From positions 1 through 64,000 of the forward strand of contig JAAELL010000025.1 of assembly GCA_024226735.1 (NCBI GenBank): a DNA stretch of 64,000 nucleotides. The letters are read 5' to 3'. This DNA is from a bacterium. GTDB taxonomy: Bacteria; Planctomycetota; UBA1135; GCA-002686595. Below the pieces are notes generated by a model. The model was not told the DNA's origin, made no database searches, and was given only the letters and a program-made list of their open reading frames with translations. Shown here piece after piece: positions 1-64,000 of the stretch; positions within the stretch are counted from its first letter, which is position 1, and every line of letters starts with the position of its first letter. The translations under genes and the position numbers were made by a program.

Positions 1-39
1 GAACGCGTACGCACCGACCAAAATGCCGCACAAGAGTGA

Positions 40-52
40 ATCACACCACTAG
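40..52. mobile_element. Possible end of a second copy of the 184-bp inverted-repeat element
   Basis: The 13 bases ATCACACCACTAG, followed by G, are identical to the right end of the inverted-repeat element at 5365-5548. The bases before them differ from that element, so this may be a diverged copy or the end of a longer related element starting outside the window. It lies 50 bp beyond the stop of the minus-strand gene at 102-1235. The match is short, so this is a suggestion only. Confidence 0.35.
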
Positions 53-101
53 GAAGTTGATCGAAACGCTTCAGGAATGAAGTGCGTGCTTCCTTCATCG
101 C

Positions 102-1235
102 CTACTGGAAGAGGATCTCCACCCCATCGGTGAAGTTCGAGGTCAGCCCCGGGTTGTTGTCGCGGAACCAGCACTGGAAGCTCCACGTCTCGCCGGGCAC
201 GACCGCGACCGGCGGGCTGACCGGGATGGACTGCAGGTCGAGCGCGATGCTACCGGTCGGGCCCTGGATGATGTTCGCCGCCTGGTTGTAGCGGCCGATC
301 GTGCCCTGCAGGCAAATGAAGCCCTGCGACCCGGCGGGGTTGAAGAAGCCCTGCGTCTGACCGGCGAGGAAGTAGCCGAACTGTCCCGGCGGCAGGTCGT
401 CGGCGCGCAGAGCCACGTTGTTCGCGGCGACGGCCGTGCTGCCGGCGGCGGAAATGCGTGCCGGGAGCCCCGTCGAGTTCGGGGCGGCGGGGCCGCAGTA
501 GCTCGTTCCGATCTCGCCGTCGAGCACGAACGCCAGACCGGTGTACGTCCCGGACAAGACGCTCTGCGCGGTCGCGTTCACGACGTCGATGCGGAACACA
601 CCGCCCTGCGAGAACGCGCCCCACAGGTTGCCCGCGCTATCGAAATCGAGGTCGGAGAACCACGAACCGCCGCCCGCCATCAGGTCTCCCAGGAACGTGA
701 CGTTGCCCGTCGCAAGCTCGATCTCGAACAGGCCCTTGTCACCGATGTCGGTGATGTACGCCATGCCCGTGGGCGAGATCGCGAGCGCCGTGCCCTGATC
801 GAGGCTCGGCCCGCTGACGGTCGCGACGGGCGTCGCAGCCCCCGTCGTGCGGTCGACCGTAAACAGCTCGTTGTCGCGCCATCCGTACAGGACGTCGGTG
901 GTCGGATCGACGCTCACGCAGCGGAAGTTCCAGTTGAACCCCGTCTGGCCGACGACCGCTCCGACGCCGGTCGCGGGGTCGATGCGAAACGTCCGGTCCG
1001 GGTTCGGGTCGTTGTAGCCGTCGATCGAGAAGAAGCTGCCCGCTGCGTCGATCGCCAGTCCGCCGAACAGCGCCTCGTGACCGCTGACCGGCACCGAGCT
1101 CAGCTGCGCCCCGCTGACCGGGTCGAGCTCGATCAGATTCGGACTCGTCGGCGACGACGACAACACGTAGAGCCGGTCCTGAGCCTGCCCGGTCGCGGCG
1201 AGGGACAGCAGGAGGGCAAGGGAAACGAGTTTCAT
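102..1235 (-). CDS. Secreted beta-propeller-like protein with C-terminal module B
   Basis: 377 residues. The start at 1235 is chosen because it gives a clean signal peptide (MKLVSLALLLSLAATGQAQ) and has GGAG upstream; an in-frame extension to 1289 would add 18 residues in front of it. Residues about 20-240 contain repeated short strands of the type G-L-A-I-D-A-A-G and F-R-I-D-P-A-T-G, typical of secreted beta-propellers. Residues about 246-377 are module B, with Y-C-G-P, N-S-T-G, L-P-P-G-Q-F-G-Y-F, G-S-Q-G, P-G-E-T-W and a C-terminal N-F-T-D-G. I recognise no catalytic motif. It is probably extracellular or surface-exposed; the function is unknown. Confidence 0.85.
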   Translation of the reverse strand: MKLVSLALLLSLAATGQAQDRLYVLSSSPTSPNLIELDPVSGAQLSSVPVSGHEALFGGLAIDAAGSFFSIDGYNDPNPDRTFRIDPATGVGAVVGQTGFNWNFRCVSVDPTTDVLYGWRDNELFTVDRTTGAATPVATVSGPSLDQGTALAISPTGMAYITDIGDKGLFEIELATGNVTFLGDLMAGGGSWFSDLDFDSAGNLWGAFSQGGVFRIDVVNATAQSVLSGTYTGLAFVLDGEIGTSYCGPAAPNSTGLPARISAAGSTAVAANNVALRADDLPPGQFGYFLAGQTQGFFNPAGSQGFICLQGTIGRYNQAANIIQGPTGSIALDLQSIPVSPPVAVVPGETWSFQCWFRDNNPGLTSNFTDGVEILFQ

Positions 1236-1308
1236 GGCGGGCGACTCCGGCAGGATCGAGGGGACCCGCAGATTGTAGCGCCGCGCCAAGGAGCTGCCGG
1301 CCGTCGTC

Positions 1309-2400
1309 TCAAGGCACCTCGACGGTGATCGATTGGCTGATCTCTCCCGTGAACGTCAAGTCCGTCTCGAGCTCGGCCTCGCGCGCGCCCATCGCGACCT
1401 GCGCGACGCGCTCGACGACGACAGTCGCGTTCGCCGTCCAATCGAAGCCCGCGAGCCGGCCCGCCTCGAGGTCCCAGAGCAGCTCGGCCTCGCCGTTCAG
1501 ACCGAGCTCGAGCGCGCCCACCGAGACGTCGATCTCGGCCTCGTCGAGCTCGTCCGCGAATGCCTGCAGCGTCTGTTGTGCATCGCGCGTCGACGTGATC
1601 TCGAAGCGGACCTGCACGACGCCGACGCGGCCACCGTCCACCTCGCGCGCACCGGTGTACTTCGCCTTGACGCTCGACGCATCGTCGGGCTCGCCGACGA
1701 GGTACGCGGGATCGACGCAGATCTCCGGCCCAACGCCGAACATCACGGCCTCCGGTCGGCGCTCATGTTCCGACGCTTCGTGCTCGAGACCGAGCTCGCC
1801 CCCAGGCAGGAGCAACGCGAGGAAAGCGGCGGCGTCGACGGTCCACTCGGCGCCCTCGGCGACCTCGTCGCCCGGGACGAGCGCGCGCAGATCGACGTCC
1901 TCGACGAGGCCGGGGAGCAGCTCGCTCGGACCGTCGGCCTCGAAGGTGCGCTCGTACTCCTGTTCCTCCTCGTTCCACTCGAACAGAACGACCGAGTCCT
2001 GGAGCGGCGAGCTGCCGCTCGACTCGCCCTCTTCGGTCTCCGGTCCGATCTCGAGCGTGTGCGAGCTCGACGCCTCGATCGTGTCGTAGCTGCGCCGCAG
2101 CTTGGCGGGCGCGCCGTAGCGCATGGCGTCGAAGCGATCGGTGACGACCAGCCCGCGGTCCCACGCGAGCGTGATCCCGATCTCCGGACGGCCGTGATCG
2201 CCTTCGCCGTCGACCGTCGTCTCGACCGTCTGCAGCTCGAGCGTCATGCGCGTCTTGACGGTGCGCTCCAGCTCGCTGCCGACGCGCGGGGCGAAGGCGA
2301 CGCGGTCCGCCGTTGCAGCCCAGGCGACCAGGATCGGAGCAGAGAGGACACAGGCGGTTCCCAAAGAGGCTTGCAGAGGGGCTTGCAGCAGCGTTCGCAT
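1309..2400 (-). CDS. Secreted acidic protein of unknown function
   Basis: 363 residues. The start at 2400 is chosen over an upstream in-frame GTG/ATG because a hydrophobic signal segment begins there (MRTLLQAPLQASLG... then SAPILVAWAATA). The mature part is rich in Glu and Asp, has no Cys pattern or repeats that I recognise, and ends in strand-like segments (DLTFTGEISQSITVEV). It follows the next plus-strand gene head to head, 89 bp between starts, and is followed after 73 bp by the minus-strand module-B gene, so the two minus-strand genes may be co-transcribed. I do not recognise the family. Confidence 0.75.
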   Translation of the reverse strand: MRTLLQAPLQASLGTACVLSAPILVAWAATADRVAFAPRVGSELERTVKTRMTLELQTVETTVDGEGDHGRPEIGITLAWDRGLVVTDRFDAMRYGAPAKLRRSYDTIEASSSHTLEIGPETEEGESSGSSPLQDSVVLFEWNEEEQEYERTFEADGPSELLPGLVEDVDLRALVPGDEVAEGAEWTVDAAAFLALLLPGGELGLEHEASEHERRPEAVMFGVGPEICVDPAYLVGEPDDASSVKAKYTGAREVDGGRVGVVQVRFEITSTRDAQQTLQAFADELDEAEIDVSVGALELGLNGEAELLWDLEAGRLAGFDWTANATVVVERVAQVAMGAREAELETDLTFTGEISQSITVEVP

Positions 2401-2489
2401 TGGAGATCCGGCGTTGGAGCGACTTGGAGACACGAGGGCCGGTGGGTTGTTCGGAGAAGTCGCTCCGGGATTTCGGGTAATCTCCGCCG

Positions 2490-5294
2490 ATGCGCACGAC
2501 ACTCCTCCTCGCATCGATCCTCGTCGCCACCGCGTCCGCCCAGACAACGCGCTCGATCGGCGACCGGGGAGCGGAAGTCGGATTGAGCGAGAACTGGACG
2601 CCCAAGGTCATCAATGCGGCGATGGGCGACGATCAGTTCATCGGCACGAAGTCCCTGCGCAACTCGTTCCTCGTCCTGCTCGAATTCGACGCGTACTTGG
2701 AGAACGAGGCGGACTTTCGTCGCCGCCTGCAGATGCACACGGCGGGCATCGAAGCGAGTGGCTCGAACACGGTACTGGGCAAGTTCACGTACCGTTCGGA
2801 GGACGGCGTCGGGCGCGCGCACCAGCCCGCGTCGACGGAGATGGGCAACGGGGTCGAGATCCGCTACGACCTGACCCTCGTCGGCCGCGATGGCCTGGGC
2901 TACCTCGTGCTGCTCTGGGGCGCGGACCGCAGCGCCGGCAGCCTGAAGCACGAGGGGGATCGGATCGCGAACGCGCTGCGCTTCCCGCCACCGGATTCGG
3001 ACTGGGGCCGTTCGACGCAGCTGCGGGTGCGCGAGAAGCGCTTCGACGGCTACACGCTGCGCATCCGCGTGCAGGACTCGGTGTTCAAGGAGTCGACCTA
3101 CGCCGGTGATGCGTTCTTCAGCTTGGCGACGGCCGAGGACGAGATCGTCGCCTTCTTCCTCACGCTCGAGGACATGGACCTCGACGACGCACTCGACGCG
3201 GCGCACGAGACGCTCGTCTTCTCGTACCCGGACCTGACCGAGCGCAAGCGCTCGTCGACGACACTCGCCGGACGCGAAGCGCGTTTGGCGACGTGCGCGA
3301 CAGGCGATGAGAGCCTGACGATGGAGCTCGCGGCGATCCAGATCGCGCCGGGGCTCGCGCTCGACTTTCGCGTCCTCTACGAGGGGCCGCCCGGCGTACG
3401 AGAGGAGCTGTACCGGGGCTTGCTCGAGAGCCTCGTGGTCGTCGATCCACCGACGGTCGATGCATTCCCCGTCCCCGAGGCGACGCCGGACCCGCCGAGC
3501 GTCAACGCCCACCAGCGCGAGTGGCTCGAGGCCGCCCGACTCATCGGCTGGATCCCCGCCGGAGCCTCGGACGCCTCGCTCGCCCCCGGTGATGGGATCC
3601 TCGTCGCGCACGAAGACGGCGTCGACCTCTTGCGACCCGGCGCGGACGATTCCGAGCCGCTCCGTCGCGACGGCGAGTGGCAATTCGACCGGCGCGCGGC
3701 CGCCTGCGCGGAAGAGACCTTCATGGTCTCGGGCGACGGGGAGCTCGTGCGCATCGCCGACGGCACGAGCACTCCGACCGGCGCGCGGGCGACCGCGATC
3801 ACGGCCGCGCCAGGTGGCGGGCTCTTCCTCGTGCGCGCGGCGCCGCTGCGGAACGTGGCCGGGATCGGACAGATCGAATCGGCGACTCCGAGCACGCTCG
3901 TGCATCGCCGCCCGAGCGGGGACGAGGTCGTCATCAGCAGCTTCGTGGATCGAACGCTGCTCGACGTCGCAACCGATGCGTCCACGACCCGCGCCCTGGT
4001 GACGTCGGTAGAACGCAGCGCGTACACGACGGTGCGCTTGACGTCGGTCGACCTCGGTTCGGGCGCGCAGCGCACGCTCGGCGAATGGACGCGAGTCCGT
4101 CACCTCGGTCCCGCGCCGAACGGCTGGCTCGTCACCGGAACGCCGGTGTCCGGCGCCACAGGGATCTGGCGCGTGGCGGGTGACGGCGCGCCCGAGCTCC
4201 TCGTCAGCGGTCCGCAGCAGCTCGGCGTCGCTCTGCGTGGAGGCGAGCTCGTGCTCACGTCTTCGCTGTTCCTCGCGCCCCACTCGGGCAGGGAAGGCCG
4301 GATCCCCGTCTACTCCATCGCGGTCGACGATGTGCTCCCCGCGGGCCCCCGGTGTGCGCCGTGGACCGCCGCGGTCTTGGGCGAGATCGGCAGCGCGGCT
4401 CTGGGCGAGCACGACCCGTTCGACCGGCATCTGTTCGGTACGCGCGCGTCCATCACACGCTTCCTCGACGAGGCGAGCCGAGCCTCCGAACGTTCGATCG
4501 GCGCTCCCCTTCCGCGCGACATCGACGCCTTCGACCCGCTGCTCGCGGCCATCGCAGGCGAACCTGGCCTCGGACAAGAGGGAGCCCTCGTGCTCGTCGC
4601 GCTCCTGTCGAACGCCCTCCTGGAGCAAGGCGCGGAGTGGATCGACGCGGTCGAACCGAACATGAACGGCTTGACGTGGGAGACCGTCGAAGAGTCGACC
4701 GATCTCTGCCTGGCGGTCTTGCCCGCCCAGACGGTCGCTCTGCTCCTGGAGGGGGAGAGCCAGGCGTCGTGGATCGTCGAAAGCGCGGCGGGGCGCTCAA
4801 TGCTGATCGGCACCGACGCCGCGACGTTGCGAACGGCACTCGCCAAGCGGGAAGGACCGGACTGGTGGAGCGCCGTCGAGGCCGGCGACGCCGAGGAGCT
4901 CCTCGCGATCCTCGCCGCGCACCCCGAGAACCTTCACTTGCGCGACCGCATCTACGCCGAGCTCGCGCGACGAGAGGATCTGGCGCCGCTCGGCGCGGTC
5001 GCTGGCCGCTTCGCTCGATCGAACGCCGCGCGGGCGCAGGACCTGCTCCACTGGTTTGCCGCCCGGCACGCGACGGACGGTGCGGCCCCGACGGTCGAGG
5101 AGCTGCGAAACGCCATCGGGAAGCACCCGCGGGCGGCTGGGCTGTACCACCTGCTCGGCCTGCGCTACGAGCTCACCGGGGGGGACCAAGCGCGGGAGAA
5201 AGCGCGCGTCTGTTTCGAGCGCGCACTCGAGCTGTCTCCCTGGGGGAACTTGGCCGAGCAAGTCCAGGCGGGACTTGGACGTACGAGCGACTGA
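2490..5294 (+). CDS. Large secreted protein with TPR-like C-terminus, unknown function
   Basis: 934 residues with a signal peptide ending near residue 18 (MRTTLLLASILVATASAQ). Residues about 30-165 and 170-310 look like two alpha/beta units that each begin with a short strand and contain an F-L-V-L/F-F-L-T-L-type core, as in secreted stress-response folds, but I cannot name them. Residues about 350-610 have repeating G-D-G and strand motifs suggestive of a beta-propeller. The last about 80 residues contain a TPR-like helical pair (LYHLLGLRYELTGG, ARVCFERALELSP). No catalytic motif was seen. It is divergent from 1309-2400. Just behind its stop lies the truncated module-B relic, so its 3' flank has been rearranged. 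Confidence 0.8.
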   Translation: MRTTLLLASILVATASAQTTRSIGDRGAEVGLSENWTPKVINAAMGDDQFIGTKSLRNSFLVLLEFDAYLENEADFRRRLQMHTAGIEASGSNTVLGKFTYRSEDGVGRAHQPASTEMGNGVEIRYDLTLVGRDGLGYLVLLWGADRSAGSLKHEGDRIANALRFPPPDSDWGRSTQLRVREKRFDGYTLRIRVQDSVFKESTYAGDAFFSLATAEDEIVAFFLTLEDMDLDDALDAAHETLVFSYPDLTERKRSSTTLAGREARLATCATGDESLTMELAAIQIAPGLALDFRVLYEGPPGVREELYRGLLESLVVVDPPTVDAFPVPEATPDPPSVNAHQREWLEAARLIGWIPAGASDASLAPGDGILVAHEDGVDLLRPGADDSEPLRRDGEWQFDRRAAACAEETFMVSGDGELVRIADGTSTPTGARATAITAAPGGGLFLVRAAPLRNVAGIGQIESATPSTLVHRRPSGDEVVISSFVDRTLLDVATDASTTRALVTSVERSAYTTVRLTSVDLGSGAQRTLGEWTRVRHLGPAPNGWLVTGTPVSGATGIWRVAGDGAPELLVSGPQQLGVALRGGELVLTSSLFLAPHSGREGRIPVYSIAVDDVLPAGPRCAPWTAAVLGEIGSAALGEHDPFDRHLFGTRASITRFLDEASRASERSIGAPLPRDIDAFDPLLAAIAGEPGLGQEGALVLVALLSNALLEQGAEWIDAVEPNMNGLTWETVEESTDLCLAVLPAQTVALLLEGESQASWIVESAAGRSMLIGTDAATLRTALAKREGPDWWSAVEAGDAEELLAILAAHPENLHLRDRIYAELARREDLAPLGAVAGRFARSNAARAQDLLHWFAARHATDGAAPTVEELRNAIGKHPRAAGLYHLLGLRYELTGGDQAREKARVCFERALELSPWGNLAEQVQAGLGRTSD

Positions 5295-5332
5295 GCATCT
5301 CCGTAGCGCTCTCGTTACGAGGCCCCACCACC

Positions 5333-5719
5333 CGCTTCGACGGTCAGATCGGCAGCTCGGGCATCTAGTGGTGTGATGCAGACAGTTGCGGTCTTATCCC
5401 GAGTTCGCGTGTGCGTGCCACAAGGCGCAGCGGCAATGCAACTTCGCTGCCAATACGGTGATACTGGGATTGGTCGCAGGAGCCGCAACGCCGTGGCGCG
5501 TGCATGCGGGCCGGGATACGACTGCGAATGTCTGCATCACACCACTAGGGTTCGTTCACGGTCCGCATCGACGTCAACAACGTTCCGGTCGCCGACACGG
5601 GCGTGCCGATGGACCCGGCCGTCATCGCGCTGGGCCCGGGCAACTGGTACTTCCAGTGCTGGTACCGCAGCGACGGTGGCAACAACTTCACCGACGCGAC
5701 CTGCGTGCTCTTCTTCTAA
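5333..5719 (+). pseudogene. Relic of a module-B protein gene, interrupted by an inserted element
   Basis: Before the inserted element, 5333-5364 reads RFDGQIGSSGI. After it, 5549-5719 reads GSFTVRIDVNNVPVADTGV... and ends N-F-T-D-A-T-C-V-L-F-F-stop. Together these align with RFDGQVGNTGIS/GSLTIRVDVNAVPVADTGV in the intact gene at 5998-7367, so the element sits exactly inside the homologous region. The rest of the gene, including modules A and the signal peptide, is missing upstream, where the preceding gene ends at 5294. Only the final third of module B is left. The paralogue next door and the relic probably arose by tandem duplication. Confidence 0.8.
5365..5548. mobile_element. 184-bp MITE-like element with about 37-bp terminal inverted repeats
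   Basis: Left end CTAGTGGTGTGATGCAGACA and right end TGTCTGCATCACACCACTAG are perfect reverse complements over 20 bases; extended to 37 bases there are four mismatches. The interior (about 110 bp) contains no plausible coding region. Ends of the form C-TA-G would allow a TA target duplication, as used by IS630/Tc1-mariner transposases, but that assignment is inference. The element interrupts the module-B relic at 5333-5719, which shows it is an insertion and not a hairpin belonging to the locus. No transposase gene is in the window, so it would be non-autonomous. Confidence 0.8.
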
Positions 5720-5764
5720 CAGAAAGCACCATGAGCCGGGCCTGACGGTGCGGCATTCGAAATC

Positions 5765-5799
5765 AGCGGCCCCGCGGTCCTTTGGATCGCGGGGCCGCT
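5765..5799. terminator. Strong hairpin after the module-B relic
   Basis: A 12-bp perfect GC-rich stem (AGCGGCCCCGCG with CGCGGGGCCGCT) extends inward by four more pairs, one of them G-T, to a TTT loop. It lies 45 bp behind the relic's stop codon and has no T tract on the plus strand. It is probably the old terminator of the decayed gene. Confidence 0.6.
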
Positions 5800-5997
5800 C
5801 GCATTGGAGTACGCACAATCCCCTAACGAGCCACAGGTGAATGCCCACCAGCCAGAACCGCAGTTCCAATTGCCTGATCTAGGCTAGTCGTAGCTCCGCG
5901 ACTCGGAGCCATGACCTGCCCCGCCTCGAACGTGCGTTCGCAGGACCCGTTTTTTGGCCCGCGGGTATCCGCCGGCTCTCTCAATCCAAAGACACTC

Positions 5998-7367
5998 ATG
6001 AAGCTTCAACGAATCCTCCTCTTGCCCTCCGCGCTCCTCGTGTGCGCGACGGCGCACGCCAGCTGGCGAACGTCGACGACTGTGCGGCAGCCGAGGCCGA
6101 CACCTTCCTCGGCACCGGCCTGGTTGGATACAGCAACGGCGCTGCAACGACAGGCGCCGAAGGCCAGGCAGAACTCAACTGCTACGAGTTCGGCACCAGC
6201 GGTGTCGAGAACGACATCTGGTTCAACTGGGTCCCCGACGTGACGGGGATGGCGACGATCCACACGTGCTTGTCCGTGGGCATCGACTCGAAGCTCGCGG
6301 CGTACCCCGGCGGCAATTGCCCCGCGGACGGCTCGTCGCTCGACTGCAACGACGACACGTGCGGGCTCCTCTCGGAGATCTCGTTCCCGGTCGAGTTCGG
6401 CGAGTGCTACCTCATCCAGGTCGGCTCGTTCCCCGGCGGGACCCCCGGCGCGGGCACGCTCGACATCAGCATCGCTCCGCTGCCGCCGATCCCCGTCTCG
6501 GGAGTCGATGACTGCGCCTTCGCCGACACCGAGGTCCAGGTCGGCCCCGGCTCGCTCGCGATGACCCTCGGGACGACGGGTGCGGAGGGCCAGAATGAGG
6601 CCTTCTGCTACGCGTTCGGCCTGTCCGGCATCGACAACGACGTCTGGTTCACCTACTTCGCCACTTCAGACGGCGACGTCCGGATCGAGACCTGTGCGAG
6701 CGCAGCCGGCGACTCGAAGCTCGCCGTGTACCCGGGCGGCATCGGCTGCCCGGCGGACGGCACGTCTCTCGCCTGCAACGACGACATCTGCAGCGTTCGC
6801 TCGGGAGTCAACTTCCCCGCCAAGGCCGGCCAGTCCTACCTCGTGCAGCTCGGCAACTTCCCGGGCGGCTCGGGCACGGCCTTCACGCTCGACATCATCG
6901 AGTCCGGCGCGGGCAACGTGAACCTCGGCGCCAACTACTGCCCGAACAACGCGAACTCGACCGGTAGCCCCGGCAGGATCGGCGCGGTCGGTAGCGCGTC
7001 CCTCACCGACAACAACCTCTACCTCTGCGCCATCGACCTGCCCTGCGACGAGTTCGGCTACTTCGTCGCGGGCGACGGTCAGGGCTTCGTGGACCTGCCG
7101 ATGGTGGGCCTCTCGAACGGCTTCTTCTGCATCGGCGGCACGCCGATGAACATCGGGCGCTTCGACGGCCAGGTCGGCAACACCGGGATCTCCGGCTCGC
7201 TGACGATCCGCGTCGACGTCAACGCGGTCCCGGTCGCCGACACCGGCGTCCCGATGGACCCGGGCGTCATCGCGCTCTTGCCCGGCGACTGGTACTTCCA
7301 GTGCTGGTACCGCAACGACGGCGGCAACAACTTCACCGACGCGACCTGCGTGACGTTCGTCCCGTAG
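5998..7367 (+). CDS. Secreted protein with two modules A and module B; frameshift after the signal peptide
   Basis: ATG at 5998 begins a signal peptide (MKLQRILLLPSALLVCATAHA), but the mature protein continues in another frame from about 6060 (QLANVDDCAAAEADTF). One extra C near 6058-6061 (reading GCCCAG) would restore A-H-A-Q-L-A-N-V-D-D-C, which matches the A-Q-A-Q start of the paralogue at 36878-38680. The mature part has module A twice (EGQAELNCYEFG...CNDDTCG and EGQNEAFCYAFG...CNDDICS), then a module B variant ending N-F-T-D-A-T-C-V-T-F-V-P. Without repair, translation would have to start at 6042 without a signal peptide. The same leader bases CAATCCA precede this gene and 36878-38680. 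Predicted extracellular, disulfide-rich; function unknown. Confidence 0.8.
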
Positions 7368-7390
7368 GCGCTTCCAAAGCACTCTAGTTG

Positions 7391-7426
7391 GAACGGGCGG
7401 CCTCGTGCTTCGGCGCGGGGCCGTTC
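7391..7426. terminator. Bidirectional hairpin with TTCG loop between convergent genes
   Basis: GAACGG pairs with CCGTTC, and inside, after a 4-base bulge, CCTCGTGC pairs with GCGCGGGG around a C(TTCG)G tetraloop. It fills the gap between the stops of 5998-7367 and 7428-9074, so it can serve both convergent transcripts. Confidence 0.55.
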
Positions 7427-7427
7427 G

Positions 7428-9074
7428 TCATTGGGGCCGCTCGACGGACACGCGCTGGCCCGGTTCGACGTCACGCACGACGGTCTCCGCGCCATCGGGC
7501 CACGTGACGTGCACGTCGACGCGCGCGGCGTCCGCGGGCAGACCGAAGTGAGCGTAGGGAGCGTTGGCGCTCTGGTAGCTCCCCTTGCCGTGCACCCAGC
7601 GCGTCCACGTCCGGCCCGGCGCGCGGACCTCGACGCGGCTACCGAGGCCCCGGCGGTTGGACGGGTGCGGGGCGTCGTCGAGCTCGACGATCAGCCACGG
7701 GCCGCGTGCGCCGTCGTTCTCGAGCACGCGCAGTGGCCCGTTCAGCGCCCCGGCGACGACGTCGATGTCGCCGTCGCCGTCGAGGTCCCCGAACGCGGCG
7801 CTGCGGTCGCAATGCGTAGCGGCGAGCCAGTCGCCGCCGCGCGTGTGCAGGACCGCGCGGAAGCGCTCGCCGTCGCGCTCGAACAAGAGCGGCGTCTGCG
7901 CGTGGTTCCAGTTGCGCGGCGCCGTGACGACCTCGGGGTACACGTGGCCGTTGAACGTGACGAGATCCTCGTCGCCGTCGTGGTCGAAGTCGTAGAACAT
8001 CGACGCCCAACCGACGAACGGTCGCGTCAGCATGGCGAGCCCCATGCGCTGGGTCTGGTCCTCGAACAGGAGCTCGCCCAGATTCACGTGCAGCGTGTTC
8101 GTGTCGTTCATGAAGTTGGACGTACAAAGATCCGGCAGGCCGTCGCCGTTCACGTCGCCGACCGCGATCCCCATCGTCGCCTGCTCGACGCCGAACTCGT
8201 TGACCGCGAGGCCCGCGTGTAGTGCCGCCTCTTCGAAACGGCCGTCGGCTCCGCGCCGGAACAGGAAGTTCCCACCGGAGTCGTTCCCGACGAAGATCTC
8301 GGCGCGCGCGTCGCCGTCGAGGTCCAGGATCAGCACGCCGAGCCCGAACGCGGGCGGCGCGTCGCAGCCCGAGCTCTGCGTCACGTCGCGGAACGTTCCG
8401 TCGCCCTGGTTCTCCCACAAGACGTCGGCCTCGGGGTCGAGCCCGCGCGGACCGAGGAAGACGTCGGCGCCGAGGTAGGTCGTGCGTGGCGGCGGGTTCC
8501 GCGCGTCGAAGCGCAGGTAGTTGGCGACGTAGAGGTCGAGGTCCCCGTCGCCGTCGACGTCGCCGAACGCGGCCGCGGTGCTCCACGCCGCGTCCACCAG
8601 GCCGGCGGCTTCGGTCACTTCGACGAATCGCCCGCCTTCGTTGCAGAGGAGCGCGTTGCGCCCGTAGCACGCGACGAAGAGATCATCGAAGCCGTCCCCG
8701 TCGTAGTCGGCGACGGCCACGCCGAAGCCCCAACGCTGGAAGTCGACCGTCCCTTCGGTCACGTCCGTGAAACGCCAGCCGCCGTCATTGCGAAAGAGCC
8801 GGCAGCCCGGGCCGCGTTCGGGGTCGTCGAGCGTCGCGCCGTTCGCCACGAAGACGTCCAGGTCGCCGTCGGCGTCGTAGTCGATGAGCGCGAGCCCGCC
8901 GCCCTTGACCTCGAGGATCTGCGTCGACGGCGTCGCGCCCGACGTCGTGACGAAGTCGATCCCCGTCTTCTGCGTGACGTCGGTGAAGTGCAAGGGAGCG
9001 CCCGGCGCGTCGGACACCGTCGCCTCCTTTCCGCAGGCGCTCACGAGGACCGCCAGGATCCACAGTCCTCTCAC
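7428..9074 (-). CDS. FG-GAP/VCBS repeat lipoprotein with C-terminal ASPIC/UnbV domain
   Basis: 548 residues from a GTG start at 9074, which overlaps the TGA of the upstream TPR gene as GTGA and has GGAG 11 bases before it; an ATG at 9095 is possible but unneeded. The N-terminus (RGLWILAVLVSACG) looks like a lipoprotein signal with Cys near residue 15. Residues about 30-450 carry repeated D-x-D-G-D-G-D-x-D-L calcium-binding motifs of FG-GAP/VCBS propeller blades. The last about 75 residues are an ASPIC/UnbV domain (LGSRVEVRAPG...WPDGAE). Such proteins (CRTAC1-like) are exported Ca-binding propellers of unclear role. It forms a two-gene operon with 9071-9907; the same pair recurs at 38852-41964. 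Confidence 0.9.
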   Translation of the reverse strand: MRGLWILAVLVSACGKEATVSDAPGAPLHFTDVTQKTGIDFVTTSGATPSTQILEVKGGGLALIDYDADGDLDVFVANGATLDDPERGPGCRLFRNDGGWRFTDVTEGTVDFQRWGFGVAVADYDGDGFDDLFVACYGRNALLCNEGGRFVEVTEAAGLVDAAWSTAAAFGDVDGDGDLDLYVANYLRFDARNPPPRTTYLGADVFLGPRGLDPEADVLWENQGDGTFRDVTQSSGCDAPPAFGLGVLILDLDGDARAEIFVGNDSGGNFLFRRGADGRFEEAALHAGLAVNEFGVEQATMGIAVGDVNGDGLPDLCTSNFMNDTNTLHVNLGELLFEDQTQRMGLAMLTRPFVGWASMFYDFDHDGDEDLVTFNGHVYPEVVTAPRNWNHAQTPLLFERDGERFRAVLHTRGGDWLAATHCDRSAAFGDLDGDGDIDVVAGALNGPLRVLENDGARGPWLIVELDDAPHPSNRRGLGSRVEVRAPGRTWTRWVHGKGSYQSANAPYAHFGLPADAARVDVHVTWPDGAETVVRDVEPGQRVSVERPQ

Positions 9075-9907
9075 CTTCCCGCACGCTCCTTCCATTGCCG
9101 GTGCAGCTCGAGCGCCTGCGCCGCGCGCGCGTCGTCGCCGAGCCGCGTGTGCACGCGGCTCAGCTTGAACCAGGCCTCGTAGTTGGCCGGATTGAGGTTG
9201 AGACTGCGCTCGAGGCCGGCCTTCGCGGCGTCGAGGTCGTTTGCGAGGAGAGCGAGCTCGGCGAGCCGGGCGTGGGCCTTCGCCTCGTCGCGCTTCAGCT
9301 GGCGCAGGGTCGACTCGCTCGCTCCGGCGCGTAGCTCCTCGATCAGCACCAGGCTCGCACGCAGCTCGCGCTCGGCGTCTTCCGCGCGCCCCTGTTCGAG
9401 CGCGATCAAGCCCAGCGCGTAGCGCGCGTCGCGCTCGGTCGGGTCGAACTCGAGCATCGCCTCCATCGCGGCACGCGCCCCGTCGACCTCGCCGAGGTAC
9501 CACAGGCACCATCCGTAGAGATAGAAAACGACGTGCGCGCGGTCGAACGTCGGTCCCTTGGCAAGCACGGCCTCGAAGTGCGGGCGCGCCTGGGCGTAGC
9601 GCTTCTGCTTGTGGTGGCAGTAGGCGAGCAGGAAGCGTGCCCGACCGGCGCCGGGCTGCGCGCGCTGGACTCCCTCCAACACCGCGAGCGCTGCCTCGTA
9701 GCTCCCCGCGGAGACGAGCTGCTCGGCTCGCTGCGTCCCCTCGGCCGCCGTGCCCTGCGCGGCGGCCGGCGGGTCGCGGAAGCGCGCGCGGGCGTCCTGC
9801 ACGAGGTCGGCCGCCGTCTGTTCGACTGGGGTCGGTGCGCTGGCTCGCTCCGCGTCCGTGCACGCGAATACGAGTCCCAGCGCAAGAGCCTGGACGAGCA
9901 GGAACAT
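9071..9907 (-). CDS. TPR lipoprotein, partner of the FG-GAP/UnbV protein
   Basis: 278 residues. The start at 9907 gives a lipoprotein-type signal (MFLLVQALALGLVFAC, Cys 16). Residues about 55-265 form a series of TPR helices (YEAALAVLEGVQRAQPG, GRARFLLAYCHHKQKRYAQA, AAKAGLERSLNLNPANYEAW). Its stop overlaps the GTG of 7428-9074 by four bases, which suggests translational coupling. The start is 51 bp from the start of the divergent PQQ gene at 9959. TPR proteins normally serve as scaffolds, so a protein partner is likely, perhaps the FG-GAP protein; this is inference. Confidence 0.85.
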   Translation of the reverse strand: MFLLVQALALGLVFACTDAERASAPTPVEQTAADLVQDARARFRDPPAAAQGTAAEGTQRAEQLVSAGSYEAALAVLEGVQRAQPGAGRARFLLAYCHHKQKRYAQARPHFEAVLAKGPTFDRAHVVFYLYGWCLWYLGEVDGARAAMEAMLEFDPTERDARYALGLIALEQGRAEDAERELRASLVLIEELRAGASESTLRQLKRDEAKAHARLAELALLANDLDAAKAGLERSLNLNPANYEAWFKLSRVHTRLGDDARAAQALELHRQWKERAGR

Positions 9908-9958
9908 AGTCTCGGGTACCGATCGCAGCACGGAGTCGAAGGAGTATACGCTCGAGCC

Positions 9959-11257
9959 ATGATCGCAGTCCTCTTGACCCTGATGGTCGCGCAAGACGCG
10001 ACGGGGGAACACGCCTGGGGCCAGTGGCGCGGGCCGCTCGCCACCGGCGTCGCGCCGCACGCCGATCCGCCGCTCGAGTGGAGCGAAGAGAAGAACGTGC
10101 GCTGGAAGACGGCGCTGCCGGGCGAGGGCCACTCGACCCCGATCGTGTGGGGCGAACGCGTCTACGTCACGACGGCGATCCCGTTCGGCGATCCCGTCGA
10201 ACCGGCACCCGAGACCGCGCCGGGCGGCCACGACAACGCTCCGGTGACGCACCACCAGCGCTTCTCGGTCCTCGCGATCGAGCGCAAGGACGGCAAAACC
10301 GCGTGGCAGACGGACCTCTTCGAGACGCTGCCCCACGAGCGCGCGCACAATACGGCCGGGTTCGCTTCGGGCTCGCCGGTGACGAACGGGGAGCACGTCT
10401 GGGCGTTCTTCGGCTCGCGCGGCCTGTACTGCGTCGACACGGACGGCAAGCTCGTATGGGAGAAGCAGCTCGGCCACATGAGCGTCAAGCACGCCCACGG
10501 TGAGGCCAGCTCCCCCCTGCTCTTCCTGGACACGCTCGTCGTCAACTGGGACCACGAGGGCGACTCGTTCGTCTTCGCGTTCGACGCCAAGACCGGCAAG
10601 GAGCGCTGGCACAAGGCGCGCGACGAGGGAACGTCGTGGGCGACGCCGATCGGCCTAGAGCACGACGAGCGGCCACAGGTCGTCGTCAGCGGCTCGAACC
10701 GCCTCCGCTCGTACGACCTGAAGACGGGCGCGGTGATCTGGGAGTGCGGCGGGCTCTCGCACAACGTCGTCGCGTCCCCCGTCACCGCCGACGGCATGGT
10801 GTTCGCCGGCAGCAGCTACGACCGCCAGGCGCTGCTCGCCATCCGCCTGGCCGGGGCCAAGGGCGACTTGACGACGTCGGAGAACCTGGCTTGGATGCGG
10901 CGCAGGAGGACACCGTACGTGCCGTCTCCGCTTTTGTACGACGGGTGGCTGTACTTCCTGCACCACTACCAGAACACGCTGTCGCGCGTCGAGGCGAAGA
11001 CGGGCAAGGAGCCGAAGGGACCGTTCCGCCTGGCCGCGATCCGCAACGTGTACGCGTCACCGGTAGCAGCCGCGGGGCGGGTGTACATCACCGACCTCGA
11101 CGGCGTCACCGTCGTACTGTCGAAAGACGACGAGCCCAAAGTCCTGGCGACGAACGTGCTGGACGACGCGTTCAGCGCCTCGGCCGCGATCGTCGGCGGA
11201 GAGCTGTACCTGCGCGGACGGCGGTCTCTCTACTGCCTCGCCGCAGGAGAGCGGTAG
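9959..11257 (+). CDS. Secreted PQQ-type beta-propeller protein
   Basis: 432 residues. A short hydrophobic N-terminus (MIAVLLTLMVAQ) is followed by the G-Q-W-R-G-P motif that begins many planctomycete PQQ-like proteins. Blade motifs recur, such as AIERKDGKTAWQT, VDTDGKLVWEKQ, FDAKTGKERWHKA and YDLKTGAVIWECG, giving a seven- or eight-bladed propeller over the whole length. No residues of a true quinoprotein dehydrogenase active site are evident, so the PQQ label refers to fold only. The stop lies 18 bp from the convergent amidase stop. Probably periplasmic or surface located; function unknown. Confidence 0.88.
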   Translation: MIAVLLTLMVAQDATGEHAWGQWRGPLATGVAPHADPPLEWSEEKNVRWKTALPGEGHSTPIVWGERVYVTTAIPFGDPVEPAPETAPGGHDNAPVTHHQRFSVLAIERKDGKTAWQTDLFETLPHERAHNTAGFASGSPVTNGEHVWAFFGSRGLYCVDTDGKLVWEKQLGHMSVKHAHGEASSPLLFLDTLVVNWDHEGDSFVFAFDAKTGKERWHKARDEGTSWATPIGLEHDERPQVVVSGSNRLRSYDLKTGAVIWECGGLSHNVVASPVTADGMVFAGSSYDRQALLAIRLAGAKGDLTTSENLAWMRRRRTPYVPSPLLYDGWLYFLHHYQNTLSRVEAKTGKEPKGPFRLAAIRNVYASPVAAAGRVYITDLDGVTVVLSKDDEPKVLATNVLDDAFSASAAIVGGELYLRGRRSLYCLAAGER

Positions 11258-11275
11258 TACGGAGGAACAGTACGG

Positions 11276-12340
11276 CTACGGGTCGATCCGAAACGCCAGT
11301 CCCCCAGTCAGCCCGACGTTGTTCGGCGCCGCGAAGCCCGGATCCCGGAACCAGTACTGCCCGTAGATGACCGTCCCCGGCGCCAGGAACGTGTCCGCCA
11401 TCACCTGCTGCGAGAAGAAGTAGTTGAACGTCCCCAGGCATCCGCTCCCACCCGAGTTCTGCACCGGCGTGCGCACGAGCGGTACGTCGACGCACAGCGT
11501 GCCGCCGAAGAACGGTTGGTTGTTCGGGCCGAAGGCCCAGATGAAGATGCCGAACTGATTCGCCATCACCGTGTGGGCGGTGACGTGGAAGTCGTCCAGG
11601 CCCGTCAAGGTCGGGTTGCCGAGGTGCGTGATGACCGGAACGCAGCCGCCCGAGGTCACCTTCGGGACGCAGTACTGCGTCGGCGGTCCCGAAAAACCGG
11701 GCTCGTAGGGGGCGAGCCCGTAGTGGCGCTGGATCCCGAACAGATGCGCGAGCGCGATCTCCTGACGGGCATCCGGGTCGCTGATGAGCTGAATGTCGAT
11801 CGGGCTCGTGATGAAGCCGACCTCGCTCAGCGTCGCAGGCATGCTCGTGTTCACGAGGACGTAGAAGTTGGCGGTCTTCGTGCCACGGTCGGTCAGGCCC
11901 CACGCCGCGATCATCTCGGAGTGGATCTCGTTGCGCAGCGCCGCCGACGTCGTCCCCTCCTGGAACGAGTAGGTCTCCGTGCCGTTCGCGGCCGGATCCG
12001 AGAACGCGTTGCAGTGGATCGAGACGAAGCGCTCGGCTGGCCAACTGTTGGCGAGCGCGACGCGCTGCTGCAGAGACACGGTCGCGTCGGTCGTGCGCGT
12101 CATCAGCACCTCCCACTCACCGCCACCGAAGGTGTCGGCCGTGTCGGCCACCAACAGATCGCGGAGCCGCAGGGCGATGTCGAGGTTCATCTCCTTCTCG
12201 AGGAACCCGAACCCGCTCGCCCCATTGTCCGACCCGCCGTGGCCGGGGTCGATGCAGATCCGAATGCCGCCGGCCGCGGCCGGCGTGGCGCAGAGCGCCG
12301 CGATGCAACTCGTGCTGAACGCGTTCGACAACCAACTCAT
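11276..12340 (-). CDS. N-acetylmuramoyl-L-alanine amidase (Amidase_3) with distant module-B tail
   Basis: 354 residues with a signal peptide (about residues 1-23). Residues about 25-225 are an Amidase_3 domain: zinc ligands H34 (I-D-P-G-H-G-G), E50 (L-E-K-E-M-N) and H109 (S-I-H-C-N-A), and catalytic E173 (L-S-E-V-G-F). It should cleave the bond between MurNAc and L-Ala in peptidoglycan outside the inner membrane. The last about 130 residues (Y-C-V-P, A-N-Q-F-G-I-F, G-G-T-L-C-V, Q-Y-W-F-R-D-P-G) look like a diverged module B. The start lies 46 bp from a large inverted repeat shared with the divergent PQQ gene. Confidence 0.9.
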   Translation of the reverse strand: MSWLSNAFSTSCIAALCATPAAAGGIRICIDPGHGGSDNGASGFGFLEKEMNLDIALRLRDLLVADTADTFGGGEWEVLMTRTTDATVSLQQRVALANSWPAERFVSIHCNAFSDPAANGTETYSFQEGTTSAALRNEIHSEMIAAWGLTDRGTKTANFYVLVNTSMPATLSEVGFITSPIDIQLISDPDARQEIALAHLFGIQRHYGLAPYEPGFSGPPTQYCVPKVTSGGCVPVITHLGNPTLTGLDDFHVTAHTVMANQFGIFIWAFGPNNQPFFGGTLCVDVPLVRTPVQNSGGSGCLGTFNYFFSQQVMADTFLAPGTVIYGQYWFRDPGFAAPNNVGLTGGLAFRIDP

Positions 12341-12385
12341 ACGAGCACGATAACCGATTCGGCGCGATCGGAGCGGAGCTGCGCC

Positions 12386-12554
12386 AACCCGGATCCAACA
12401 CCAGCATCGCGCGAGACGGCCGCAACTGATTGCTGGTGGTGCCCCTGGTGCGCGGGGCGCATCTTTCGGCGCAGGCGGGTCTCTGTGGTACGAGAGACGC
12501 CGTCCAGCAATCAGTTGCGGCCGTCTCGCGTGATGCTGGTGTTGGATCCGGGTT
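12386..12554. repeat. 51-bp inverted repeat with 67-bp spacer between divergent genes
   Basis: The left arm 12386-12436 and right arm 12504-12554 are reverse complements with a single mismatch (G/A) over 51 bases; the arms begin AACCCGGATCCAACACC. The spacer 12437-12503 itself contains a short hairpin (TCTCTGTGGTACGAGAGA). The repeat occupies most of the 225-bp gap between the starts of 11276-12340 and 12566-14008, ending 12 bp before the ATG of the latter. It could be a non-autonomous mobile element or a regulatory cruciform. Its arms do not match those of the element at 5365-5548. Confidence 0.85.
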
Positions 12555-12565
12555 ACGGTCTGTCC

Positions 12566-14008
12566 ATGCGACGCAACGCCCAGGCCCTCGCCCTCGTTCT
12601 CCTCCTCCCCACCGGCGACGAATGGAGCCGCTTTCGCGGCCCGGGAGGCCAAGGTGTCGCCGCGGGCGAACACGCCTACCCGGCGGTTCTCGACAAGGAG
12701 AAGGCGCGCTTCGCGACGCCGGTGCCGGCAGGGCACTCGTCGCCGTGCGTGTGGGGCGACAAGATCTTCCTGACGGGGCACGAGGACGAGCACTTCGCGA
12801 CGCTCTGTATCGACCGTGAGGATGGTTCCGTCCTGTGGAAGAAGACCGTGCCCGCGAAGGCGCTCGAGCGCTTTCACGACGTCAACAGCCCCGCGTCGCC
12901 GAGTCCGACGACCGACGGCACGCGCGTCTTCGCCTACTTCGGTTCGTTCGGCCTCGTGTGTTACGACTTCGCCGGGGAAGAGCTCTGGCGCCGCGCGCTG
13001 CCCCTGCCCAAGAACGCGTTCGGCACCGCCGCGTCGCCAATCCTCGCCGGCGACCGACTCGTGCTGAACCGCGACACGAACGACGACTCGTTCCTGCTCG
13101 CCCTCGAGCCGGCGACCGGTGAGACGATCTGGAAGGTCGACCGCACCGGGTTCCCCTCCGGTTGGTCGACGCCGGTCGCCTGGAAACGCGGCGACGTCCA
13201 CGAGCTGCTCGTCTACGGCGCCTTCCACCTCACGGCCTACGACCTCGCCGACGGAACGGAGCGCTGGTCGGTGCCTGGGCTGGCCGACGAGCCGTGCACG
13301 ACACCGATCACCGGCGATGGCCTGGTCTACGTCACTTCCTACAACATGCGCACGAGCCCCGAAGTGATCGGGCTGCCCGATTGGGAGGCGCTCGTACGTG
13401 ACTACGACGAGGACAAGAACGGCACGCTGAGCCGCGACGAGGCCGCGGCGAACGACAGCATCCTCTCGCGCTCCGACGCCGACGGCGAGGGCGACCACCC
13501 ACTACGCATCTTCTGGCGCTTCCTCGACGGGGACAAGAACGGCGAGCTCGACGAGGCCGAATGGCAAAAGATGTCGCGCTGGCTGGGCACGTTCGAGCAC
13601 GCCAATGCGCTGGTAGCCATACGGCCGGGCGATGGCGAAAAGGACGCGGAGATCGTATGGCAGGAGCCGCGCGGCGTCCCCGAATGCCCGTCTCCGGTCC
13701 TGTACGACGGCCGCGTCTACATGGTCAAGAATGGCGGCCTCGCCTCGTGCGTCGACGCCGCAACGGGCCAGGTCAAGTTCCGCGCACGCACAGGCGCACG
13801 CGGGCCCGCGTACGCTTCGCTCGTCGCGGCCGACGGCAAGATCTACTCCGCGTCCGCGCGCGGCGTCGTCACCGTCCTCGAGGCCGGCGACGAGCTGAAG
13901 GTACTCGCCCGCAACGAGCTCGAGGAGCGGATCATGGCGACACCGGCGCTCGTGGCGGGAACGGTCTACGTGCGCACCGCGGAGCACCTGTACGCGTTCG
14001 CGCAGTAG
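12566..14008 (+). CDS. Secreted PQQ-type beta-propeller protein with inserted EF-hand pair
   Basis: 480 residues. A short signal-like N-terminus (MRRNAQALALVLLLPTGDEW) leads into S-R-F-R-G-P-G-G-Q-G, the usual start of these propellers, and blade motifs such as IDREDGSVLWKKT, YDLADGTERWSV and VDAATGQVKFRA follow. Between blades, at about residues 277-290 and 320-333, are two EF-hand loops (D-Y-D-E-D-K-N-G-T-L and L-D-G-D-K-N-G-E-L), so the propeller probably binds calcium there. The start lies just after the large inverted repeat. It is the best match in the window to 9959-11257 in architecture apart from the EF-hand insertion. Confidence 0.88.
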   Translation: MRRNAQALALVLLLPTGDEWSRFRGPGGQGVAAGEHAYPAVLDKEKARFATPVPAGHSSPCVWGDKIFLTGHEDEHFATLCIDREDGSVLWKKTVPAKALERFHDVNSPASPSPTTDGTRVFAYFGSFGLVCYDFAGEELWRRALPLPKNAFGTAASPILAGDRLVLNRDTNDDSFLLALEPATGETIWKVDRTGFPSGWSTPVAWKRGDVHELLVYGAFHLTAYDLADGTERWSVPGLADEPCTTPITGDGLVYVTSYNMRTSPEVIGLPDWEALVRDYDEDKNGTLSRDEAAANDSILSRSDADGEGDHPLRIFWRFLDGDKNGELDEAEWQKMSRWLGTFEHANALVAIRPGDGEKDAEIVWQEPRGVPECPSPVLYDGRVYMVKNGGLASCVDAATGQVKFRARTGARGPAYASLVAADGKIYSASARGVVTVLEAGDELKVLARNELEERIMATPALVAGTVYVRTAEHLYAFAQ

Positions 14009-14035
14009 CGTTCGGGTAGTACCGAGCCCGAACCT

Positions 14036-17000
14036 TCAGTCCCCGTAGACGCGGATGCCGCCGCCGTAGTCGTTGACCAGCAGCTTATCGGTGTCCTGCC
14101 GCACGTGCAGCGAGACCGGGTAGTCCGGCGTCTGGAAGCGGTTGATCTCGGTCAGCGGAGTCTGCGACAACGGGTCGAACTCGAGCACGATCACGCCGAC
14201 GCGGCGAGTCGCCACGTACAGGTTGGCCGTATCTCCTCCGCGGTAGTCGGCGGCGACGTCGAACACGTTCGTCTGCAGGTCGTCGATCGTGCTGGGCGGC
14301 GCCGTCCAGCTCGCGCGTAGGAACTGGCTGCTCAGCCGACCGTCGACCGGGTGGCTGGGGTCGCTCGGAACTACGTCGAGGATGTCGGTGATCGTGTACA
14401 CGTACACGTGCCCGGCGAAGTCGACGCAGACCAGGAAGACCTGCTCCGAGCCGCCGACGCTCATGCGCAGCGGGACGACCTTCCAGATGTTCGTGTCGGG
14501 GTCCGGTGCGATGATCTTGCGCAGCGGCGAGTTGCCCCCCACGTCGTCCGACGTCCCCATGACGTTGTCGAGGCCCGGGTCGGTGACCGAGAGCGGCCAG
14601 TAGTCGCCGCCGTGCGCGGCGCTTGGGCCGATCTCCCAGAACTGCACGAAGCCGTGCGAGTAGCTCTGGTCCCAGAGGCTCCCTGCGTCGGGCTGCCAAG
14701 CCGGGTTCCCGTAGCCCGGATCGGTGTAGATGTCCCAATCGGGGTTGGAGTAGATGTGACCACAAGGCACGGCGAGCACCCAGCGCCCGAAGTCGTTCGT
14801 CCCCGGTGCCTGGACCTCGATCACGCGCGGCGCCCACGTGAACGCAACCGACGTGTCGTCCGAGTTGCCGCCGAGCGTCGCCTGCCAGAAGCTGCGCAGC
14901 GTGCTGTCGCCTCGCGGCATGTTGTTGTACTCGGGGTGCGTCACGAGCCCCTGGGTCTGCGCGAACCCGCTATCGAAGTGCAGGTCGCGTCCGTTCCCCT
15001 GGGTCTGCGCGTGCGCCATCATCTCGTCGCGGTCGATGACCGTCAGCCCCTGCGCGGTGCGGATGTGCGTGCCGAACGCGAGGCGCTCGGACCGACCCGC
15101 TTGATCGAGGAACAGGTCGAAGCGCGGGTTGACGTGCGCGTTCATGTACCAGATGAAGCCCAGGTTGCCGAAGCCGTCGCGCGGCGGCGTGAAGTACCAC
15201 CAGCGCTCGCGCACCGGCGAGTTCACGTAGCCGTCGAGGCCCGGGATCCTCATCTCCATCAGCTGCCAGCGGATCTGCGTCCAGAACGGAGGCGTCCCCT
15301 CGTTGTAGTTGCGGTTCGAGCCGCTGCAGAAGATCCAGTGCCGGTCGAACGCCTGCCCCGGCTCCTGCCACTGCGAGCCGTTGTCGAAGAAGAAGCCCCC
15401 CGGACCCCGCTCGTCGACGCGCGGAAAGCCGCTCGTCGGCTGGTAGTGGCGCTTGATGTCGCTGCCGTTCAGCGCGAGGAAGCCGTCCTTGGGAACGGCG
15501 CCGTCGTTGTCGCCGGTGAAGATGACGTCGCGGTCGAGCATGCTCGTCCCGATCGGGAACGAGTGCCGGCCGGCGGAGTGCGAGATCGAGCGTGAAAACT
15601 GCCGCGTCGAGGGTCCGTTCGCTTCCGCGCGCGCCAGCACGAGGCCGACGCCGTTGCGCGACAGGGGACCCTCGTCCCAGGGCTCGATGCGCCCGGTGTG
15701 GAAGAACTTGACGCGTTCGGAGTCGCCTTGCTCGGACGGCACGTGGAGCGTGCTACCGCCCGACCCGATCACGCCGGTGCTGTTGGGGCTGGAGCCGTAG
15801 TTGGCCTGGATCTTGTACCAGTACGCCCGCTGCTTCGAGGGGATGCGGCCGATCCCGCCGCCCCACTCGAGGTGCGAGTTGAAGACGTGCCCCTCGTTGG
15901 TGAAGATCGCGAAGTCCTTGACGTAGTTGATCCACGACGTCGTCACGATCACGTACGGCCCTCGTTGCGGATGCTGCGCGATCTTGATCTCGCGCGCGCA
16001 CGAGGCGACGGTGCCGCTCGGTTCGCCCTTCACGACCTTCTGCGCGAGCGTCCCCCACTGCTGCACGTAGTCGAGCTCGAAGCCCTCGTGGTGCAGGATC
16101 GGCGTGTCGTGATCGAAGTTGCTCGTGCCGAGGTCGAAGACGACCCAGAATAGGTGGTCGACCGCGGCGTAGAGGTGATGCACGGGTTGGCCCTGCTGGG
16201 TGAGACCGCGGAACACCGCGACGTCCGAGAACGTCGGATACTCCTCGCGCATGATGTCGTCGGGCGTCGTGTACCGGCGCGCCTCTTCAATCACCAGGTT
16301 GCCGTAGAGCTCGCGGCTCTTGTTCGCAGGGATCCCGCCGCCGCCTTCGTAGTAGCTGCCGGTCCCGAAGATCGGGCCCCAGCGCAGGACGGCGTTCGGG
16401 CCGGGGCCAGACAGGCTGACCTTCGCGAGCCCGTTCGAACCCATCGCGACGAAGGCGTCCGCGGATTCCTGGCCCGGGGTCGTCGCCACGGTATCGATGT
16501 CCATCGACAGCGCGACGCTGTGGCTCAACGAGCGGGCGCTCGGAGGCGGCGGCAGCGTGTCGTGCTGCCCGAGCGTCACCTCGATCGTCGCCGCGAGCTC
16601 GTTGCCGAGCTCGTTGTTCGCGTTTGCCGGATCCGCGACTGCCCGGACGTCCGACATGCGGTAGAGGCGCAGCTTCGAGTCTTCCTTCTCGGCGAAGAGC
16701 GCCACGAGGTAGTCGACTCCGGCAACCGTCGTCAGGCCGACGTCACAGCACCAGCGGACGTTGTCCTGCACCGACGGGTTCAGAGCGTTCGACGCATCGT
16801 CGATCCGCCACGCCTTGTTCTGGACACCGAGCGCGACGTCCGCCTCCATGATCCACAAACCGTCGCGACCGCCGGCGAGGTAGAACAAGTTGCGAACGTT
16901 GCCGGGTGTGTTCGGACCGGGTGAAGCGTCCGCCGCCGGGTCGAGCATCATGCGCGACACGGTGATCGCCGACTCACCGATCACGGCACGCTTCTCGCCG

Positions 17001-17299
17001 TCGACGCGGTGCATGCGGCGACGGTCGTGCGGACCACTCTGTTTGTTCGTGCGCAGGAAGACGACCGTCGAACCCTCGCTCTGGAAGAGCCAGCGCGCGT
17101 CCGCCGAGCTCGTCATGCCGCCCATCCGAGACGCACCGCGCACCGCGCGCTGGTCGGTCATGACCGGAAGCGTGACCGACGGAGCACTGCTGGTCGCCTG
17201 CGCGGGCGACACAAGCGGTCGGGTGGACACGCTCTGCCGGGCGGATGCGTGGACCGCCAGGGGGAGCGTGAGACAGACGACAAAAGCGCTTCGGAACAT
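14036..17299 (-). CDS. Large secreted protein of unknown function
   Basis: 1087 residues. ATG at 17299 is chosen; a TTG two codons earlier is also possible. The signal peptide is MFRSAFVVCLTLPLAVHASA. The rest is rich in strands, aromatic residues and G-x-D turns, with segments such as LYVATRRVGVIVLEFDP and YPVSLHVRQDTDKLLVNDYG near the C-terminus that resemble LVIVD-type propeller repeats. Cys residues are few. I recognise no enzyme motif. Its stop is 27 bp from the convergent PQQ gene's stop. Probably an extracellular beta-propeller; the family is not recognised. Confidence 0.8.
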   Translation of the reverse strand: MFRSAFVVCLTLPLAVHASARQSVSTRPLVSPAQATSSAPSVTLPVMTDQRAVRGASRMGGMTSSADARWLFQSEGSTVVFLRTNKQSGPHDRRRMHRVDGEKRAVIGESAITVSRMMLDPAADASPGPNTPGNVRNLFYLAGGRDGLWIMEADVALGVQNKAWRIDDASNALNPSVQDNVRWCCDVGLTTVAGVDYLVALFAEKEDSKLRLYRMSDVRAVADPANANNELGNELAATIEVTLGQHDTLPPPPSARSLSHSVALSMDIDTVATTPGQESADAFVAMGSNGLAKVSLSGPGPNAVLRWGPIFGTGSYYEGGGGIPANKSRELYGNLVIEEARRYTTPDDIMREEYPTFSDVAVFRGLTQQGQPVHHLYAAVDHLFWVVFDLGTSNFDHDTPILHHEGFELDYVQQWGTLAQKVVKGEPSGTVASCAREIKIAQHPQRGPYVIVTTSWINYVKDFAIFTNEGHVFNSHLEWGGGIGRIPSKQRAYWYKIQANYGSSPNSTGVIGSGGSTLHVPSEQGDSERVKFFHTGRIEPWDEGPLSRNGVGLVLARAEANGPSTRQFSRSISHSAGRHSFPIGTSMLDRDVIFTGDNDGAVPKDGFLALNGSDIKRHYQPTSGFPRVDERGPGGFFFDNGSQWQEPGQAFDRHWIFCSGSNRNYNEGTPPFWTQIRWQLMEMRIPGLDGYVNSPVRERWWYFTPPRDGFGNLGFIWYMNAHVNPRFDLFLDQAGRSERLAFGTHIRTAQGLTVIDRDEMMAHAQTQGNGRDLHFDSGFAQTQGLVTHPEYNNMPRGDSTLRSFWQATLGGNSDDTSVAFTWAPRVIEVQAPGTNDFGRWVLAVPCGHIYSNPDWDIYTDPGYGNPAWQPDAGSLWDQSYSHGFVQFWEIGPSAAHGGDYWPLSVTDPGLDNVMGTSDDVGGNSPLRKIIAPDPDTNIWKVVPLRMSVGGSEQVFLVCVDFAGHVYVYTITDILDVVPSDPSHPVDGRLSSQFLRASWTAPPSTIDDLQTNVFDVAADYRGGDTANLYVATRRVGVIVLEFDPLSQTPLTEINRFQTPDYPVSLHVRQDTDKLLVNDYGGGIRVYGD

Positions 17300-17627
17300 G
17301 GTCAATCATCCAATCCGTGTGAGATCGGCAACGGGACTCTTCAGTCTAGGCTTGCGTGGCGCCCGGCGCCTTCGGTGATCGCCTCTTGGGACACGAATCA
17401 CCTTTCGGAACCCCTAGAGGACGCACCATCGGGTGCCCGGGTTCCACCCTGAGCCGCGGGCGGTGCCTCGTGTGCCTCGCCCCTGACCTGTCACAGGCCT
17501 TCGGAACGCCGACGGATTCTCGGGATTCCGTCGCGGGTGACCGAGGAGACACAAAGCGGCGGCCCCACACTCCTCTCGAGCACGGGGCCGCCGGACGTTG
17601 GGGGCCGTGCCCCCATTCCAAGCGCAG
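17300..17627. other. Intergenic region without a gene
   Basis: About 330 bp between two minus-strand genes. It holds the hairpin at 17557-17593 and, near 17300-17340, the presumed leader of 14036-17299 (GGATTGGATGATTGACC before the ATG). No coding frame in it has protein-like composition, and I see no clear promoter hexamers. Confidence 0.5.
17557..17593 (-). terminator. Hairpin behind the C39-like gene
   Basis: CGGCGGCCCC pairs perfectly with GGGGCCGCCG around a 17-base loop, 35 bp downstream of the stop of 17628-19751 on the minus strand. No T run follows. Confidence 0.5.
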
Positions 17628-19751
17628 TCACTGCCAGACGATCTGGATTCCATCGGTGAAGTTCGAGGTCGCTTGCGGAATCGCGTCACGGAACCAGCCC
17701 TGGTAGTGCCAAGTCTGTCCAGGCATTACCGCGACCGGCGGGGACATCGGGATCTGGGTCAGATCGACATCGAACTGGAACCAGCCGGCGGCTCCACTGT
17801 TCTGCACGTTGCCGACGAAGCGAGCGATCGTTCCGCCCAGGCACAGGTTGCCTTGGCTCCCGCCGGGGTTCGCGATGAAGCCTTCTGACTGCGAGGTGAG
17901 CAGATACCCGAACTGATGCGGCGGCAGGTTGCGCGCCGTCAGCGTGAGCAGGTTGTCGACGACGAACGGACTACCGGCTGCCTCGAGGATCGCCGGTGCG
18001 CCGGTCGAGTTCTCGACGGCCGGACCGCAGTAGCTGGTGCCGATCCGCTCGGGGCCGACGATGGCCAGACTGGTCAGCTGCGGGATCGTCCCGAAGAGCA
18101 CGTTCTGCGCCGGGTCGACCCCCTGCGTGACGTCCTGCCAGTTGCCGTTCACGAGCGCCAAGAGGTGCAGGCTCGACTCGCCACCGGGGATCCACGTCTC
18201 GTCGTAGCGGATCGCGACGCCGATCGGACCGGGCTCGATCTGCGCCTGGCTCGAGAGGTGCCACGCGGCGAAGAAGGGCGCGGCGCCGGGGGGCATCTGC
18301 GGCGCGAGGCCGCCGACGTAGGTCGTCACGAAGAGCGGGCCCGGGGAGAACACCTGCGGCATGTCGAGGAGCATGTCGAAGCCGTTCACGTTGGGACGCA
18401 GCGGGCTGTCGTAGGGCACGGGCTGCGGCGGGGCGGGCAGCAGCTCGATCGCGCCGGCATCGTCGAGGTGGACGGCGACGGGATCGGAGTCGTCGCTCAG
18501 CTCACCGTCCGCGTTGCGCGCGGCGACGATGACTCGCTGGAAGGTGTCGGCCTCCACGAGGAGATCGAACTCGGCGATCGGGGTCTGTGCAAGCAGCTCG
18601 TTCGTGTCCGCGTCGTAGATCTCGTACGCATCGACGGTCGGATCCGTCGACGCATCCCACGCGAGGTGCGCCGAGACGTACCCGGGGACGACGGTCGTGA
18701 TCGAGCACACGAGGTTCTCGGGACGCGTGGGGTCCGGCTGGTCGTTCGAGACCGTGTAGCCGTGCTCGGAGGGCAGCGCACCGGTCGTCGGGCTGAGCAC
18801 GCCGGTCGTCGTCTGGTTGACGACGCGGCTGCGGCGCCTGACCGTGAGCGGACCGGTGTAGGTCACGACGATGTCCTGTCCGCTCTCGAGGTCGTTGGTC
18901 GACGTCCCCTTGTAGAAGCTGATGTAGTGCTTGCCGTCGATGGTGTGGACCTCCCACTGCCAGCCCGCCGGCAGGCCCGTGACCTGGTAGTTGGCCTGGT
19001 TGCCGTCGCGCACGCGGATGTGCAGATCCTTCGCCTTGTTCGTCGGCGGGAAGATCGGCTCGTACGTGATCTTGGTTCCGACGTCCGGGATGACTTCCGT
19101 CGAGCTCTTGGTGGAGTTCTTCGGACAGACGACGATGATTCCGCAGATGTAGCCGGTCGTGCCGTTGCGGGTGAGCGTCAGCTTGTCGCCGCTGTCGGTC
19201 AGCGTCGTCGTGTGCTTGGAGCCAGTCGCGGGATCCATGTACTCCAGGCTGCGCGTGGCGCCGCTGCCCGTCAGATTGTTGACCGCGACGTAGTGGTCCT
19301 CTTGCCCGTCGAGGCAGAGAAGGAGCAGGACCATGCACTCGTCCGCAAACCACTGGTCCAGGGCGCTGAAGCTCTTCATCGTCGAGCTGGTGCCGAGCCC
19401 CGCCCTCAGCGCGCCCTCGTACGGCCCGCCTTCCAGCATCTTGTTGATGGCGATCGCGAGCTTGTTCGACCACGTCCCCTCGTCGTCCGTACCGGCGTCT
19501 TCATGCAGCTGGTCGCGCAAGTCGTCGATCTCGTTGCTGGGCTCGTCGCCGCGCGTCTCGATCTCGGGGAAGCCGTTCTCTTGGAACCACTTCATGATCG
19601 CGGCCGCGGCGGTGGGGCCACAGTCGTGTTGTCCAGGCTGCTCGGCATCGGGAACGCCGTGCTGGGCCAAGCCGAGGCCGGAAACCGAGAGGAGGCTCAC
19701 CGCGACGAGCGCGGCGCGTCGGAGAAAATGTGTCGATTCGAGGCGGATCAT
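17628..19751 (-). CDS. Secreted C39-peptidase-like protein with FN3-like domain and module B
   Basis: 707 residues. ATG at 19751 starts a signal peptide ending near residue 30 (...LLSVSGLGLAQ). Residues about 35-190 look like a papain-fold C39-like peptidase: C44 in H-D-C-G-P-T-A-A-A, H153 in E-D-H-Y-V-A-V and D173 in Y-M-D-P-A. A strand-rich region follows, then an FN3-like domain at about 390-480 (VSAHLAWDASTDPTVDAYEIY). Module B ends the protein (Y-C-G-P, N-S-T-G, L-P-P-H-Q-F-G-Y-L, G-S-Q-G-N-L-C-L-G-G, N-F-T-D-G). The substrate is unknown, and no adjacent exporter suggests bacteriocin processing. Divergent from 19855, with 103 bp between starts. Confidence 0.85.
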   Translation of the reverse strand: MIRLESTHFLRRAALVAVSLLSVSGLGLAQHGVPDAEQPGQHDCGPTAAAAIMKWFQENGFPEIETRGDEPSNEIDDLRDQLHEDAGTDDEGTWSNKLAIAINKMLEGGPYEGALRAGLGTSSTMKSFSALDQWFADECMVLLLLCLDGQEDHYVAVNNLTGSGATRSLEYMDPATGSKHTTTLTDSGDKLTLTRNGTTGYICGIIVVCPKNSTKSSTEVIPDVGTKITYEPIFPPTNKAKDLHIRVRDGNQANYQVTGLPAGWQWEVHTIDGKHYISFYKGTSTNDLESGQDIVVTYTGPLTVRRRSRVVNQTTTGVLSPTTGALPSEHGYTVSNDQPDPTRPENLVCSITTVVPGYVSAHLAWDASTDPTVDAYEIYDADTNELLAQTPIAEFDLLVEADTFQRVIVAARNADGELSDDSDPVAVHLDDAGAIELLPAPPQPVPYDSPLRPNVNGFDMLLDMPQVFSPGPLFVTTYVGGLAPQMPPGAAPFFAAWHLSSQAQIEPGPIGVAIRYDETWIPGGESSLHLLALVNGNWQDVTQGVDPAQNVLFGTIPQLTSLAIVGPERIGTSYCGPAVENSTGAPAILEAAGSPFVVDNLLTLTARNLPPHQFGYLLTSQSEGFIANPGGSQGNLCLGGTIARFVGNVQNSGAAGWFQFDVDLTQIPMSPPVAVMPGQTWHYQGWFRDAIPQATSNFTDGIQIVWQ

Positions 19752-19854
19752 GATTGGGTTCCTTGGAGGGATTGGCGCGTTCCCCTCGAAATGCAGCCTC
19801 CCGTCGCCGCTGGACGGTTTTTGGCGGAGAATCGATCCAGGAGCACAATCCCTG

Positions 19855-21708
19855 ATGCGAATCCTCTCGATCCTCCTCGTCGCCCTCGCGTCGCCGAGCA
19901 ACTCCGCGGCCCAGGAAGCCGCGGCCGAGCCGACCGTCGAGATCGCTGCACGCTGGACGAAGGGCCAATCGTGGTGGGTCGAGGTCGAGCGCGCGACGGA
20001 GGTGCGCGAGCCGGGCGCCAAGCCGCTGCGCGACGCTTCGCGGACTCCGCTGCAGGCCGAGGTCGAGCGGGTCGACAAGGACGGGTTCGTGATCCGCTGG
20101 ACGGTCGGTGCGACGACCGTGACGGAGACCGTGCTCGGGCCGAAGCACCTCGCGCTGGCGCAATCCGCGGCTCAGCTCACGCGCGACCTCGAGGTCCTCG
20201 TGCGCTGCGACGGAACGGGCCGCGCGATCGAGATCCGCAACGTCGGGGCGGTGCAGAAGCAGCTCGAACGTGCGCTGGCGCGGATCGAGACGGACCTCGA
20301 CGCGGCTCCGGATGACGTGCGGGAATCGCTCCTCGAGCCCCTGCGCGTGCGGGTCGAGGGCCGCCCAGGGAGCTTCGTCTTCCCCGAGGTCGAAGCCTGG
20401 CTCATGGCGTGCGGAAGAACGTACTCGCGGGCGAAACCCGAGGAGCAAACGACGACGGTCGTCGATCCGGCGACAGGCGCGGAGCACGCGGCCCGCGCGA
20501 GATTCCGCCTCATGCGCGAGAGCGCGGACGCGGTCGAGATCGGCTGGACCTTGCTCGAAGAGGCGGTCCCGGGCGAGACGCTGCGTCAGGAGACGCGCTT
20601 CGTCCTCGACCGCGCGAGCGGCTGGCCGGTCGTCCTCGATTCGCGCAGGCAGGCCAAGCACGGGACGCTGGTGCGGACGGAGACGCTGGCCATGCGCACG
20701 CTCGACGAGCCGGGCATCGGTGCTTCGCTGGCGCCGATCTTCGACTGGCTCATCCCCAGCGCGAAGTCGCGGCCCGACCACGGGACGTGGTCCCCCGACG
20801 GCGGACTGCACGTGCGGGTCGACGCCGCGCGCGGGCCGTTCGCGGCACGCGCAACGTCCATGAACACGAGCCCCAAGCCCGAGATCCTCGAGCGCATCCG
20901 GCGTTTCGCCCCCGCGGACGCCGGCTACGCACTGCACCTCGACGCGCCGATCCGCGGGCTCCTCGACGAACTGGTCATCAGCCTGACGCCGGCGGCGCGG
21001 CAACGCCTCGAGAAGGGTGCCAAGGAGCTCGGTGGACTGGCTGGCTTGCCCGAGCTCCTGGACGCATTCGCCGCCGTGCTCGAGGACGAGGTTCTCGTTC
21101 TCACCCGGGCGAACGACTACCCGGTCGGGGAGCTGGCAACGCCCAACGATGGCGCCGCGGTCCCGGCCTGGACGGTCGTGTTCCGCCGTCGCGCGGAGGT
21201 CTCGCCGAACCGGTTGACCGAGCTGTGCTACCTCGTCGGGCTCAACGCGCGCAAGCTCGGCGTCCGCGGACGCGCGCAAGGCGAGACGGGCTTTTACAAG
21301 TACTCGATCGGAGGCAGCAACGCCTACGAGCTCTGGCACCCTGACGTGCCCGGCACGGGACTCATCGCGGTTCTCGAGCATGGTGCGGACCTGCTCGTGT
21401 CGAACACACCGGGCATGCTCGACCACCTCCAGCGGCTGGACGGCGCGCACTCACTCGCGAACGAGCCCGCGTTCATGCGCTCGTTCGCCGCAGCACCCGA
21501 CGCGCCGCAAGCGGTCCTCTGGGTCGGGCCGCACGTCCTGGGCTTCGCGCGCTCGGATTTCTCGTCCCGCGTCGCCAGGGTCGCGAGCGAGATCGAGGCG
21601 CTCGGTGCGTTCGGAACCTACCGCGAAGCGGCGACGGGTCTACTGTTGACCTTGGAGGCGAGCGGCGACGGGAGCCAGCTCCGGATGTCGGGGCTAGTCG
21701 CCGATTGA
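19855..21708 (+). CDS. Secreted protein of unknown function
   Basis: 617 residues with a signal peptide (MRILSILLVALASPSNSAAQ) and AGGAG about 11 bases before the ATG. The mature protein mixes alpha-helical and strand segments without Cys patterns or repeats; a helical stretch lies at about residues 335-380 (PAARQRLEKGAKELGGLAGL). I do not recognise the family. Its 3' end overlaps the convergent sulfatase gene by 15 bp, so there is no room for a terminator between the two. Confidence 0.8.
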   Translation: MRILSILLVALASPSNSAAQEAAAEPTVEIAARWTKGQSWWVEVERATEVREPGAKPLRDASRTPLQAEVERVDKDGFVIRWTVGATTVTETVLGPKHLALAQSAAQLTRDLEVLVRCDGTGRAIEIRNVGAVQKQLERALARIETDLDAAPDDVRESLLEPLRVRVEGRPGSFVFPEVEAWLMACGRTYSRAKPEEQTTTVVDPATGAEHAARARFRLMRESADAVEIGWTLLEEAVPGETLRQETRFVLDRASGWPVVLDSRRQAKHGTLVRTETLAMRTLDEPGIGASLAPIFDWLIPSAKSRPDHGTWSPDGGLHVRVDAARGPFAARATSMNTSPKPEILERIRRFAPADAGYALHLDAPIRGLLDELVISLTPAARQRLEKGAKELGGLAGLPELLDAFAAVLEDEVLVLTRANDYPVGELATPNDGAAVPAWTVVFRRRAEVSPNRLTELCYLVGLNARKLGVRGRAQGETGFYKYSIGGSNAYELWHPDVPGTGLIAVLEHGADLLVSNTPGMLDHLQRLDGAHSLANEPAFMRSFAAAPDAPQAVLWVGPHVLGFARSDFSSRVARVASEIEALGAFGTYREAATGLLLTLEASGDGSQLRMSGLVAD

Positions 21709-23220
21709 CTCCGCCCAACGCGTCCACTTCGCGACCATCTGCTCTACGCGCTCGGGTTCGGCCGCCGCGAGATCGCGCGTCTCAGTGCGGTCGGCGTCGA
21801 GGTCGTAGAGCTCCCACTGATCGCGCAGCGCCACCAGCTTCCAGCGCCCGTCGCGGACCGCCTTACCGCGTCCCCAGTGCCAGAAGATCGGCTCCGGACG
21901 GTCCAGCCCTTCGCCCGCGAGGAGCGGCACGAGGCTCACGCCGTTCAGCCGAACCGCCCCATCCGGGTAGCGCGCACCCGCAAGCTCGATCGCCGTTGCC
22001 ATGACGTCGACGAAGTGCACGGGAGTGCGCTCGAAACCGCCCCGCTCCGCGAGCCCCGCCGGCCAGTGCACGATCAGCGGCGTGCAGATCCCGCCCTCGT
22101 GACTGAAGTTCTTGTAGCGGCGCAACGGTGTGTTGGTCACGTTCGCCCAGCGCTTCTGCAGCGACGTCCAGCGCGTCATCGATCCGATCTCGCCGGTACC
22201 GATGCGAACGACCTCGGACGATCCGCCGTTGTCCGACGCGAACAACACGACCGTGTTGTCGAGCTCCCCCAGCTCCTCCAGCTTGGCGACGATGCGACCT
22301 ACGTTCTGATCGAGCCGATCGACCATCGCCGCGTACACCTGCATGCGCCGGATCTCGACGCGCCGCTCCTCTTCGCTGAGCCCCTCCCAATCGCCGAAGT
22401 CCGCCTTCGACAGCGGCGTGGTCTCCGATTCGAAGAGCCCGCTGGCGATCTGGCGCCGGTAGCGCGCCTCGCGCACCACATCCCACCCCGCGTCGTACTT
22501 GCCCGCGTACTTGGCAATGTCAGACGCGGGAGCCTGCAGCGGGTCGTGCGGTGCGTTGTAGGCGACGTACAACAAGAACGGCTTCTCCTCCTCCGCGTAG
22601 TCGTCCAGGAACCCGAGCGCCGCGTCGGTGAACGCGTCGGTCGTGTAGAAGTCCGGATCGTCGGGCGTGTACGGCTTCAACGTCTCGCCGTCGATGCACC
22701 ACGCGCGGTTCGCACGTTTCTGCGCCGGCTGCGGCTCGCCCTCGCGCCGCTCGCCGGGGTTGAAGTAGTTGCACGCCCCGTCGCGCAACCCGTAGTAGCG
22801 GTCGAAGCCGCGCTCGTACGGATTCTCCGTCCCGTGGTGCTTGCCCGCCATCAGCGTGCGATAGCCCGCCGCGCGCAGGACCTCGCCCAACGTCACTCCG
22901 TTCACGATCTTCGCCGGCCGGCGGTCCATTCCGACCGCCTGGGCGTACGCGCCGGTCAAGAGAGACGCGCGCGAGGGAAAGCACTTCGAGGTGTTGTAGG
23001 CCTGCGTGAAGCGTAGGCCGTTGTTGGCCAATTGATCGAGGTTGGGCGTCTCGATCTCGCCGCCGTAGCAGCTGAGGTCGGAGAAGCCCATGTCGTCGGC
23101 GAGGAGGATGACGATGTTGGGGCGTTCGTCGGCGGCGAGCGTCCGTCCCGCGTGAAGAGGTGTCGCCGCGTTGGCGCAGGCGACCGTGAGCAACGAGAGC
23201 AGGCGGTACATGCGCCCCAT
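21694..23220 (-). CDS. Arylsulfatase-type sulfatase, secreted
   Basis: 508 residues; ATG at 23220, with another ATG three codons later. The signal peptide ends near residue 30. The formylglycine motif is C80-F-P-S-R-A-S-L-L-T-G, so an anaerobic or aerobic sulfatase-maturing enzyme elsewhere in the genome must modify Cys80. Metal-binding residues include D42-D43 (L-A-D-D-M-G) and the later F-A-S-D-N-G-G. The length and domain are typical of the family, which removes sulfate esters from polysaccharides or small aryl substrates. It starts only 15 bp from the start of the divergent second sulfatase, which suggests joint use of a sulfated glycan. Confidence 0.93.
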   Translation of the reverse strand: MGRMYRLLSLLTVACANAATPLHAGRTLAADERPNIVILLADDMGFSDLSCYGGEIETPNLDQLANNGLRFTQAYNTSKCFPSRASLLTGAYAQAVGMDRRPAKIVNGVTLGEVLRAAGYRTLMAGKHHGTENPYERGFDRYYGLRDGACNYFNPGERREGEPQPAQKRANRAWCIDGETLKPYTPDDPDFYTTDAFTDAALGFLDDYAEEEKPFLLYVAYNAPHDPLQAPASDIAKYAGKYDAGWDVVREARYRRQIASGLFESETTPLSKADFGDWEGLSEEERRVEIRRMQVYAAMVDRLDQNVGRIVAKLEELGELDNTVVLFASDNGGSSEVVRIGTGEIGSMTRWTSLQKRWANVTNTPLRRYKNFSHEGGICTPLIVHWPAGLAERGGFERTPVHFVDVMATAIELAGARYPDGAVRLNGVSLVPLLAGEGLDRPEPIFWHWGRGKAVRDGRWKLVALRDQWELYDLDADRTETRDLAAAEPERVEQMVAKWTRWAESIGD

Positions 23221-23235
23221 GCTATCGTTCCTCGC

Positions 23236-25857
23236 ATGCCGCGCCTCCTCGCTCTTCTGTTCCTGTCCACGCTCGCCGCCGCCCAGGGCGATCGCCCCAA
23301 CATCCTTTGGATCACGAGCGAGGACAACGGCCCACACCTCGGTGCCTACGGCGACACCTACGCGGACACGCCGCACCTCGACGCCCTCGCGAAGGGCGGA
23401 GTGACCTACCGCCGGGCGTGGTCGAACGCCCCGGTCTGCGCGCCGGCGCGGACCGCGATCATCACGGGCATGTACCCGACGACGACCGGCTCGCAGCACA
23501 TGCGCAGCAGCGCGCGCCTGCCGCGTGGGATCGAGATGTTTCCGACGCTCCTGCGCCGCGCGGGGTACTACTGCACGAACCGCTCGAAGCAGGACTACAA
23601 CCTCGAGAAGCCGAGCAAGGTCTGGGACGCGTCGAACGGCAAGGCGCACTGGCGCAACCGGGCGGAGAATACTCCGTTCTTCGCCGTCTTCAACTTCACC
23701 GTCACGCACGAGAGCCAGATCCGCAAGCGGCCCCACAAGGCCGTGCACGACCCCGCCGAGGTGCGCGTGCCCGCCTACCACCCGGACACGGACGAGGTGC
23801 GCCAGGACTGGGCTCAGTACTACGACAAGCTGACCGAGATGGACGCGCGCGCCGGCCGCGTGCTGGCCGAGCTCGAGGAGGACGGGCTCACCGGCGATAC
23901 GATCGTCTTCTACTTCGGCGACCACGGTGCGGGCATGCCGCGCAGCAAGCGCTGGCCGTACGACTCGGGACTGCGCGTGCCGCTGATCGTCTCGATCCCC
24001 GAGCGGTTCCGGCACCTGGCGCCCGAGGGCTTCGAACCGGGATCGCGCTCCGAGCGCCTCGTGGGGTTCGTCGATCTCGCTCCGACCGTGCTGAGCCTGG
24101 CGGGCGTCGAACCGCCACGGGCGATGCAGGGCGGCGCGTTCCTCGGAACCCACGCGTCGGATGCGGCGCGACACTTGTTCGGGTTCCGCGGGCGGATGGA
24201 CGAGCGCTACGACCTCGTTCGCTCGATCACCGACGGCCGCTTCGTGTACGTGCGCAACTTCATGCCGCACCGGATCTACGGCCAGTACCTCGACTACATG
24301 TTCCAGACGCCGACGACGCGCGTCTGGCGCGCGCTCTACGACGCGGGCGAGCTCACGCCCGAGCAGGCAGCCTTCTGGGAGCCGAAGCCGACCGAGGAGC
24401 TCTACGATCTCGAATCCGACCCCGACGAGGTCCACGACCTGATCGGGTCCCCCGAGCACGCGGCGACGCGTAATCGGCTACGCGAGGCGCTCCTCGAGCA
24501 CCTCGTGCGGACGCGCGACCTCGGTTTTCTGCCGGAGGCGGAACTGAAGCTGCAGTCCGAGGCGCGCACCGCGCTCGAGCTCGGCGCCGACCGCTCGGCG
24601 TATCCGCTGGAACGCATCCTCGATCACGCGCTCCTCGCCACCGAACGCCGGGAGGACCTCGCCTCCCTGCGGCGCATGGTCGACGGCCTCGCCGATGAGC
24701 ATCCGGCGCTTCGCTACTGGTCGGCGATCGGCCTCCTCGTACGACAGTCGGCGGGCACGCCAGGCGGCCGAGAGGTGCGCGCGGCGCTCGAGGACCCTTC
24801 GGCACCGGTGCGCATTCTGTGCGCCGAGGCCCTGTGCCGCTTCGGCTCGGATGACGACCGACGCGCGGCACTCGACGTGCTGATCGCCGCCGCGAACGTC
24901 GAGGAGAACAGCCTGTACACCGCCGTCCTGGCGCTCGGTTCGCTCGACGAGCTCGACGCGCTCGCGGCCCCTGCGGCGGACAAGATCCGCGCCCTACCGC
25001 GTGCGTCCAAGGCGGTCCCCGGACGCTTCAAGAACTACGTGCCACGGCTGCTGGACGCGATCTCGAGGGACCTCGAGCCCGAGCCGCCGGCGCTACCCGA
25101 GAGGCGTGAAGTCGTCTACGCGCGGCGTGGCGACGCCGAGCTCCGGCTGCACGTGCAAGCACCCCTGGGCGACGCGCCCAAGGGTGGCCGGGCCGCGGTC
25201 GTGTTCTTCCACGGCGGCGGCTGGCGCGGCGGCTCGCCCGAGCAGTTCTTCGACCAGTGCGAGCACGTAGCAAAGCGCGGCGTCGTCGGCATCTCCGCCG
25301 AGTACCGATTGACCAAGAAGCACGGGACGACGCCGTTCGAGTGCGTCGCCGACGGCAAGGCGGCCGTGCGCTGGGTGCGCGCGCACGCCGCGGAGCTCGG
25401 CGTCGACCCCGCGCGCATCGCCGCGGGCGGCGGCTCGGCCGGCGGACACGTCGCGGCGGCGACGGCGACGCTGACGGGTTTCGACGACGAATCGGACAGC
25501 CCGGTCTCTTGCCGGCCCGACGCGCTCGTTCTGTTCAACCCGGTCTTCGACAACGGCCCGGGCGGCTTCGGACACGCGTTCGCCGGCGAGCGCTACACCG
25601 AGTTCTCACCGCTGCACAACGTGCGCGCCCGCATCCCGCCCAGCATCGTGTTCCTGGGAACGAAGGATGCGCTCATCCCGGCCGCCACGGCGGAACGCTT
25701 CCGCGACGCGGTGCGCGAGGTCGGCGGGCGCTGCGAGCTGCACCTGTACGAGGGCGCTCCGCACGGGTTCTTCAATCGCGAGCGCAGCGAGGCTTGGTAC
25801 GCCCAGACGATGGAGGCGATGGACGCGTTCCTTCAGAGCCTCGGGTACTACGAGTAG
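23236..25857 (+). CDS. Fusion: sulfatase - HEAT-like repeats - alpha/beta-hydrolase esterase
   Basis: 873 residues with a signal peptide (MPRLLALLFLSTLAAAQ). Residues about 20-470 are a sulfatase with formylglycine motif C68-A-P-A-R-T and metal site E29-D30-N31. Residues about 520-645 are helical with HEAT-like pairs (LASLRRMVDGLADEHPALRY, VRILCAEALCRFGSDDD). Residues about 645-873 are an alpha/beta-hydrolase of the acyl-esterase type: oxyanion H-G-G-G-W near 660, nucleophile Ser in G-G-G-S-A-G-G near 733, acid in G-T-K-D-A-L near 808 and His in G-A-P-H-G-F near 840. Both enzymes look complete, so the protein may strip sulfate and acyl groups from the same glycan. There is no stop or frame change between the parts. 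Confidence 0.92.
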   Translation: MPRLLALLFLSTLAAAQGDRPNILWITSEDNGPHLGAYGDTYADTPHLDALAKGGVTYRRAWSNAPVCAPARTAIITGMYPTTTGSQHMRSSARLPRGIEMFPTLLRRAGYYCTNRSKQDYNLEKPSKVWDASNGKAHWRNRAENTPFFAVFNFTVTHESQIRKRPHKAVHDPAEVRVPAYHPDTDEVRQDWAQYYDKLTEMDARAGRVLAELEEDGLTGDTIVFYFGDHGAGMPRSKRWPYDSGLRVPLIVSIPERFRHLAPEGFEPGSRSERLVGFVDLAPTVLSLAGVEPPRAMQGGAFLGTHASDAARHLFGFRGRMDERYDLVRSITDGRFVYVRNFMPHRIYGQYLDYMFQTPTTRVWRALYDAGELTPEQAAFWEPKPTEELYDLESDPDEVHDLIGSPEHAATRNRLREALLEHLVRTRDLGFLPEAELKLQSEARTALELGADRSAYPLERILDHALLATERREDLASLRRMVDGLADEHPALRYWSAIGLLVRQSAGTPGGREVRAALEDPSAPVRILCAEALCRFGSDDDRRAALDVLIAAANVEENSLYTAVLALGSLDELDALAAPAADKIRALPRASKAVPGRFKNYVPRLLDAISRDLEPEPPALPERREVVYARRGDAELRLHVQAPLGDAPKGGRAAVVFFHGGGWRGGSPEQFFDQCEHVAKRGVVGISAEYRLTKKHGTTPFECVADGKAAVRWVRAHAAELGVDPARIAAGGGSAGGHVAAATATLTGFDDESDSPVSCRPDALVLFNPVFDNGPGGFGHAFAGERYTEFSPLHNVRARIPPSIVFLGTKDALIPAATAERFRDAVREVGGRCELHLYEGAPHGFFNRERSEAWYAQTMEAMDAFLQSLGYYE

Positions 25858-25869
25858 AGGCGCGGTCAC

Positions 25870-26685
25870 TCAAGGCGTGTGATCGCTGCGGCGCAACGCG
25901 CTGCGCTGTGCCGCTAGATCGGCCAGGGCGCGGTCGACCGCGTGCTCGTGCGCGCCTGCCTCGCGCCGCTGCGGCACCGGGACGAGCATGGGCGTCCGGC
26001 GCCGGTACTCCTCGTACGTCGCGCCGAAGTCCACGACGAGCTCGCGCTCCTCGAAGTGAATCGCGAGCGCCACCACCAACGTCAGCGTGCCCGCGAGCAG
26101 CAGCAGATCGAGCGTCATGGTCGGCACGGCCCAGAGCGCCACGAGGAAGCCCAGATACACGGGATGGCGCACCCACCGGTACAGGGGCGGCGTGCGGAAG
26201 TCCGGGCGCGGCGCCCACGTCCCGCGCAGCCGGCGCCAGGCAGGAGCGACGCCGAACAGCTCCCAGTGGTCGATCTGGAAGCTCGCGGAGACCGCCAGCA
26301 AAGCGCCAGCCGTCGCGAGCATGTGCAGCCCGACCTGCAGCGGCACCGTCGAGGCCTCCCAAACGGGATCCGCGAGCGGCTGCCACAGCGTGAGCGACAA
26401 CACGAGCGTCGCGCAGCTGGCCGCCATGCAGGTCGAGCGCCCGAGCCCTCGGGGCATCGCGTCCGCACACCTGCGCTGGAATGCACGGCGCGTCATCACC
26501 GTGTGCAGGACGCCAAACAACGTCGCCAAGCCGAGGTCGATGATCAGCCTCGCCGCGGTGCTCGACGGCCCGGGAGCGAGAGAACGCACCTGCGCCACGT
26601 CGCGTGTGAACGCCCAGAGGTAGGCGATCACGCACAGGAAGGCGAAGTAGACGAATACGGAGGAGAGGAACGCAGCGAGCTTCAT
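25870..26685 (-). CDS. mddA: Methanethiol S-methyltransferase-like membrane protein
   Basis: 271 residues with five or six hydrophobic segments. The C-terminal half matches the MddA/NnrU/ICMT-type methyltransferase pattern: S-F-Q-I-D-H-W-E-L-F-G, then F-R-T-P-P-L-Y-R-W-V-R173-H-P-V-Y-L-G-F, A-V-P-T-M-T and E-E-R-E-L near 225. MddA methylates methanethiol to dimethyl sulfide with S-adenosylmethionine; the closely similar NnrU and isoprenylcysteine methyltransferases are the alternatives, but the wording around R-H-P fits MddA best. It lies 63 bp behind the ECF sigma factor on the same strand. The link with the kinase cluster may be accidental. Confidence 0.8.
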   Translation of the reverse strand: MKLAAFLSSVFVYFAFLCVIAYLWAFTRDVAQVRSLAPGPSSTAARLIIDLGLATLFGVLHTVMTRRAFQRRCADAMPRGLGRSTCMAASCATLVLSLTLWQPLADPVWEASTVPLQVGLHMLATAGALLAVSASFQIDHWELFGVAPAWRRLRGTWAPRPDFRTPPLYRWVRHPVYLGFLVALWAVPTMTLDLLLLAGTLTLVVALAIHFEERELVVDFGATYEEYRRRTPMLVPVPQRREAGAHEHAVDRALADLAAQRSALRRSDHTP

Positions 26686-26748
26686 GGCGGAGTCTTCGGT
26701 TCGACCTACTTGGCGCAAACGCGGCGCCCAATCCGCCAAGAAGTCGGG

Positions 26749-27330
26749 TCAATCGTCTTCGAGGATCTCGAAGAGGCGCGCGCGCGCGTACGTCCACTCG
26801 CGGTGCACGCTGCGTTCGGAGATGCCGAGGGCCTTCGCAGTCTCCTGGACGCTGAGCCCCAAGAGGAAGCGCATGTGCGTCACGTCCGCCGCGCGCTCGT
26901 CTTCGGCCTTGAGTTGCTCGAGCGCCTCGTGCAGCGCATCCGCCTGGCCCAGCGGCATGTCGACCGGCGCCTCGGCTCCGCCGAAAGTCACGCGGTGACG
27001 GTCGCCTCCACGCTTGAGGCTCTTCACCCTGCGCGCGTGGTCGATCAGGATACGCCGCATCGCCTCGGCGGCGGCCGCGTAGAAATGCCGGCGATCGTTC
27101 CAGTCGATCGCCTCGTCGTCGACCAGGCGCATGTACGCCTCGTGGACGAGCGCCGTCGCCTGCAGAGTGTGGCCGGAGCGCTCGCCGAGCATGCGCCGGT
27201 CCGCGATCGTGCGCAGCTCGTCGTAAACGAGCGCGAGGAGTGCGTTGTTCTCCGTGGCGCCGCCGCGCAGGAGCTGGGTGACTTCGCCTCGCCGATCTTC
27301 CATCGATGCCGTTTCCTTCACGTCCGTCAT
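26749..27330 (-). CDS. ECF-type RNA polymerase sigma factor
   Basis: 193 residues. Region 2 (L-L-A-L-V-Y-D-E-L-R-T-I-A-D-R-R ... A-T-A-L-V-H-E-A-Y-M-R-L) and region 4 (T-H-M-R-F-L-L-G-L-S-V-Q-E-T-A-K-A-L-G-I) match the planctomycete-type ECF sigma factors that accompany Ser/Thr kinases. Its ATG overlaps the TGA of the kinase gene as ATGA, so the two should be co-translated. No anti-sigma factor is adjacent; the kinase is the likely regulator, as known for such pairs. Confidence 0.92.
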   Translation of the reverse strand: MTDVKETASMEDRRGEVTQLLRGGATENNALLALVYDELRTIADRRMLGERSGHTLQATALVHEAYMRLVDDEAIDWNDRRHFYAAAAEAMRRILIDHARRVKSLKRGGDRHRVTFGGAEAPVDMPLGQADALHEALEQLKAEDERAADVTHMRFLLGLSVQETAKALGISERSVHREWTYARARLFEILEDD

Positions 27331-30300
27331 TCCGGGTTCGTTCGTATGTCGTCCGTCTCCGGCACCGGCCAGACGTGGCCCATACCGCTCGCGCGTAGCC
27401 GCTCACCGAGCGCCTCGAGATCCCAGATCTGAATCAGGTTCGCGGCCGTTCCGCTGATCAAGGAGCGGCCGTCGTGCGAGAAGATCGAAGTCCGCAAGTG
27501 CTGGGGCCTCGGAGACTCGAGCACGACGATGCTCTCACCCGTGTCCACGTCGATCAGCTCCAGCTCCCAGAGACCCGAGCGAACAGCCGCCCGCTCTCCG
27601 TCGTGACTGAAAGCACTAATGCCTGCGTAGGGGCGCTCGGTCGCGCGCACTTCGCGCCACGTGCCAACTTCGAGCAAACGGTAGATACCTTGATCGGCGC
27701 AGAGTACCGAGCGGTCGTCGTTGCTGAAGTTGACGGCGACGTTGTTGAGCTCGGGGAACAGGTGTGCAACCTCTTTTCCGTCCCGCGCTCGCCAGATGTG
27801 TACGCCGGAGCCGCGCCAGCTGCCGCTCGCAATCCACTCGCCGCCGGGGCTGACCTGAACGGCGCGCATGCCGCGTCCGAGCGGAACCGAGTAGTTCTGC
27901 TCCGGAGCGTCGGGGAACCAGACACGCAGCTCCCTGCCGAGCGTCGCCATCACGCTGTCGTCGCGACTCTTGGCGAACGAGTGGCGCGTCTCGGCATCCA
28001 GGACCTCGATGCCGTCCACGTCGAACGCGCCCCCCACCACGGGAACACGCTCGAGTCCAGCGTCGGAAGCGACGAAGACGCTCGCGCCGGACGCAGCGAA
28101 GACGAGGCTGCGTACGTCGTCACGCTCGAGCAGGTCGAGCTTGGCTCCGCTCGCGAAGTCCCAGAGGACCACGGACTCTCGCCCACCCGAAACAAGATGG
28201 CGGTCATTCGGGCTCATCGCGAGCGTGTTCGGACTCTTGCCCGTGTGGGCGCGCAGCGTGCGCAGGACGTCCTCGTGCAGAAGCTTCCACTCGCCGAACT
28301 TGCCGCGCGTCACGAAGCCGACCCGATCCCGGCTGGAAGAAACCTCGAGCGGAGTCGCGCGCGCGAGCACGAGCTGTTCGCCCGAACGCACGTCCCACAC
28401 CCGCGAGGTTCCGTCCCACGAAGCCGTGAGGACGAGCCCGTCGCGCAGGGAGTGAGCCTCGACGACCTCCGCCGTGTGACCACGCAAGGTCGCGATGCGC
28501 TCGTTCCGCTCGACGTTCCAGACGTAGGCGTTGAAGTCGTAGGAAGGAGCGACGAGGAGCTTGCCGTCGGGACTCCACCCTGGCTTTCCGTGGCGATGCG
28601 GCTCGTCCTGGATCGCCTGCAACAACTGGCCGGTCGCGGTCGAACGGATCTCGATCCGCCCCTCGCTCGCGACGGTTGCGGCGACTCTCTCGCCACTGGG
28701 GTCGAGGACGAGGATTCTGTTCGTGCCCTCGCTCTGCCACAACGGCTGCACCGCTCCGTTGCATGCGTCGAGGAGCTCGACCACCCCCTTGGCGCGCGGG
28801 ACGAGGAGCGTGTGGCAGTCACCACGCCAGGCCATGCGACCAGCCGGTAGGCGCTCTTCCTCGCGAACGAGCTCGCGCCGCTCGACGTCCCAGATGCGCA
28901 TTCTGCGCAAGCCACGGCCTGCAATGTCGTGATGCACGAGCGCGAGGTAGCGGCCATCGCCACTGAACGCGAGACGCCACGCGGGCGACCCTGGGCCCTC
29001 GAGACGGAAGAGCTCCTCCCCGTCCTCGGCCGAGGAGAAGATCAGCGTGCCATCGTCCTCGACCGAGACGAAGCGCTCGAGCGCCGGGTCGAACACGGAC
29101 GCGTGGTCGGCATTCACGGATTCAGGCTTGGACCACTCTGCAACGACTTCAAGATCGGTCTGCGCCATGCACGCCGCAGCCTCGCTGATCAGATCGGTCC
29201 CGGGTTGGATCTGAGCTGCGAGCCTCACGTACTCGGCCCCGACCGCGCGCTGACCGATCTCCCCGGTGTGGCGTGCGGCGCGCGCCTGCGCGAGATAGGC
29301 CCCACGCAGCTGCACGCGCGACTCCTGCTCGGCCGCGCTGACCTGGTCGAGGCGATCCTTGAGCTCGATGCTGACGAGCGTCGCGCCGACAGCGAGGATC
29401 GTGATGAGCAGCGCGACCGCCGCCACGAGCCCCGAGACCAGCGGGCGCCGGCGCCACGCGAGCCACGCGCGCTCGGTCAACGTCGCGGGGCGCGCCTGGA
29501 TCGGCTCGAAGGCGAGCCAGCGCTCGAGATCCTCAGCGAGCGCCAGTCCCGAGTCGTAGCGGCGCGTCGGATCCTTCGCGAGGCAGACGCTGCAGATCGT
29601 GTCGAGGTCGCGGTGCACGACCGGGTTGCGCACGCGCGCCGCGACGGGCACCTCTTCCTGCACCTTGCGCAGCTGCTCGATCAATCCATCCGCGACCAGG
29701 GGCGGCGAACCGGTCAAGAGCTCGTACAGCATGCAGCCGAGCGCGTAGACGTCGGTCGCGACCGTGACCTCGACGTCGGCAGCGGCTTGCTCCGGCGCCA
29801 TGTAGGCGGGCGTGCCACAGATGAAGCCAGTCAACGTGCGCTGGCCCGAGCCGTCGACGAGCTTGGCGGTGCCGAAGTCAGCGACGTGCGGCGTGCCGTT
29901 CCGATCGAGCAGCACGTTCGACGGTTTGAGGTCGCGGTGCAACACGCCGCGCCGGTGGCCGTGGTGCACCGCCCGTGCGGTGCGCGCGATCAGCGCCGCG
30001 CTCGCACGGTGGTCGCCCTGATACGCCTGCAGGCAAGCGTCGAGGCTCTCGCCCTCGATCAGGCGCATGCTGATGTAGTGCCGACCCTCGTAGTCGCCGA
30101 CCTCGTAGATCGGCACGATATGCGGATGGTCGAGCCGCGCGGCGGCCTCCGCCTCGGCGCGGAAGCGCTCGATCTCGCGCTCCGAGGCGAGGCGGCCCGA
30201 GCGCAGGAGCTTCACCGCGACCGTCCGGCCCAGGCTGATCTGGCGCGCACGGTAGACGACTCCCATGCCCCCGGACGCGATCTCCTCGGTCAGCTCGTAG

Positions 30301-30575
30301 TCGCCGATCACGACCGGCAGCCCACTCGCGCTCGCCGGCTCGCGCTGACCCTCGAGCAGCTCGGCGACCTGGTCGCTCAGGACGCGCGCGCGCCCATCGG
30401 CCGAGAGGAGCTCACACACGCGCGCGTGAACGGCCGGCTCGCGCTCCTCGAGCTCCGCGAGCGCACGCTCGCGCTCCTCGTCCGGCAAGTCGACGAGCTC
30501 CAGGAAAATGTCCTTGGCGCTCGCGCGAACGGCAGGCGCCGTCGGGTCTTCTGGATCGATGTGGTCGGACTGCAC
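27327..30575 (-). CDS. Ser/Thr protein kinase with transmembrane segment and WD40 repeats
   Basis: 1082 residues from a GTG at 30575, chosen because GAGGAG lies eight bases before it; a GTG at 30599 would add eight residues. Kinase domain at about residues 92-355: glycine loop S-G-G-M-G-V-V-Y, K122 (V-A-V-K), H213-R-D-L-K-P-S-N, D233-F-G and A-P-E. A single membrane segment lies at about 379-402. The rest, about 480-1080, is WD40-like ([34 protein letters not shown]), so the sensor propeller should be outside the cytoplasm. It is coupled to the ECF sigma factor by an ATGA overlap. The input signal is unknown. Confidence 0.93.
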
Positions 30576-30718
30576 GGCTCGGGCTCCTCTGGGGCCCACT
30601 CCGAGCTTCGCGCAAAGGGCGCCAAAGAACTGCCAAGAAAAACGCCAGCCCCTTCCCGCGGGCCCAGAGGAGGCCTCGGGGAGGCCCTAGGCGCCCCCGA
30701 TTCCCCCTGCGCGCGCCC

Positions 30719-31168
30719 TCACGCTCCGCCGACGATCCCCGCCAGCACCTCGGCGTCGATGCTCCCGCCCGACAGGAGGGCGACCGACGGGCCCTGCGTG
30801 CTGGCCGGCTCCGCGGCGGCCGCGGCCGTCGCGAGAGCTCCAGCGCCCTCGACGACGACGTGGTTCTCGAGCGCGAGCCGCCGGATCGTCGAGCGCACGT
30901 CGTCCTCGCTGATCAGACGCACCTCGTCGACGAGCTCCGCGAGAATCGGGAACATCTCCTCGGTCATGTACGGCACCGCGACGCCGTCGCACAGGGTCGA
31001 GCATTCGACCGACGCCGGCGCCCCCTGACGCAGGCTCGCGTCGAGCGCGGGACACCCCTCCGGCTCGACCGCCACGATCCGCACGCCGGGCCGCGCGAGT
31101 CGCAGCGCGGTGCCGACGCCCGCGAGCAGACCGCCGCCGCCCACGGGGATGTCCGACGCACCTTCCAC
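30719..31168 (-). pseudogene. C-terminal fragment of a PLP-dependent threonine dehydratase
   Basis: The frame begins around D-I-P-V-G-G-G-G-L-L-A-G-V, the glycine loop that holds the PLP phosphate in threonine/serine dehydratases, and runs to a natural-looking C-terminus (VALLSGGSIDAEVLAGIVGGA). About 149 residues are present where about 320 are expected. The N-terminal half, including the PLP-binding lysine, is absent. Sequence upstream of about 31160 is unrelated, so this is a truncated, inactive remnant. It lies in the run of decayed genes between 30.7 and 32.4 kb. Confidence 0.75.
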
Positions 31169-31230
31169 TCCATTGGGGCAGGCTCCCCTACAATTGACGG
31201 CGACCCTACGCGTCCGGCGCTTCTCTCGCC

Positions 31231-31977
31231 ATGCAGAAAACCACGTCCGCCAATCGCTGGTCCGCGCGAGTGCTGCTCGCGCTCCTCCTCACGGGCCTCC
31301 TCTCTTCTCCCGCGCTCGCAACGTGGTCGATCGTCGTGATCGACCGGCGCACGGGCGAGGTCGCCGTCGCCTCGGCGACGTGCTTGACGGGCAGCATCCG
31401 CAACGCCATCGGACTCGTGCGCGTCGGGCGTGGCGTAGCGGCGACGCAGTCGATCCCCTACGCGGCCAACAGCCGCCGGATCTGGGACGGCATCGGCCAG
31501 TTCTTCGACGCCGTCGTCGACGACGGTCAGCACTCGGTCCAGCCGCACCCACCGCTCGGCGTTCAGTCGGTTCCCGCCGAGTCCCTGCAGGCGACGCGCT
31601 GGGACCTGAGCGCGAGCGCCGGCGGCACCGCGCGGCTCGTGCTCAACCTCGGCAACACGGCCGCAGGCAGCGCCTACCACCTCTACGCGAGCGCTTCGGG
31701 GACGTCGCCGGGCACGACGTTGCCGATCGGCGGCGGCCTCCTCATCCCGCTCAACCGCGACCGCCTCTTCGACCTCACCGAGAGCTCGCCCGACCACGCG
31801 GGCCTCGAGGGTTTCGTGGGCCTGCTCGACGCTACGGGTCGCGCGGAAGCGTCGCTGCACGCGCCGGCCGGCGCCCTGCAACCACTCGTCGGCTCGAGCC
31901 TGAGCTTCTGCGCCGTCGTCGGCAGCGGGTCGGCCGCGACGCTCACTCGCCTCGCGGCGTTCCCGATCGTGCCCTGA
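31231..31977 (+). CDS. Secreted protein with DUF1028-like N-terminus
   Basis: 248 residues with a signal peptide (about residues 1-30, ...LLSSPALA). The mature N-terminus T-W-S-I-V-V-I-D-R-R-T-G-E-V-A-V-A-S-A-T and G-V-A-A-T-Q match the start of DUF1028 proteins, an Ntn-hydrolase-like family. The usual DUF1028 core is about 200 residues, but here the similarity stops near residue 80, where the sequence passes to a strand-rich C-terminal domain (LLIPLNRDRLFDLTE, FVGLLDATGRAEA) of a kind found behind many planctomycete secreted proteins. An internal deletion in the DUF1028 part is possible. Divergent from the dehydratase fragment. Confidence 0.7.
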   Translation: MQKTTSANRWSARVLLALLLTGLLSSPALATWSIVVIDRRTGEVAVASATCLTGSIRNAIGLVRVGRGVAATQSIPYAANSRRIWDGIGQFFDAVVDDGQHSVQPHPPLGVQSVPAESLQATRWDLSASAGGTARLVLNLGNTAAGSAYHLYASASGTSPGTTLPIGGGLLIPLNRDRLFDLTESSPDHAGLEGFVGLLDATGRAEASLHAPAGALQPLVGSSLSFCAVVGSGSAATLTRLAAFPIVP

Positions 31978-32049
31978 GCGAACGCGGCGGACGGCCGCTG
32001 CGCTAACCTGCGGGGCGTCCCCGCGACAGATCTCCACAAGAGACACGCA

Positions 32050-32355
32050 ATGGAATCGACGCCAAGGCCGTCGCCATTGACGGCAAGGCCGACCACTGGA
32101 CCGTGCTCGCCTTCTTCCCCAAGGCCGCGACGCCCGGGTGAACCCGCGAAGTCTGTTCGCTGCGGGACGTAGCGACCGAATTCGAAGAGCTCGAGGTCAA
32201 GGTCCTCGCGCTCAGCACCGACGACGTCGCCGCGATGCGCGAATTCGCCAAGGCGCAGGAGCTCAACTTCCAACTCCTCAGCGACCCGGACGGGAGCGCC
32301 GCCGCCAAGTACGGGGCGCTGATGGAGAGTCGGCCGTACGCCAAGCGCCACTCCC
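32050..32355 (+). pseudogene. Peroxiredoxin (BCP-like) relic with in-frame UGA at the peroxidatic Cys codon
   Basis: From 32052 the frame reads GIDAKAVAIDGKADHW, then TVLAFFPKAATPG, TGA (32139-32141), TREVCSLRD, VKVLALSTDD, LLSDPDGSAAAKYG and SRPYAKRHS. Peroxiredoxins of the BCP type have F-Y-P-K-x-x-T-P-G-C-T at this place, so TGA sits exactly at the catalytic Cys codon. Selenocysteine is used there in some bacterial peroxiredoxins, and a SECIS-like hairpin follows. Against function: the N-terminus is too short and its ATG at 32050 is out of frame by one base (GGAATC where GGAAATC would fit), and homology ends after YAKRHS, so the C-terminal about 35 residues are lost. I treat it as a relic; whether the ancestor was a selenoprotein is open. 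Confidence 0.65.
32157..32175 (+). promoter_or_regulatory. SECIS-like hairpin behind the in-frame UGA
   Basis: TCGCTGCG pairs with CGTAGCGA (eight pairs, one G-T) around the loop GGA. The loop starts 23 bases after the UGA at 32139-32141. Bacterial SECIS elements usually have a small apical loop with a G in its first two positions, placed about 16-37 bases after UGA, and this hairpin meets all three conditions. GC-rich coding sequence forms such hairpins by chance, so this is weak on its own. Confidence 0.3.
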
Positions 32356-32546
32356 CGCCCCCGGAATCCAATACCGATTTCTACGCACGGGGCGAGGGCG
32401 AAAGGCGAACCAAGACTCCCAGCCACGGCCGATGGCGGCCGGCACTCCCACCGGGAACGCGCAGCTCCGAACCACAGAAAGGCATGGAGCGAACGTACGC
32501 CCCGGGCGATGAGAGGTCGGGGCTGGCTGATGGGGCCGTCCCGACC
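32356..32546. other. Intergenic sequence behind the peroxiredoxin relic
   Basis: No gene with protein-like composition is seen. At about 32513-32546 GGTCGGG and CCCGACC form a 7-bp hairpin directly before the promoter-like hexamers, which could end upstream transcription. Confidence 0.4.
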
Positions 32547-32575
32547 TTGCTCCGGGTCGGAGCCGGCAGTATATT
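32547..32575 (+). promoter_or_regulatory. Sigma70-type promoter candidate for the citrate-synthase-like gene
   Basis: TTGCTC (32547-32552) and TATATT (32570-32575) are spaced by 17 bases and lie about 90 bp before the GTG start at 32666. The AT-rich -10 stands out in this GC-rich DNA. Confidence 0.5.
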
Positions 32576-32665
32576 CCTTGCCCCTCAAACCGCACCGCAG
32601 AACCGCCGCCACGCGCGCGGCTAACCAGCGACAACCTCTAGTAGGCATCAACGAGGAACAGGTCA

Positions 32666-34255
32666 GTGAAGGAAGGAAACGTCGCAGGGACGGAGCCGGC
32701 CTATAAAGCAGATGGCTTCGTGAAGAGCGTTCTCGGTACGCTCCCCGAGATCTCCGACTACCGCCCCTTGAGCGCCGCGCTCGCGCGCGCCCGAGAGATC
32801 GGTGAGAAAGACCTCGAGGCTGCCATCAAGAGCTTCGTGTCGATGCCGCAGAGCACGCGGATCCTCGCCAACCCGGTGCGTTACACGTTCCCGATCCAAT
32901 GCGGGTCGGACGAGATGACGCTGAAGGTGCGCGGCTTCGCGATCCGCGGCACGCTGGACGAGGACGAGATCGTCCGCCGCGACGCCGGGCCGATCGACGT
33001 CTTCTTCGTCGGCCTCTTCGGACGCCGGCCCGGAACGACTTCGGACGGGATCGACGAGCGCGCGGCGTTCGCCGCCTTCATCGACGACGAGTGCTTCGGG
33101 GCCGCGGGCCTGTGCAAGCGGCCGTCGGGCGCTCGCCCGGTCGACTTCCAAGCCGTCGCCGAATTCGTTCGACGCCACCCCGGCATCGGTCCGGAAACGG
33201 CGATGCAGGCTTTCCTCATCGAGCGCAAGGCCGCGCAGGCGGCGCGCGGCGAGATCCGCGGCATCAACGAGGACCGCGACCCCGCGGAGCTCTTGACCGA
33301 GCTCATCGCCATCCACCTCGGCAACGTGGTGACGGGCGCGGCGGCGATCAAGATGAACCGCATGATGGCCGCGGACGACTCCGTCACGGCGGGCGCTCTC
33401 GCCGAGGGCGCGCGGGGCATCTTTGCCTCGATCCGCGATGCGCAGCGCCCGTGTTTCGACGCGATCTACTCGGCGCTCGTCGACCGCCAGGTCGGCGAGT
33501 TGGTCGGGCGCATCCTGCAGGTGATGGGCACGATCCAGACCCACCACGGCTCCGCCGGCTCGAACGTCGTCGCGCGCTACCTCACGGCGCTGCACGTCGG
33601 CAACGGGTACGACTTCTTCGCCGGCGCGCACATGGCGCTCGACGGGGACCGTCACTTCGGCGCGATCCACGACATGACGCGCTTCATCACGGAGCTCCAG
33701 GGGCTGTCGGTCGACGATCGCAACGACGCGGTCCGCAAGGCGGTGATCCACGGCGGCATGCCGACCTACGGGCACCCCGAGATCTCGGCCGCCGGCCGGG
33801 GCAACGAGCTCCAGCAAGACCCGCGTGCTTCGATCTACGTCCATCCGCTCTTCGACGCGATCGACGCGGGTGAGCTGACCGTGACGCCGGAGGCCATGGA
33901 GCGCCTGCGGATCGCCCAGCGCATCTACTGCATCGCGTTCGTCGAGGGCGTCAAGAAGCCCGATCGCATCGACGACCCGCCGCTGCGCCTGACGCCCAAC
34001 ACCGATTTCGGAGCCTGGTGCGTCCAGGAGGCCCTGGGCATCCCCGAGCAGGACCGCACCTTCCTGACGTACGTCTTCCGTGGCTTCGGTTGGATGATGG
34101 ACGCCCGCGAGCAGCTGCAGCAGAAGATCATCCGCCCGGTGATCCCCCCGGCCCCCGAGGTCGTCCCGAAGGACGCCGGCGACCCAACGATCCCCCAAAT
34201 CGTGGTCAACTTCCACAACCGCCTGGCGGACGGCAGCGGCTTCGCCCCCAGCTGA
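32666..34255 (+). CDS. Citrate synthase family protein (divergent)
   Basis: 529 residues from GTG at 32666, with GAGG about 11 bases before it. Citrate-synthase-type blocks are seen in order: Q-T-H-H-G-S-A-G-S-N-V-V-A-R-Y-L (position of the family's N-A-S-T-x-x-A-R block and first active-site His), A-L-D-G-D-R-H-F-G-A (G-P-L-H-G-G-A position) and H-G-G-M-P-T-Y-G-H-P-E-I followed by Q-D-P-R-A-S-I-Y (G-F-G-H-R-V-Y ... D-P-R-A position). It is longer and more divergent than housekeeping citrate synthases, and could use another acyl-CoA or keto acid. It has its own promoter-like sequence and a clear terminator, so it is probably transcribed alone. Confidence 0.65.
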   Translation: MKEGNVAGTEPAYKADGFVKSVLGTLPEISDYRPLSAALARAREIGEKDLEAAIKSFVSMPQSTRILANPVRYTFPIQCGSDEMTLKVRGFAIRGTLDEDEIVRRDAGPIDVFFVGLFGRRPGTTSDGIDERAAFAAFIDDECFGAAGLCKRPSGARPVDFQAVAEFVRRHPGIGPETAMQAFLIERKAAQAARGEIRGINEDRDPAELLTELIAIHLGNVVTGAAAIKMNRMMAADDSVTAGALAEGARGIFASIRDAQRPCFDAIYSALVDRQVGELVGRILQVMGTIQTHHGSAGSNVVARYLTALHVGNGYDFFAGAHMALDGDRHFGAIHDMTRFITELQGLSVDDRNDAVRKAVIHGGMPTYGHPEISAAGRGNELQQDPRASIYVHPLFDAIDAGELTVTPEAMERLRIAQRIYCIAFVEGVKKPDRIDDPPLRLTPNTDFGAWCVQEALGIPEQDRTFLTYVFRGFGWMMDAREQLQQKIIRPVIPPAPEVVPKDAGDPTIPQIVVNFHNRLADGSGFAPS

Positions 34256-34275
34256 TCGCTGCATCGAGAAAGAAC

Positions 34276-34308
34276 CGCAGGTCCGGAGCTCGCAGCACCG
34301 GACCTGCG
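34276..34308 (+). terminator. Rho-independent terminator
   Basis: CGCAGGTCCGG pairs perfectly with CCGGACCTGCG over 11 bp around an 11-base loop and is followed by TTTTCG. It lies 21 bp behind the stop of the citrate-synthase-like gene. Confidence 0.85.
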
Positions 34309-34352
34309 TTTTCGTATTAGTCTGGGACCGCCTGGCCCAACCGGAGGTTTCC

Positions 34353-35249
34353 ATGCGACTTCGACTGCTGACGATCACTGCTGCCACCCTTCTCACTCCG
34401 CACGCCAGCGCCCAGATTGCGCTGTCGAACCAAGACGACTGCGCGAACGCGACGATGGACGTCGTCGGTCCCGGCTTCTATCAGGCCAGCACCGTCGGGG
34501 CCACGACCGGCACCGAGGGCCAAAACGAAGCGGCCTGCGACGAGGCGGGATCGACCGCCATCCAGAACGACATCTGGTTCGTCTACAGGCCGTCGACGAC
34601 GGGCAGGGCCGTGATCCTCGCGTGCGGTTTCGGCCCCACCACGGGCGGCAAGGTCGCCGTCTGGCCCGGTACCGGTTGCCCAGTCGACGGGACGTCCATC
34701 GCATGCGACGGGCAGTCCTGCACGGCGCAGGGGGGAGGAGCCTTCATCGAGATGCCGGTCACGTTCGGCACGAGCCATCTCATCCAGCTCGGCAACACCG
34801 TGAACGGAGGGAGCTTCAACAGCACGATCGTCATCATCGAGCAGCTGGGCTTCAACTACTGCACGCCCGCCGTACCCAACTCGACGGGCGACTCCGGCAC
34901 GATGTCGGTCACCGGCTCGGGCACGGTGGCCACGAACGACGTCACGTTGAGTGCCCGGAACCTCCCGCCGGGTCAGTTCGGCTACTTCCTCGTCAGCCGC
35001 ACCCAGGGCTCGGTCCAGCCGCCGGGCAGCCAGGGCATCCTGTGCCTCTCGGGAAACATCGGCCGGTACAACGCACCGGCTCAGATCTTCACGGGCCCGA
35101 CCGGCACCCTCGAGATCGACCTGGGCACGGTGCCCGTCAATCCCCCGACGGCCGTCCTCCCCGGGGAGACCTGGAACTTCCAGGCGTGGTACCGCGACGA
35201 GGGCAACACCAGCAACTTCACCGACGCGGTCAGCGTCGCGTTCCAGTAG
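34353..35249 (+). CDS. Secreted protein with one module A and module B
   Basis: 298 residues. GGAGG lies six bases before the ATG. The signal peptide is MRLRLLTITAATLLTPHASAQ. Module A occupies about residues 25-155 (D-D-C-A-N-A, T-G-T-E-G-Q-N-E-A-A-C, Q-N-D-I-W-F-V-Y, W-P-G-T-G-C-P-V-D-G-T-S-I-A-C). Module B occupies about 165-298 (Y-C-T-P, N-S-T-G, L-P-P-G-Q-F-G-Y-F-L, G-S-Q-G-I-L-C-L, P-G-E-T-W-N-F-Q-A-W-Y-R-D, N-F-T-D-A). It is the shortest complete A-B protein in the window. Cys residues in module A likely form disulfides outside the cell. Convergent with 35270-36619, stops 20 bp apart. Confidence 0.85.
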   Translation: MRLRLLTITAATLLTPHASAQIALSNQDDCANATMDVVGPGFYQASTVGATTGTEGQNEAACDEAGSTAIQNDIWFVYRPSTTGRAVILACGFGPTTGGKVAVWPGTGCPVDGTSIACDGQSCTAQGGGAFIEMPVTFGTSHLIQLGNTVNGGSFNSTIVIIEQLGFNYCTPAVPNSTGDSGTMSVTGSGTVATNDVTLSARNLPPGQFGYFLVSRTQGSVQPPGSQGILCLSGNIGRYNAPAQIFTGPTGTLEIDLGTVPVNPPTAVLPGETWNFQAWYRDEGNTSNFTDAVSVAFQ

Positions 35250-35269
35250 CGCGCGCCACTCTCGCGCCG

Positions 35270-36619
35270 CTACTTCGCCTGCTCGTCCCCCACGCAGAAC
35301 AGCTTGGAGTTCGTGCGGATGAACAGGCGCCCGTGGGCGACGACGAGCGATGAGCGAATCCCGTCGTCGTCCTCGTCGCCCATCGTCGGCGCAGCGACGA
35401 TCTTGCCGCTCTCGGCGTCGACGACGGCAACCTGGCCGGCATGGTTCATGCACCAGATCTTGCCGTCCGCCCCGGTCGGGGAGGCGCGCCAGCGGTGTTT
35501 GCCGGGCATCTCGATCGTCCACTTCACCTCGCCCGTCGCCGGGTCGAGCCTCGAGAGCGCCTCGCGGACGTCACTGAGGACGTAGAAGCTGCCGCCATAG
35601 AACAGCGGCGTCGGCACGTCGCTCGAGACCGGGTTGGGCCGGCCGCTGCTCTTCCAGGCGAGATCCTCGCCCGTCAGCTCGCCCTTGCCGCCGAGCTCGA
35701 TCGCGTAGACCGGCGCGCGCTTGGGACCGCACGCGAGTACGACCCCACCCCCGACGACCGGCGACGGCACGAGGCGCCACCAGATCTCGCGGTGCCCCTC
35801 GTTCCAGGTCCCCCAGCGCCACAGCTCCTCCAGGGAGTCGGGGTCGTGACCGGTGATCACGTCGCCGCCGACGATCAGGAGCTCCTTGCGCCCGTCCTCG
35901 CCCACGAACGGGATCGGCGTCGCGTAGGACTCGAGCGACTCCTTGTTCGCCTCCGACGGCCGCTCGATCCTCTTCAGGGTCTTGCCCGTAGCGGGGTCCA
36001 TCGAGAGCAGGAACGACGCATTGCCGTCCTCGCCGCGACCGTGCACGGGCTCGTCGCGCTGCAGGACCTGCATGTAGAGCTTGCCGTTCCACAGGGTCGG
36101 GCTGGCCGAGAACGTCCACTGGAACGTGAAGTCCCCGTAGTCCTTCTGCAGGTTGCGTCGCCACAGCTCCTCGCCGTCGAGGTCGTACGCGACGAGGTCG
36201 CCGTTGCCGTAGGAGAACACCACGCGCTCACCGTCGGTCACGGGCGAGGGCGACGCGAAGTTGCTGCGGTCGTGCATGTGCGTCTTGCTCGGCGCCCCGG
36301 GCGAGTAGCCGCTCCCGGCGGACTTGCGCCACAGCACCTTGCCGCTGTCGCGGTCGATGCAAATCGCCAGCAACTCGCCCTTGTCCGCGTCGATCGACGT
36401 GACGAACACCCGTGTGCCGAACACGATCGGCGTTCCGGCGCCAGGCCCAGGCAGCTCGGTGCTCCAGAGGACGTGCTTCTTCTGATCGAAGTCGGTCGGA
36501 AGCCCCGTCGCCTCCGCGGCCCCGTCGTAGCTCGGACCGCGCCACTGCGGCCAGTCCTGCGCCTGCGCGATCGTGGAGAGGAAGAGCGTGGAAAGGAATA
36601 CGAGGGACGTGCGTCGCAA
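35270..36619 (-). CDS. Secreted PQQ-type beta-propeller protein
   Basis: 449 residues from a TTG start at 36619. TTG is chosen because GGAGG lies five bases before it and because it gives a compact signal peptide (MRRTSLVFLSTLFLSTIAQAQ read with Met); an upstream GTG at 36652 is less likely. The mature protein starts D-W-P-Q-W-R-G-P and has blade motifs IDRDSGKVLWRKS, YDLDGEELWRRNL, MDPATGKTLKRIE, LDPATGEVKWTIE and VDAESGKIVAAPT. No quinoprotein active-site pattern was recognised. Probably periplasmic; role unknown. Confidence 0.88.
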   Translation of the reverse strand: MRRTSLVFLSTLFLSTIAQAQDWPQWRGPSYDGAAEATGLPTDFDQKKHVLWSTELPGPGAGTPIVFGTRVFVTSIDADKGELLAICIDRDSGKVLWRKSAGSGYSPGAPSKTHMHDRSNFASPSPVTDGERVVFSYGNGDLVAYDLDGEELWRRNLQKDYGDFTFQWTFSASPTLWNGKLYMQVLQRDEPVHGRGEDGNASFLLSMDPATGKTLKRIERPSEANKESLESYATPIPFVGEDGRKELLIVGGDVITGHDPDSLEELWRWGTWNEGHREIWWRLVPSPVVGGGVVLACGPKRAPVYAIELGGKGELTGEDLAWKSSGRPNPVSSDVPTPLFYGGSFYVLSDVREALSRLDPATGEVKWTIEMPGKHRWRASPTGADGKIWCMNHAGQVAVVDAESGKIVAAPTMGDEDDDGIRSSLVVAHGRLFIRTNSKLFCVGDEQAK

Positions 36620-36785
36620 GGGAGCCTCCGGGTCACGTGCTGCGAACGGCACAGTCTACTGTCCCCGGACGATTCGAGTCAGCACGGGAACACCCCCCCG
36701 CGATCGCTCACGGAGGGGCGTTGTGCCTTCGCCACGCCGGCCTGCATCAGTCGCCTCGTCGCGTGCCTCGTCGCTGCCACTCGCT

Positions 36786-36835
36786 GCCACGGCGTCAGCC
36801 GTGGCGCCATGAACACCTCGACACCGAAGGTGTCG
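36786..36835. repeat. Two adjacent small hairpins (REP-like)
   Basis: GCCACGGC/GCCGTGGC (36786-36793 and 36798-36805, loop GTCA) and CGACACC/GGTGTCG (36819-36825 and 36829-36835, loop GAA) are perfect. They stand directly beside the longer hairpin at 36836-36880. From memory, hairpin arrays of similar wording are dispersed in other planctomycete genomes; this was not checked. Confidence 0.5.
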
Positions 36836-36880
36836 TAGGAGGCTGGCCGGGAATCCCCAGGATTCCCGGCCAGTCTCCTA
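36836..36880 (-). terminator. 21-bp hairpin at the stop of the three-module-A gene
   Basis: The left arm 36836-36856 and right arm 36860-36880 pair over 21 bases with one mismatch around the loop CCA. The right arm includes the TAG stop of the minus-strand gene at 36878-38680. No T run follows on the minus strand. Confidence 0.6.
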
Positions 36881-38680
36881 GTTAAAGAGGACGCCGACGA
36901 CGTTTGTGAAGTTGTTGTTGTTGCCGATGTCGCGGTGCCAGCACTGCCAGTACCACGTGTCGCCGGGCATGATCATCTCGCCGGGAGCGGGGTTCGTCGG
37001 GACGTTGATCGTGCCGACGTCGAGGTTCAGCGTCGGACCCGTGCCGATCTGGCTGACGTTGTTGTACCGACCCTGGTTGCCCAGGACGCAGATGTTGCCG
37101 AGGCTGCCGCCGGGGTTCGGGATGAAGCCGAGCGTCCGCGAAGCGAAGAAGTAGCCGAATTGTCCCGGGGGGACGGACTCGGCGATGACCTCCACATCCA
37201 TGGCGGAGGCGAGCTCCTGTCCTTCCGCGCGGATCGTCGCGGGCACGCCCGTCGAGTTCGGGTTGCCAGGGTTGCACTCGGTCGGCGTGAAACCGATCGG
37301 GCCGGGGCCACAGGGCGCACCCGTCTCGTTGATGAACATCGTCGCGGTTCCATCTCCGCTGCCGGGGAAGCTGCCGAGCTGCACGAGGTAACTCTGGCCG
37401 CAGTTGACGCTGAACGTGATCTGCGACAGAAGGCCGCAGGTGTCGTCATTGCACGCCACCGAAGTGCCGTCGATCATCGAGCAGTCGGCGGCGGGGTAGG
37501 CCGCGATCTTCGTGTCGGTGTTCGTGTTGCCGACCGAGCCGCAAGACTCGATCGTGACCGAGCCGTTCGCCTCGGGGACGTACAGGGCCCAGATGTCGCT
37601 CTGGATGCCGGAAGTGCCGAACTTGTAGCAGCTCGCCTCCGTCTGGCCCTCGGTGCCGGTTGTGGCGAGGAGGTTGTCCCAGCCGAACTGGCCCGGACCG
37701 ATCGTGTCGACGGACGCGTTCCCGCAGTCGTCCTGGTTGCTCAGCACCACCGGGCAGTTGACCTCGGCGATGTCGACGATACCGGAGCCAGCGGCAGCGC
37801 CGGGAAAACTGCCGATCTGGACCAGGTAGGACTGGCCGCTCACGACCGGGAAGACGACCTGCGAACGCAGTCCGTTGCAGGCGTCATCGTTGCAGGCAAT
37901 GGACGTTCCGTCCGTCGGACACCCCGTACCCGGGTACACGGCGATCTTAGTGTCGGCGAAGATGGCACAGGGTTGATCGCTGTTGCAGGTGGAGATCTGC
38001 GCGCACGCGTCCACGGTCGCCGTGTAGACGAACCAGACGTCGTTGTCGATGCCGGTCGTACCGACCGCGTAGCACAGCGCTTCGTTCTGGCCCTGGGTAC
38101 CGGTGGTCGCCGAGAGGGTGTTGAACCGGTACGAGCCGGGCCCGACGACGTCGGTCGTCGCGTTGGCGCAATCGTCCTGACTGCTGATCACCGGCAGGCC
38201 CGAACCGCCGCTCTCGATGATGTCGATCTGGGAGGTCCCCGGTGCCGCGCCAGGGAAGTTGCCGAGCTGGATCAGGTACGTCTGTCCGGCGACGGTGTTG
38301 AGGGAGACCTCCGACAAGAGACCGCACGTATCGTCGTTGCAGGCGAGCGACGTGCCAGCCGTCGGGCATCCACCCGCCGGGTAGACCGCGATCTTGGAGT
38401 CCGTGATCGAGCCGACCGCGTTGCAGACGGTAATCGACGCACAGCCGGTCGACCCGGCGAGGTACTCCGTCCACACGTCGGCGTCGATGCCGCTGGTGCC
38501 GAAGGCGTAGCAGGACGCTTCGGTCTGACCCTCCGCGCCGGTCGTGGCCGCGGAGTTGTCCCAGTCATGGGTGCCCGCGCCGACGGCGGGGTTGGGGGAG
38601 GCGCAATCGTCGGCGACGATCTGAGCTTGGGCGGTCGCACAGAGCAGGCTCGCGACCGAAATGGCGAAGGAGAGCTTCAT
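36878..38680 (-). CDS. Secreted protein with three modules A and module B
   Basis: 600 residues. Signal peptide MKLSFAISVASLLCATAQAQ. Three tandem module A copies at about residues 22-150, 168-300 and 312-450 each carry D-D-C, T-E/A-G-Q-x-E-A, D-x-W, K-I-A-V/A-Y-P, A-C-N-D-D and G-Q-x-Y-L-x-Q-x-G-S/N-F-P-G. Module B fills about 460-600 (N-S-T-G, V-P-P-G-Q-F-G-Y-F-F, G-G-S-L-G-N-I-C-V, P-G-D-T-W-Y-W-Q-C-W-H-R-D, N-F-T-N). It is the larger paralogue of 34353-35249 and 5998-7367 and supplies the unbroken signal peptide reading for the latter. Function unknown; likely extracellular. Confidence 0.87.
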   Translation of the reverse strand: MKLSFAISVASLLCATAQAQIVADDCASPNPAVGAGTHDWDNSAATTGAEGQTEASCYAFGTSGIDADVWTEYLAGSTGCASITVCNAVGSITDSKIAVYPAGGCPTAGTSLACNDDTCGLLSEVSLNTVAGQTYLIQLGNFPGAAPGTSQIDIIESGGSGLPVISSQDDCANATTDVVGPGSYRFNTLSATTGTQGQNEALCYAVGTTGIDNDVWFVYTATVDACAQISTCNSDQPCAIFADTKIAVYPGTGCPTDGTSIACNDDACNGLRSQVVFPVVSGQSYLVQIGSFPGAAAGSGIVDIAEVNCPVVLSNQDDCGNASVDTIGPGQFGWDNLLATTGTEGQTEASCYKFGTSGIQSDIWALYVPEANGSVTIESCGSVGNTNTDTKIAAYPAADCSMIDGTSVACNDDTCGLLSQITFSVNCGQSYLVQLGSFPGSGDGTATMFINETGAPCGPGPIGFTPTECNPGNPNSTGVPATIRAEGQELASAMDVEVIAESVPPGQFGYFFASRTLGFIPNPGGSLGNICVLGNQGRYNNVSQIGTGPTLNLDVGTINVPTNPAPGEMIMPGDTWYWQCWHRDIGNNNNFTNVVGVLFN

Positions 38681-38851
38681 GAGCTTTTGGATGGATTGCT
38701 GTGGCGGGACGGGGCAACCGGCAGGTTCCCCGCGATCGCCGCGGAAGGAAGAGAACCCATTCCAATGTACGGGCTAGGTCAGAGAATGGGTGCGCCGGAC
38801 TGCTTGAAGCCGAGACGCAACGGACATCGGCGGTTAGCATCCTCCACGCCC

Positions 38852-40294
38852 ATGCACGCCGTCTCGAGAGCTCCGCGCCCCCTGTCACCGAGTGGCTCCC
38901 CCCCGTCACCGAGTGGCTCATTGTGTGGCGCAGCGGTGATTGCAATCGCTCTGGCCTGCTCGGACGTTGACGCAAACCTCGTGCCCCCCACGCCTGGCAA
39001 CGAAGCTGCGTTGTCGCCGTCCCTGCGCGAGGCGATCGGGCACGGGGCCGCGGAAGTCCGCGCTGATCCCAGCGGGTCCGCGGCGTGGCTCGAGCTCGGA
39101 ATGACCTACGAGGCGAATGCGCTCGACGGGATCGCGGAGGAGACGTACGCGCTCGGAGCACGAATCGGCAGCGGGGACGGGAGACTCCCCTACCACCTCG
39201 CGCGCCTGCGCGCGCTGCGCGGCGATCTCGACGGCGCGCTCGAGGCGAGCGCGGAAGCCGCGCGCCGCTCCCCCGAATACGGGCCGATCCACTGGCGGCG
39301 CGGTGGATGGATGCTCACCCAGGGACGGCTCGACGCGGCAGCCGAAGCCTTCGAGCGTGCCGAAGCGATCGACCCCAAGGACCCGGCGGGTCGCTGGGGT
39401 CTCGCGCGCGTCGCCCTCGAGAGTGGTCAGCCCTCACGCGCCCTCGCGGCCCTCGCGCCCCTGACCGAGCGCGCTCCGGACTACGCCTACACCCATCACC
39501 TGCTCGCCTCGGCCCACCGAGCGGCCGGCGACCGCGAGCGTGCGGCGCGGGAGACCGCGCTCGCGGGCAAGCCGGTCTGGAACGACGCGTGGGAGCACGA
39601 GATCGACGCCTGGCGCGTCGGATACCACGCTGACGTCGCGCGCGCGAAGGACGCGGTTCGCAGCGGAGATTCCGAGACCGCCGCGGCTCTCCTCGAAGCC
39701 CTCCGCGTCTCCGCGCCGGGTGACATCAACGTCTACGGCATGCTGTCCGACGTCTACCTGGAACGCGGCGAGCTCGATCGTGCGCGCAGTCTACTGGTCC
39801 AGGCTCGCGAGCGCTTTCCCGACCACCACCGCATCGCGCTCAACCTGGCCGACGTGCACGAGCGCGCGGGCGAGAACGGTGCGGCGCTCGAGGAGATCGA
39901 AGCGTGCCTCGCGCTGCACGCGACCTACGCTCCCGCCCACTTGCGCCACGGGCGACTCCTGATGAAGCACGGGAAGAATGCAGACGCGGTGCGCGCGTTC
40001 GAGCAGGCGCGTACACTCGGAAACCTGACCCTGCCGCTCGCACAGATGCTCGGTGTCGCGCTGGCGCGCACGGGCGCCTGGGATCGTGCGGCCCACGTCT
40101 TCGCCGACGGCGCGGCGCTTCATCCCAACTCACTCGATCTCGCGTTGATGGAGGCCGAAGCGCAGGCGCGCTCGGGTGCCGCCGCCGCGGCTTGGAGCGC
40201 GCTCGCGCGTGCCGAGCGCCAGGGCGGCGACGCGGCCCGCGTGGCCGCCACGCGCACGAAGCTCGTGCATCACCTCGGCGAGGAGCGCCAGTGA
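38852..40294 (+). CDS. TPR lipoprotein, partner of the second FG-GAP/UnbV protein
   Basis: 480 residues from ATG at 38852; a TTG at 38921 with GAGTGG before it would give a shorter lipoprotein signal and cannot be excluded. The hydrophobic segment C-G-A-A-V-I-A-I-A-L-A-C-S-D has a lipobox-like L-A-C. In front of it a 15-base unit (GTCACCGAGTGGCTC) occurs twice with a 21-base period, separated by a run of C. Residues about 60-475 are TPR repeats (GSAAWLELGMTYEANALDGI, AAAEAFERAEAIDPKDPAG, PAHLRHGRLLMKHGKNADAV). The stop overlaps the next gene as GTGA. It matches the layout of 9071-9907. Confidence 0.85.
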   Translation: MHAVSRAPRPLSPSGSPPSPSGSLCGAAVIAIALACSDVDANLVPPTPGNEAALSPSLREAIGHGAAEVRADPSGSAAWLELGMTYEANALDGIAEETYALGARIGSGDGRLPYHLARLRALRGDLDGALEASAEAARRSPEYGPIHWRRGGWMLTQGRLDAAAEAFERAEAIDPKDPAGRWGLARVALESGQPSRALAALAPLTERAPDYAYTHHLLASAHRAAGDRERAARETALAGKPVWNDAWEHEIDAWRVGYHADVARAKDAVRSGDSETAAALLEALRVSAPGDINVYGMLSDVYLERGELDRARSLLVQARERFPDHHRIALNLADVHERAGENGAALEEIEACLALHATYAPAHLRHGRLLMKHGKNADAVRAFEQARTLGNLTLPLAQMLGVALARTGAWDRAAHVFADGAALHPNSLDLALMEAEAQARSGAAAAAWSALARAERQGGDAARVAATRTKLVHHLGEERQ

Positions 40295-41964
40295 ATGTGC
40301 GCCGCGTAGCCCTGATCGGGATCGCGTGCACCGCGTGCGGCGACGAGCGCGCCGCCGTCGAGAGCACGCCGCCCGAATCGTCCGCGGGACCGGCCTGGTT
40401 CGCCGAGGTCGCCGCCCAGAGCGAGCTCGCGTTCACCCACACGTCCGGCCACCGACCGCCGACGTACCGCATCCCCGAGATCATGGGCGGTGGCGCCGCG
40501 CTCTTCGACGCCGACGGCGACGGCAAGCTCGACGTCTACTTGGTGCAGAGCGGCACGCTCGGCGAACCGCGCACGCGGCCGAACCGTCTGTTCCGCAACG
40601 TCACCGCGGGCGCCGAGCTGCGCTTCGAAGACGTGACCGACTCGAGTGGAGCGGGCGGGAGCGGCTACGGCATGGGCGTCGCGACCGGCGACTACGACGC
40701 CGACGGCGACGTCGACTTGTACGTCACGAACTGGGGCGCCAATCTCCTCTTGCGCAACGACGGCGACTTCACCTTCACGGACGTCACGGCCACGGCCGGC
40801 GTCGGCGAGACGAGCTGGGGCACGAGCGCCGCGTTCCTCGACTTCGACGCCGACGGCGTGCCCGACCTCTACGTCGCCAACTACATCGACTGGACCATCG
40901 GGGGCGAGATCACCTGCCGCAACGCGATGGGCACCGTCGACTACTGCAACCCGGACAACTACGAGAGCCCCGCGCTCGACACGCTGTTCCGCGGGAACGG
41001 CGACGGCACGTTCACCGACGTCAGCGAGTCGTCGGGGATCGCCTCCGAGCCCGGCACGGGGCTCGGCATCGTCTGCTCGGATTTCGACGGAGACGGGCGC
41101 GTCGACATCTTCGTCGCCAACGACGGCATGCCGGACTTTCTCTGGCGCAACACCGCCGAAGGCCGATTCGAGAACGTCGCGGCGATGGCGGGCTGCGCCG
41201 TCGATCAGTTCGGCGTCGCGAAAGCCGGCATGGGGGTCGCCGCGATCGACGTCGACGAGGACGGAGACACCGACCTCCTGGTCGGCAACATCCGCGAGCA
41301 GACGGATTCGTTCTACGCCAACCAGAACGGCCTCTTCGTCGACCGCACCCTCGCCTCGGGGCTCGGTGTGACGAGCCGCCCGTTCACGCGCTTCGGACTC
41401 GGCTTCTTCGACTTCGACAACGACGGCAGGCTCGACCTGTACCAGGCGAACGGCCGCGTCAACCGGCAGGAGACGCCGTTCACGGACGATCCATTCGCCG
41501 AGCCGGACGTCGTGATGCGCGGCAAGCCTGACGGTAAGTTCGAGGAGATCCTGCCGCGCGGCGGCGTCGCGCACGGGCTGTTCGCCACCGGACGCGCCGC
41601 CGCCTTCGGCGATTTCGACGACGACGGCGGCATCGACGTCGTCGTCGTGAACCGCGACGCGCCGGTGCACCTCTTGCGCAACGTGCATCCCGCGCGTGGA
41701 TCGTGGATCGGCTTCTCGGTCGTCGACGAGCACGGCGCGCCGGTGCCGCACGCGCGCGTCAAATGTACGCACGACGGGCGCGCCGTCATGCGCGAGGTGC
41801 GCGTCGAATCGAGCTACCTCGCCGCCCACGACCCGCGCGTCCATATCGGGCTAGGCACGTACGGTGGGGCGGTGGACGTCGAGGTGATCTGGCCGTCGGG
41901 CAAACGCGAGTCGTACGGAGAGCGCGCTCCCGGGAGCTACCATGTCCTGCGCGCTGGCAGGTGA
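40291..41964 (+). CDS. FG-GAP/VCBS repeat protein with C-terminal ASPIC/UnbV domain
   Basis: 557 residues from GTG at 40291, overlapping the TPR gene's TGA. The N-terminus (NVRRVALIGIACTACGDE) looks like a lipoprotein signal. Propeller blades carry D-A-D-G-D-G-K-L-D-V-Y, D-Y-D-A-D-G-D-V-D-L-Y, D-F-D-G-D-G-R-V-D-I-F and D-V-D-E-D-G-D-T-D-L-L, which are calcium-binding loops. The C-terminal part resembles ASPIC/UnbV (G-S-W-I-G-F-S-V-V ... I-W-P-S-G-K-R-E-S-Y-G-E). The last five codons (L-R-A-G-R-stop) lie inside the left arm of the inverted repeat 41948-42046. Second copy of the TPR + FG-GAP/UnbV operon in the window. Confidence 0.9.
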   Translation: MNVRRVALIGIACTACGDERAAVESTPPESSAGPAWFAEVAAQSELAFTHTSGHRPPTYRIPEIMGGGAALFDADGDGKLDVYLVQSGTLGEPRTRPNRLFRNVTAGAELRFEDVTDSSGAGGSGYGMGVATGDYDADGDVDLYVTNWGANLLLRNDGDFTFTDVTATAGVGETSWGTSAAFLDFDADGVPDLYVANYIDWTIGGEITCRNAMGTVDYCNPDNYESPALDTLFRGNGDGTFTDVSESSGIASEPGTGLGIVCSDFDGDGRVDIFVANDGMPDFLWRNTAEGRFENVAAMAGCAVDQFGVAKAGMGVAAIDVDEDGDTDLLVGNIREQTDSFYANQNGLFVDRTLASGLGVTSRPFTRFGLGFFDFDNDGRLDLYQANGRVNRQETPFTDDPFAEPDVVMRGKPDGKFEEILPRGGVAHGLFATGRAAAFGDFDDDGGIDVVVVNRDAPVHLLRNVHPARGSWIGFSVVDEHGAPVPHARVKCTHDGRAVMREVRVESSYLAAHDPRVHIGLGTYGGAVDVEVIWPSGKRESYGERAPGSYHVLRAGR

Positions 41965-42046
41965 CATGGGGTGCACGAATCCGTCATGAATTGTCGCGGC
42001 ACCGTACTAACGGATTCGTGCACCCCATGTCACCTGCCAGCGCGCA
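41948..42046. repeat. 37-bp perfect inverted repeat at the ends of two convergent genes
   Basis: 41948-41984 and 42010-42046 are exact reverse complements over 37 bases (core GACATGGGGTGCACGAATCC) with a 25-base loop. The left arm encodes the last residues L-R-A-G-R-stop of 40291-41964, and the right arm encodes the same L-R-A-G-R-stop at the end of the minus-strand PQQ relic. It would act as a bidirectional terminator, yet the identical coding ends suggest it was made by an inverted duplication or insertion. Confidence 0.88.
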
Positions 42047-42600
42047 AGTCGTAGCACAGCAGTCGCGGAGGTGCTTCGCCGAAGCGCTCGCGCTTGGTCT
42101 GCCGAACGTAGACGAGGCCGCCGCTGACGACCGGCGGAGTCCAGGACTGGTTGGCCCGGAAGAGCGAGCCCTCGCCGACGCTGAACGAGAGCTCCTTGCC
42201 GGTACCCGCCTCGATGCAGACGACCGCGCCGGCTCGATCGGAAGTGCCGTCGATCACGTAGATGTGGCTGCCGACGCGGACCGGGTTCGAGAACAATCTC
42301 CCAGACGAGCGGGGGCCCTTCCGCCTCCCACTGCAACGCGAGGCCCGTCTCCGCGCTCGTCGCGTCGCGGCGCGGCCCGAGGAAGCCGGGCGAGCTCTCG
42401 TCGACGGCGTCCGCTGCACGCGGGCGCGGCACGCGGTGAAAGGTCAATCCATCGAAGTCGCGCGCCTCGGGGGCCTCGACGGGCTCGAGCTTCTGGACCC
42501 TGGGCGGCTTCGGATCCTCGAGCCCCTGCGCCTCGCGCGTCCCGCCCTCCTGGGGCGCGCACGCGACGGTCCCGAGCAAGAGGAAGACGGAATGCAGCAC
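42030..42600 (-). pseudogene. Broken PQQ-type beta-propeller lipoprotein gene
   Basis: A GTG at 42600 starts a lipoprotein signal (LHSVFLLLGTVAC), and the frame runs through F-L-G-P-R-R-D-A-T-S-A-E-T-G-L-A-L-Q-W to P-P-L-V-W-E near 42300. Propeller sequence then continues only in another frame (NPVRVGSHIYVIDGTSDRAG, VCIEAGTGKELSF, SWTPPVVSGGLVYVRQ) and ends LLCYDLRAGR. About 190 codons remain where relatives have about 430, so there is an internal deletion as well as the frameshift at about 42293-42303. The end lies in the inverted repeat arm. Confidence 0.75.
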
Positions 42601-42609
42601 CGGGTGACC

Positions 42610-42924
42610 CTAACGGAGTTTGACGGCCGTGCCGTACGCCAGAAGCTCCGCCGCGCCGGCCATGATCTGGGAGGTGACGAAGCGCACGTTGACGATCGCG
42701 TCGGCGCCCTGTTTCTCGGCCATCGCCTCCATGCGCCGCACGGCCTCGTTGCGCGACTCGATGATCATCTCGGTGTACTCCTTGATCTCGCCGCCGACGA
42801 GCTGGCGGAGACCGGCCATGATGTCCTTGCCGATGTGTTTCGCGCGGATCGTGCTGCCGCGCACGATTCCGATCGCTTCCGAGATCTCACGGCCGGGGAC
42901 GAAGTCGGTGTTGACGACGATCAT
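42610..42924 (-). CDS. ybjQ: YbjQ/UPF0145 family protein
   Basis: 104 residues, the usual length of the family. Typical features: an N-terminal strand I-V-V-N-T-D-F-V-P-G, G-I-V-R-G-S-T-I-R-A-K-H, Y-T-E-M-I-I-E-S-R-N-E-A and G-A-D-A-I-V-N-V-R-F near the end. The family forms pentameric cytosolic proteins without a known reaction. It follows two small membrane-protein genes on the same strand after 33 bp and is probably in their operon. Confidence 0.9.
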   Translation of the reverse strand: MIVVNTDFVPGREISEAIGIVRGSTIRAKHIGKDIMAGLRQLVGGEIKEYTEMIIESRNEAVRRMEAMAEKQGADAIVNVRFVTSQIMAGAAELLAYGTAVKLR

Positions 42925-42957
42925 GATTGGGTGCGGGGGTTCGGGATCAGAATAGGT

Positions 42958-43206
42958 TCAAGGTTCATCGAGCAGGCTGCGGTCGTTCTCACGGTCCTCG
43001 AAGCGCTCCCAGAGGAGGCTGATCATCAGGATCAACAGTCCGATGACCGCGAGCCCCGAACCGACCTGCACGGGCAACGGAAGCGCGCGGTACCAGGGCC
43101 AGAGATTGCGCAAGGCCTCGCGCAAGGGCTCGATCAGCCACGTGAGGATGACGAGCGCACCGGCGACGATGAGCAGGAATCCGGTCGTTCGGATCAGGCG
43201 GATCAT
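42958..43206 (-). CDS. Small membrane protein with two transmembrane segments
   Basis: 82 residues. Hydrophobic segments at about 8-26 (GFLLIVAGALVILTWL) and 48-68 (VGSGLAVIGLLILMISLL), then a charged tail W-E-R-F-E-D-R-E-N-D. The ATG overlaps the TGA of 43203-43457 as ATGA. The layout (two helices, G-S-G-L-A-V-I-G-L-L) resembles that of its neighbour, so the two may be paralogues acting together. No family recognised. Confidence 0.8.
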   Translation of the reverse strand: MIRLIRTTGFLLIVAGALVILTWLIEPLREALRNLWPWYRALPLPVQVGSGLAVIGLLILMISLLWERFEDRENDRSLLDEP

Positions 43207-43457
43207 TCGGTCAGTCCTCCCTCCGATCGGTGGTCCCGATAGCGCTCGACGAGCAACGAGATCAAGACGAGCCCGCACCCGGTGAGCGCCAAGCCGAGGC
43301 CGACGTCGAGCTGGGTCGGCAGGTCGAGGTACGCGAGCCCCAGGTCGACCGCGCGGAACACGGCGTAGGAGGCGAGGATCAAGAGGCCCGCCCGCCAGAG
43401 GACGAAGCCGATGAGCTGCGACGGCCGCACTACGTACACCTCATGCGGCCATTCCAT
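43203..43457 (-). CDS. Small membrane protein with two transmembrane segments
   Basis: 84 residues. Hydrophobic segments at about 16-40 (IGFVLWRAGLLILASYAVF) and 50-68 (VGLGLALTGCGLVLISLL), then V-E-R-Y-R-D-H-R-S-E. The second segment and the charged tail align with those of 42958-43206, which supports tandem duplication. First gene of a three-gene operon, 59 bp from the divergent start at 43517. Confidence 0.78.
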   Translation of the reverse strand: MEWPHEVYVVRPSQLIGFVLWRAGLLILASYAVFRAVDLGLAYLDLPTQLDVGLGLALTGCGLVLISLLVERYRDHRSEGGLTE

Positions 43458-43516
43458 TCGACTTTGCCGGGCGTCACAAGACCACGATACGGATCCCGGT
43501 TACCTTGTTTCGCTCC

Positions 43517-46500
43517 ATGTCCGATTTGGCCCCCAGCTCCCTGCGTGAACATCGACCGAACGCGAGCGGCACCGACGCGAGCCACATCGCGCGCGAGCAC
43601 TTCGCCTTCGAGGGGGAGGCCCGTGAGCTGCCGAGCGAGCGCGACCAGAACTTCCTGATCGCCGCACCTGACGGCCAGAGGCGGCTGCTCAAGATCGCCC
43701 AGCACGGCGAGGAGCCCGCGGTGCTCGACCTCCAGCACCGCGTACTCGAGCGACTGGCCCAGACGCCCATCGCGGCGCGGGTCCCCGTGGTCATCACGGG
43801 CGACGACGACGGCGAGATCGTTGCCGTCGCGATCGAGGGGCGCGAGCACCTCGTGCGCTGCTTCTCCTGGCTGCCCGGCGAGCCCCTGGCGACGACGCGC
43901 CCGCACGCGCACGCACTACTGACGGATCTGGGAGCGCTGCTGGGCATCGTCGACCGCGCCCTCGCGGACTTCACGCACCCGGCGATGCGCCGCAAGCTGC
44001 GTTGGGATCTGGCGCACGCCTCGGCGGTCGTGCACGCGCACCTCCCCGCCGTCGAGGAGGCGAGCAAGCGCGAGCTGGTGGAACGCCACCTGGCGCGCTT
44101 CGAAGCCGACACGGCGCCGCGCCTGCCGGGCCTGCGCCGCGGGGTGATCCACAACGACGCGAACGACCACAACGTCCTGGTGCGCAGCTCCACGGCGGAC
44201 CAGATCGTGCGTGGACTGATCGACTTCGGCGACCTGGTCCACACGACGACCGTGTGTGAAGTCGCGATCGCGGCGACGTACGCGATGCTCGACAAGCGCG
44301 ACCCGCTCGGCGCGGCCGCGGCGATCGTGCGCGGCTACGATCGCGAGAACACGCTCGACGACGGCGAGCTCGCCGCCCTCTTCGACCTGATCGCCATGCG
44401 CGCGTGCACGAGCGTGACGATCTCCGCGCACCAGCGCCGCGGCGAACCTGACAACGAGTACCTCGGCGTCAGCGAAGAGGCGGCTTGGCGGCTGCTCGAG
44501 CTCCTGGACACGATCCATCCGGATCTCGCACTCGCCACCTTCCGCGCCGCGTGCGGCCGCGAAGCGTGTCCGCGTTCCGCACGGGTCCAGGCGTGGATCC
44601 AAGCACGTCGCGGAACGTTCGCCCCCGTGCTCGACGTCGACCTCTCGAGCACGGACGCGCTCTGGCTCGACCTGTCGGTCGGCAGTTCGATGCTCGCCGA
44701 GCTCGAGCTCGCGGACGGCGGGCCGGACGGACTGGAACGCGAGGTCGAGCGCCGCGTCGCCCGCGCCGGCGCCAGCGTGGCGGCCGGACGCTGGAACGAA
44801 GCCCGACCGCTGTATCTGGGTGCGCTCTACGACGTCGACGGGGACGACCGATCCGAAGCTCGCACGGTCCACCTCGGCGTCGATCTGTTCCGACCGGCCG
44901 GGACGCCGGTGCACGCACCGCTCGACGGTTGGGTGCACGGACTCCGCGAGAACGAGGGTCGGCTCGACTACGGTCCGACCGTGATCCTGCGCCACGAGCC
45001 GGAGCCCGGCCTCGTGTTCTACACGCTGTACGGTCACCTCGCGCGGCCGTGCCTCACGACGCTCGCGGTCGGACAGCGCGTGCGCGCGGGCGAGCCGCTC
45101 GCCACCCTCGGTGACGCTTCGGTCAACGGAGGCTGGACGCCCCACGTGCACTTCCAGGTCGTTACCAACCTGCTCGGACACAGGGGCGAGTTCCCCGGCG
45201 TGGCCGCCGACCGCGACGCGGACGTGTGGCTCAGCATCTCGCCCGACCCGTGTGGGCTCCTCGGACTCGACACGGATCGCCCGGCCCCCGCGCCACTCGC
45301 CGCGCAACGCGCGCGCCACCTCTCGCACGCTCTGAGCCTCGCCTACGCCGCGCCCCTCGCGATCGTACGCGGCCGCGGCACGCACCTGTACGACGACCGC
45401 GGCCGCGCGTTCCTCGACGCGGTCAACAACGTGCCGCACGTCGGACACGCCCACCCGGCCGTCGTCCGCGCGGGCCGCGAGCAGATGGCCGTCCTGAACA
45501 CGAACACGCGCTACCTGCACCCTCTGCTCGCCGAGTACGCCGAGCGGCTCCTCGCAACCTTCCCGCCGTCGCTCGAGGTCTGCTTCTTCGTCAACAGCGG
45601 CAGCGAGGCGAACGAGCTGGCGCTGCGGCTCGCACGCACGCACACGGGCGCGCGCGACGTGGTCGTTCTCGAAGGCGGCTACCACGGCAACACGGGCGGG
45701 CTCGTCGAGCTCTCGGAGTACAAGTTTGGCGGCGCCGGCGGCTTCGACCCGCCCGGACACGTGCACGTCGCTCCCCTGCCCGATCCCTACCGCGGACGGC
45801 ACCGCGGCGAGGATGCCGGCGAGCGGTACGCCGAGCACGTGCGCGAGGTCTGCGACGGAGCGCCAAACGTCGCGGCGTTCCTGTCCGAGGCTCTGCTCGG
45901 ATGCGGCGGACAGATCGTTCCTCCGTCCGGCTTCCTCGAGCGCGCGTACCAGCACGTGCGGGCGGCCGGCGGGCTCTGCATCGCCGACGAGGTGCAGATC
46001 GGCTTCGGCCGCGTCGGCTCGCGATTCTGGGCTTTCGAGGAGCACGGCGTCGTGCCGGACGTCGTGACGCTCGGCAAGCCGATCGGCAACGGGCACCCGC
46101 TCGGCGCGGTCGTCACGACGCGCGCGGTCGCCGAGTCGTTCGCGAACGGGATGGAGTACTTCAACACGTTCGGCGGCAATCCGGTCTCGTGTGCGATCGG
46201 ACTCGCGGTCCTCGACGTGATTCAGAGCGAGGCACTGCAGGAGAACGCGCTGCGGGTCGGCGAGCACCTCTTGGGTGGCCTGCGCGGGCTGCAGGAGCGT
46301 TTCGAAATGATCGGCGACGTCCGCGGGCGCGGGCTGTACATCGGTGCGGAGCTCGTCACGAGTCGCACCGAGCGCACACCCGCAGCGGCCGAGGCTGCGT
46401 ACGTCGTCGAGCGTATGAAGGACAAGGGCGTGCTGATCTCGATCGACGGCCCCGACCACAACGTGCTCAAGATCAAGCCACCGATCGTGTTCTCGATCGA

Positions 46501-46564
46501 GAACGCGTCACGCCTGCTTGCGGCTCTGGAAGAAGTGCTCGGCGAGAGCCCCCTCGCGCGCTGA
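43517..46564 (+). CDS. Fusion: APH-type kinase - M23 peptidase-like - class III aminotransferase
   Basis: 1015 residues from ATG at 43517; a TTG four codons earlier is possible. Residues about 30-330 are a phosphotransferase of the APH/choline-kinase type ([10 protein letters not shown] near 210, L-I-D-F-G-D near 235). Residues about 450-560 are an M23 (LytM)-like domain with H-L-G-V-D, Y-G-H-L and P-H-V-H-F. Residues about 590-1012 are a class III PLP aminotransferase with the lysine in T-L-G-K-P-I-G-N-G near 855. This three-domain arrangement is known from other bacteria; related kinase plus aminotransferase-fold pairs phosphorylate hydroxylysine or ethanolamine and then remove phosphate. 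The substrate here is unknown. Confidence 0.9.
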
Positions 46565-46594
46565 AATCGCGCCGCGGCCTGCTAGGCTTTCCTT

Positions 46595-48274
46595 GTGGGC
46601 AGCTTGTTGATCGAGTTCCTGAGCTCGGCGCGCGATCTCTCGCGCGCCCGCGAGATCGGAACGGTCCTGGCGAAGCACGGAATGGGCGACCTCGCCCGAC
46701 GCGTCGGACTCAGCCGCGTCCTGCGCGGCGCGGGCCGTGCCCTGCACGTCGACCGCGCGCGCGACATCGTCGACCGACCGCCCGAGGAGCGACTGCGGCT
46801 CGCCCTCGAGGAGCTCGGACCGACGTTCGTCAAGGTGGGCCAGCTCCTCGCCTCGCGGACGGACCTCTTGCCGCGCAGCTGGACGACGGAGCTCGCCCGA
46901 CTGCGTGAGCAGGTCTCGCCAGAGCCCGCCGAGGAGATCCGGGCCCAGCTCACCGAGGACCTCGGCGCTCCGCCCGAGGAGGTGTTCGCCAGCTTCGAGG
47001 AAGAACCGCTCGCCGCCGGCTCCATCGCACAAGTCCACGGGGCCGTGCTGCACAGCGGCGAGCGCGTCGTCCTGAAGGTCCGCCGGCCGGACATCGCCCG
47101 CCTCGCCGACCGCGACCTGGCCTTGATGGACCGGCTCGCACGCAAACTGGAGGAGAGCGTCCCCGAGCTGCGGCGCTTCCGTCCGGAGCGCATCCTGCAT
47201 CAGCTCGCGCGCGCCTTCCGCGACGAGATGGACCTACGCCTCGAAGCGCGCAACATGGCGCGCATGCGGCGCAGCCTGTCCCACGAGAAGCGCGTCGTCG
47301 TCCCGCGCGTGCACGACGAGTGGACGTCGGAGCGCTTGTGCGTCATGGAGCGCCTCGACGGCCCGAGCGTCGGCGAGTGGATGCGGGGCGCGGAACCGAG
47401 CCCGGCATCCCGCGCCGTCGCCGAGATCGGCGCGGACATGGTGCTGCACATGATCTTCGTCGACGGCTTCTTCCACGCCGACCCGCACGCGGGCAACGTC
47501 CTCGTCCTGGGCGACGGCCGGATCGGGCTGCTCGACTTCGGCATGGTCGGCCGGCTGGGAGAGATGCGCCGCCTCGAGCTGCTCGAGCTCGTCTCGGCCA
47601 TCCTCGAGCGCCGCATCGACGACGTCGTCGACGTCCTCCGCGCCTGGTCACCCGAAGGCGACCCGAACGAGCACGACCTGATCGCCGACTGCACGAGCTT
47701 CGTCGACCGCTACGCCGACCTCTCGCTCGCGCAGCTCGACATCGGCGCTCTCTTGGTCGACCTCGCCGCGCTCCTGCGGGCCAACGACCTGTACCTGCCC
47801 GAGGACATCGCGCTCCTGATCAAGGTCTTCTTGACCTTGGAGGGCACCGGGCGCGAGCTCGACCCCGACTTCGTCGTGTCGGAGCGCGTCGAGCCGTTCG
47901 CGCGCCGCTCGCTCGAAGACCTCGCCTCCCCGCGCGCCGCGTTGCGGCGCGGCATGAAGGAGATGCGCGAGTTCGTCGCCACCCTCCCCGCCGACCTGCG
48001 CTCCGTCGTGCGCGCGGCTGGACGCGGCCGCGTGCGCTTCGAGGTCGAGCACAAGAACGTCGACCGGCTGGCGCGACAGATGGACAGCGTCGCGACGCGC
48101 GTGACGATCGGACTGGTGACGTCGGCGCTCATCATCGGCACCGCGATCGCATTGAACGTGAGCAGCGGGCCGCGGCCGCTCGGGGTGAGCATGTTCGGCG
48201 TGCTCGGGTTCACGTCGTCCCTGGCGGCGGGGGTGTGGTTGCTCTGGACGTTGCGGCGGATCGATACGCGGTGA
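46595..48274 (+). CDS. ABC1/UbiB family atypical kinase
   Basis: 559 residues from GTG at 46595. UbiB-type motifs: L-G-P-T-F-V-K-V-G-Q-L-L-A-S-R (K-x-G-Q motif near residue 80), A-A-G-S-I-A-Q-V-H, V-V-L-K-V-R-R-P near 158, H-A-D-P-H-A-G-N near 295 and L-L-D-F-G near 310. Two hydrophobic segments close the protein (about 505-525 and 530-553). Family members support quinone biosynthesis or lipid handling as atypical ATPases. It lies 30 bp behind the fusion gene and 43 bp before the helicase gene, perhaps one transcript. The start is uncertain because no strong Shine-Dalgarno sequence is seen. Confidence 0.92.
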   Translation: MGSLLIEFLSSARDLSRAREIGTVLAKHGMGDLARRVGLSRVLRGAGRALHVDRARDIVDRPPEERLRLALEELGPTFVKVGQLLASRTDLLPRSWTTELARLREQVSPEPAEEIRAQLTEDLGAPPEEVFASFEEEPLAAGSIAQVHGAVLHSGERVVLKVRRPDIARLADRDLALMDRLARKLEESVPELRRFRPERILHQLARAFRDEMDLRLEARNMARMRRSLSHEKRVVVPRVHDEWTSERLCVMERLDGPSVGEWMRGAEPSPASRAVAEIGADMVLHMIFVDGFFHADPHAGNVLVLGDGRIGLLDFGMVGRLGEMRRLELLELVSAILERRIDDVVDVLRAWSPEGDPNEHDLIADCTSFVDRYADLSLAQLDIGALLVDLAALLRANDLYLPEDIALLIKVFLTLEGTGRELDPDFVVSERVEPFARRSLEDLASPRAALRRGMKEMREFVATLPADLRSVVRAAGRGRVRFEVEHKNVDRLARQMDSVATRVTIGLVTSALIIGTAIALNVSSGPRPLGVSMFGVLGFTSSLAAGVWLLWTLRRIDTR

Positions 48275-48317
48275 GCGCGAGTCGATGCCCAGGAGAGAGT
48301 TCGAAGAAAGGTGCGGA

Positions 48318-50990
48318 ATGACGACGGTGAAACAGAAGGACCTCACGCTCCGAGACAGGCTCTCCCGGCTCACCTACTCCCAAACCTGCAAGCTCCTTGG
48401 CCCGCAGGGCAAGAAGCTGCTCATCGAAGGTGGCCGCTGGCAGATACCGACGTCAGCCATCGACATCGGCCCGCACGAGGCCGTGGCATCGATCGGCGAC
48501 GCGTTGGTGCGCATCGAGCTGCGGGGTGATCGCCCGGACCATCTCGGCTGGAGCTGTTCGGAATGCGAGGCCGCTTGCAAGCACGGCGGCGCCGTCTTCG
48601 CGTTGATCCTGGAAGAGAAGACGGCCCTCGGTCTCGCGCGTCCGCCGCGGAAACGAACGCCGGTCGAGGCGTTGGGTGAAGAGGAGCTCGTCGCTCGCGC
48701 GCTGGCGGACCGCGAGGAGCGCGCGCGGACGGAGCGGATGACGCTGCGATCCAGCGATCCGAAACGGCTGTGGACCGAGTACACGATCACGAGCGCCGCG
48801 TCCGGCAAGACCTACCGGCTTGCGCTGCGTGGTACGAAGCCAGGGAGGTCCTACTGCTCGTGTCCCGACTTCCGCAAGAACACTCTCGGGACCTGCAAGC
48901 ACGTGATCCACGCTCTGGCCAAGTTGAGGCGTCGCTTCAGCACGGGCGCGTTCAGCAGGCCGTACAATCGCAAGCGGGTCGCGATCTACGTGAAGTACGG
49001 CTCGGAGCTGGAGCTGAGGATCGCTGTTCCCAAGAAGCTGGAGCCGCGGGCCGCGCGTCTCCTGCGCCCGGTGATCGACCTGCCGATCGTCGCGATCCCC
49101 GATCTTCTCGAGCGTGTACGCAAGCTCGAACGAATCGGCGTCGACGTCGCTGTTCACCCCGACGCGGAACAGTACATCGAAGAGCGCTTGATGCTGGACA
49201 GGCTCCGGCGCCGCGGGGCCGAGATCCGTGCCGACCCGGCGGCGCATGCCTTGCGCAAGGAGCTCCTGCGGGTCGAGCTGCGTCCCTACCAGCTCGACGG
49301 CATCGCCTTCGCGGTCGCCGCGGGGCGAGCGGTCCTGGCGGACGACATGGGGCTCGGCAAGACGATCCAGGCGATCGGGACAGCCGAGCTCCTGGCGCGC
49401 GAAGTGGGGATCTCGCGTGTGCTCGTCATCTGCCCGGCCTCGGTCAAGTCGCAGTGGAAAGGGGAGATCGAACGTTTCTGCGACCGCGACTCGACGATCG
49501 TCCTCGGCCGCGCAGAGGACCGGGCACAGCAGTACGAGGACGGCTGTTTCTTCACGATCTGCAACTACGAACAGGTGCTGCGCGACATCTTGCCGATCGA
49601 ACGCGCACGCTGGGACCTGATCGTTCTCGACGAAGGCCAGCGGATCAAAAACTGGGAAGCAAAGACGGCGCAGGTGATCAAGAGCCTGCGCTCCCCGTTC
49701 GCGTTGGTTCTGTCGGGAACACCGCTCGAGAACCGCGTCGACGAGCTCTATTCAGTCGTCGAGTTCATCGACGAGCGCCGCCTTGCGCCCGCGTTCCGTT
49801 TCTACAACCGCCACCGGGTCGTGGACGAACGCGGCAAAGTGCTCGGCTACAAGAACCTCGGGGAGCTGCGAGACAGTCTCGCGCCCGTGCTCTTACGCCG
49901 CACGCGCACGTCGGTCCTCGACGAGCTGCCGCCCCGGACGACCGAGATCCTTCGCATCCCGCCGACGGACGAGCAGCTCCAGCTGCACAACACGCACATC
50001 CAGATCGTGAGCACGATCGTCAACAAACCCTTCATCAGCGAAATGGACCTGCTGCGGCTGCAGAAGGCCTTGCTGATGGCGCGGATGTCCGCCGACGGTA
50101 CGTTCCTCGTCGACAAGCAGAAACCCGGATACTCGAGCAAGCTGCAGGAGCTCGAGGCGATCTTGAGTCGACTCGTCGCCGAAGGCGAGCGCAAGATCGT
50201 CTTGTTCACGGAGTGGACGACGATGCTCGACGCGATCGAGGACCTGCTCCGTGCAGAAGACGTTCGCTACGTACGCCTCGACGGGAGCGTTCCCCAGAAG
50301 AAGCGCCAGGGCCTCGTTCAATCGTTCCAGACCGAACCGAGCTGCAGGCTCTTCCTCACGACGAACGCCGGAGCGACCGGCCTGAATCTGCAGGCCGCGG
50401 ACACGGTCGTCAACGTCGACTTGCCCTGGAACCCCGCGATCCTCGAGCAACGCATCGGCCGCGCACACCGCATGGGGCAGAAACGGCCCGTGCACGTCGT
50501 GCTGCTCGTTACCGAGGATACGATCGAAGAGCGCATGCTCGCGACCCTATCGGCCAAGCATGAGGTGGCCCAAGCGGTGCTCGACGCAAACTCGGAGATC
50601 GACGCTGTCGATCTCTCGTCCGGTGTCGAAGAGCTCAAGCAGCGCCTCGAGGTACTGATCGGCAGGCAACCCGAGGCCGCGATCGACGAGAGCGAACGTG
50701 AGCGTGCCGAGAGCGAGGTCCAAGCGCGCGCGGAACGCGTGGCGCTCGCCGGCGGCAAGCTCGTCGACGCCGCATTCGAGTTCCTCGGTGAGATGCTGCC
50801 CGGCGTCAGCGACCCCGATCCGAGAATCGCCGACAGCTTGAACGGCTGTCTCACGCGCGACGCGGGAGGCCGGCCGCAGCTGACAGTCACGCTTCCCGAC
50901 GACGCCGCTCTGCAGCGCCTAGCAGCGTCGCTTTCGGCCCTGGTCGGCATGAGCGGAAACGAGCGGGCCAAAGCGGCCGCAGAACGATGA
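48318..50990 (+). CDS. SNF2-type helicase with two SWIM zinc fingers
   Basis: 890 residues from ATG at 48318 (AAAGG seven to nine bases before it); ATG at 48285 would add eleven residues. Two SWIM-type motifs precede the motor: C-S-E-C-E-A-A-C-K-H near 90-100 and C-S-C-P-D-F...C-K-H near 185-200. The SNF2 motor has D-D-M-G-L-G-K-T near 340, D-E-G-Q (DEAH-box position) near 440, S-G-T-P-L-E-N and, in the second lobe, T-E-W-T-T-M, T-N-A-G-A-T-G-L-N-L-Q and Q-R-I-G-R-A-H-R-M-G-Q. It should be a DNA-dependent ATPase that remodels protein-DNA complexes. No nuclease or methylase gene is next to it. Confidence 0.93.
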   Translation: MTTVKQKDLTLRDRLSRLTYSQTCKLLGPQGKKLLIEGGRWQIPTSAIDIGPHEAVASIGDALVRIELRGDRPDHLGWSCSECEAACKHGGAVFALILEEKTALGLARPPRKRTPVEALGEEELVARALADREERARTERMTLRSSDPKRLWTEYTITSAASGKTYRLALRGTKPGRSYCSCPDFRKNTLGTCKHVIHALAKLRRRFSTGAFSRPYNRKRVAIYVKYGSELELRIAVPKKLEPRAARLLRPVIDLPIVAIPDLLERVRKLERIGVDVAVHPDAEQYIEERLMLDRLRRRGAEIRADPAAHALRKELLRVELRPYQLDGIAFAVAAGRAVLADDMGLGKTIQAIGTAELLAREVGISRVLVICPASVKSQWKGEIERFCDRDSTIVLGRAEDRAQQYEDGCFFTICNYEQVLRDILPIERARWDLIVLDEGQRIKNWEAKTAQVIKSLRSPFALVLSGTPLENRVDELYSVVEFIDERRLAPAFRFYNRHRVVDERGKVLGYKNLGELRDSLAPVLLRRTRTSVLDELPPRTTEILRIPPTDEQLQLHNTHIQIVSTIVNKPFISEMDLLRLQKALLMARMSADGTFLVDKQKPGYSSKLQELEAILSRLVAEGERKIVLFTEWTTMLDAIEDLLRAEDVRYVRLDGSVPQKKRQGLVQSFQTEPSCRLFLTTNAGATGLNLQAADTVVNVDLPWNPAILEQRIGRAHRMGQKRPVHVVLLVTEDTIEERMLATLSAKHEVAQAVLDANSEIDAVDLSSGVEELKQRLEVLIGRQPEAAIDESERERAESEVQARAERVALAGGKLVDAAFEFLGEMLPGVSDPDPRIADSLNGCLTRDAGGRPQLTVTLPDDAALQRLAASLSALVGMSGNERAKAAAER

Positions 50991-50995
50991 ACAGC

Positions 50996-51826
50996 CTACT
51001 CGTCCGCTGCGCACAGCCGACCCAGCATCGTCACCAACACGCGCCTCAACACCAGCTCCCTATACGCCGCCGTCGAACGCACGTCGTCGATCGGCGTGAC
51101 GTCCACCGCACGCACGGCGGCCGCAATCGCGTCCGCGCTCGGCTGCTGGCCTACTAGCGCCTCCAACCCGCGCAGCCGCACCGTGCGCGGCGCGACCGAC
51201 CCGGCCGCGGCGCGCACGCTGCGCACGACGCCGCCCTCGAGCTCGACCGTCGCTGCGACGACCACCTTCGAGATCGCCTGCGCGCGCCGGGTTCCGACCT
51301 TGCGAAACGCGCTGCGCCGCTTTCGGGGCGGCGGAATCAGGACGGCTCCAATCAACTCGTCGGGTCGCCGCGCCGTTTCCCGGTAGCCGCGCAGGAACGC
51401 GTCGGCCTCGAGCTCGCGCTTGCCCTGGGTCGACACCAGCTCGACCCTCGCATCGAGCGCCACGAGCACAGGGTTCAAGTCGGCCGCGGGCGACGCCGTG
51501 CCCAGGTTGCCGCCCAGCGTCGCGCGGTTCTTGATCTGCTCCGCGCCGACCTCGTCGGCGGCTTCCGCCAGGATCGCCGCCCGCTCGCGGACGAGCGGAT
51601 CGCGGACGAGCTCGGCGCAGGTCGTCAGCGCGCCGAGCCGCAGCCCATCGCCCTCCGCCGCGATCCCGCGCAGCTCGTCGACGCGCCAGATGTCCACGAC
51701 GTTCTCGGCCCGCGTGCGGCCGGTGCGGAACTCGACCATGAGATCCGTCCCGCCCGCGAGCACCACGGTGTCCGCCGTGAGCGCGGCGAGCGCCGCGTCG
51801 AGACTCGTCGGAGAGACTGCGCTCAC
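50996..51826 (-). CDS. Molybdenum hydroxylase, FAD-binding subunit
   Basis: 276 residues from GTG at 51826, overlapping the preceding gene's TGA as GTGA. FAD-binding motifs V-V-L-A-G-G-T-D-L-M near 20-30 and I-K-N-R-A-T-L-G-G-N-L-G near 97-108 are those of xanthine dehydrogenase/CO dehydrogenase medium subunits. It would carry electrons from the iron-sulfur subunit to its acceptor. Last gene of the three-gene operon; its stop is 5 bp from the convergent helicase stop. Confidence 0.93.
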   Translation of the reverse strand: MSAVSPTSLDAALAALTADTVVLAGGTDLMVEFRTGRTRAENVVDIWRVDELRGIAAEGDGLRLGALTTCAELVRDPLVRERAAILAEAADEVGAEQIKNRATLGGNLGTASPAADLNPVLVALDARVELVSTQGKRELEADAFLRGYRETARRPDELIGAVLIPPPRKRRSAFRKVGTRRAQAISKVVVAATVELEGGVVRSVRAAAGSVAPRTVRLRGLEALVGQQPSADAIAAAVRAVDVTPIDDVRSTAAYRELVLRRVLVTMLGRLCAADE

Positions 51827-52293
51827 CGCTCACCCCCCTCGGCCGCCGCGGCGAGCGCCGACGCGATCACCTTCCCGTACCCGGTGCAGCGGCACAGATT
51901 GCCGGCGAGGGCACGGCGCGCTTCGGCCTCGTCGGGGACGCGCCCCTCGCGCTCGCACGTGTCCAGCCACGCGCGCGTCATGACGATCAAGCCCGGCGTG
52001 CAGATGCCACACTGAGCCCCGCCCTCCTCGAGGAATGCCTCCTGCACCGACTCGAGCCCGGCGCCTTCGACGGTCGTCACGCGCGCGCCCTGGACCTGAC
52101 ACACGGGAACGAGGCAGGAGTTGACCGCCTCGCCATCGATCATCACGGTGCACGCTCCGCACTCGCCCTCGCCGCAGCCCTCCTTCGTTCCCGTCAACGC
52201 GAGATCCTCGCGCAGGACGTCCAGCAGGCGACGGAGTGGATCAGCGGAGACGGTGCGTCGCACGCCGTTGACTTCGAATTCGTGCTCGCTCAC
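51823..52293 (-). CDS. Molybdenum hydroxylase, [2Fe-2S] subunit
   Basis: 156 residues from GTG at 52293, overlapping the large-subunit TGA as GTGA. Cys ligands of both clusters are present: C-G-E-G-E-C-G-A-C with a later Cys in N-S-C-L (plant-type cluster), and C-G-I-C-T-P-G with C-R-C-T-G-Y (second cluster). Family length and order are normal. It links the molybdenum site to the FAD subunit. Confidence 0.95.
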   Translation of the reverse strand: MSEHEFEVNGVRRTVSADPLRRLLDVLREDLALTGTKEGCGEGECGACTVMIDGEAVNSCLVPVCQVQGARVTTVEGAGLESVQEAFLEEGGAQCGICTPGLIVMTRAWLDTCEREGRVPDEAEARRALAGNLCRCTGYGKVIASALAAAAEGGER

Positions 52294-54488
52294 AGCGCTT
52301 CCTCCGGGTGCGCGGCGAGCCACGCCGCGGCGAGGCGCTCGGGGGTCGCGGGCACGCGATCGATCGAGATGCCGAGCGCGTCCTCGATCGCGGACGCGAC
52401 CGCGGGCGCACCGCCGTCCATCGGCAGCTCGCCGACGCCCTTCGCGCCGTAGGGACCGTGCGAGAATGGCTCCTCGACGAGCAGGACCTCCATCGGCGGC
52501 GCGTCGAGCGTCGTCGGGATGATGCACGTCGCCATGCGGTCCTGCAGGAAGCGGCCGTCCTTGGTGCCAACGACCTCGATGTGGGCGAAGCCCAGCGCCT
52601 GCAGGCTGCCGCCCTCGATCTGACCCTCGACGAGCTGCGGCTGGATCGCCTTGCCGACGTCGACGGCGCTGACGAAGCGCTCCATCGAGACCTCGAACGT
52701 GTCGAGGTCGACCTCGACCTCGACGTAGTCCGCGGCCCAGCCGTAAGCGGGGTAGGCATCACCCTCGTACCGCTCGTCGTCCCACACCAGGCCCGGGGGC
52801 GAGGCGTAGGTCACCTCGACGCGCCCGTCACCACCGGCGGCGAGGAACGCGCGCGCCCGCTCCCGGAACGAGCCCTCTGCCCCCTGGCCTCCGTGCGCGT
52901 CGATGCGTGCGCGCAGCTCGCGGCACGCGCGGGCGAGGCAGCCCCCCACGACCATGCACGTGCGCGAAGCGACGGTCGGGCCCGAGTCGGGCACGGCACC
53001 GGTGTCGGGCTCGACGACGAGCACGTCGTCCGGACCGGTCTCCAGCGCCTCCGCCGCGATCGCGGTGAACATCGTGACGGTGCCCTGCCCGAACTCCGTC
53101 GACGCCGAGTGCACCTCGCAGCGCCCGTCCGCGGCGAGCCGCACGTCGACCTTCGCCTTCAGGTGCACCTCGCCCGCGCCCGTGAAGCCGGCGCCGTGGA
53201 AGAAGAACGAGAAGCCCGCGCCGCGCCGCTTGCGGCCGGCGGCCGGGCGCGGCTGGCACCAGGGATGATCCTCGAAACCGGTCCGCTCCAGAATCTTCGC
53301 CAGGACCTCCTCGGAGCCGACGCTCTCCTCGAGGCGGCCCGATGTCGCGGTCGTGTCCCCCAGGCGCAGGGCGTTGCGCTTGCGCAGGGTCGCCGGGTGC
53401 AGGTCACGCTCGCGGGCGATCGCGTCCATCTGGCGCTCGACGGCAAAACACACTTGCGGCGCGCCGAAGCCGCGGAACGCGCCGTAGGGAACGTGGTTCG
53501 TCTTGACGACCCTCCCGCGGATCCGCACGGCATCACAGCGATAGGCGCCGGCGGCGTGAATCGCCGCGCGCGAGAGGACGACGGGCGACAGAGTCGTGAA
53601 CGCGCCGCCATCGAGCAGCACGTCGACGTCCATCGCCAAGAGGCGTCCGTCGTCGTCGTAGCCCGTCGCGTGACGCACGCGCGCGGGGTGGCGCTTGGGC
53701 GTCACGGCGAGGTCCTCGTGACGGTCGTAGATCACGGCGACCGGCTGGCCCGCCGCGCGCGCGAGCAGAGCGGCGTGGCAGGCGACGACCGAAGGGTACT
53801 CCTCCTTGCCGCCGAACCCTCCGCCAGTCGCGGCCTGCACGACGCGCGCGCGCGCGGGCTCGATGTCGAGCGCCCGCGCCAGCGCGCGCTGCACGTAGTA
53901 CGGACACTGCAGCGAGCCGCGCACGAGCACCGTGCCGTCGGCGGCCTCTGGCCACGCGATCGCGCCCTGCGGCTCGATGTACATCTGTTCCTGGGAGTCG
54001 GTGTGGTAGGTGCGGCGCAGCACGTGCGGCGCACTCGCGAGGGCGGCGTCGACGTCGCCCTTGTCGATCACGATCTCCTTGAACACGACCTCCGCCGCCT
54101 CCATATCGAGCAGCGGCTCACTCTCGCGTACGCGCACGTCGATCGCCCGGACGGCCGCGTCGAGCGTCGCCTGGTCGGCCGCGGCGACGAGGAGCAGCGG
54201 CTGGCCCCAGTGCTCGATCGCGTCGCTCGCGAGGATCGGCTGGTCGTCGACGATCAGGTCGACGACGTTGACGCCAGGGATGTCCGCGGCTCGCACCAGC
54301 ACGACCTGAGAGAAGTCGAACGCCGGATCGAGCTCGAAGCCGAGGAGCTCGCCGTGCGCAACGGGCGAGCGGATCGCCTTACCCCACCAGCAGCCGACCG
54401 GCACGTCGTCGGCGACGTACATCGCGCGACCGGTCACCTTGTCGGGCCCTTCCGGCCGGCGCAAACGGGTCCCGACGACGCGTGTCAT
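52290..54488 (-). CDS. Molybdenum hydroxylase, large molybdopterin-binding subunit
   Basis: 732 residues. Typical blocks: G-K-A-I-R-S-P-V-A-H-G near 35, T-G-G-G-F-G-G-K-E-E near 220, P-Y-G-A-F-R-G-F-G near 330, S-T-E-F-G-Q-G-T near 470 and the catalytic Glu in G-A-K-G-V-G-E-L-P near 690. These are the marks of the xanthine dehydrogenase/aldehyde oxidase family, and the G-A-F-R-G-F-G wording fits xanthine-dehydrogenase-like members. The substrate cannot be fixed. Gene order is large - iron-sulfur - FAD. No XdhC-type maturation gene is nearby. Confidence 0.94.
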   Translation of the reverse strand: MTRVVGTRLRRPEGPDKVTGRAMYVADDVPVGCWWGKAIRSPVAHGELLGFELDPAFDFSQVVLVRAADIPGVNVVDLIVDDQPILASDAIEHWGQPLLLVAAADQATLDAAVRAIDVRVRESEPLLDMEAAEVVFKEIVIDKGDVDAALASAPHVLRRTYHTDSQEQMYIEPQGAIAWPEAADGTVLVRGSLQCPYYVQRALARALDIEPARARVVQAATGGGFGGKEEYPSVVACHAALLARAAGQPVAVIYDRHEDLAVTPKRHPARVRHATGYDDDGRLLAMDVDVLLDGGAFTTLSPVVLSRAAIHAAGAYRCDAVRIRGRVVKTNHVPYGAFRGFGAPQVCFAVERQMDAIARERDLHPATLRKRNALRLGDTTATSGRLEESVGSEEVLAKILERTGFEDHPWCQPRPAAGRKRRGAGFSFFFHGAGFTGAGEVHLKAKVDVRLAADGRCEVHSASTEFGQGTVTMFTAIAAEALETGPDDVLVVEPDTGAVPDSGPTVASRTCMVVGGCLARACRELRARIDAHGGQGAEGSFRERARAFLAAGGDGRVEVTYASPPGLVWDDERYEGDAYPAYGWAADYVEVEVDLDTFEVSMERFVSAVDVGKAIQPQLVEGQIEGGSLQALGFAHIEVVGTKDGRFLQDRMATCIIPTTLDAPPMEVLLVEEPFSHGPYGAKGVGELPMDGGAPAVASAIEDALGISIDRVPATPERLAAAWLAAHPEEAL

Positions 54489-54672
54489 GGCCCAATACTA
54501 GAGATTGCGTCAGGCAGTTGAACCTCCAGTCATGGCCCTTTGCGAGCCAAGCGGCCAAAGCACCCGTGCGGAGCGATCGGCACGAACTACACGGCCATCG
54601 CCCGTGATGCGCCGCGAATCGTGTAGTCTCGAATGACCTGACCCGTTCACTCCAGGAGACTCGGAGAGCTCG
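54489..54672. promoter_or_regulatory. Shared leader between the hydroxylase operon and the repeat-controlled gene
   Basis: 184 bp between divergent starts. ACTACACG (54586-54593) and CGTGTAGT (54620-54627) are perfect inverted half-sites 26 bases apart and could bind a dimeric regulator. GGAG occurs twice at 54655-54668, the second one fitting the ATG at 54673. Clear -35/-10 pairs were not identified. Confidence 0.3.
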
Positions 54673-55474
54673 ATGACCAAGCACTTCCCGCACCGCACGG
54701 CACCGCACGGCACGGCACGGCACGGCACGGCACGGCACGGCACGGACGTAGGCCGGGCCTTCGCGTAGTAGCGACAGTTCTATTCAGCAGTTTGGCAGTC
54801 CCCACGGTTCGCGGCCAGTCCACTTATCTCATGTGGGACTACCGCATCCGCAACGCTCCCAACGCGGGACCGACCGAGCTGATTCGCGAGTCTGAGGGTT
54901 ATGGGCTTGGGGGAGTCCCGTCGTTGGAGAGGGACAACCGGATCACGAGGAGAGTGTGGATCTTCAAGGGCAGCAATCCGGGTAACCCAGGCCTACCGGG
55001 AGCGCTCCCGGGCGTGCCGCCGAACTTTGACATCACGGTGCACATCGTCCTGGAAAACACGACCGCCATCGACGATGCGAACGTCTTTACGACAGGTACG
55101 TTCGACGACACGATCGAAGACATCATCCTGCGTGATGGGAGCGGAGTCCCTCTCCAGTTCACGAGTGGGGAGTACATACTCAACATTCCTTCGAACACAA
55201 AACGCCACGACCCCGAGACGAAAGTCCTGATCGACGTGCCAGAGCCCGCCTCGAACGGGGAGATGGCGGACTTCGAGATCGAAGAGATGCGGTTGCGCAT
55301 CGCTTCCGTGGAGTCCTCGGGTGTTGGACAGCAGTTGGGGCTAGGTTGGAACAATGTCACACGCTCCGCATCGAGAACGTCTGGCTGGGAGATCCCAATG
55401 CCGGAGGTACACCGATGCAGACCCCATTCGGCTGGAATCGCACCCTTCAGTGGATCATCGAGGAAGGGGAATAG
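54673..55474 (+). CDS. Candidate phase-variable secreted protein, out of frame as sequenced
   Basis: ATG at 54673 has GGAGA about five bases before it. Its frame enters the (CACGG)n tract and stops at TAG 54766. The frame downstream is a signal peptide (RVVATVLFSSLAVPTVRGQ) followed by S-T-Y-L-M-W-D-Y and about 190 protein-like residues. Removing one 5-base unit, or adding two, joins ATG to that signal peptide with an Arg/His-rich n-region. A second break near 55358 is needed to reach the natural C-terminus (HTLRIENVWLGDP ... RTLQWIIEEGE-stop at 55474); one C added to read GTCCACACG would do it. Without it the frame runs to 55502 in Arg/Ser-rich non-protein-like sequence. The stop at 55474 lies 9 bp before the next gene. 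Family unknown. Confidence 0.55.
54691..54745 (+). repeat. Pentanucleotide tract (CACGG)n in the start region of a secreted protein gene
   Basis: Eleven 5-base units: CACCG, CACGG, CACCG and then eight perfect CACGG copies (54706-54745). The unit length is not a multiple of three, so slipped-strand changes shift the frame between the ATG at 54673 and the signal peptide frame. The tract encodes only the n-region (H-G-T-A-R repeats), where length changes are tolerated. Confidence 0.9.
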
Positions 55475-55483
55475 GTGGCGCCC

Positions 55484-57466
55484 ATGTCGAACCGACTCAT
55501 AAGCCTCGTTCGAAGACATGCTCCGAACCTTGCTTGCTTCCCGGTCCTCTTGTCGAACATCGCGCTGGGGCAGTGCAACGAAACCGTCGTCGTTCCTAGC
55601 ATCGGCCTCAACAACGACGAGGCTGCCATACATCGACGTCTCGACGTCGACGGGGATACGATGGTCGTAGGATCTGCATTGCTAACCGTCGAGCAAGAGC
55701 TGGCCGTTGGTCTCGCATTTGTGTTCGAGTACCGCGACGGGACTTGGAACGAAACACAGATCCTGCGCTCCGGGCAGGTCTACCAGGGCCAACGCTTTGG
55801 CGGCACGGTCGCGATCGATGGCAATACGATCATGGTGGGCGCGATGGTCGGCCCCCCTATCATCCCCGGCGGTGGCCGCGTGTTCGTGTTCGAGAGACAG
55901 AACGGCTCGTGGGTGCAGACCCAGCAGCTGTTCGAGCCGACGATCCCCTTTCCTTCTACGCTGGACGGTTTCGGGCGCAACATCAAGATCCGCGGAGACA
56001 CGGCTTACATCACGAGCGGGTTCCGCCGCAAGACCGTCATCTACGAGCGCATGGCGGGGACGTGGGTGCTGGTCGACGAGATCACGGAGGACGACCTCGG
56101 CGCTTTCCCCCTGCCTGGCAACGTCAGCTTTGGCAACGGCTTCCTCGACGTCGAGGGAGACCGAATGGTGAGGTCCCACCTGTACACCATGATGCCGGCG
56201 CCCGTTAGCGTGCTCGAGTTTGACGGTACGTCGTGGCGGGGCGTCGCCTCCCTGACACCGCAAACTCCTGGGCAGCTCGAGACCAGTCCCTTCATCGCGC
56301 TGGAGGACGGGATCGTCTACGTCGGCTCCTCTTCCGAACAGGGTGGCTCCGGCGTCGTACGCGTGTACGAGGAGCAAGCTGGTTCCTGGGTCGAGACCCA
56401 GGTGATCAACCCCTCGATCCTGAACCCGGTCATGCGCTTTGGCGCCGCGATCGACGTACGTGGCGACACCCTGGTAGTCGGGGCGCCCAGCGACGACATC
56501 GACCCGGCTCAGAACGACAACAACGGCGCGATCTATCAGTTCACGCGCCGGAACGGGCAGTGGGTGCAGGACTTCCGCAGGACCACGGCGCACCCCCCGC
56601 CGGGCAACAAGGGTACTCTCGGCGCAACGGTCTTCATCCACCGCAACGAGATCGTCGCCGGCTCCCCTGCCGACTCCGATCCCGGGCGCGTGCACGTGTT
56701 CCCGTTGATCCAGCAGCAGGGCGTGCCTTATGGAACGGCGAACTCGAACTCGAGCGGCCTTCCGGCCCAGCTCAGCGCCACCGGCAGCGTCGTCGCGACA
56801 CACGACTGCCTGACACTCGAAGCGACTCATCTGCCGATCAGTCAGACCGGCTACTTCCTGACTTCGCGAACCCAGGGCTACCTCCCTCTGGTGGGCAACT
56901 CGCAGGGTGACCTCCTGCTCGCCGCCCCCTGGTACCGCTTCAGCCAGCACGTGCTCGAGACTGGCCCTGCTGGCGAGGTCTCCTTCGCGCTGTCGTTCGA
57001 GACGCTCCCGCAGGGGATCCAGTTCCAGCCAGGTGAAACCTGGAGCTTCCAGATGTGGTTCCGCGACGTGAACCCAGGGTCGACGTCGAACATGAGCAAC
57101 GGTCTCGCGGTCACGCTCGTCACGCCGGGGGATCCCGCGGTTCAGTTCCCAGTCACTCTCCGGCGGGAGATCGAGAACGCAGTCCAGGTCCCCGTCGAAG
57201 TCACGCTGTCCCAGCCCGCAGAAGGGAACGTGATCGTCCCCTACACCTTGGGCGGAACCGCGGCCGTCGGTGTCGACTGGGACATCGACCCGCCAAGTCC
57301 CGCCGTGATCCCGGCGGGCGAAACCTCCGTCACCCTGACGGCGACGATCATCGAAGACTCCGACGTCGAGGGCGAGGAGATCGCAACGGTGACGCTTGGC
57401 TCCCCGCTGGGCGGCGTTCCGGGAACGACGCTGGAGTTCCAGATCACGATCCTGGACGACGACTGA
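55484..57466 (+). CDS. Secreted FG-GAP-like propeller with module B and Calx-beta domain
   Basis: 660 residues from ATG at 55484; a GTG at 55475, directly behind the upstream stop, is possible. A long signal region runs to about residue 30 (ACFPVLLSNIALG). Residues about 45-420 hold FG-GAP-like blades with the pattern L-D-V-D-G-D-T-M-V-V-G, I-D-G-N-T-I-M-V-G-A and I-D-V-R-G-D-T-L-V-V-G-A-P. Module B lies at about 422-550 (Y-G-T-A-N-S-N-S-S-G-L-P-A, T-G-Y-F-L-T-S-R-T-Q-G-Y, P-G-E-T-W-S-F-Q-M-W-F-R-D). A Calx-beta domain follows at about 555-660 (VTLSQPAEGNVIVPYTLGG). This is the only copy where module B is not C-terminal. By eye its DNA is less GC-rich than most neighbours. Confidence 0.85.
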   Translation: MSNRLISLVRRHAPNLACFPVLLSNIALGQCNETVVVPSIGLNNDEAAIHRRLDVDGDTMVVGSALLTVEQELAVGLAFVFEYRDGTWNETQILRSGQVYQGQRFGGTVAIDGNTIMVGAMVGPPIIPGGGRVFVFERQNGSWVQTQQLFEPTIPFPSTLDGFGRNIKIRGDTAYITSGFRRKTVIYERMAGTWVLVDEITEDDLGAFPLPGNVSFGNGFLDVEGDRMVRSHLYTMMPAPVSVLEFDGTSWRGVASLTPQTPGQLETSPFIALEDGIVYVGSSSEQGGSGVVRVYEEQAGSWVETQVINPSILNPVMRFGAAIDVRGDTLVVGAPSDDIDPAQNDNNGAIYQFTRRNGQWVQDFRRTTAHPPPGNKGTLGATVFIHRNEIVAGSPADSDPGRVHVFPLIQQQGVPYGTANSNSSGLPAQLSATGSVVATHDCLTLEATHLPISQTGYFLTSRTQGYLPLVGNSQGDLLLAAPWYRFSQHVLETGPAGEVSFALSFETLPQGIQFQPGETWSFQMWFRDVNPGSTSNMSNGLAVTLVTPGDPAVQFPVTLRREIENAVQVPVEVTLSQPAEGNVIVPYTLGGTAAVGVDWDIDPPSPAVIPAGETSVTLTATIIEDSDVEGEEIATVTLGSPLGGVPGTTLEFQITILDDD

Positions 57467-57487
57467 GGCTGGCTGCGGACCCCGACC

Positions 57488-58630
57488 TCAACCGATCCGC
57501 ATTCCCTCGTCGGTGTCCTCGAAGAAGTGCGCGCGCTCGAGGTCGAGCGGCAGGTGCACGCGCAGATCCTCACGCAAGCGGGTATCCGACGGTATGCGCC
57601 CGACGATGCGCGCACCCGAGTCGAGCCGGTACACGACGTCCTGACGATCGCCGAGATCCTCGATGAGCTCGACGCGGGCTGCGACCCCGTGTGCGCCGGG
57701 GTGGAGCGTCTCCGGGCGCAGCCCCATCACGACGCCGCGCCCGAGGAACGGGCTGAGCGTGCCGCCCACCGCGCCCGGCAGAGGCACCTTGTCGCCTGCG
57801 ACCATGATGAACAGGCGGCCTTCGGTGAAGTGCACGGACGTCTCGAGGAAGTTCATGGTCGGCGTCCCGACGAACTCGGCCACGAAGCGGTTCGCCGGGC
57901 GTCCGTAGACGTCCGCGGGCGTCGCGCACTGCTGGACGAGCCCCTCGTTCATCACGACGATCCGGTCGCCGAGCGTCATCGCCTCCTCCTGATCGTGCGT
58001 CACGTACACCATCGTCGCGCGCGTCTTTTTGTGCAGCGCCTTGAGCTCCGTGCGCATCTCCAGCCGCAGCTTCGCGTCGAGGTTCGACAGGGGTTCGTCG
58101 AAAAGGAATGCCGATGGGTCGCGCACGAGCGCGCGTCCGACGGCGACGCGCTGGCGCTGACCGCCGGACAGCTCGGCCGGCCTGCGGTCGAACAGGGGCG
58201 TGATCCCCAACATCGCCGCCGCGTGCTCGACGCGGCTCTTGATCGATGACGACTCGGCGCGCGCTTCCCTGCGGTACGCGCTGGAGACGACGCGCTGCAG
58301 GAAGCTCGTGTATTCGCGTCGGCGCTCGAGCCCGAAGGACAGGTTCTTGCGCACGCTGAGGTGCGGGTAGAGCGCGTAGTTCTGGAACACCATCGCGACG
58401 TCGCGATCCTTGGCCGGCACCTCGTTCACGACGCGTTCGTCGATCGCGATCGTTCCCGACGTGACCGGCTCGAGGCCGGCGATCATGCGCAGCGTCGTGC
58501 TCTTGCCGCAGCCGGACGGGCCGACGAGAACGACGAGCTCGCGGTCCTCGATCTCGAGGTCGAGGGCATCGACCGCGCAGAACCCGTCCTCGAAGACCTT
58601 GCTGACGCCGGAAAGAGTGATGCTCGCCAT
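57488..58630 (-). CDS. Sugar ABC transporter ATPase (MalK/UgpC type)
   Basis: 380 residues. Walker A G-P-S-G-C-G-K-S-T near 40, Q-loop V-F-Q-N-Y-A, signature L-S-G-G-Q-R-Q near 160, Walker B A-F-L-F-D-E-P, D-loop L-S-N-L-D-A and switch His in V-T-H-D. A C-terminal TOBE-like regulatory domain follows from about 260. About 25 extra residues rich in Arg and Ser (RREYTSFLQRVVSSAYRREA) lie between Q-loop and signature, which is unusual. It begins one base behind the permease gene's stop; third gene of the transporter operon. Confidence 0.94.
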   Translation of the reverse strand: MASITLSGVSKVFEDGFCAVDALDLEIEDRELVVLVGPSGCGKSTTLRMIAGLEPVTSGTIAIDERVVNEVPAKDRDVAMVFQNYALYPHLSVRKNLSFGLERRREYTSFLQRVVSSAYRREARAESSSIKSRVEHAAAMLGITPLFDRRPAELSGGQRQRVAVGRALVRDPSAFLFDEPLSNLDAKLRLEMRTELKALHKKTRATMVYVTHDQEEAMTLGDRIVVMNEGLVQQCATPADVYGRPANRFVAEFVGTPTMNFLETSVHFTEGRLFIMVAGDKVPLPGAVGGTLSPFLGRGVVMGLRPETLHPGAHGVAARVELIEDLGDRQDVVYRLDSGARIVGRIPSDTRLREDLRVHLPLDLERAHFFEDTDEGMRIG

Positions 58631-58631
58631 C

Positions 58632-59492
58632 TCAGCCTTTGACCGCGCCCTTGGAGAGCCCTTCGATGAGCTGCTTCTGAGCGACGAAGAACAGGACGAT
58701 GCAGGGAACCATCGTCACCAAACTGAGGGCCATCAGGTACTGCACGTCCTCGAGCCCGCCGTACCGGTTGCGGAACGAGTTCAGCGCGACCGCTAACGTC
58801 ACGCGCTCGTCGGCGTGGAGGTAGATCAGCGGGCCCAGGAAATCGTTCCAGACGAAGATGAAGGTGAAGACCGCCGTGATCGCCGTCACTGGCCTACAGA
58901 GCGGCAACATGATGCGCCACCAGATCTCCACGTGCCCACACCCGTCGATCCGCGCGGCCTCGACGAGGGCCTCGGGCACAGACGCGAAGAACTGGCGGTA
59001 CATGAAGATGAAGAAGGCGTTGCCGAAGAAGGCCGGGACGATGAGGGGCAGCAAGGTATCGATCCAGCCCAGCGCGCGAAAGAGCAGGAACAGCGGGATC
59101 ATCGTGACCTGTGGCGGGAGCATCATCGTCGCCAGCATCACGAGGAACAGCGATCGGCGGCCGCGGAAGCGGATGCGCGCGAGGGCGTAGGCGACGAGCG
59201 AGCACGACAGCACCGTCGCGATGACCGTGATCGTGGTGACGACCACCGAGTTGGTCAGGGCGTCGAGGAATCCGACCCACTCGCGCGAGCCGACCTCGCG
59301 CATCGCCTCGGGGTAGTTGCTCCACTGCGGATCGCTGGGCCACAGCCGCAGGGCGTCGGTGCTGACCGTCGCCGCCCCGGCGCGCTCGGGCGTCGCCAGG
59401 CTGATGTTCAGCATCCACCACAGGGGGAACATCATCACGAGCGACCCGAGGACGAGCGGGACGTAGATGAGCCGTGCGCGCGGGTGACTCAT
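58632..59492 (-). CDS. Sugar ABC transporter permease (MalG type)
   Basis: 286 residues with six predicted membrane helices, beginning Y-V-P-L-V-L-G-S-L-V-M-M-F-P-L-W-W. The EAA loop that contacts the ATPase is E-A-A-R-I-D-G-C-G-H-V-E-I-W-W near 195-210. Its ATG overlaps the TGA of the upstream fusion gene as ATGA. It should form the pore with the permease half of 59489-61879. Confidence 0.94.
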   Translation of the reverse strand: MSHPRARLIYVPLVLGSLVMMFPLWWMLNISLATPERAGAATVSTDALRLWPSDPQWSNYPEAMREVGSREWVGFLDALTNSVVVTTITVIATVLSCSLVAYALARIRFRGRRSLFLVMLATMMLPPQVTMIPLFLLFRALGWIDTLLPLIVPAFFGNAFFIFMYRQFFASVPEALVEAARIDGCGHVEIWWRIMLPLCRPVTAITAVFTFIFVWNDFLGPLIYLHADERVTLAVALNSFRNRYGGLEDVQYLMALSLVTMVPCIVLFFVAQKQLIEGLSKGAVKG

Positions 59493-61879
59493 CCGTCGAA
59501 CGCCTCGTAGAAGACGTGGCGCCGGCTGCCGATCATGACGACGACCGTCAGGAGCAGCACGATCACCAGGAGCATCCACGCCATCGCGGACGCGTAGCCC
59601 ATCTCGTAGAACTCGAACGCCTGGTTGTAGAGGTACAGGACGTAGAAGCGCGTCGTGTCGCCCGGCTCGCCGCCCGTCATGACGAGCGCCTGCGTGAAGA
59701 CCTGGAACGAAGCGATGATCGCCATGATCCCGTTGAAGAAGATCACCGGCGAGAGCATCGGCAGCGTAACGGTCCGAAAGCGCGCCAGCGGCCCCGCGCC
59801 GTCGAGCTCCGCGGCCTCGTAGAGCTCGCGCGGAATGCCTTTCAGCCCCGCGACGTAGATCATCATGCTTCCGCCGACCATCCACAGGTTCATCAGGGCG
59901 AACGCCGGGGCTCCGAACGTCTTCGCGTCCGCGCCGAACCACTCGGGCGGCTCGAGGCCGAAGGGCGCGAGGAGCGGCCCGAGGATCCCGTTGAGCAGCC
60001 CGTTGTCGCCATCGAACACCCAGCGCCAGAGCACCGCCACGCCAACGCCCGCGAGGACGCTCGGCAGGTACCACATCCCCCGGAACACCGCGATGCCGCG
60101 CACCTTCGCGTTCATCAAGAGGGCCGCGAGCAGAGCGAACAGCTGGCCGAGCGGAACGGCGAGCAGCGCGTAGTACGCCGTGACGCCCAGGCTCGTGCGG
60201 AAGCGATCGTCGGCACGCAGGAGCTGCTCGTAGTTGGCGAGGCCGACGAAGTCCGACTGGCCGATGGGCGAGACCCCGTTCCAGCGCGCAAACGACAACA
60301 GGAACGACAGGCCGATCGGAAACGCCGCGAAGACCGTGAGGCCGATCAGGAGCGGGCTCGCCATCCACCAGCCCGCGCGCTCCTCCGCGCTCTCCAACCG
60401 GCCCGGGCGCGTCGAATGCACGACGAGCCAGAGCAGCGCGACCATCGCCATCAGGAACGCCGAGCCCGCGGTGGTCAACCGCCCCCAGGGCATCTCCTCG
60501 AACTCCTCGCGCGCGAGTGGCGAGGTCCCCTCGACCGCCCACGCGTGCTCGAAGCTCGCGATCGCCTCCTCGACGCTGAGGTTGCCGGTCTTCACGGCCT
60601 GGTCGAGGCGCGTACCGAACAACGACGCGAACTTGGGATCGGTCGGCCAATCGATGACGCGCGCGACCTCGGCCGCAGCGAGGTACGCGCGGTCGCTCGC
60701 GGGCGCCAGCGCCGGATCGATGAAGGCGGAGCTCTCCGCGACCGAGCGCAGCGTCGGCACGGCGAGGCCGAGGCGCGCGAGACGCGCCTGAGTCTCGGCG
60801 CTCGAGAGTGCTCGTACGAGGTCCCAGCTCTCGCGCGGATGCTCGGTGCGGCTCGAGATCGCCCAGGCGACGGTGGCGACCGCGTTGACGTGCTCGCTGC
60901 CGCGCGGCATCGGGACGAAGTCCCAGCGGAAATCGTCGATCTTGCGGTAGCTCGGCACGACCCAGCGCCCGAAGGGCCCGGCCATTCCGACCTCGCCGGT
61001 CAGGAAGACCGATGCCCCCTCGGCGACCTTCGACTTGCCGCTCGTCAACGTGTCGGGCTCGGCGTGCCGCCATGCGTAGAGGCGCTCGAGCATCTCGACG
61101 ACGCGTGGATCACGCAGCCGAATGTCGTCGAAGTCGTCTCCGACGATGTCGACGCCCTCCGTACGCAGGTAGAGACGGAGCATCTCGGGCCACGTGACGA
61201 ACTCAGCGCCCGTGCGGCCGGGGAGCGCGCCGATGCCGCGCGCCGCCGCGATGAAGTCGTCCCACGTCCAGTCCTCGCGCGGCGGCTCGAGCCCCGCTGC
61301 CTCGAACAGATCGAGGTTGCAGTAGAAGCCGATCGTCGTGAAGTCCTTCGGAATCCCATACAGCGCCCCGAACCCCGCGCGCTCGCCGTCAAAGCGGAAC
61401 GCGTCGATCGTCGCGGAGTAGAACTCCTCGAGGACGACCGGATCGGGGAGGTCCGCGCCTTGGGCGAGCGCTTCGCCGTCGTCGGCAAGCAAGCCCTCGA
61501 TCGACATCAACAGACCTGCACTCGCGAACGCGGGAAGGCGCTCCGAGCCCACGTAGAAGACGTCGGGCGTCTCGCCCGCGGCCATCATCGTCTGCAGCTT
61601 GGTGTAGAACGACCGCGCGTCACCGGGGTTGATGCGCCGCACGGCGATTCCCGGGTGGCCGGCCTCGAAGATGGCGAGCGCATCCTCGACGATCACGTCC
61701 TCTTCCTGGCCCCCCTCACCGGACCAGTGCATCACGACGAGCTGCGTCTCCGCCCGCTCGTTCTCGCCGAGCAGGTCACGGGTGATCACTCGGGCAAACG
61801 AGAAGACCACGACAACGAAGACGAGACCTACGAGCACCGCCCGCGTGGACTTGCCGATTAGCGCGAGCAACGCCGACAT
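59489..61879 (-). CDS. Fusion: membrane-anchored sugar-binding protein - MalF-type permease
   Basis: 796 residues. An N-terminal helix (about 12-32) anchors the protein. Residues about 45-420 are a family 1 extracellular solute-binding protein (VVMHWSGEGGQEEDVIVEDA, TPDVFYVGSERLPAFASAG, YGIPKDFTTIGFYCNLDLFE, FLTGEVGMAGPFGRW). A helix at about 465-485 crosses back, and residues about 500-790 are a MalF-type permease with EAA loop E-A-A-E-L-D-G-A-G-P-L-A-R-F near 690. Binding protein and permease are normally separate genes. Its start lies 24 bp from the divergent GH13 gene, so the substrate is probably a malto-oligosaccharide. Confidence 0.93.
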   Translation of the reverse strand: MSALLALIGKSTRAVLVGLVFVVVVFSFARVITRDLLGENERAETQLVVMHWSGEGGQEEDVIVEDALAIFEAGHPGIAVRRINPGDARSFYTKLQTMMAAGETPDVFYVGSERLPAFASAGLLMSIEGLLADDGEALAQGADLPDPVVLEEFYSATIDAFRFDGERAGFGALYGIPKDFTTIGFYCNLDLFEAAGLEPPREDWTWDDFIAAARGIGALPGRTGAEFVTWPEMLRLYLRTEGVDIVGDDFDDIRLRDPRVVEMLERLYAWRHAEPDTLTSGKSKVAEGASVFLTGEVGMAGPFGRWVVPSYRKIDDFRWDFVPMPRGSEHVNAVATVAWAISSRTEHPRESWDLVRALSSAETQARLARLGLAVPTLRSVAESSAFIDPALAPASDRAYLAAAEVARVIDWPTDPKFASLFGTRLDQAVKTGNLSVEEAIASFEHAWAVEGTSPLAREEFEEMPWGRLTTAGSAFLMAMVALLWLVVHSTRPGRLESAEERAGWWMASPLLIGLTVFAAFPIGLSFLLSFARWNGVSPIGQSDFVGLANYEQLLRADDRFRTSLGVTAYYALLAVPLGQLFALLAALLMNAKVRGIAVFRGMWYLPSVLAGVGVAVLWRWVFDGDNGLLNGILGPLLAPFGLEPPEWFGADAKTFGAPAFALMNLWMVGGSMMIYVAGLKGIPRELYEAAELDGAGPLARFRTVTLPMLSPVIFFNGIMAIIASFQVFTQALVMTGGEPGDTTRFYVLYLYNQAFEFYEMGYASAMAWMLLVIVLLLTVVVMIGSRRHVFYEAFDG

Positions 61880-61903
61880 CGCCGACTATGGTATGGGCCC
61901 GTG

Positions 61904-64000
61904 ATGGCCCCGAGCAAGCCCCCGAGCAATCATCGTGGCGCCGTATTCGGAGTCGCCGCGACCTGGATCGCCGCCGGCTTCGTCGGTTGCGTGGCGCATC
62001 CTCCCGATCCGTCCCCTTGGCCACCTGCTCCGCCCTTGGAAATGCCTCGCGAGGCTACGACGAACCTGCCGCCATCGGTCGTCGCCACACCCGGCGCCGA
62101 CCAGCAGTGGGACTGCGAATTCACCTGGCTCTCCGATTACCCCGTCCGCTCCGTCGCGCTCGTCGGGGATTTCAACGGTTGGAACGCTTCGACGCACCCG
62201 CTCGCGCGTGGAGCCGATGGCCGGCTGCGCGTGCAGGCACGGCTGGCCGGGGGTGTCCAGCGCTACAAGTTCCACGTCGACGGCGAGCGCTGGGCGGCGG
62301 ACCCGGACAACCCCGACGGGGAAGCCGACGGCCACGGGGGGCGCAACTCGCTCCTGCGGCTCGGCGCGCTCGCGCGGCTCGACGAGCTCGAGGCCCACAT
62401 GGGAGACGGGGAGATCCTCGGGCCGGCGTTGCGCCACGACCCCAACCTGCCGATCGACGCTCAGCGCAGCGGCTCGTCGGCGCTCCTGCGCCTGCGCACG
62501 CTCGCCGGCGACGTCGAAGGCGTCACGCTCGTCACGCGGAGTGGACGCCGAGTCCCGATGCAGGTCGCGGGTCCGCTCGGTGATTTCGCACTGTGGGAGG
62601 CTCGCCTCCCGATCCCCGACGGGAACGCGACCGAGTACACCTTCCTGCTCCGCGACGGAGCCAAATCCGTGACCACACCCAAGACCTACGTCCTCGACGT
62701 CGACTCCATGCCGGACTTCGATGCCCCGTCCTGGGCACGGCACGCGATCTGGTACCAGATCCTCATGGACCGCTTCCGCAACGGCGACACGGCGAACGAT
62801 CCGGAGCGCGTTCGGCCATGGCGCAGCGAGTGGTACTCGGTCTCCGACTTCGAGGAGGAGGACGGACAGACGTTCTGGAAGTGGTCTGTCTATGGGCGCC
62901 GCTACGGCGGCGACCTCGCCGGCCTCACGGGCCGCCTCGACTACCTGGCGGACCTCGGGGTCAACGCGCTCTACCTGAATCCGGTCTTCCAGGCCTCGAC
63001 CTACCATGGCTACGACGCGACCAGTTTCGTGCACGTGGACGAGCGCTTCGGTCCGCGCCGCGACTATGCCGAGGCCGAGGCGCGCGAAGACCTCCGCGAC
63101 CCATCGACCTGGACGTGGACAGCCGCCGACCGCGCCTTCCTCGACTTCGTGCGCGCCGCGCACGAGCGCGGCCTGAAGGTGATCATCGACGGCGTTTGGA
63201 ACCACGTCGGCACGACCCACCCCGCATTCCGCGACGTCCGCGCGAAGGGCCAGGACTCGGCATTCGCCGACTGGTTCGACGTGAAGAGCTGGGAGCCGTT
63301 CCGCTACGCGGGCTGGGCCGGCTACGGCGAGCTTCCCGTCTTCAAGAAGAGCACCGAGGGTTTCCACACCTCCGCGGTCGAGCAGCACGTGTTCGATGTG
63401 ACGCGGCGCTGGATGGACCCCGACGGCGACGGCGATCCATCCGACGGGATCGACGGCTGGCGGCTCGACGTGCCGAACGAGATCGCGCTCCCGTTTTGGC
63501 GACGCTGGCGCGAACACGTCAAGTCGATCAACCCCGAAGCTTACCTCTCCGGTGAGATCTGGGATCGCGCGGACGAGTGGCTCGACGGCCGTCATCTCGA
63601 CGCCGTCATGAACTACCCCTTCGCGCGCGCCACCATCGCATGGATCGGTCACAAGCGGCGCAAGATCACGGTGAGCGAGTGCGACCGGCGCCTCGCGGAG
63701 CTGCGGCTCGCATACCCCGACGAAGCGAACTACGGGCTGATGAACCTCGTGGGGAGTCACGACACCGACCGCCTCGCCTCGATGCTCAAGAACCCCGACC
63801 GCGACTACGACGCGGGCAACCGCGAGCAGGACGGCGCGCAGTACGACGTCCGCAAGCCCGGCCCGGTGCACTACAGGCGCGCGCGCCTCGTGGCGCTCCT
63901 GCAGATGACCTACCTCGGCGCCCCGATGGTCTACTACGGCGACGAGGTCGGCATGTGGGGTGCCGACGACCCGGCGTGCCGCAAGCCGATGCTGTGGTCG
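61904..64000 (+). CDS. GH13 alpha-amylase family lipoprotein with CBM48-like domain (3' end outside window)
   Basis: At least 699 residues from ATG at 61904; no stop before the window end. The signal (ATWIAAGFVGC) has a lipobox with Cys 29. Residues about 65-165 resemble a CBM48/isoamylase N-terminal domain (V-R-S-V-A-L-V-G-D-F-N-G-W-N). The GH13 barrel begins near 280 (W-Y-Q-I-L-M-D-R-F-R-N-G-D) and has D-G-V-W-N-H-V-G, nucleophile Asp in D-G-W-R-L-D-V near 524, acid Glu in S-G-E-I-W-D near 550 and the third Asp in G-S-H-D-T-D near 619. It fits cyclomaltodextrinase/neopullulanase-like enzymes acting outside the cytoplasm and feeding the divergent transporter. Confidence 0.93.
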   Translation, partial: MAPSKPPSNHRGAVFGVAATWIAAGFVGCVAHPPDPSPWPPAPPLEMPREATTNLPPSVVATPGADQQWDCEFTWLSDYPVRSVALVGDFNGWNASTHPLARGADGRLRVQARLAGGVQRYKFHVDGERWAADPDNPDGEADGHGGRNSLLRLGALARLDELEAHMGDGEILGPALRHDPNLPIDAQRSGSSALLRLRTLAGDVEGVTLVTRSGRRVPMQVAGPLGDFALWEARLPIPDGNATEYTFLLRDGAKSVTTPKTYVLDVDSMPDFDAPSWARHAIWYQILMDRFRNGDTANDPERVRPWRSEWYSVSDFEEEDGQTFWKWSVYGRRYGGDLAGLTGRLDYLADLGVNALYLNPVFQASTYHGYDATSFVHVDERFGPRRDYAEAEAREDLRDPSTWTWTAADRAFLDFVRAAHERGLKVIIDGVWNHVGTTHPAFRDVRAKGQDSAFADWFDVKSWEPFRYAGWAGYGELPVFKKSTEGFHTSAVEQHVFDVTRRWMDPDGDGDPSDGIDGWRLDVPNEIALPFWRRWREHVKSINPEAYLSGEIWDRADEWLDGRHLDAVMNYPFARATIAWIGHKRRKITVSECDRRLAELRLAYPDEANYGLMNLVGSHDTDRLASMLKNPDRDYDAGNREQDGAQYDVRKPGPVHYRRARLVALLQMTYLGAPMVYYGDEVGMWGADDPACRKPMLWS

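Follow-up and report, generated by a model that had tools for sequence, protein, structure and literature searches.

Introduction

Contingency loci based on simple sequence repeats (SSRs) are known mostly from host-adapted pathogens. In Neisseria, the Opa proteins vary by means of CTCTT repeats located in the coding sequence of the leader peptide (PMC3745409). In Helicobacter pylori, the outer-membrane protein gene oipA carries CT repeats in its 5' region that undergo slipped-strand mispairing (PMC10564699). Ocean and soil bacteria were named as a knowledge gap by a 2025 review (PMC11868660). Among the papers listed in our search of the literature on phase variation and planctomycetes, no described case was found; the one planctomycete paper with the term uses the phrase in the sense of microscopy.

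We analyzed a stretch of 64,000 nucleotides (hereafter the window) of a planctomycete contig, which belongs to a draft assembly of 9.0 Mb in 612 contigs. An initial annotation of the window had proposed that a pentanucleotide tract at the start of a gene, here called gene A, is the switch of a contingency locus. The layout resembles that of opa in that a pentanucleotide tract is located between the start codon and the mature secreted protein, the unit number sets the frame, and several paralogs have a tract of their own (PMC3745409). No sequence kinship with opa is implied, however. The unit is CACGG instead of CTCTT, the first domain of the mature protein has no Pfam match and no Opa homology, and the window tract encodes a hydrophilic n-region (HGTAR). 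The units differ between the paralogs of gene A, some paralogs have no tract, and we infer the switching. Similar to what is proposed for gene A, oipA has its translational frame switched near the 5' end, by slipped-strand mispairing, whereas its repeat unit is a dinucleotide, its protein is unrelated and its host-associated carrier is a pathogen (PMC10564699). Frame-switch tracts are of a known kind, and it is the setting that is unusual here.

Results and Discussion

The tract and its reading frames

A Shine-Dalgarno-like GGAGAG (54663-54668) is located 4 nt upstream of ATG 54673 on the forward strand, which also carries all the other features of the locus. Translation from this ATG gives an ORF of 31 codons (54673-54768) with the sequence MTKHFPHRTAPHGTARHGTARHGTDVGRAFA, closed by a TAG stop at 54766-54768. 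The tract begins 17 nt inside this ORF. Tandem Repeats Finder placed it at 54690-54745 with a period of 5, 11.2 copies of GCACG/CACGG and a score of 98, which made it the top array in the window. Its units read GCACC, GCACG, GCACC and then GCACG eight times, so that units 1 and 3 are variant and the last eight are perfect. This anatomy agrees with the eleven 5-base units, eight of them perfect CACGG copies, counted in the initial annotation, which had also correctly described the ribosome-binding site with its ATG, the stop at 54766 in that frame and a signal peptide in another frame behind the tract.

The signal peptide is encoded at 54747-54815 (RRPGLRVVATVLFSSLAVPTVRG, followed by QS). No stop interrupts its frame between 54642 and 55502, and the signal peptide together with about 180 residues of the secreted protein is read in a frame other than that of ATG 54673. 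When this frame was scanned up to the hydrophobic core for ATG, GTG, TTG, CTG, ATT, ATC and ATA, the sole start-like codon was TTG 54792, which is inside the core. The secreted product therefore requires the two frames to be joined. Frame arithmetic bears out the earlier statement that the loss of one unit or the gain of two joins them; changes of -4 and +5 units do the same. The tract thus places several perfect units, none of them divisible into whole codons, near the beginning of an ORF, and a change of unit number connects the start to a coding frame that has no alternative start.

The preferred mechanism can be outlined as follows. The tract, located in the n-region of the signal peptide of gene A, would be an element of slipped-strand phase variation, and gene A would head an operon with the downstream FG-GAP gene, gene B. 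Replication slippage would add or remove 5-bp units and thereby change the register of the signal peptide relative to ATG 54673, and one unit number in three would be ON. The assembled consensus, with its stop at 54766, is in the OFF state, as had been claimed; ribosomes would halt at this stop, and expression of gene B may be reduced by polarity. The ON product of the window copy would begin with the signal peptide and domain 1 and end in a frameshifted tail. Changes of unit number would take place in living cells, and the product of gene A is probably a surface or secreted protein.

Having its own Shine-Dalgarno sequence, ATG and stop, the 31-codon ORF could also be taken as a regulatory leader peptide, or the region as a structured RNA element, instead of a frame switch. 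No RNA structure beyond that of dinucleotide shuffles was found, however, the fold being less stable than the shuffles (z +1.7), and the downstream ORF does not have its own start that would include the signal peptide. We regard this explanation as very improbable. A sigma-70 promoter scan found no promoter.

Paralogs of gene A

The closest paralog, with 43-45% identity to the window gene, is split across two contigs, C215 and C279. In gene orientation, C279 opens with (GGACA)n, which runs directly into the signal peptide TGQCESNNVSRFALLVCCGLTMSSVASAQN. The end of C215 reads GGAGAGAAAGG, continuing to ATGCATA and then (GGACA)n, that is, a Shine-Dalgarno sequence, ATG, CAT, A and (GGACA)n. In the whole genome, four perfect GGACA units are found at these two contig ends only. 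Because of this unique shared tract and the matching orientation, the two contigs probably join into one locus. So joined, the paralog would have the layout of the window gene, namely a Shine-Dalgarno sequence, ATG, pentamer tract and signal peptide, with a different unit.

The layout proposed for the window thus recurs in a paralog. Because this sister gene combines the same layout with a different five-letter repeat, the window tract looks like a reversible on/off switch. We estimate a probability of roughly 0.55 that the window tract switches translation by slipped-strand mispairing, with the consensus in the OFF state, and belongs to a family with at least one other member switched in the same manner. 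The sequence evidence supports slipped-strand phase variation of the Opa type in a small family of secreted proteins. If this is true, paralogs that carry different pentamer units at one position would be a clear case of SSR contingency outside pathogens.

SSRs were also present in other members of the family. The C101 member has C11 inside the signal peptide, with the signal-peptide and mature frames off register by one base; the frame of the C72 member is broken at G8; and the C540 member has G11 at its N-terminus. The C94 and C449 members have no tract, and the C94 member is intact. No relatives of gene A were found in the 80 other genomes of the taxonomic family, in 391 others sampled across the phylum or in the GTDB genome contigs.

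The breaks of the C215 and C279 contigs within a tract can be read in two ways. Contig breaks at tracts are no more than suggestive of length variation. They could also be counted, together with the draft state of the 612 contigs and the very long poly-G stretches that end some contigs and resemble sequencing artefacts, in favor of an assembly or consensus error. In that case the unit number, or the junction at 55358 described below, would be wrong, and the gene would be in frame in most cells. At 56 bp, however, the tract would fit within an ordinary short read, it is interior to a contig that spans 64 kb or more, and the long ORFs of the window are otherwise unbroken. Even a count off by one would leave the tract and the paralog in place. 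An artefact of this kind seems improbable to us.

The sequence at C540 (L076:1-120) and that at the end of C11 (L138, about 5080-5214) are nearly identical and short, reading HFGRCVRVRCKAQRRRDFAASLGGG and onward. This contig-end sequence is possibly a dispersed repeat.

The gene A protein and the second frame break

Domain 1 of the mature protein is encoded at 54816-55358. Genome search and alignment assign it to a protein family restricted to the window genome, with 43-45% identity to the C279 paralog. The main members of the family consist of two homologous domains (hhalign, 97%). None of the gene A members scanned had a Pfam match above the cut-off, and a domain-2 profile found no match among PDB chains. 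The AlphaFold model of domain 1 alone had a pLDDT of 31 and was unusable. Between the window gene and the C279 paralog, dN and dS of domain 1 were 0.57 and 1.23, respectively (dN/dS about 0.46); the domain is under purifying selection and is constrained, but weakly.

A second frameshift in gene A, at about 55358-55364, was overlooked in the initial annotation. The break is located within 55353-55366, and its two flanks are in different frames. The paralogs carry about 210 codons between these flanks, from the end of domain 1 to near the end of domain 2, which are absent from the window gene. The end of domain 2 follows in the shifted frame at 55364-55474 (LRIENVWLGD, continuing to GWNRTLQWIIEEGE), with a stop at 55472-55474. 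Since these codons are additionally lost out of frame, a different unit number in the tract would not by itself bring back the full-length protein. With the tract in the ON register, the signal peptide and domain 1 are predicted to be retained. The coding sequence is therefore not intact in the ON state in the window gene, and the C215/C279 copy likewise has a break in its later part. The earlier proposal of a contingency locus is supported in part, with the C215/C279 layout and the SSRs in other members as independent evidence, but it is weakened by the second break and the loss of about 210 codons.

These facts can be explained in another way. The copies of gene A may be pseudogenes or genes under relaxed selection, with the tract being a neutral microsatellite that has grown in a disused gene and gene B being functional. 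The second break and the large internal loss in the window, together with the breaks in C279 and C50 beside intact FG-GAP genes and the weak constraint, make decay a serious rival. The C72 member is likewise broken next to an intact FG-GAP gene, and non-coding pentamer tracts occur elsewhere in the genome. The breaks in C279 and C50 are not at SSRs, which, along with the second break and the codon loss in the window, suggests decay. On the other hand, two paralogs with different units have the tract at the same position relative to the start and the signal peptide, an arrangement absent from 1248 other genes (see below). Conserved residues are kept on either side of the break in the window, including the WIIEEGE end, and the C94 member is intact. 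We consider decay of the whole family possible but rather doubtful. Under the preferred reading of a slipped-strand switch, the window copy may itself be partly decayed, dead or truncated, in a family that once switched or still does. The gene caller missed gene A in the window; this is expected of a frame-broken gene and is also compatible with decay.

Rarity of the tract

Pentamer tracts are generally over-represented in the window genome. Seven tracts of at least four copies were found in 1.37 Mb sampled from the genome, against none in an equally long order-5 Markov sequence, an excess not due to chance; the count is a biased rate because the sample was chosen partly for family members and poly-G loci. 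Four copies of CACGG have no second site in the 9.0-Mb assembly and none in the 80 other genomes of the taxonomic family. The 1248 genes called in 1.75 Mb of the genome include none with a pentamer tract of at least four copies within the first 75 nt. This result caps the background at about 0.24% per gene (95% upper bound, our own arithmetic). Among 127 (CACGG)n tracts of at least five copies, drawn from other genomes plus the window genome, the window tract alone is preceded by a Shine-Dalgarno sequence and start and followed by a signal-peptide ORF.

Pentamer tracts are also found away from gene starts. On C28, a non-coding purine-rich (AAGGA)n/(AAGGG)n array occupies the contig start (L196:11-151), near a tRNA-like sequence that is apparently a tRNA gene. 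An intergenic (TCAAT)n tract with variants on C101 (L078:2468-2505, about 27468) is located immediately upstream of the ATG of an unrelated gene. A non-coding (AACAG)n tract opens contig C11 (L138:1-28); no partner contig with the AACAG unit was found in the assembly.

The idea that poly-G/C tracts are special to the window genome was rejected, as they are common across genomes of its taxonomic family. About 10 of the 25 interior poly-G/C tracts are near gene starts, compared with a background of 10.5% for random positions, and this enrichment may be explicable by exclusion from coding DNA. Poly-C runs of 9-14 were observed no more than about 30 nt from the ATG in genes whose starts resemble signal peptides, at L150:9989, L154:81, L162:9971, L165:828 and L171:17164.

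Gene B

Gene B (55484-57466) encodes an intact secreted FG-GAP/Calx-beta protein, as judged from Pfam and the search of its own genome. FG-GAP_2 was matched at 8.9e-20, and Calx-beta was below the cut-off. Gene B thus belongs with the FG-GAP/Calx-beta secreted proteins, unlike the gene A members scanned. The own-genome search showed an FG-GAP-type neighbor likewise at the C279, C94, C72 and C540 paralog loci. Since the downstream FG-GAP genes are intact, a general sequencing error is unlikely. A broader picture would be a genome-specific, multi-locus phase-variable secretome in a 9-Mb bacterium outside the usual small-genome pathogens, in which paralogous secreted proteins are governed by different pentanucleotide or homopolymer frame switches at the signal peptide and each of these proteins heads an FG-GAP operon. 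We offer this extension tentatively and think it somewhat unlikely. The C-terminal part of gene B (about 56732-57118, with GDLLLAAPW and, further on, WSFQMWFRD) recurs more than 100 times in the genome, and from its sequence it looks like a common C-terminal module of secreted proteins.
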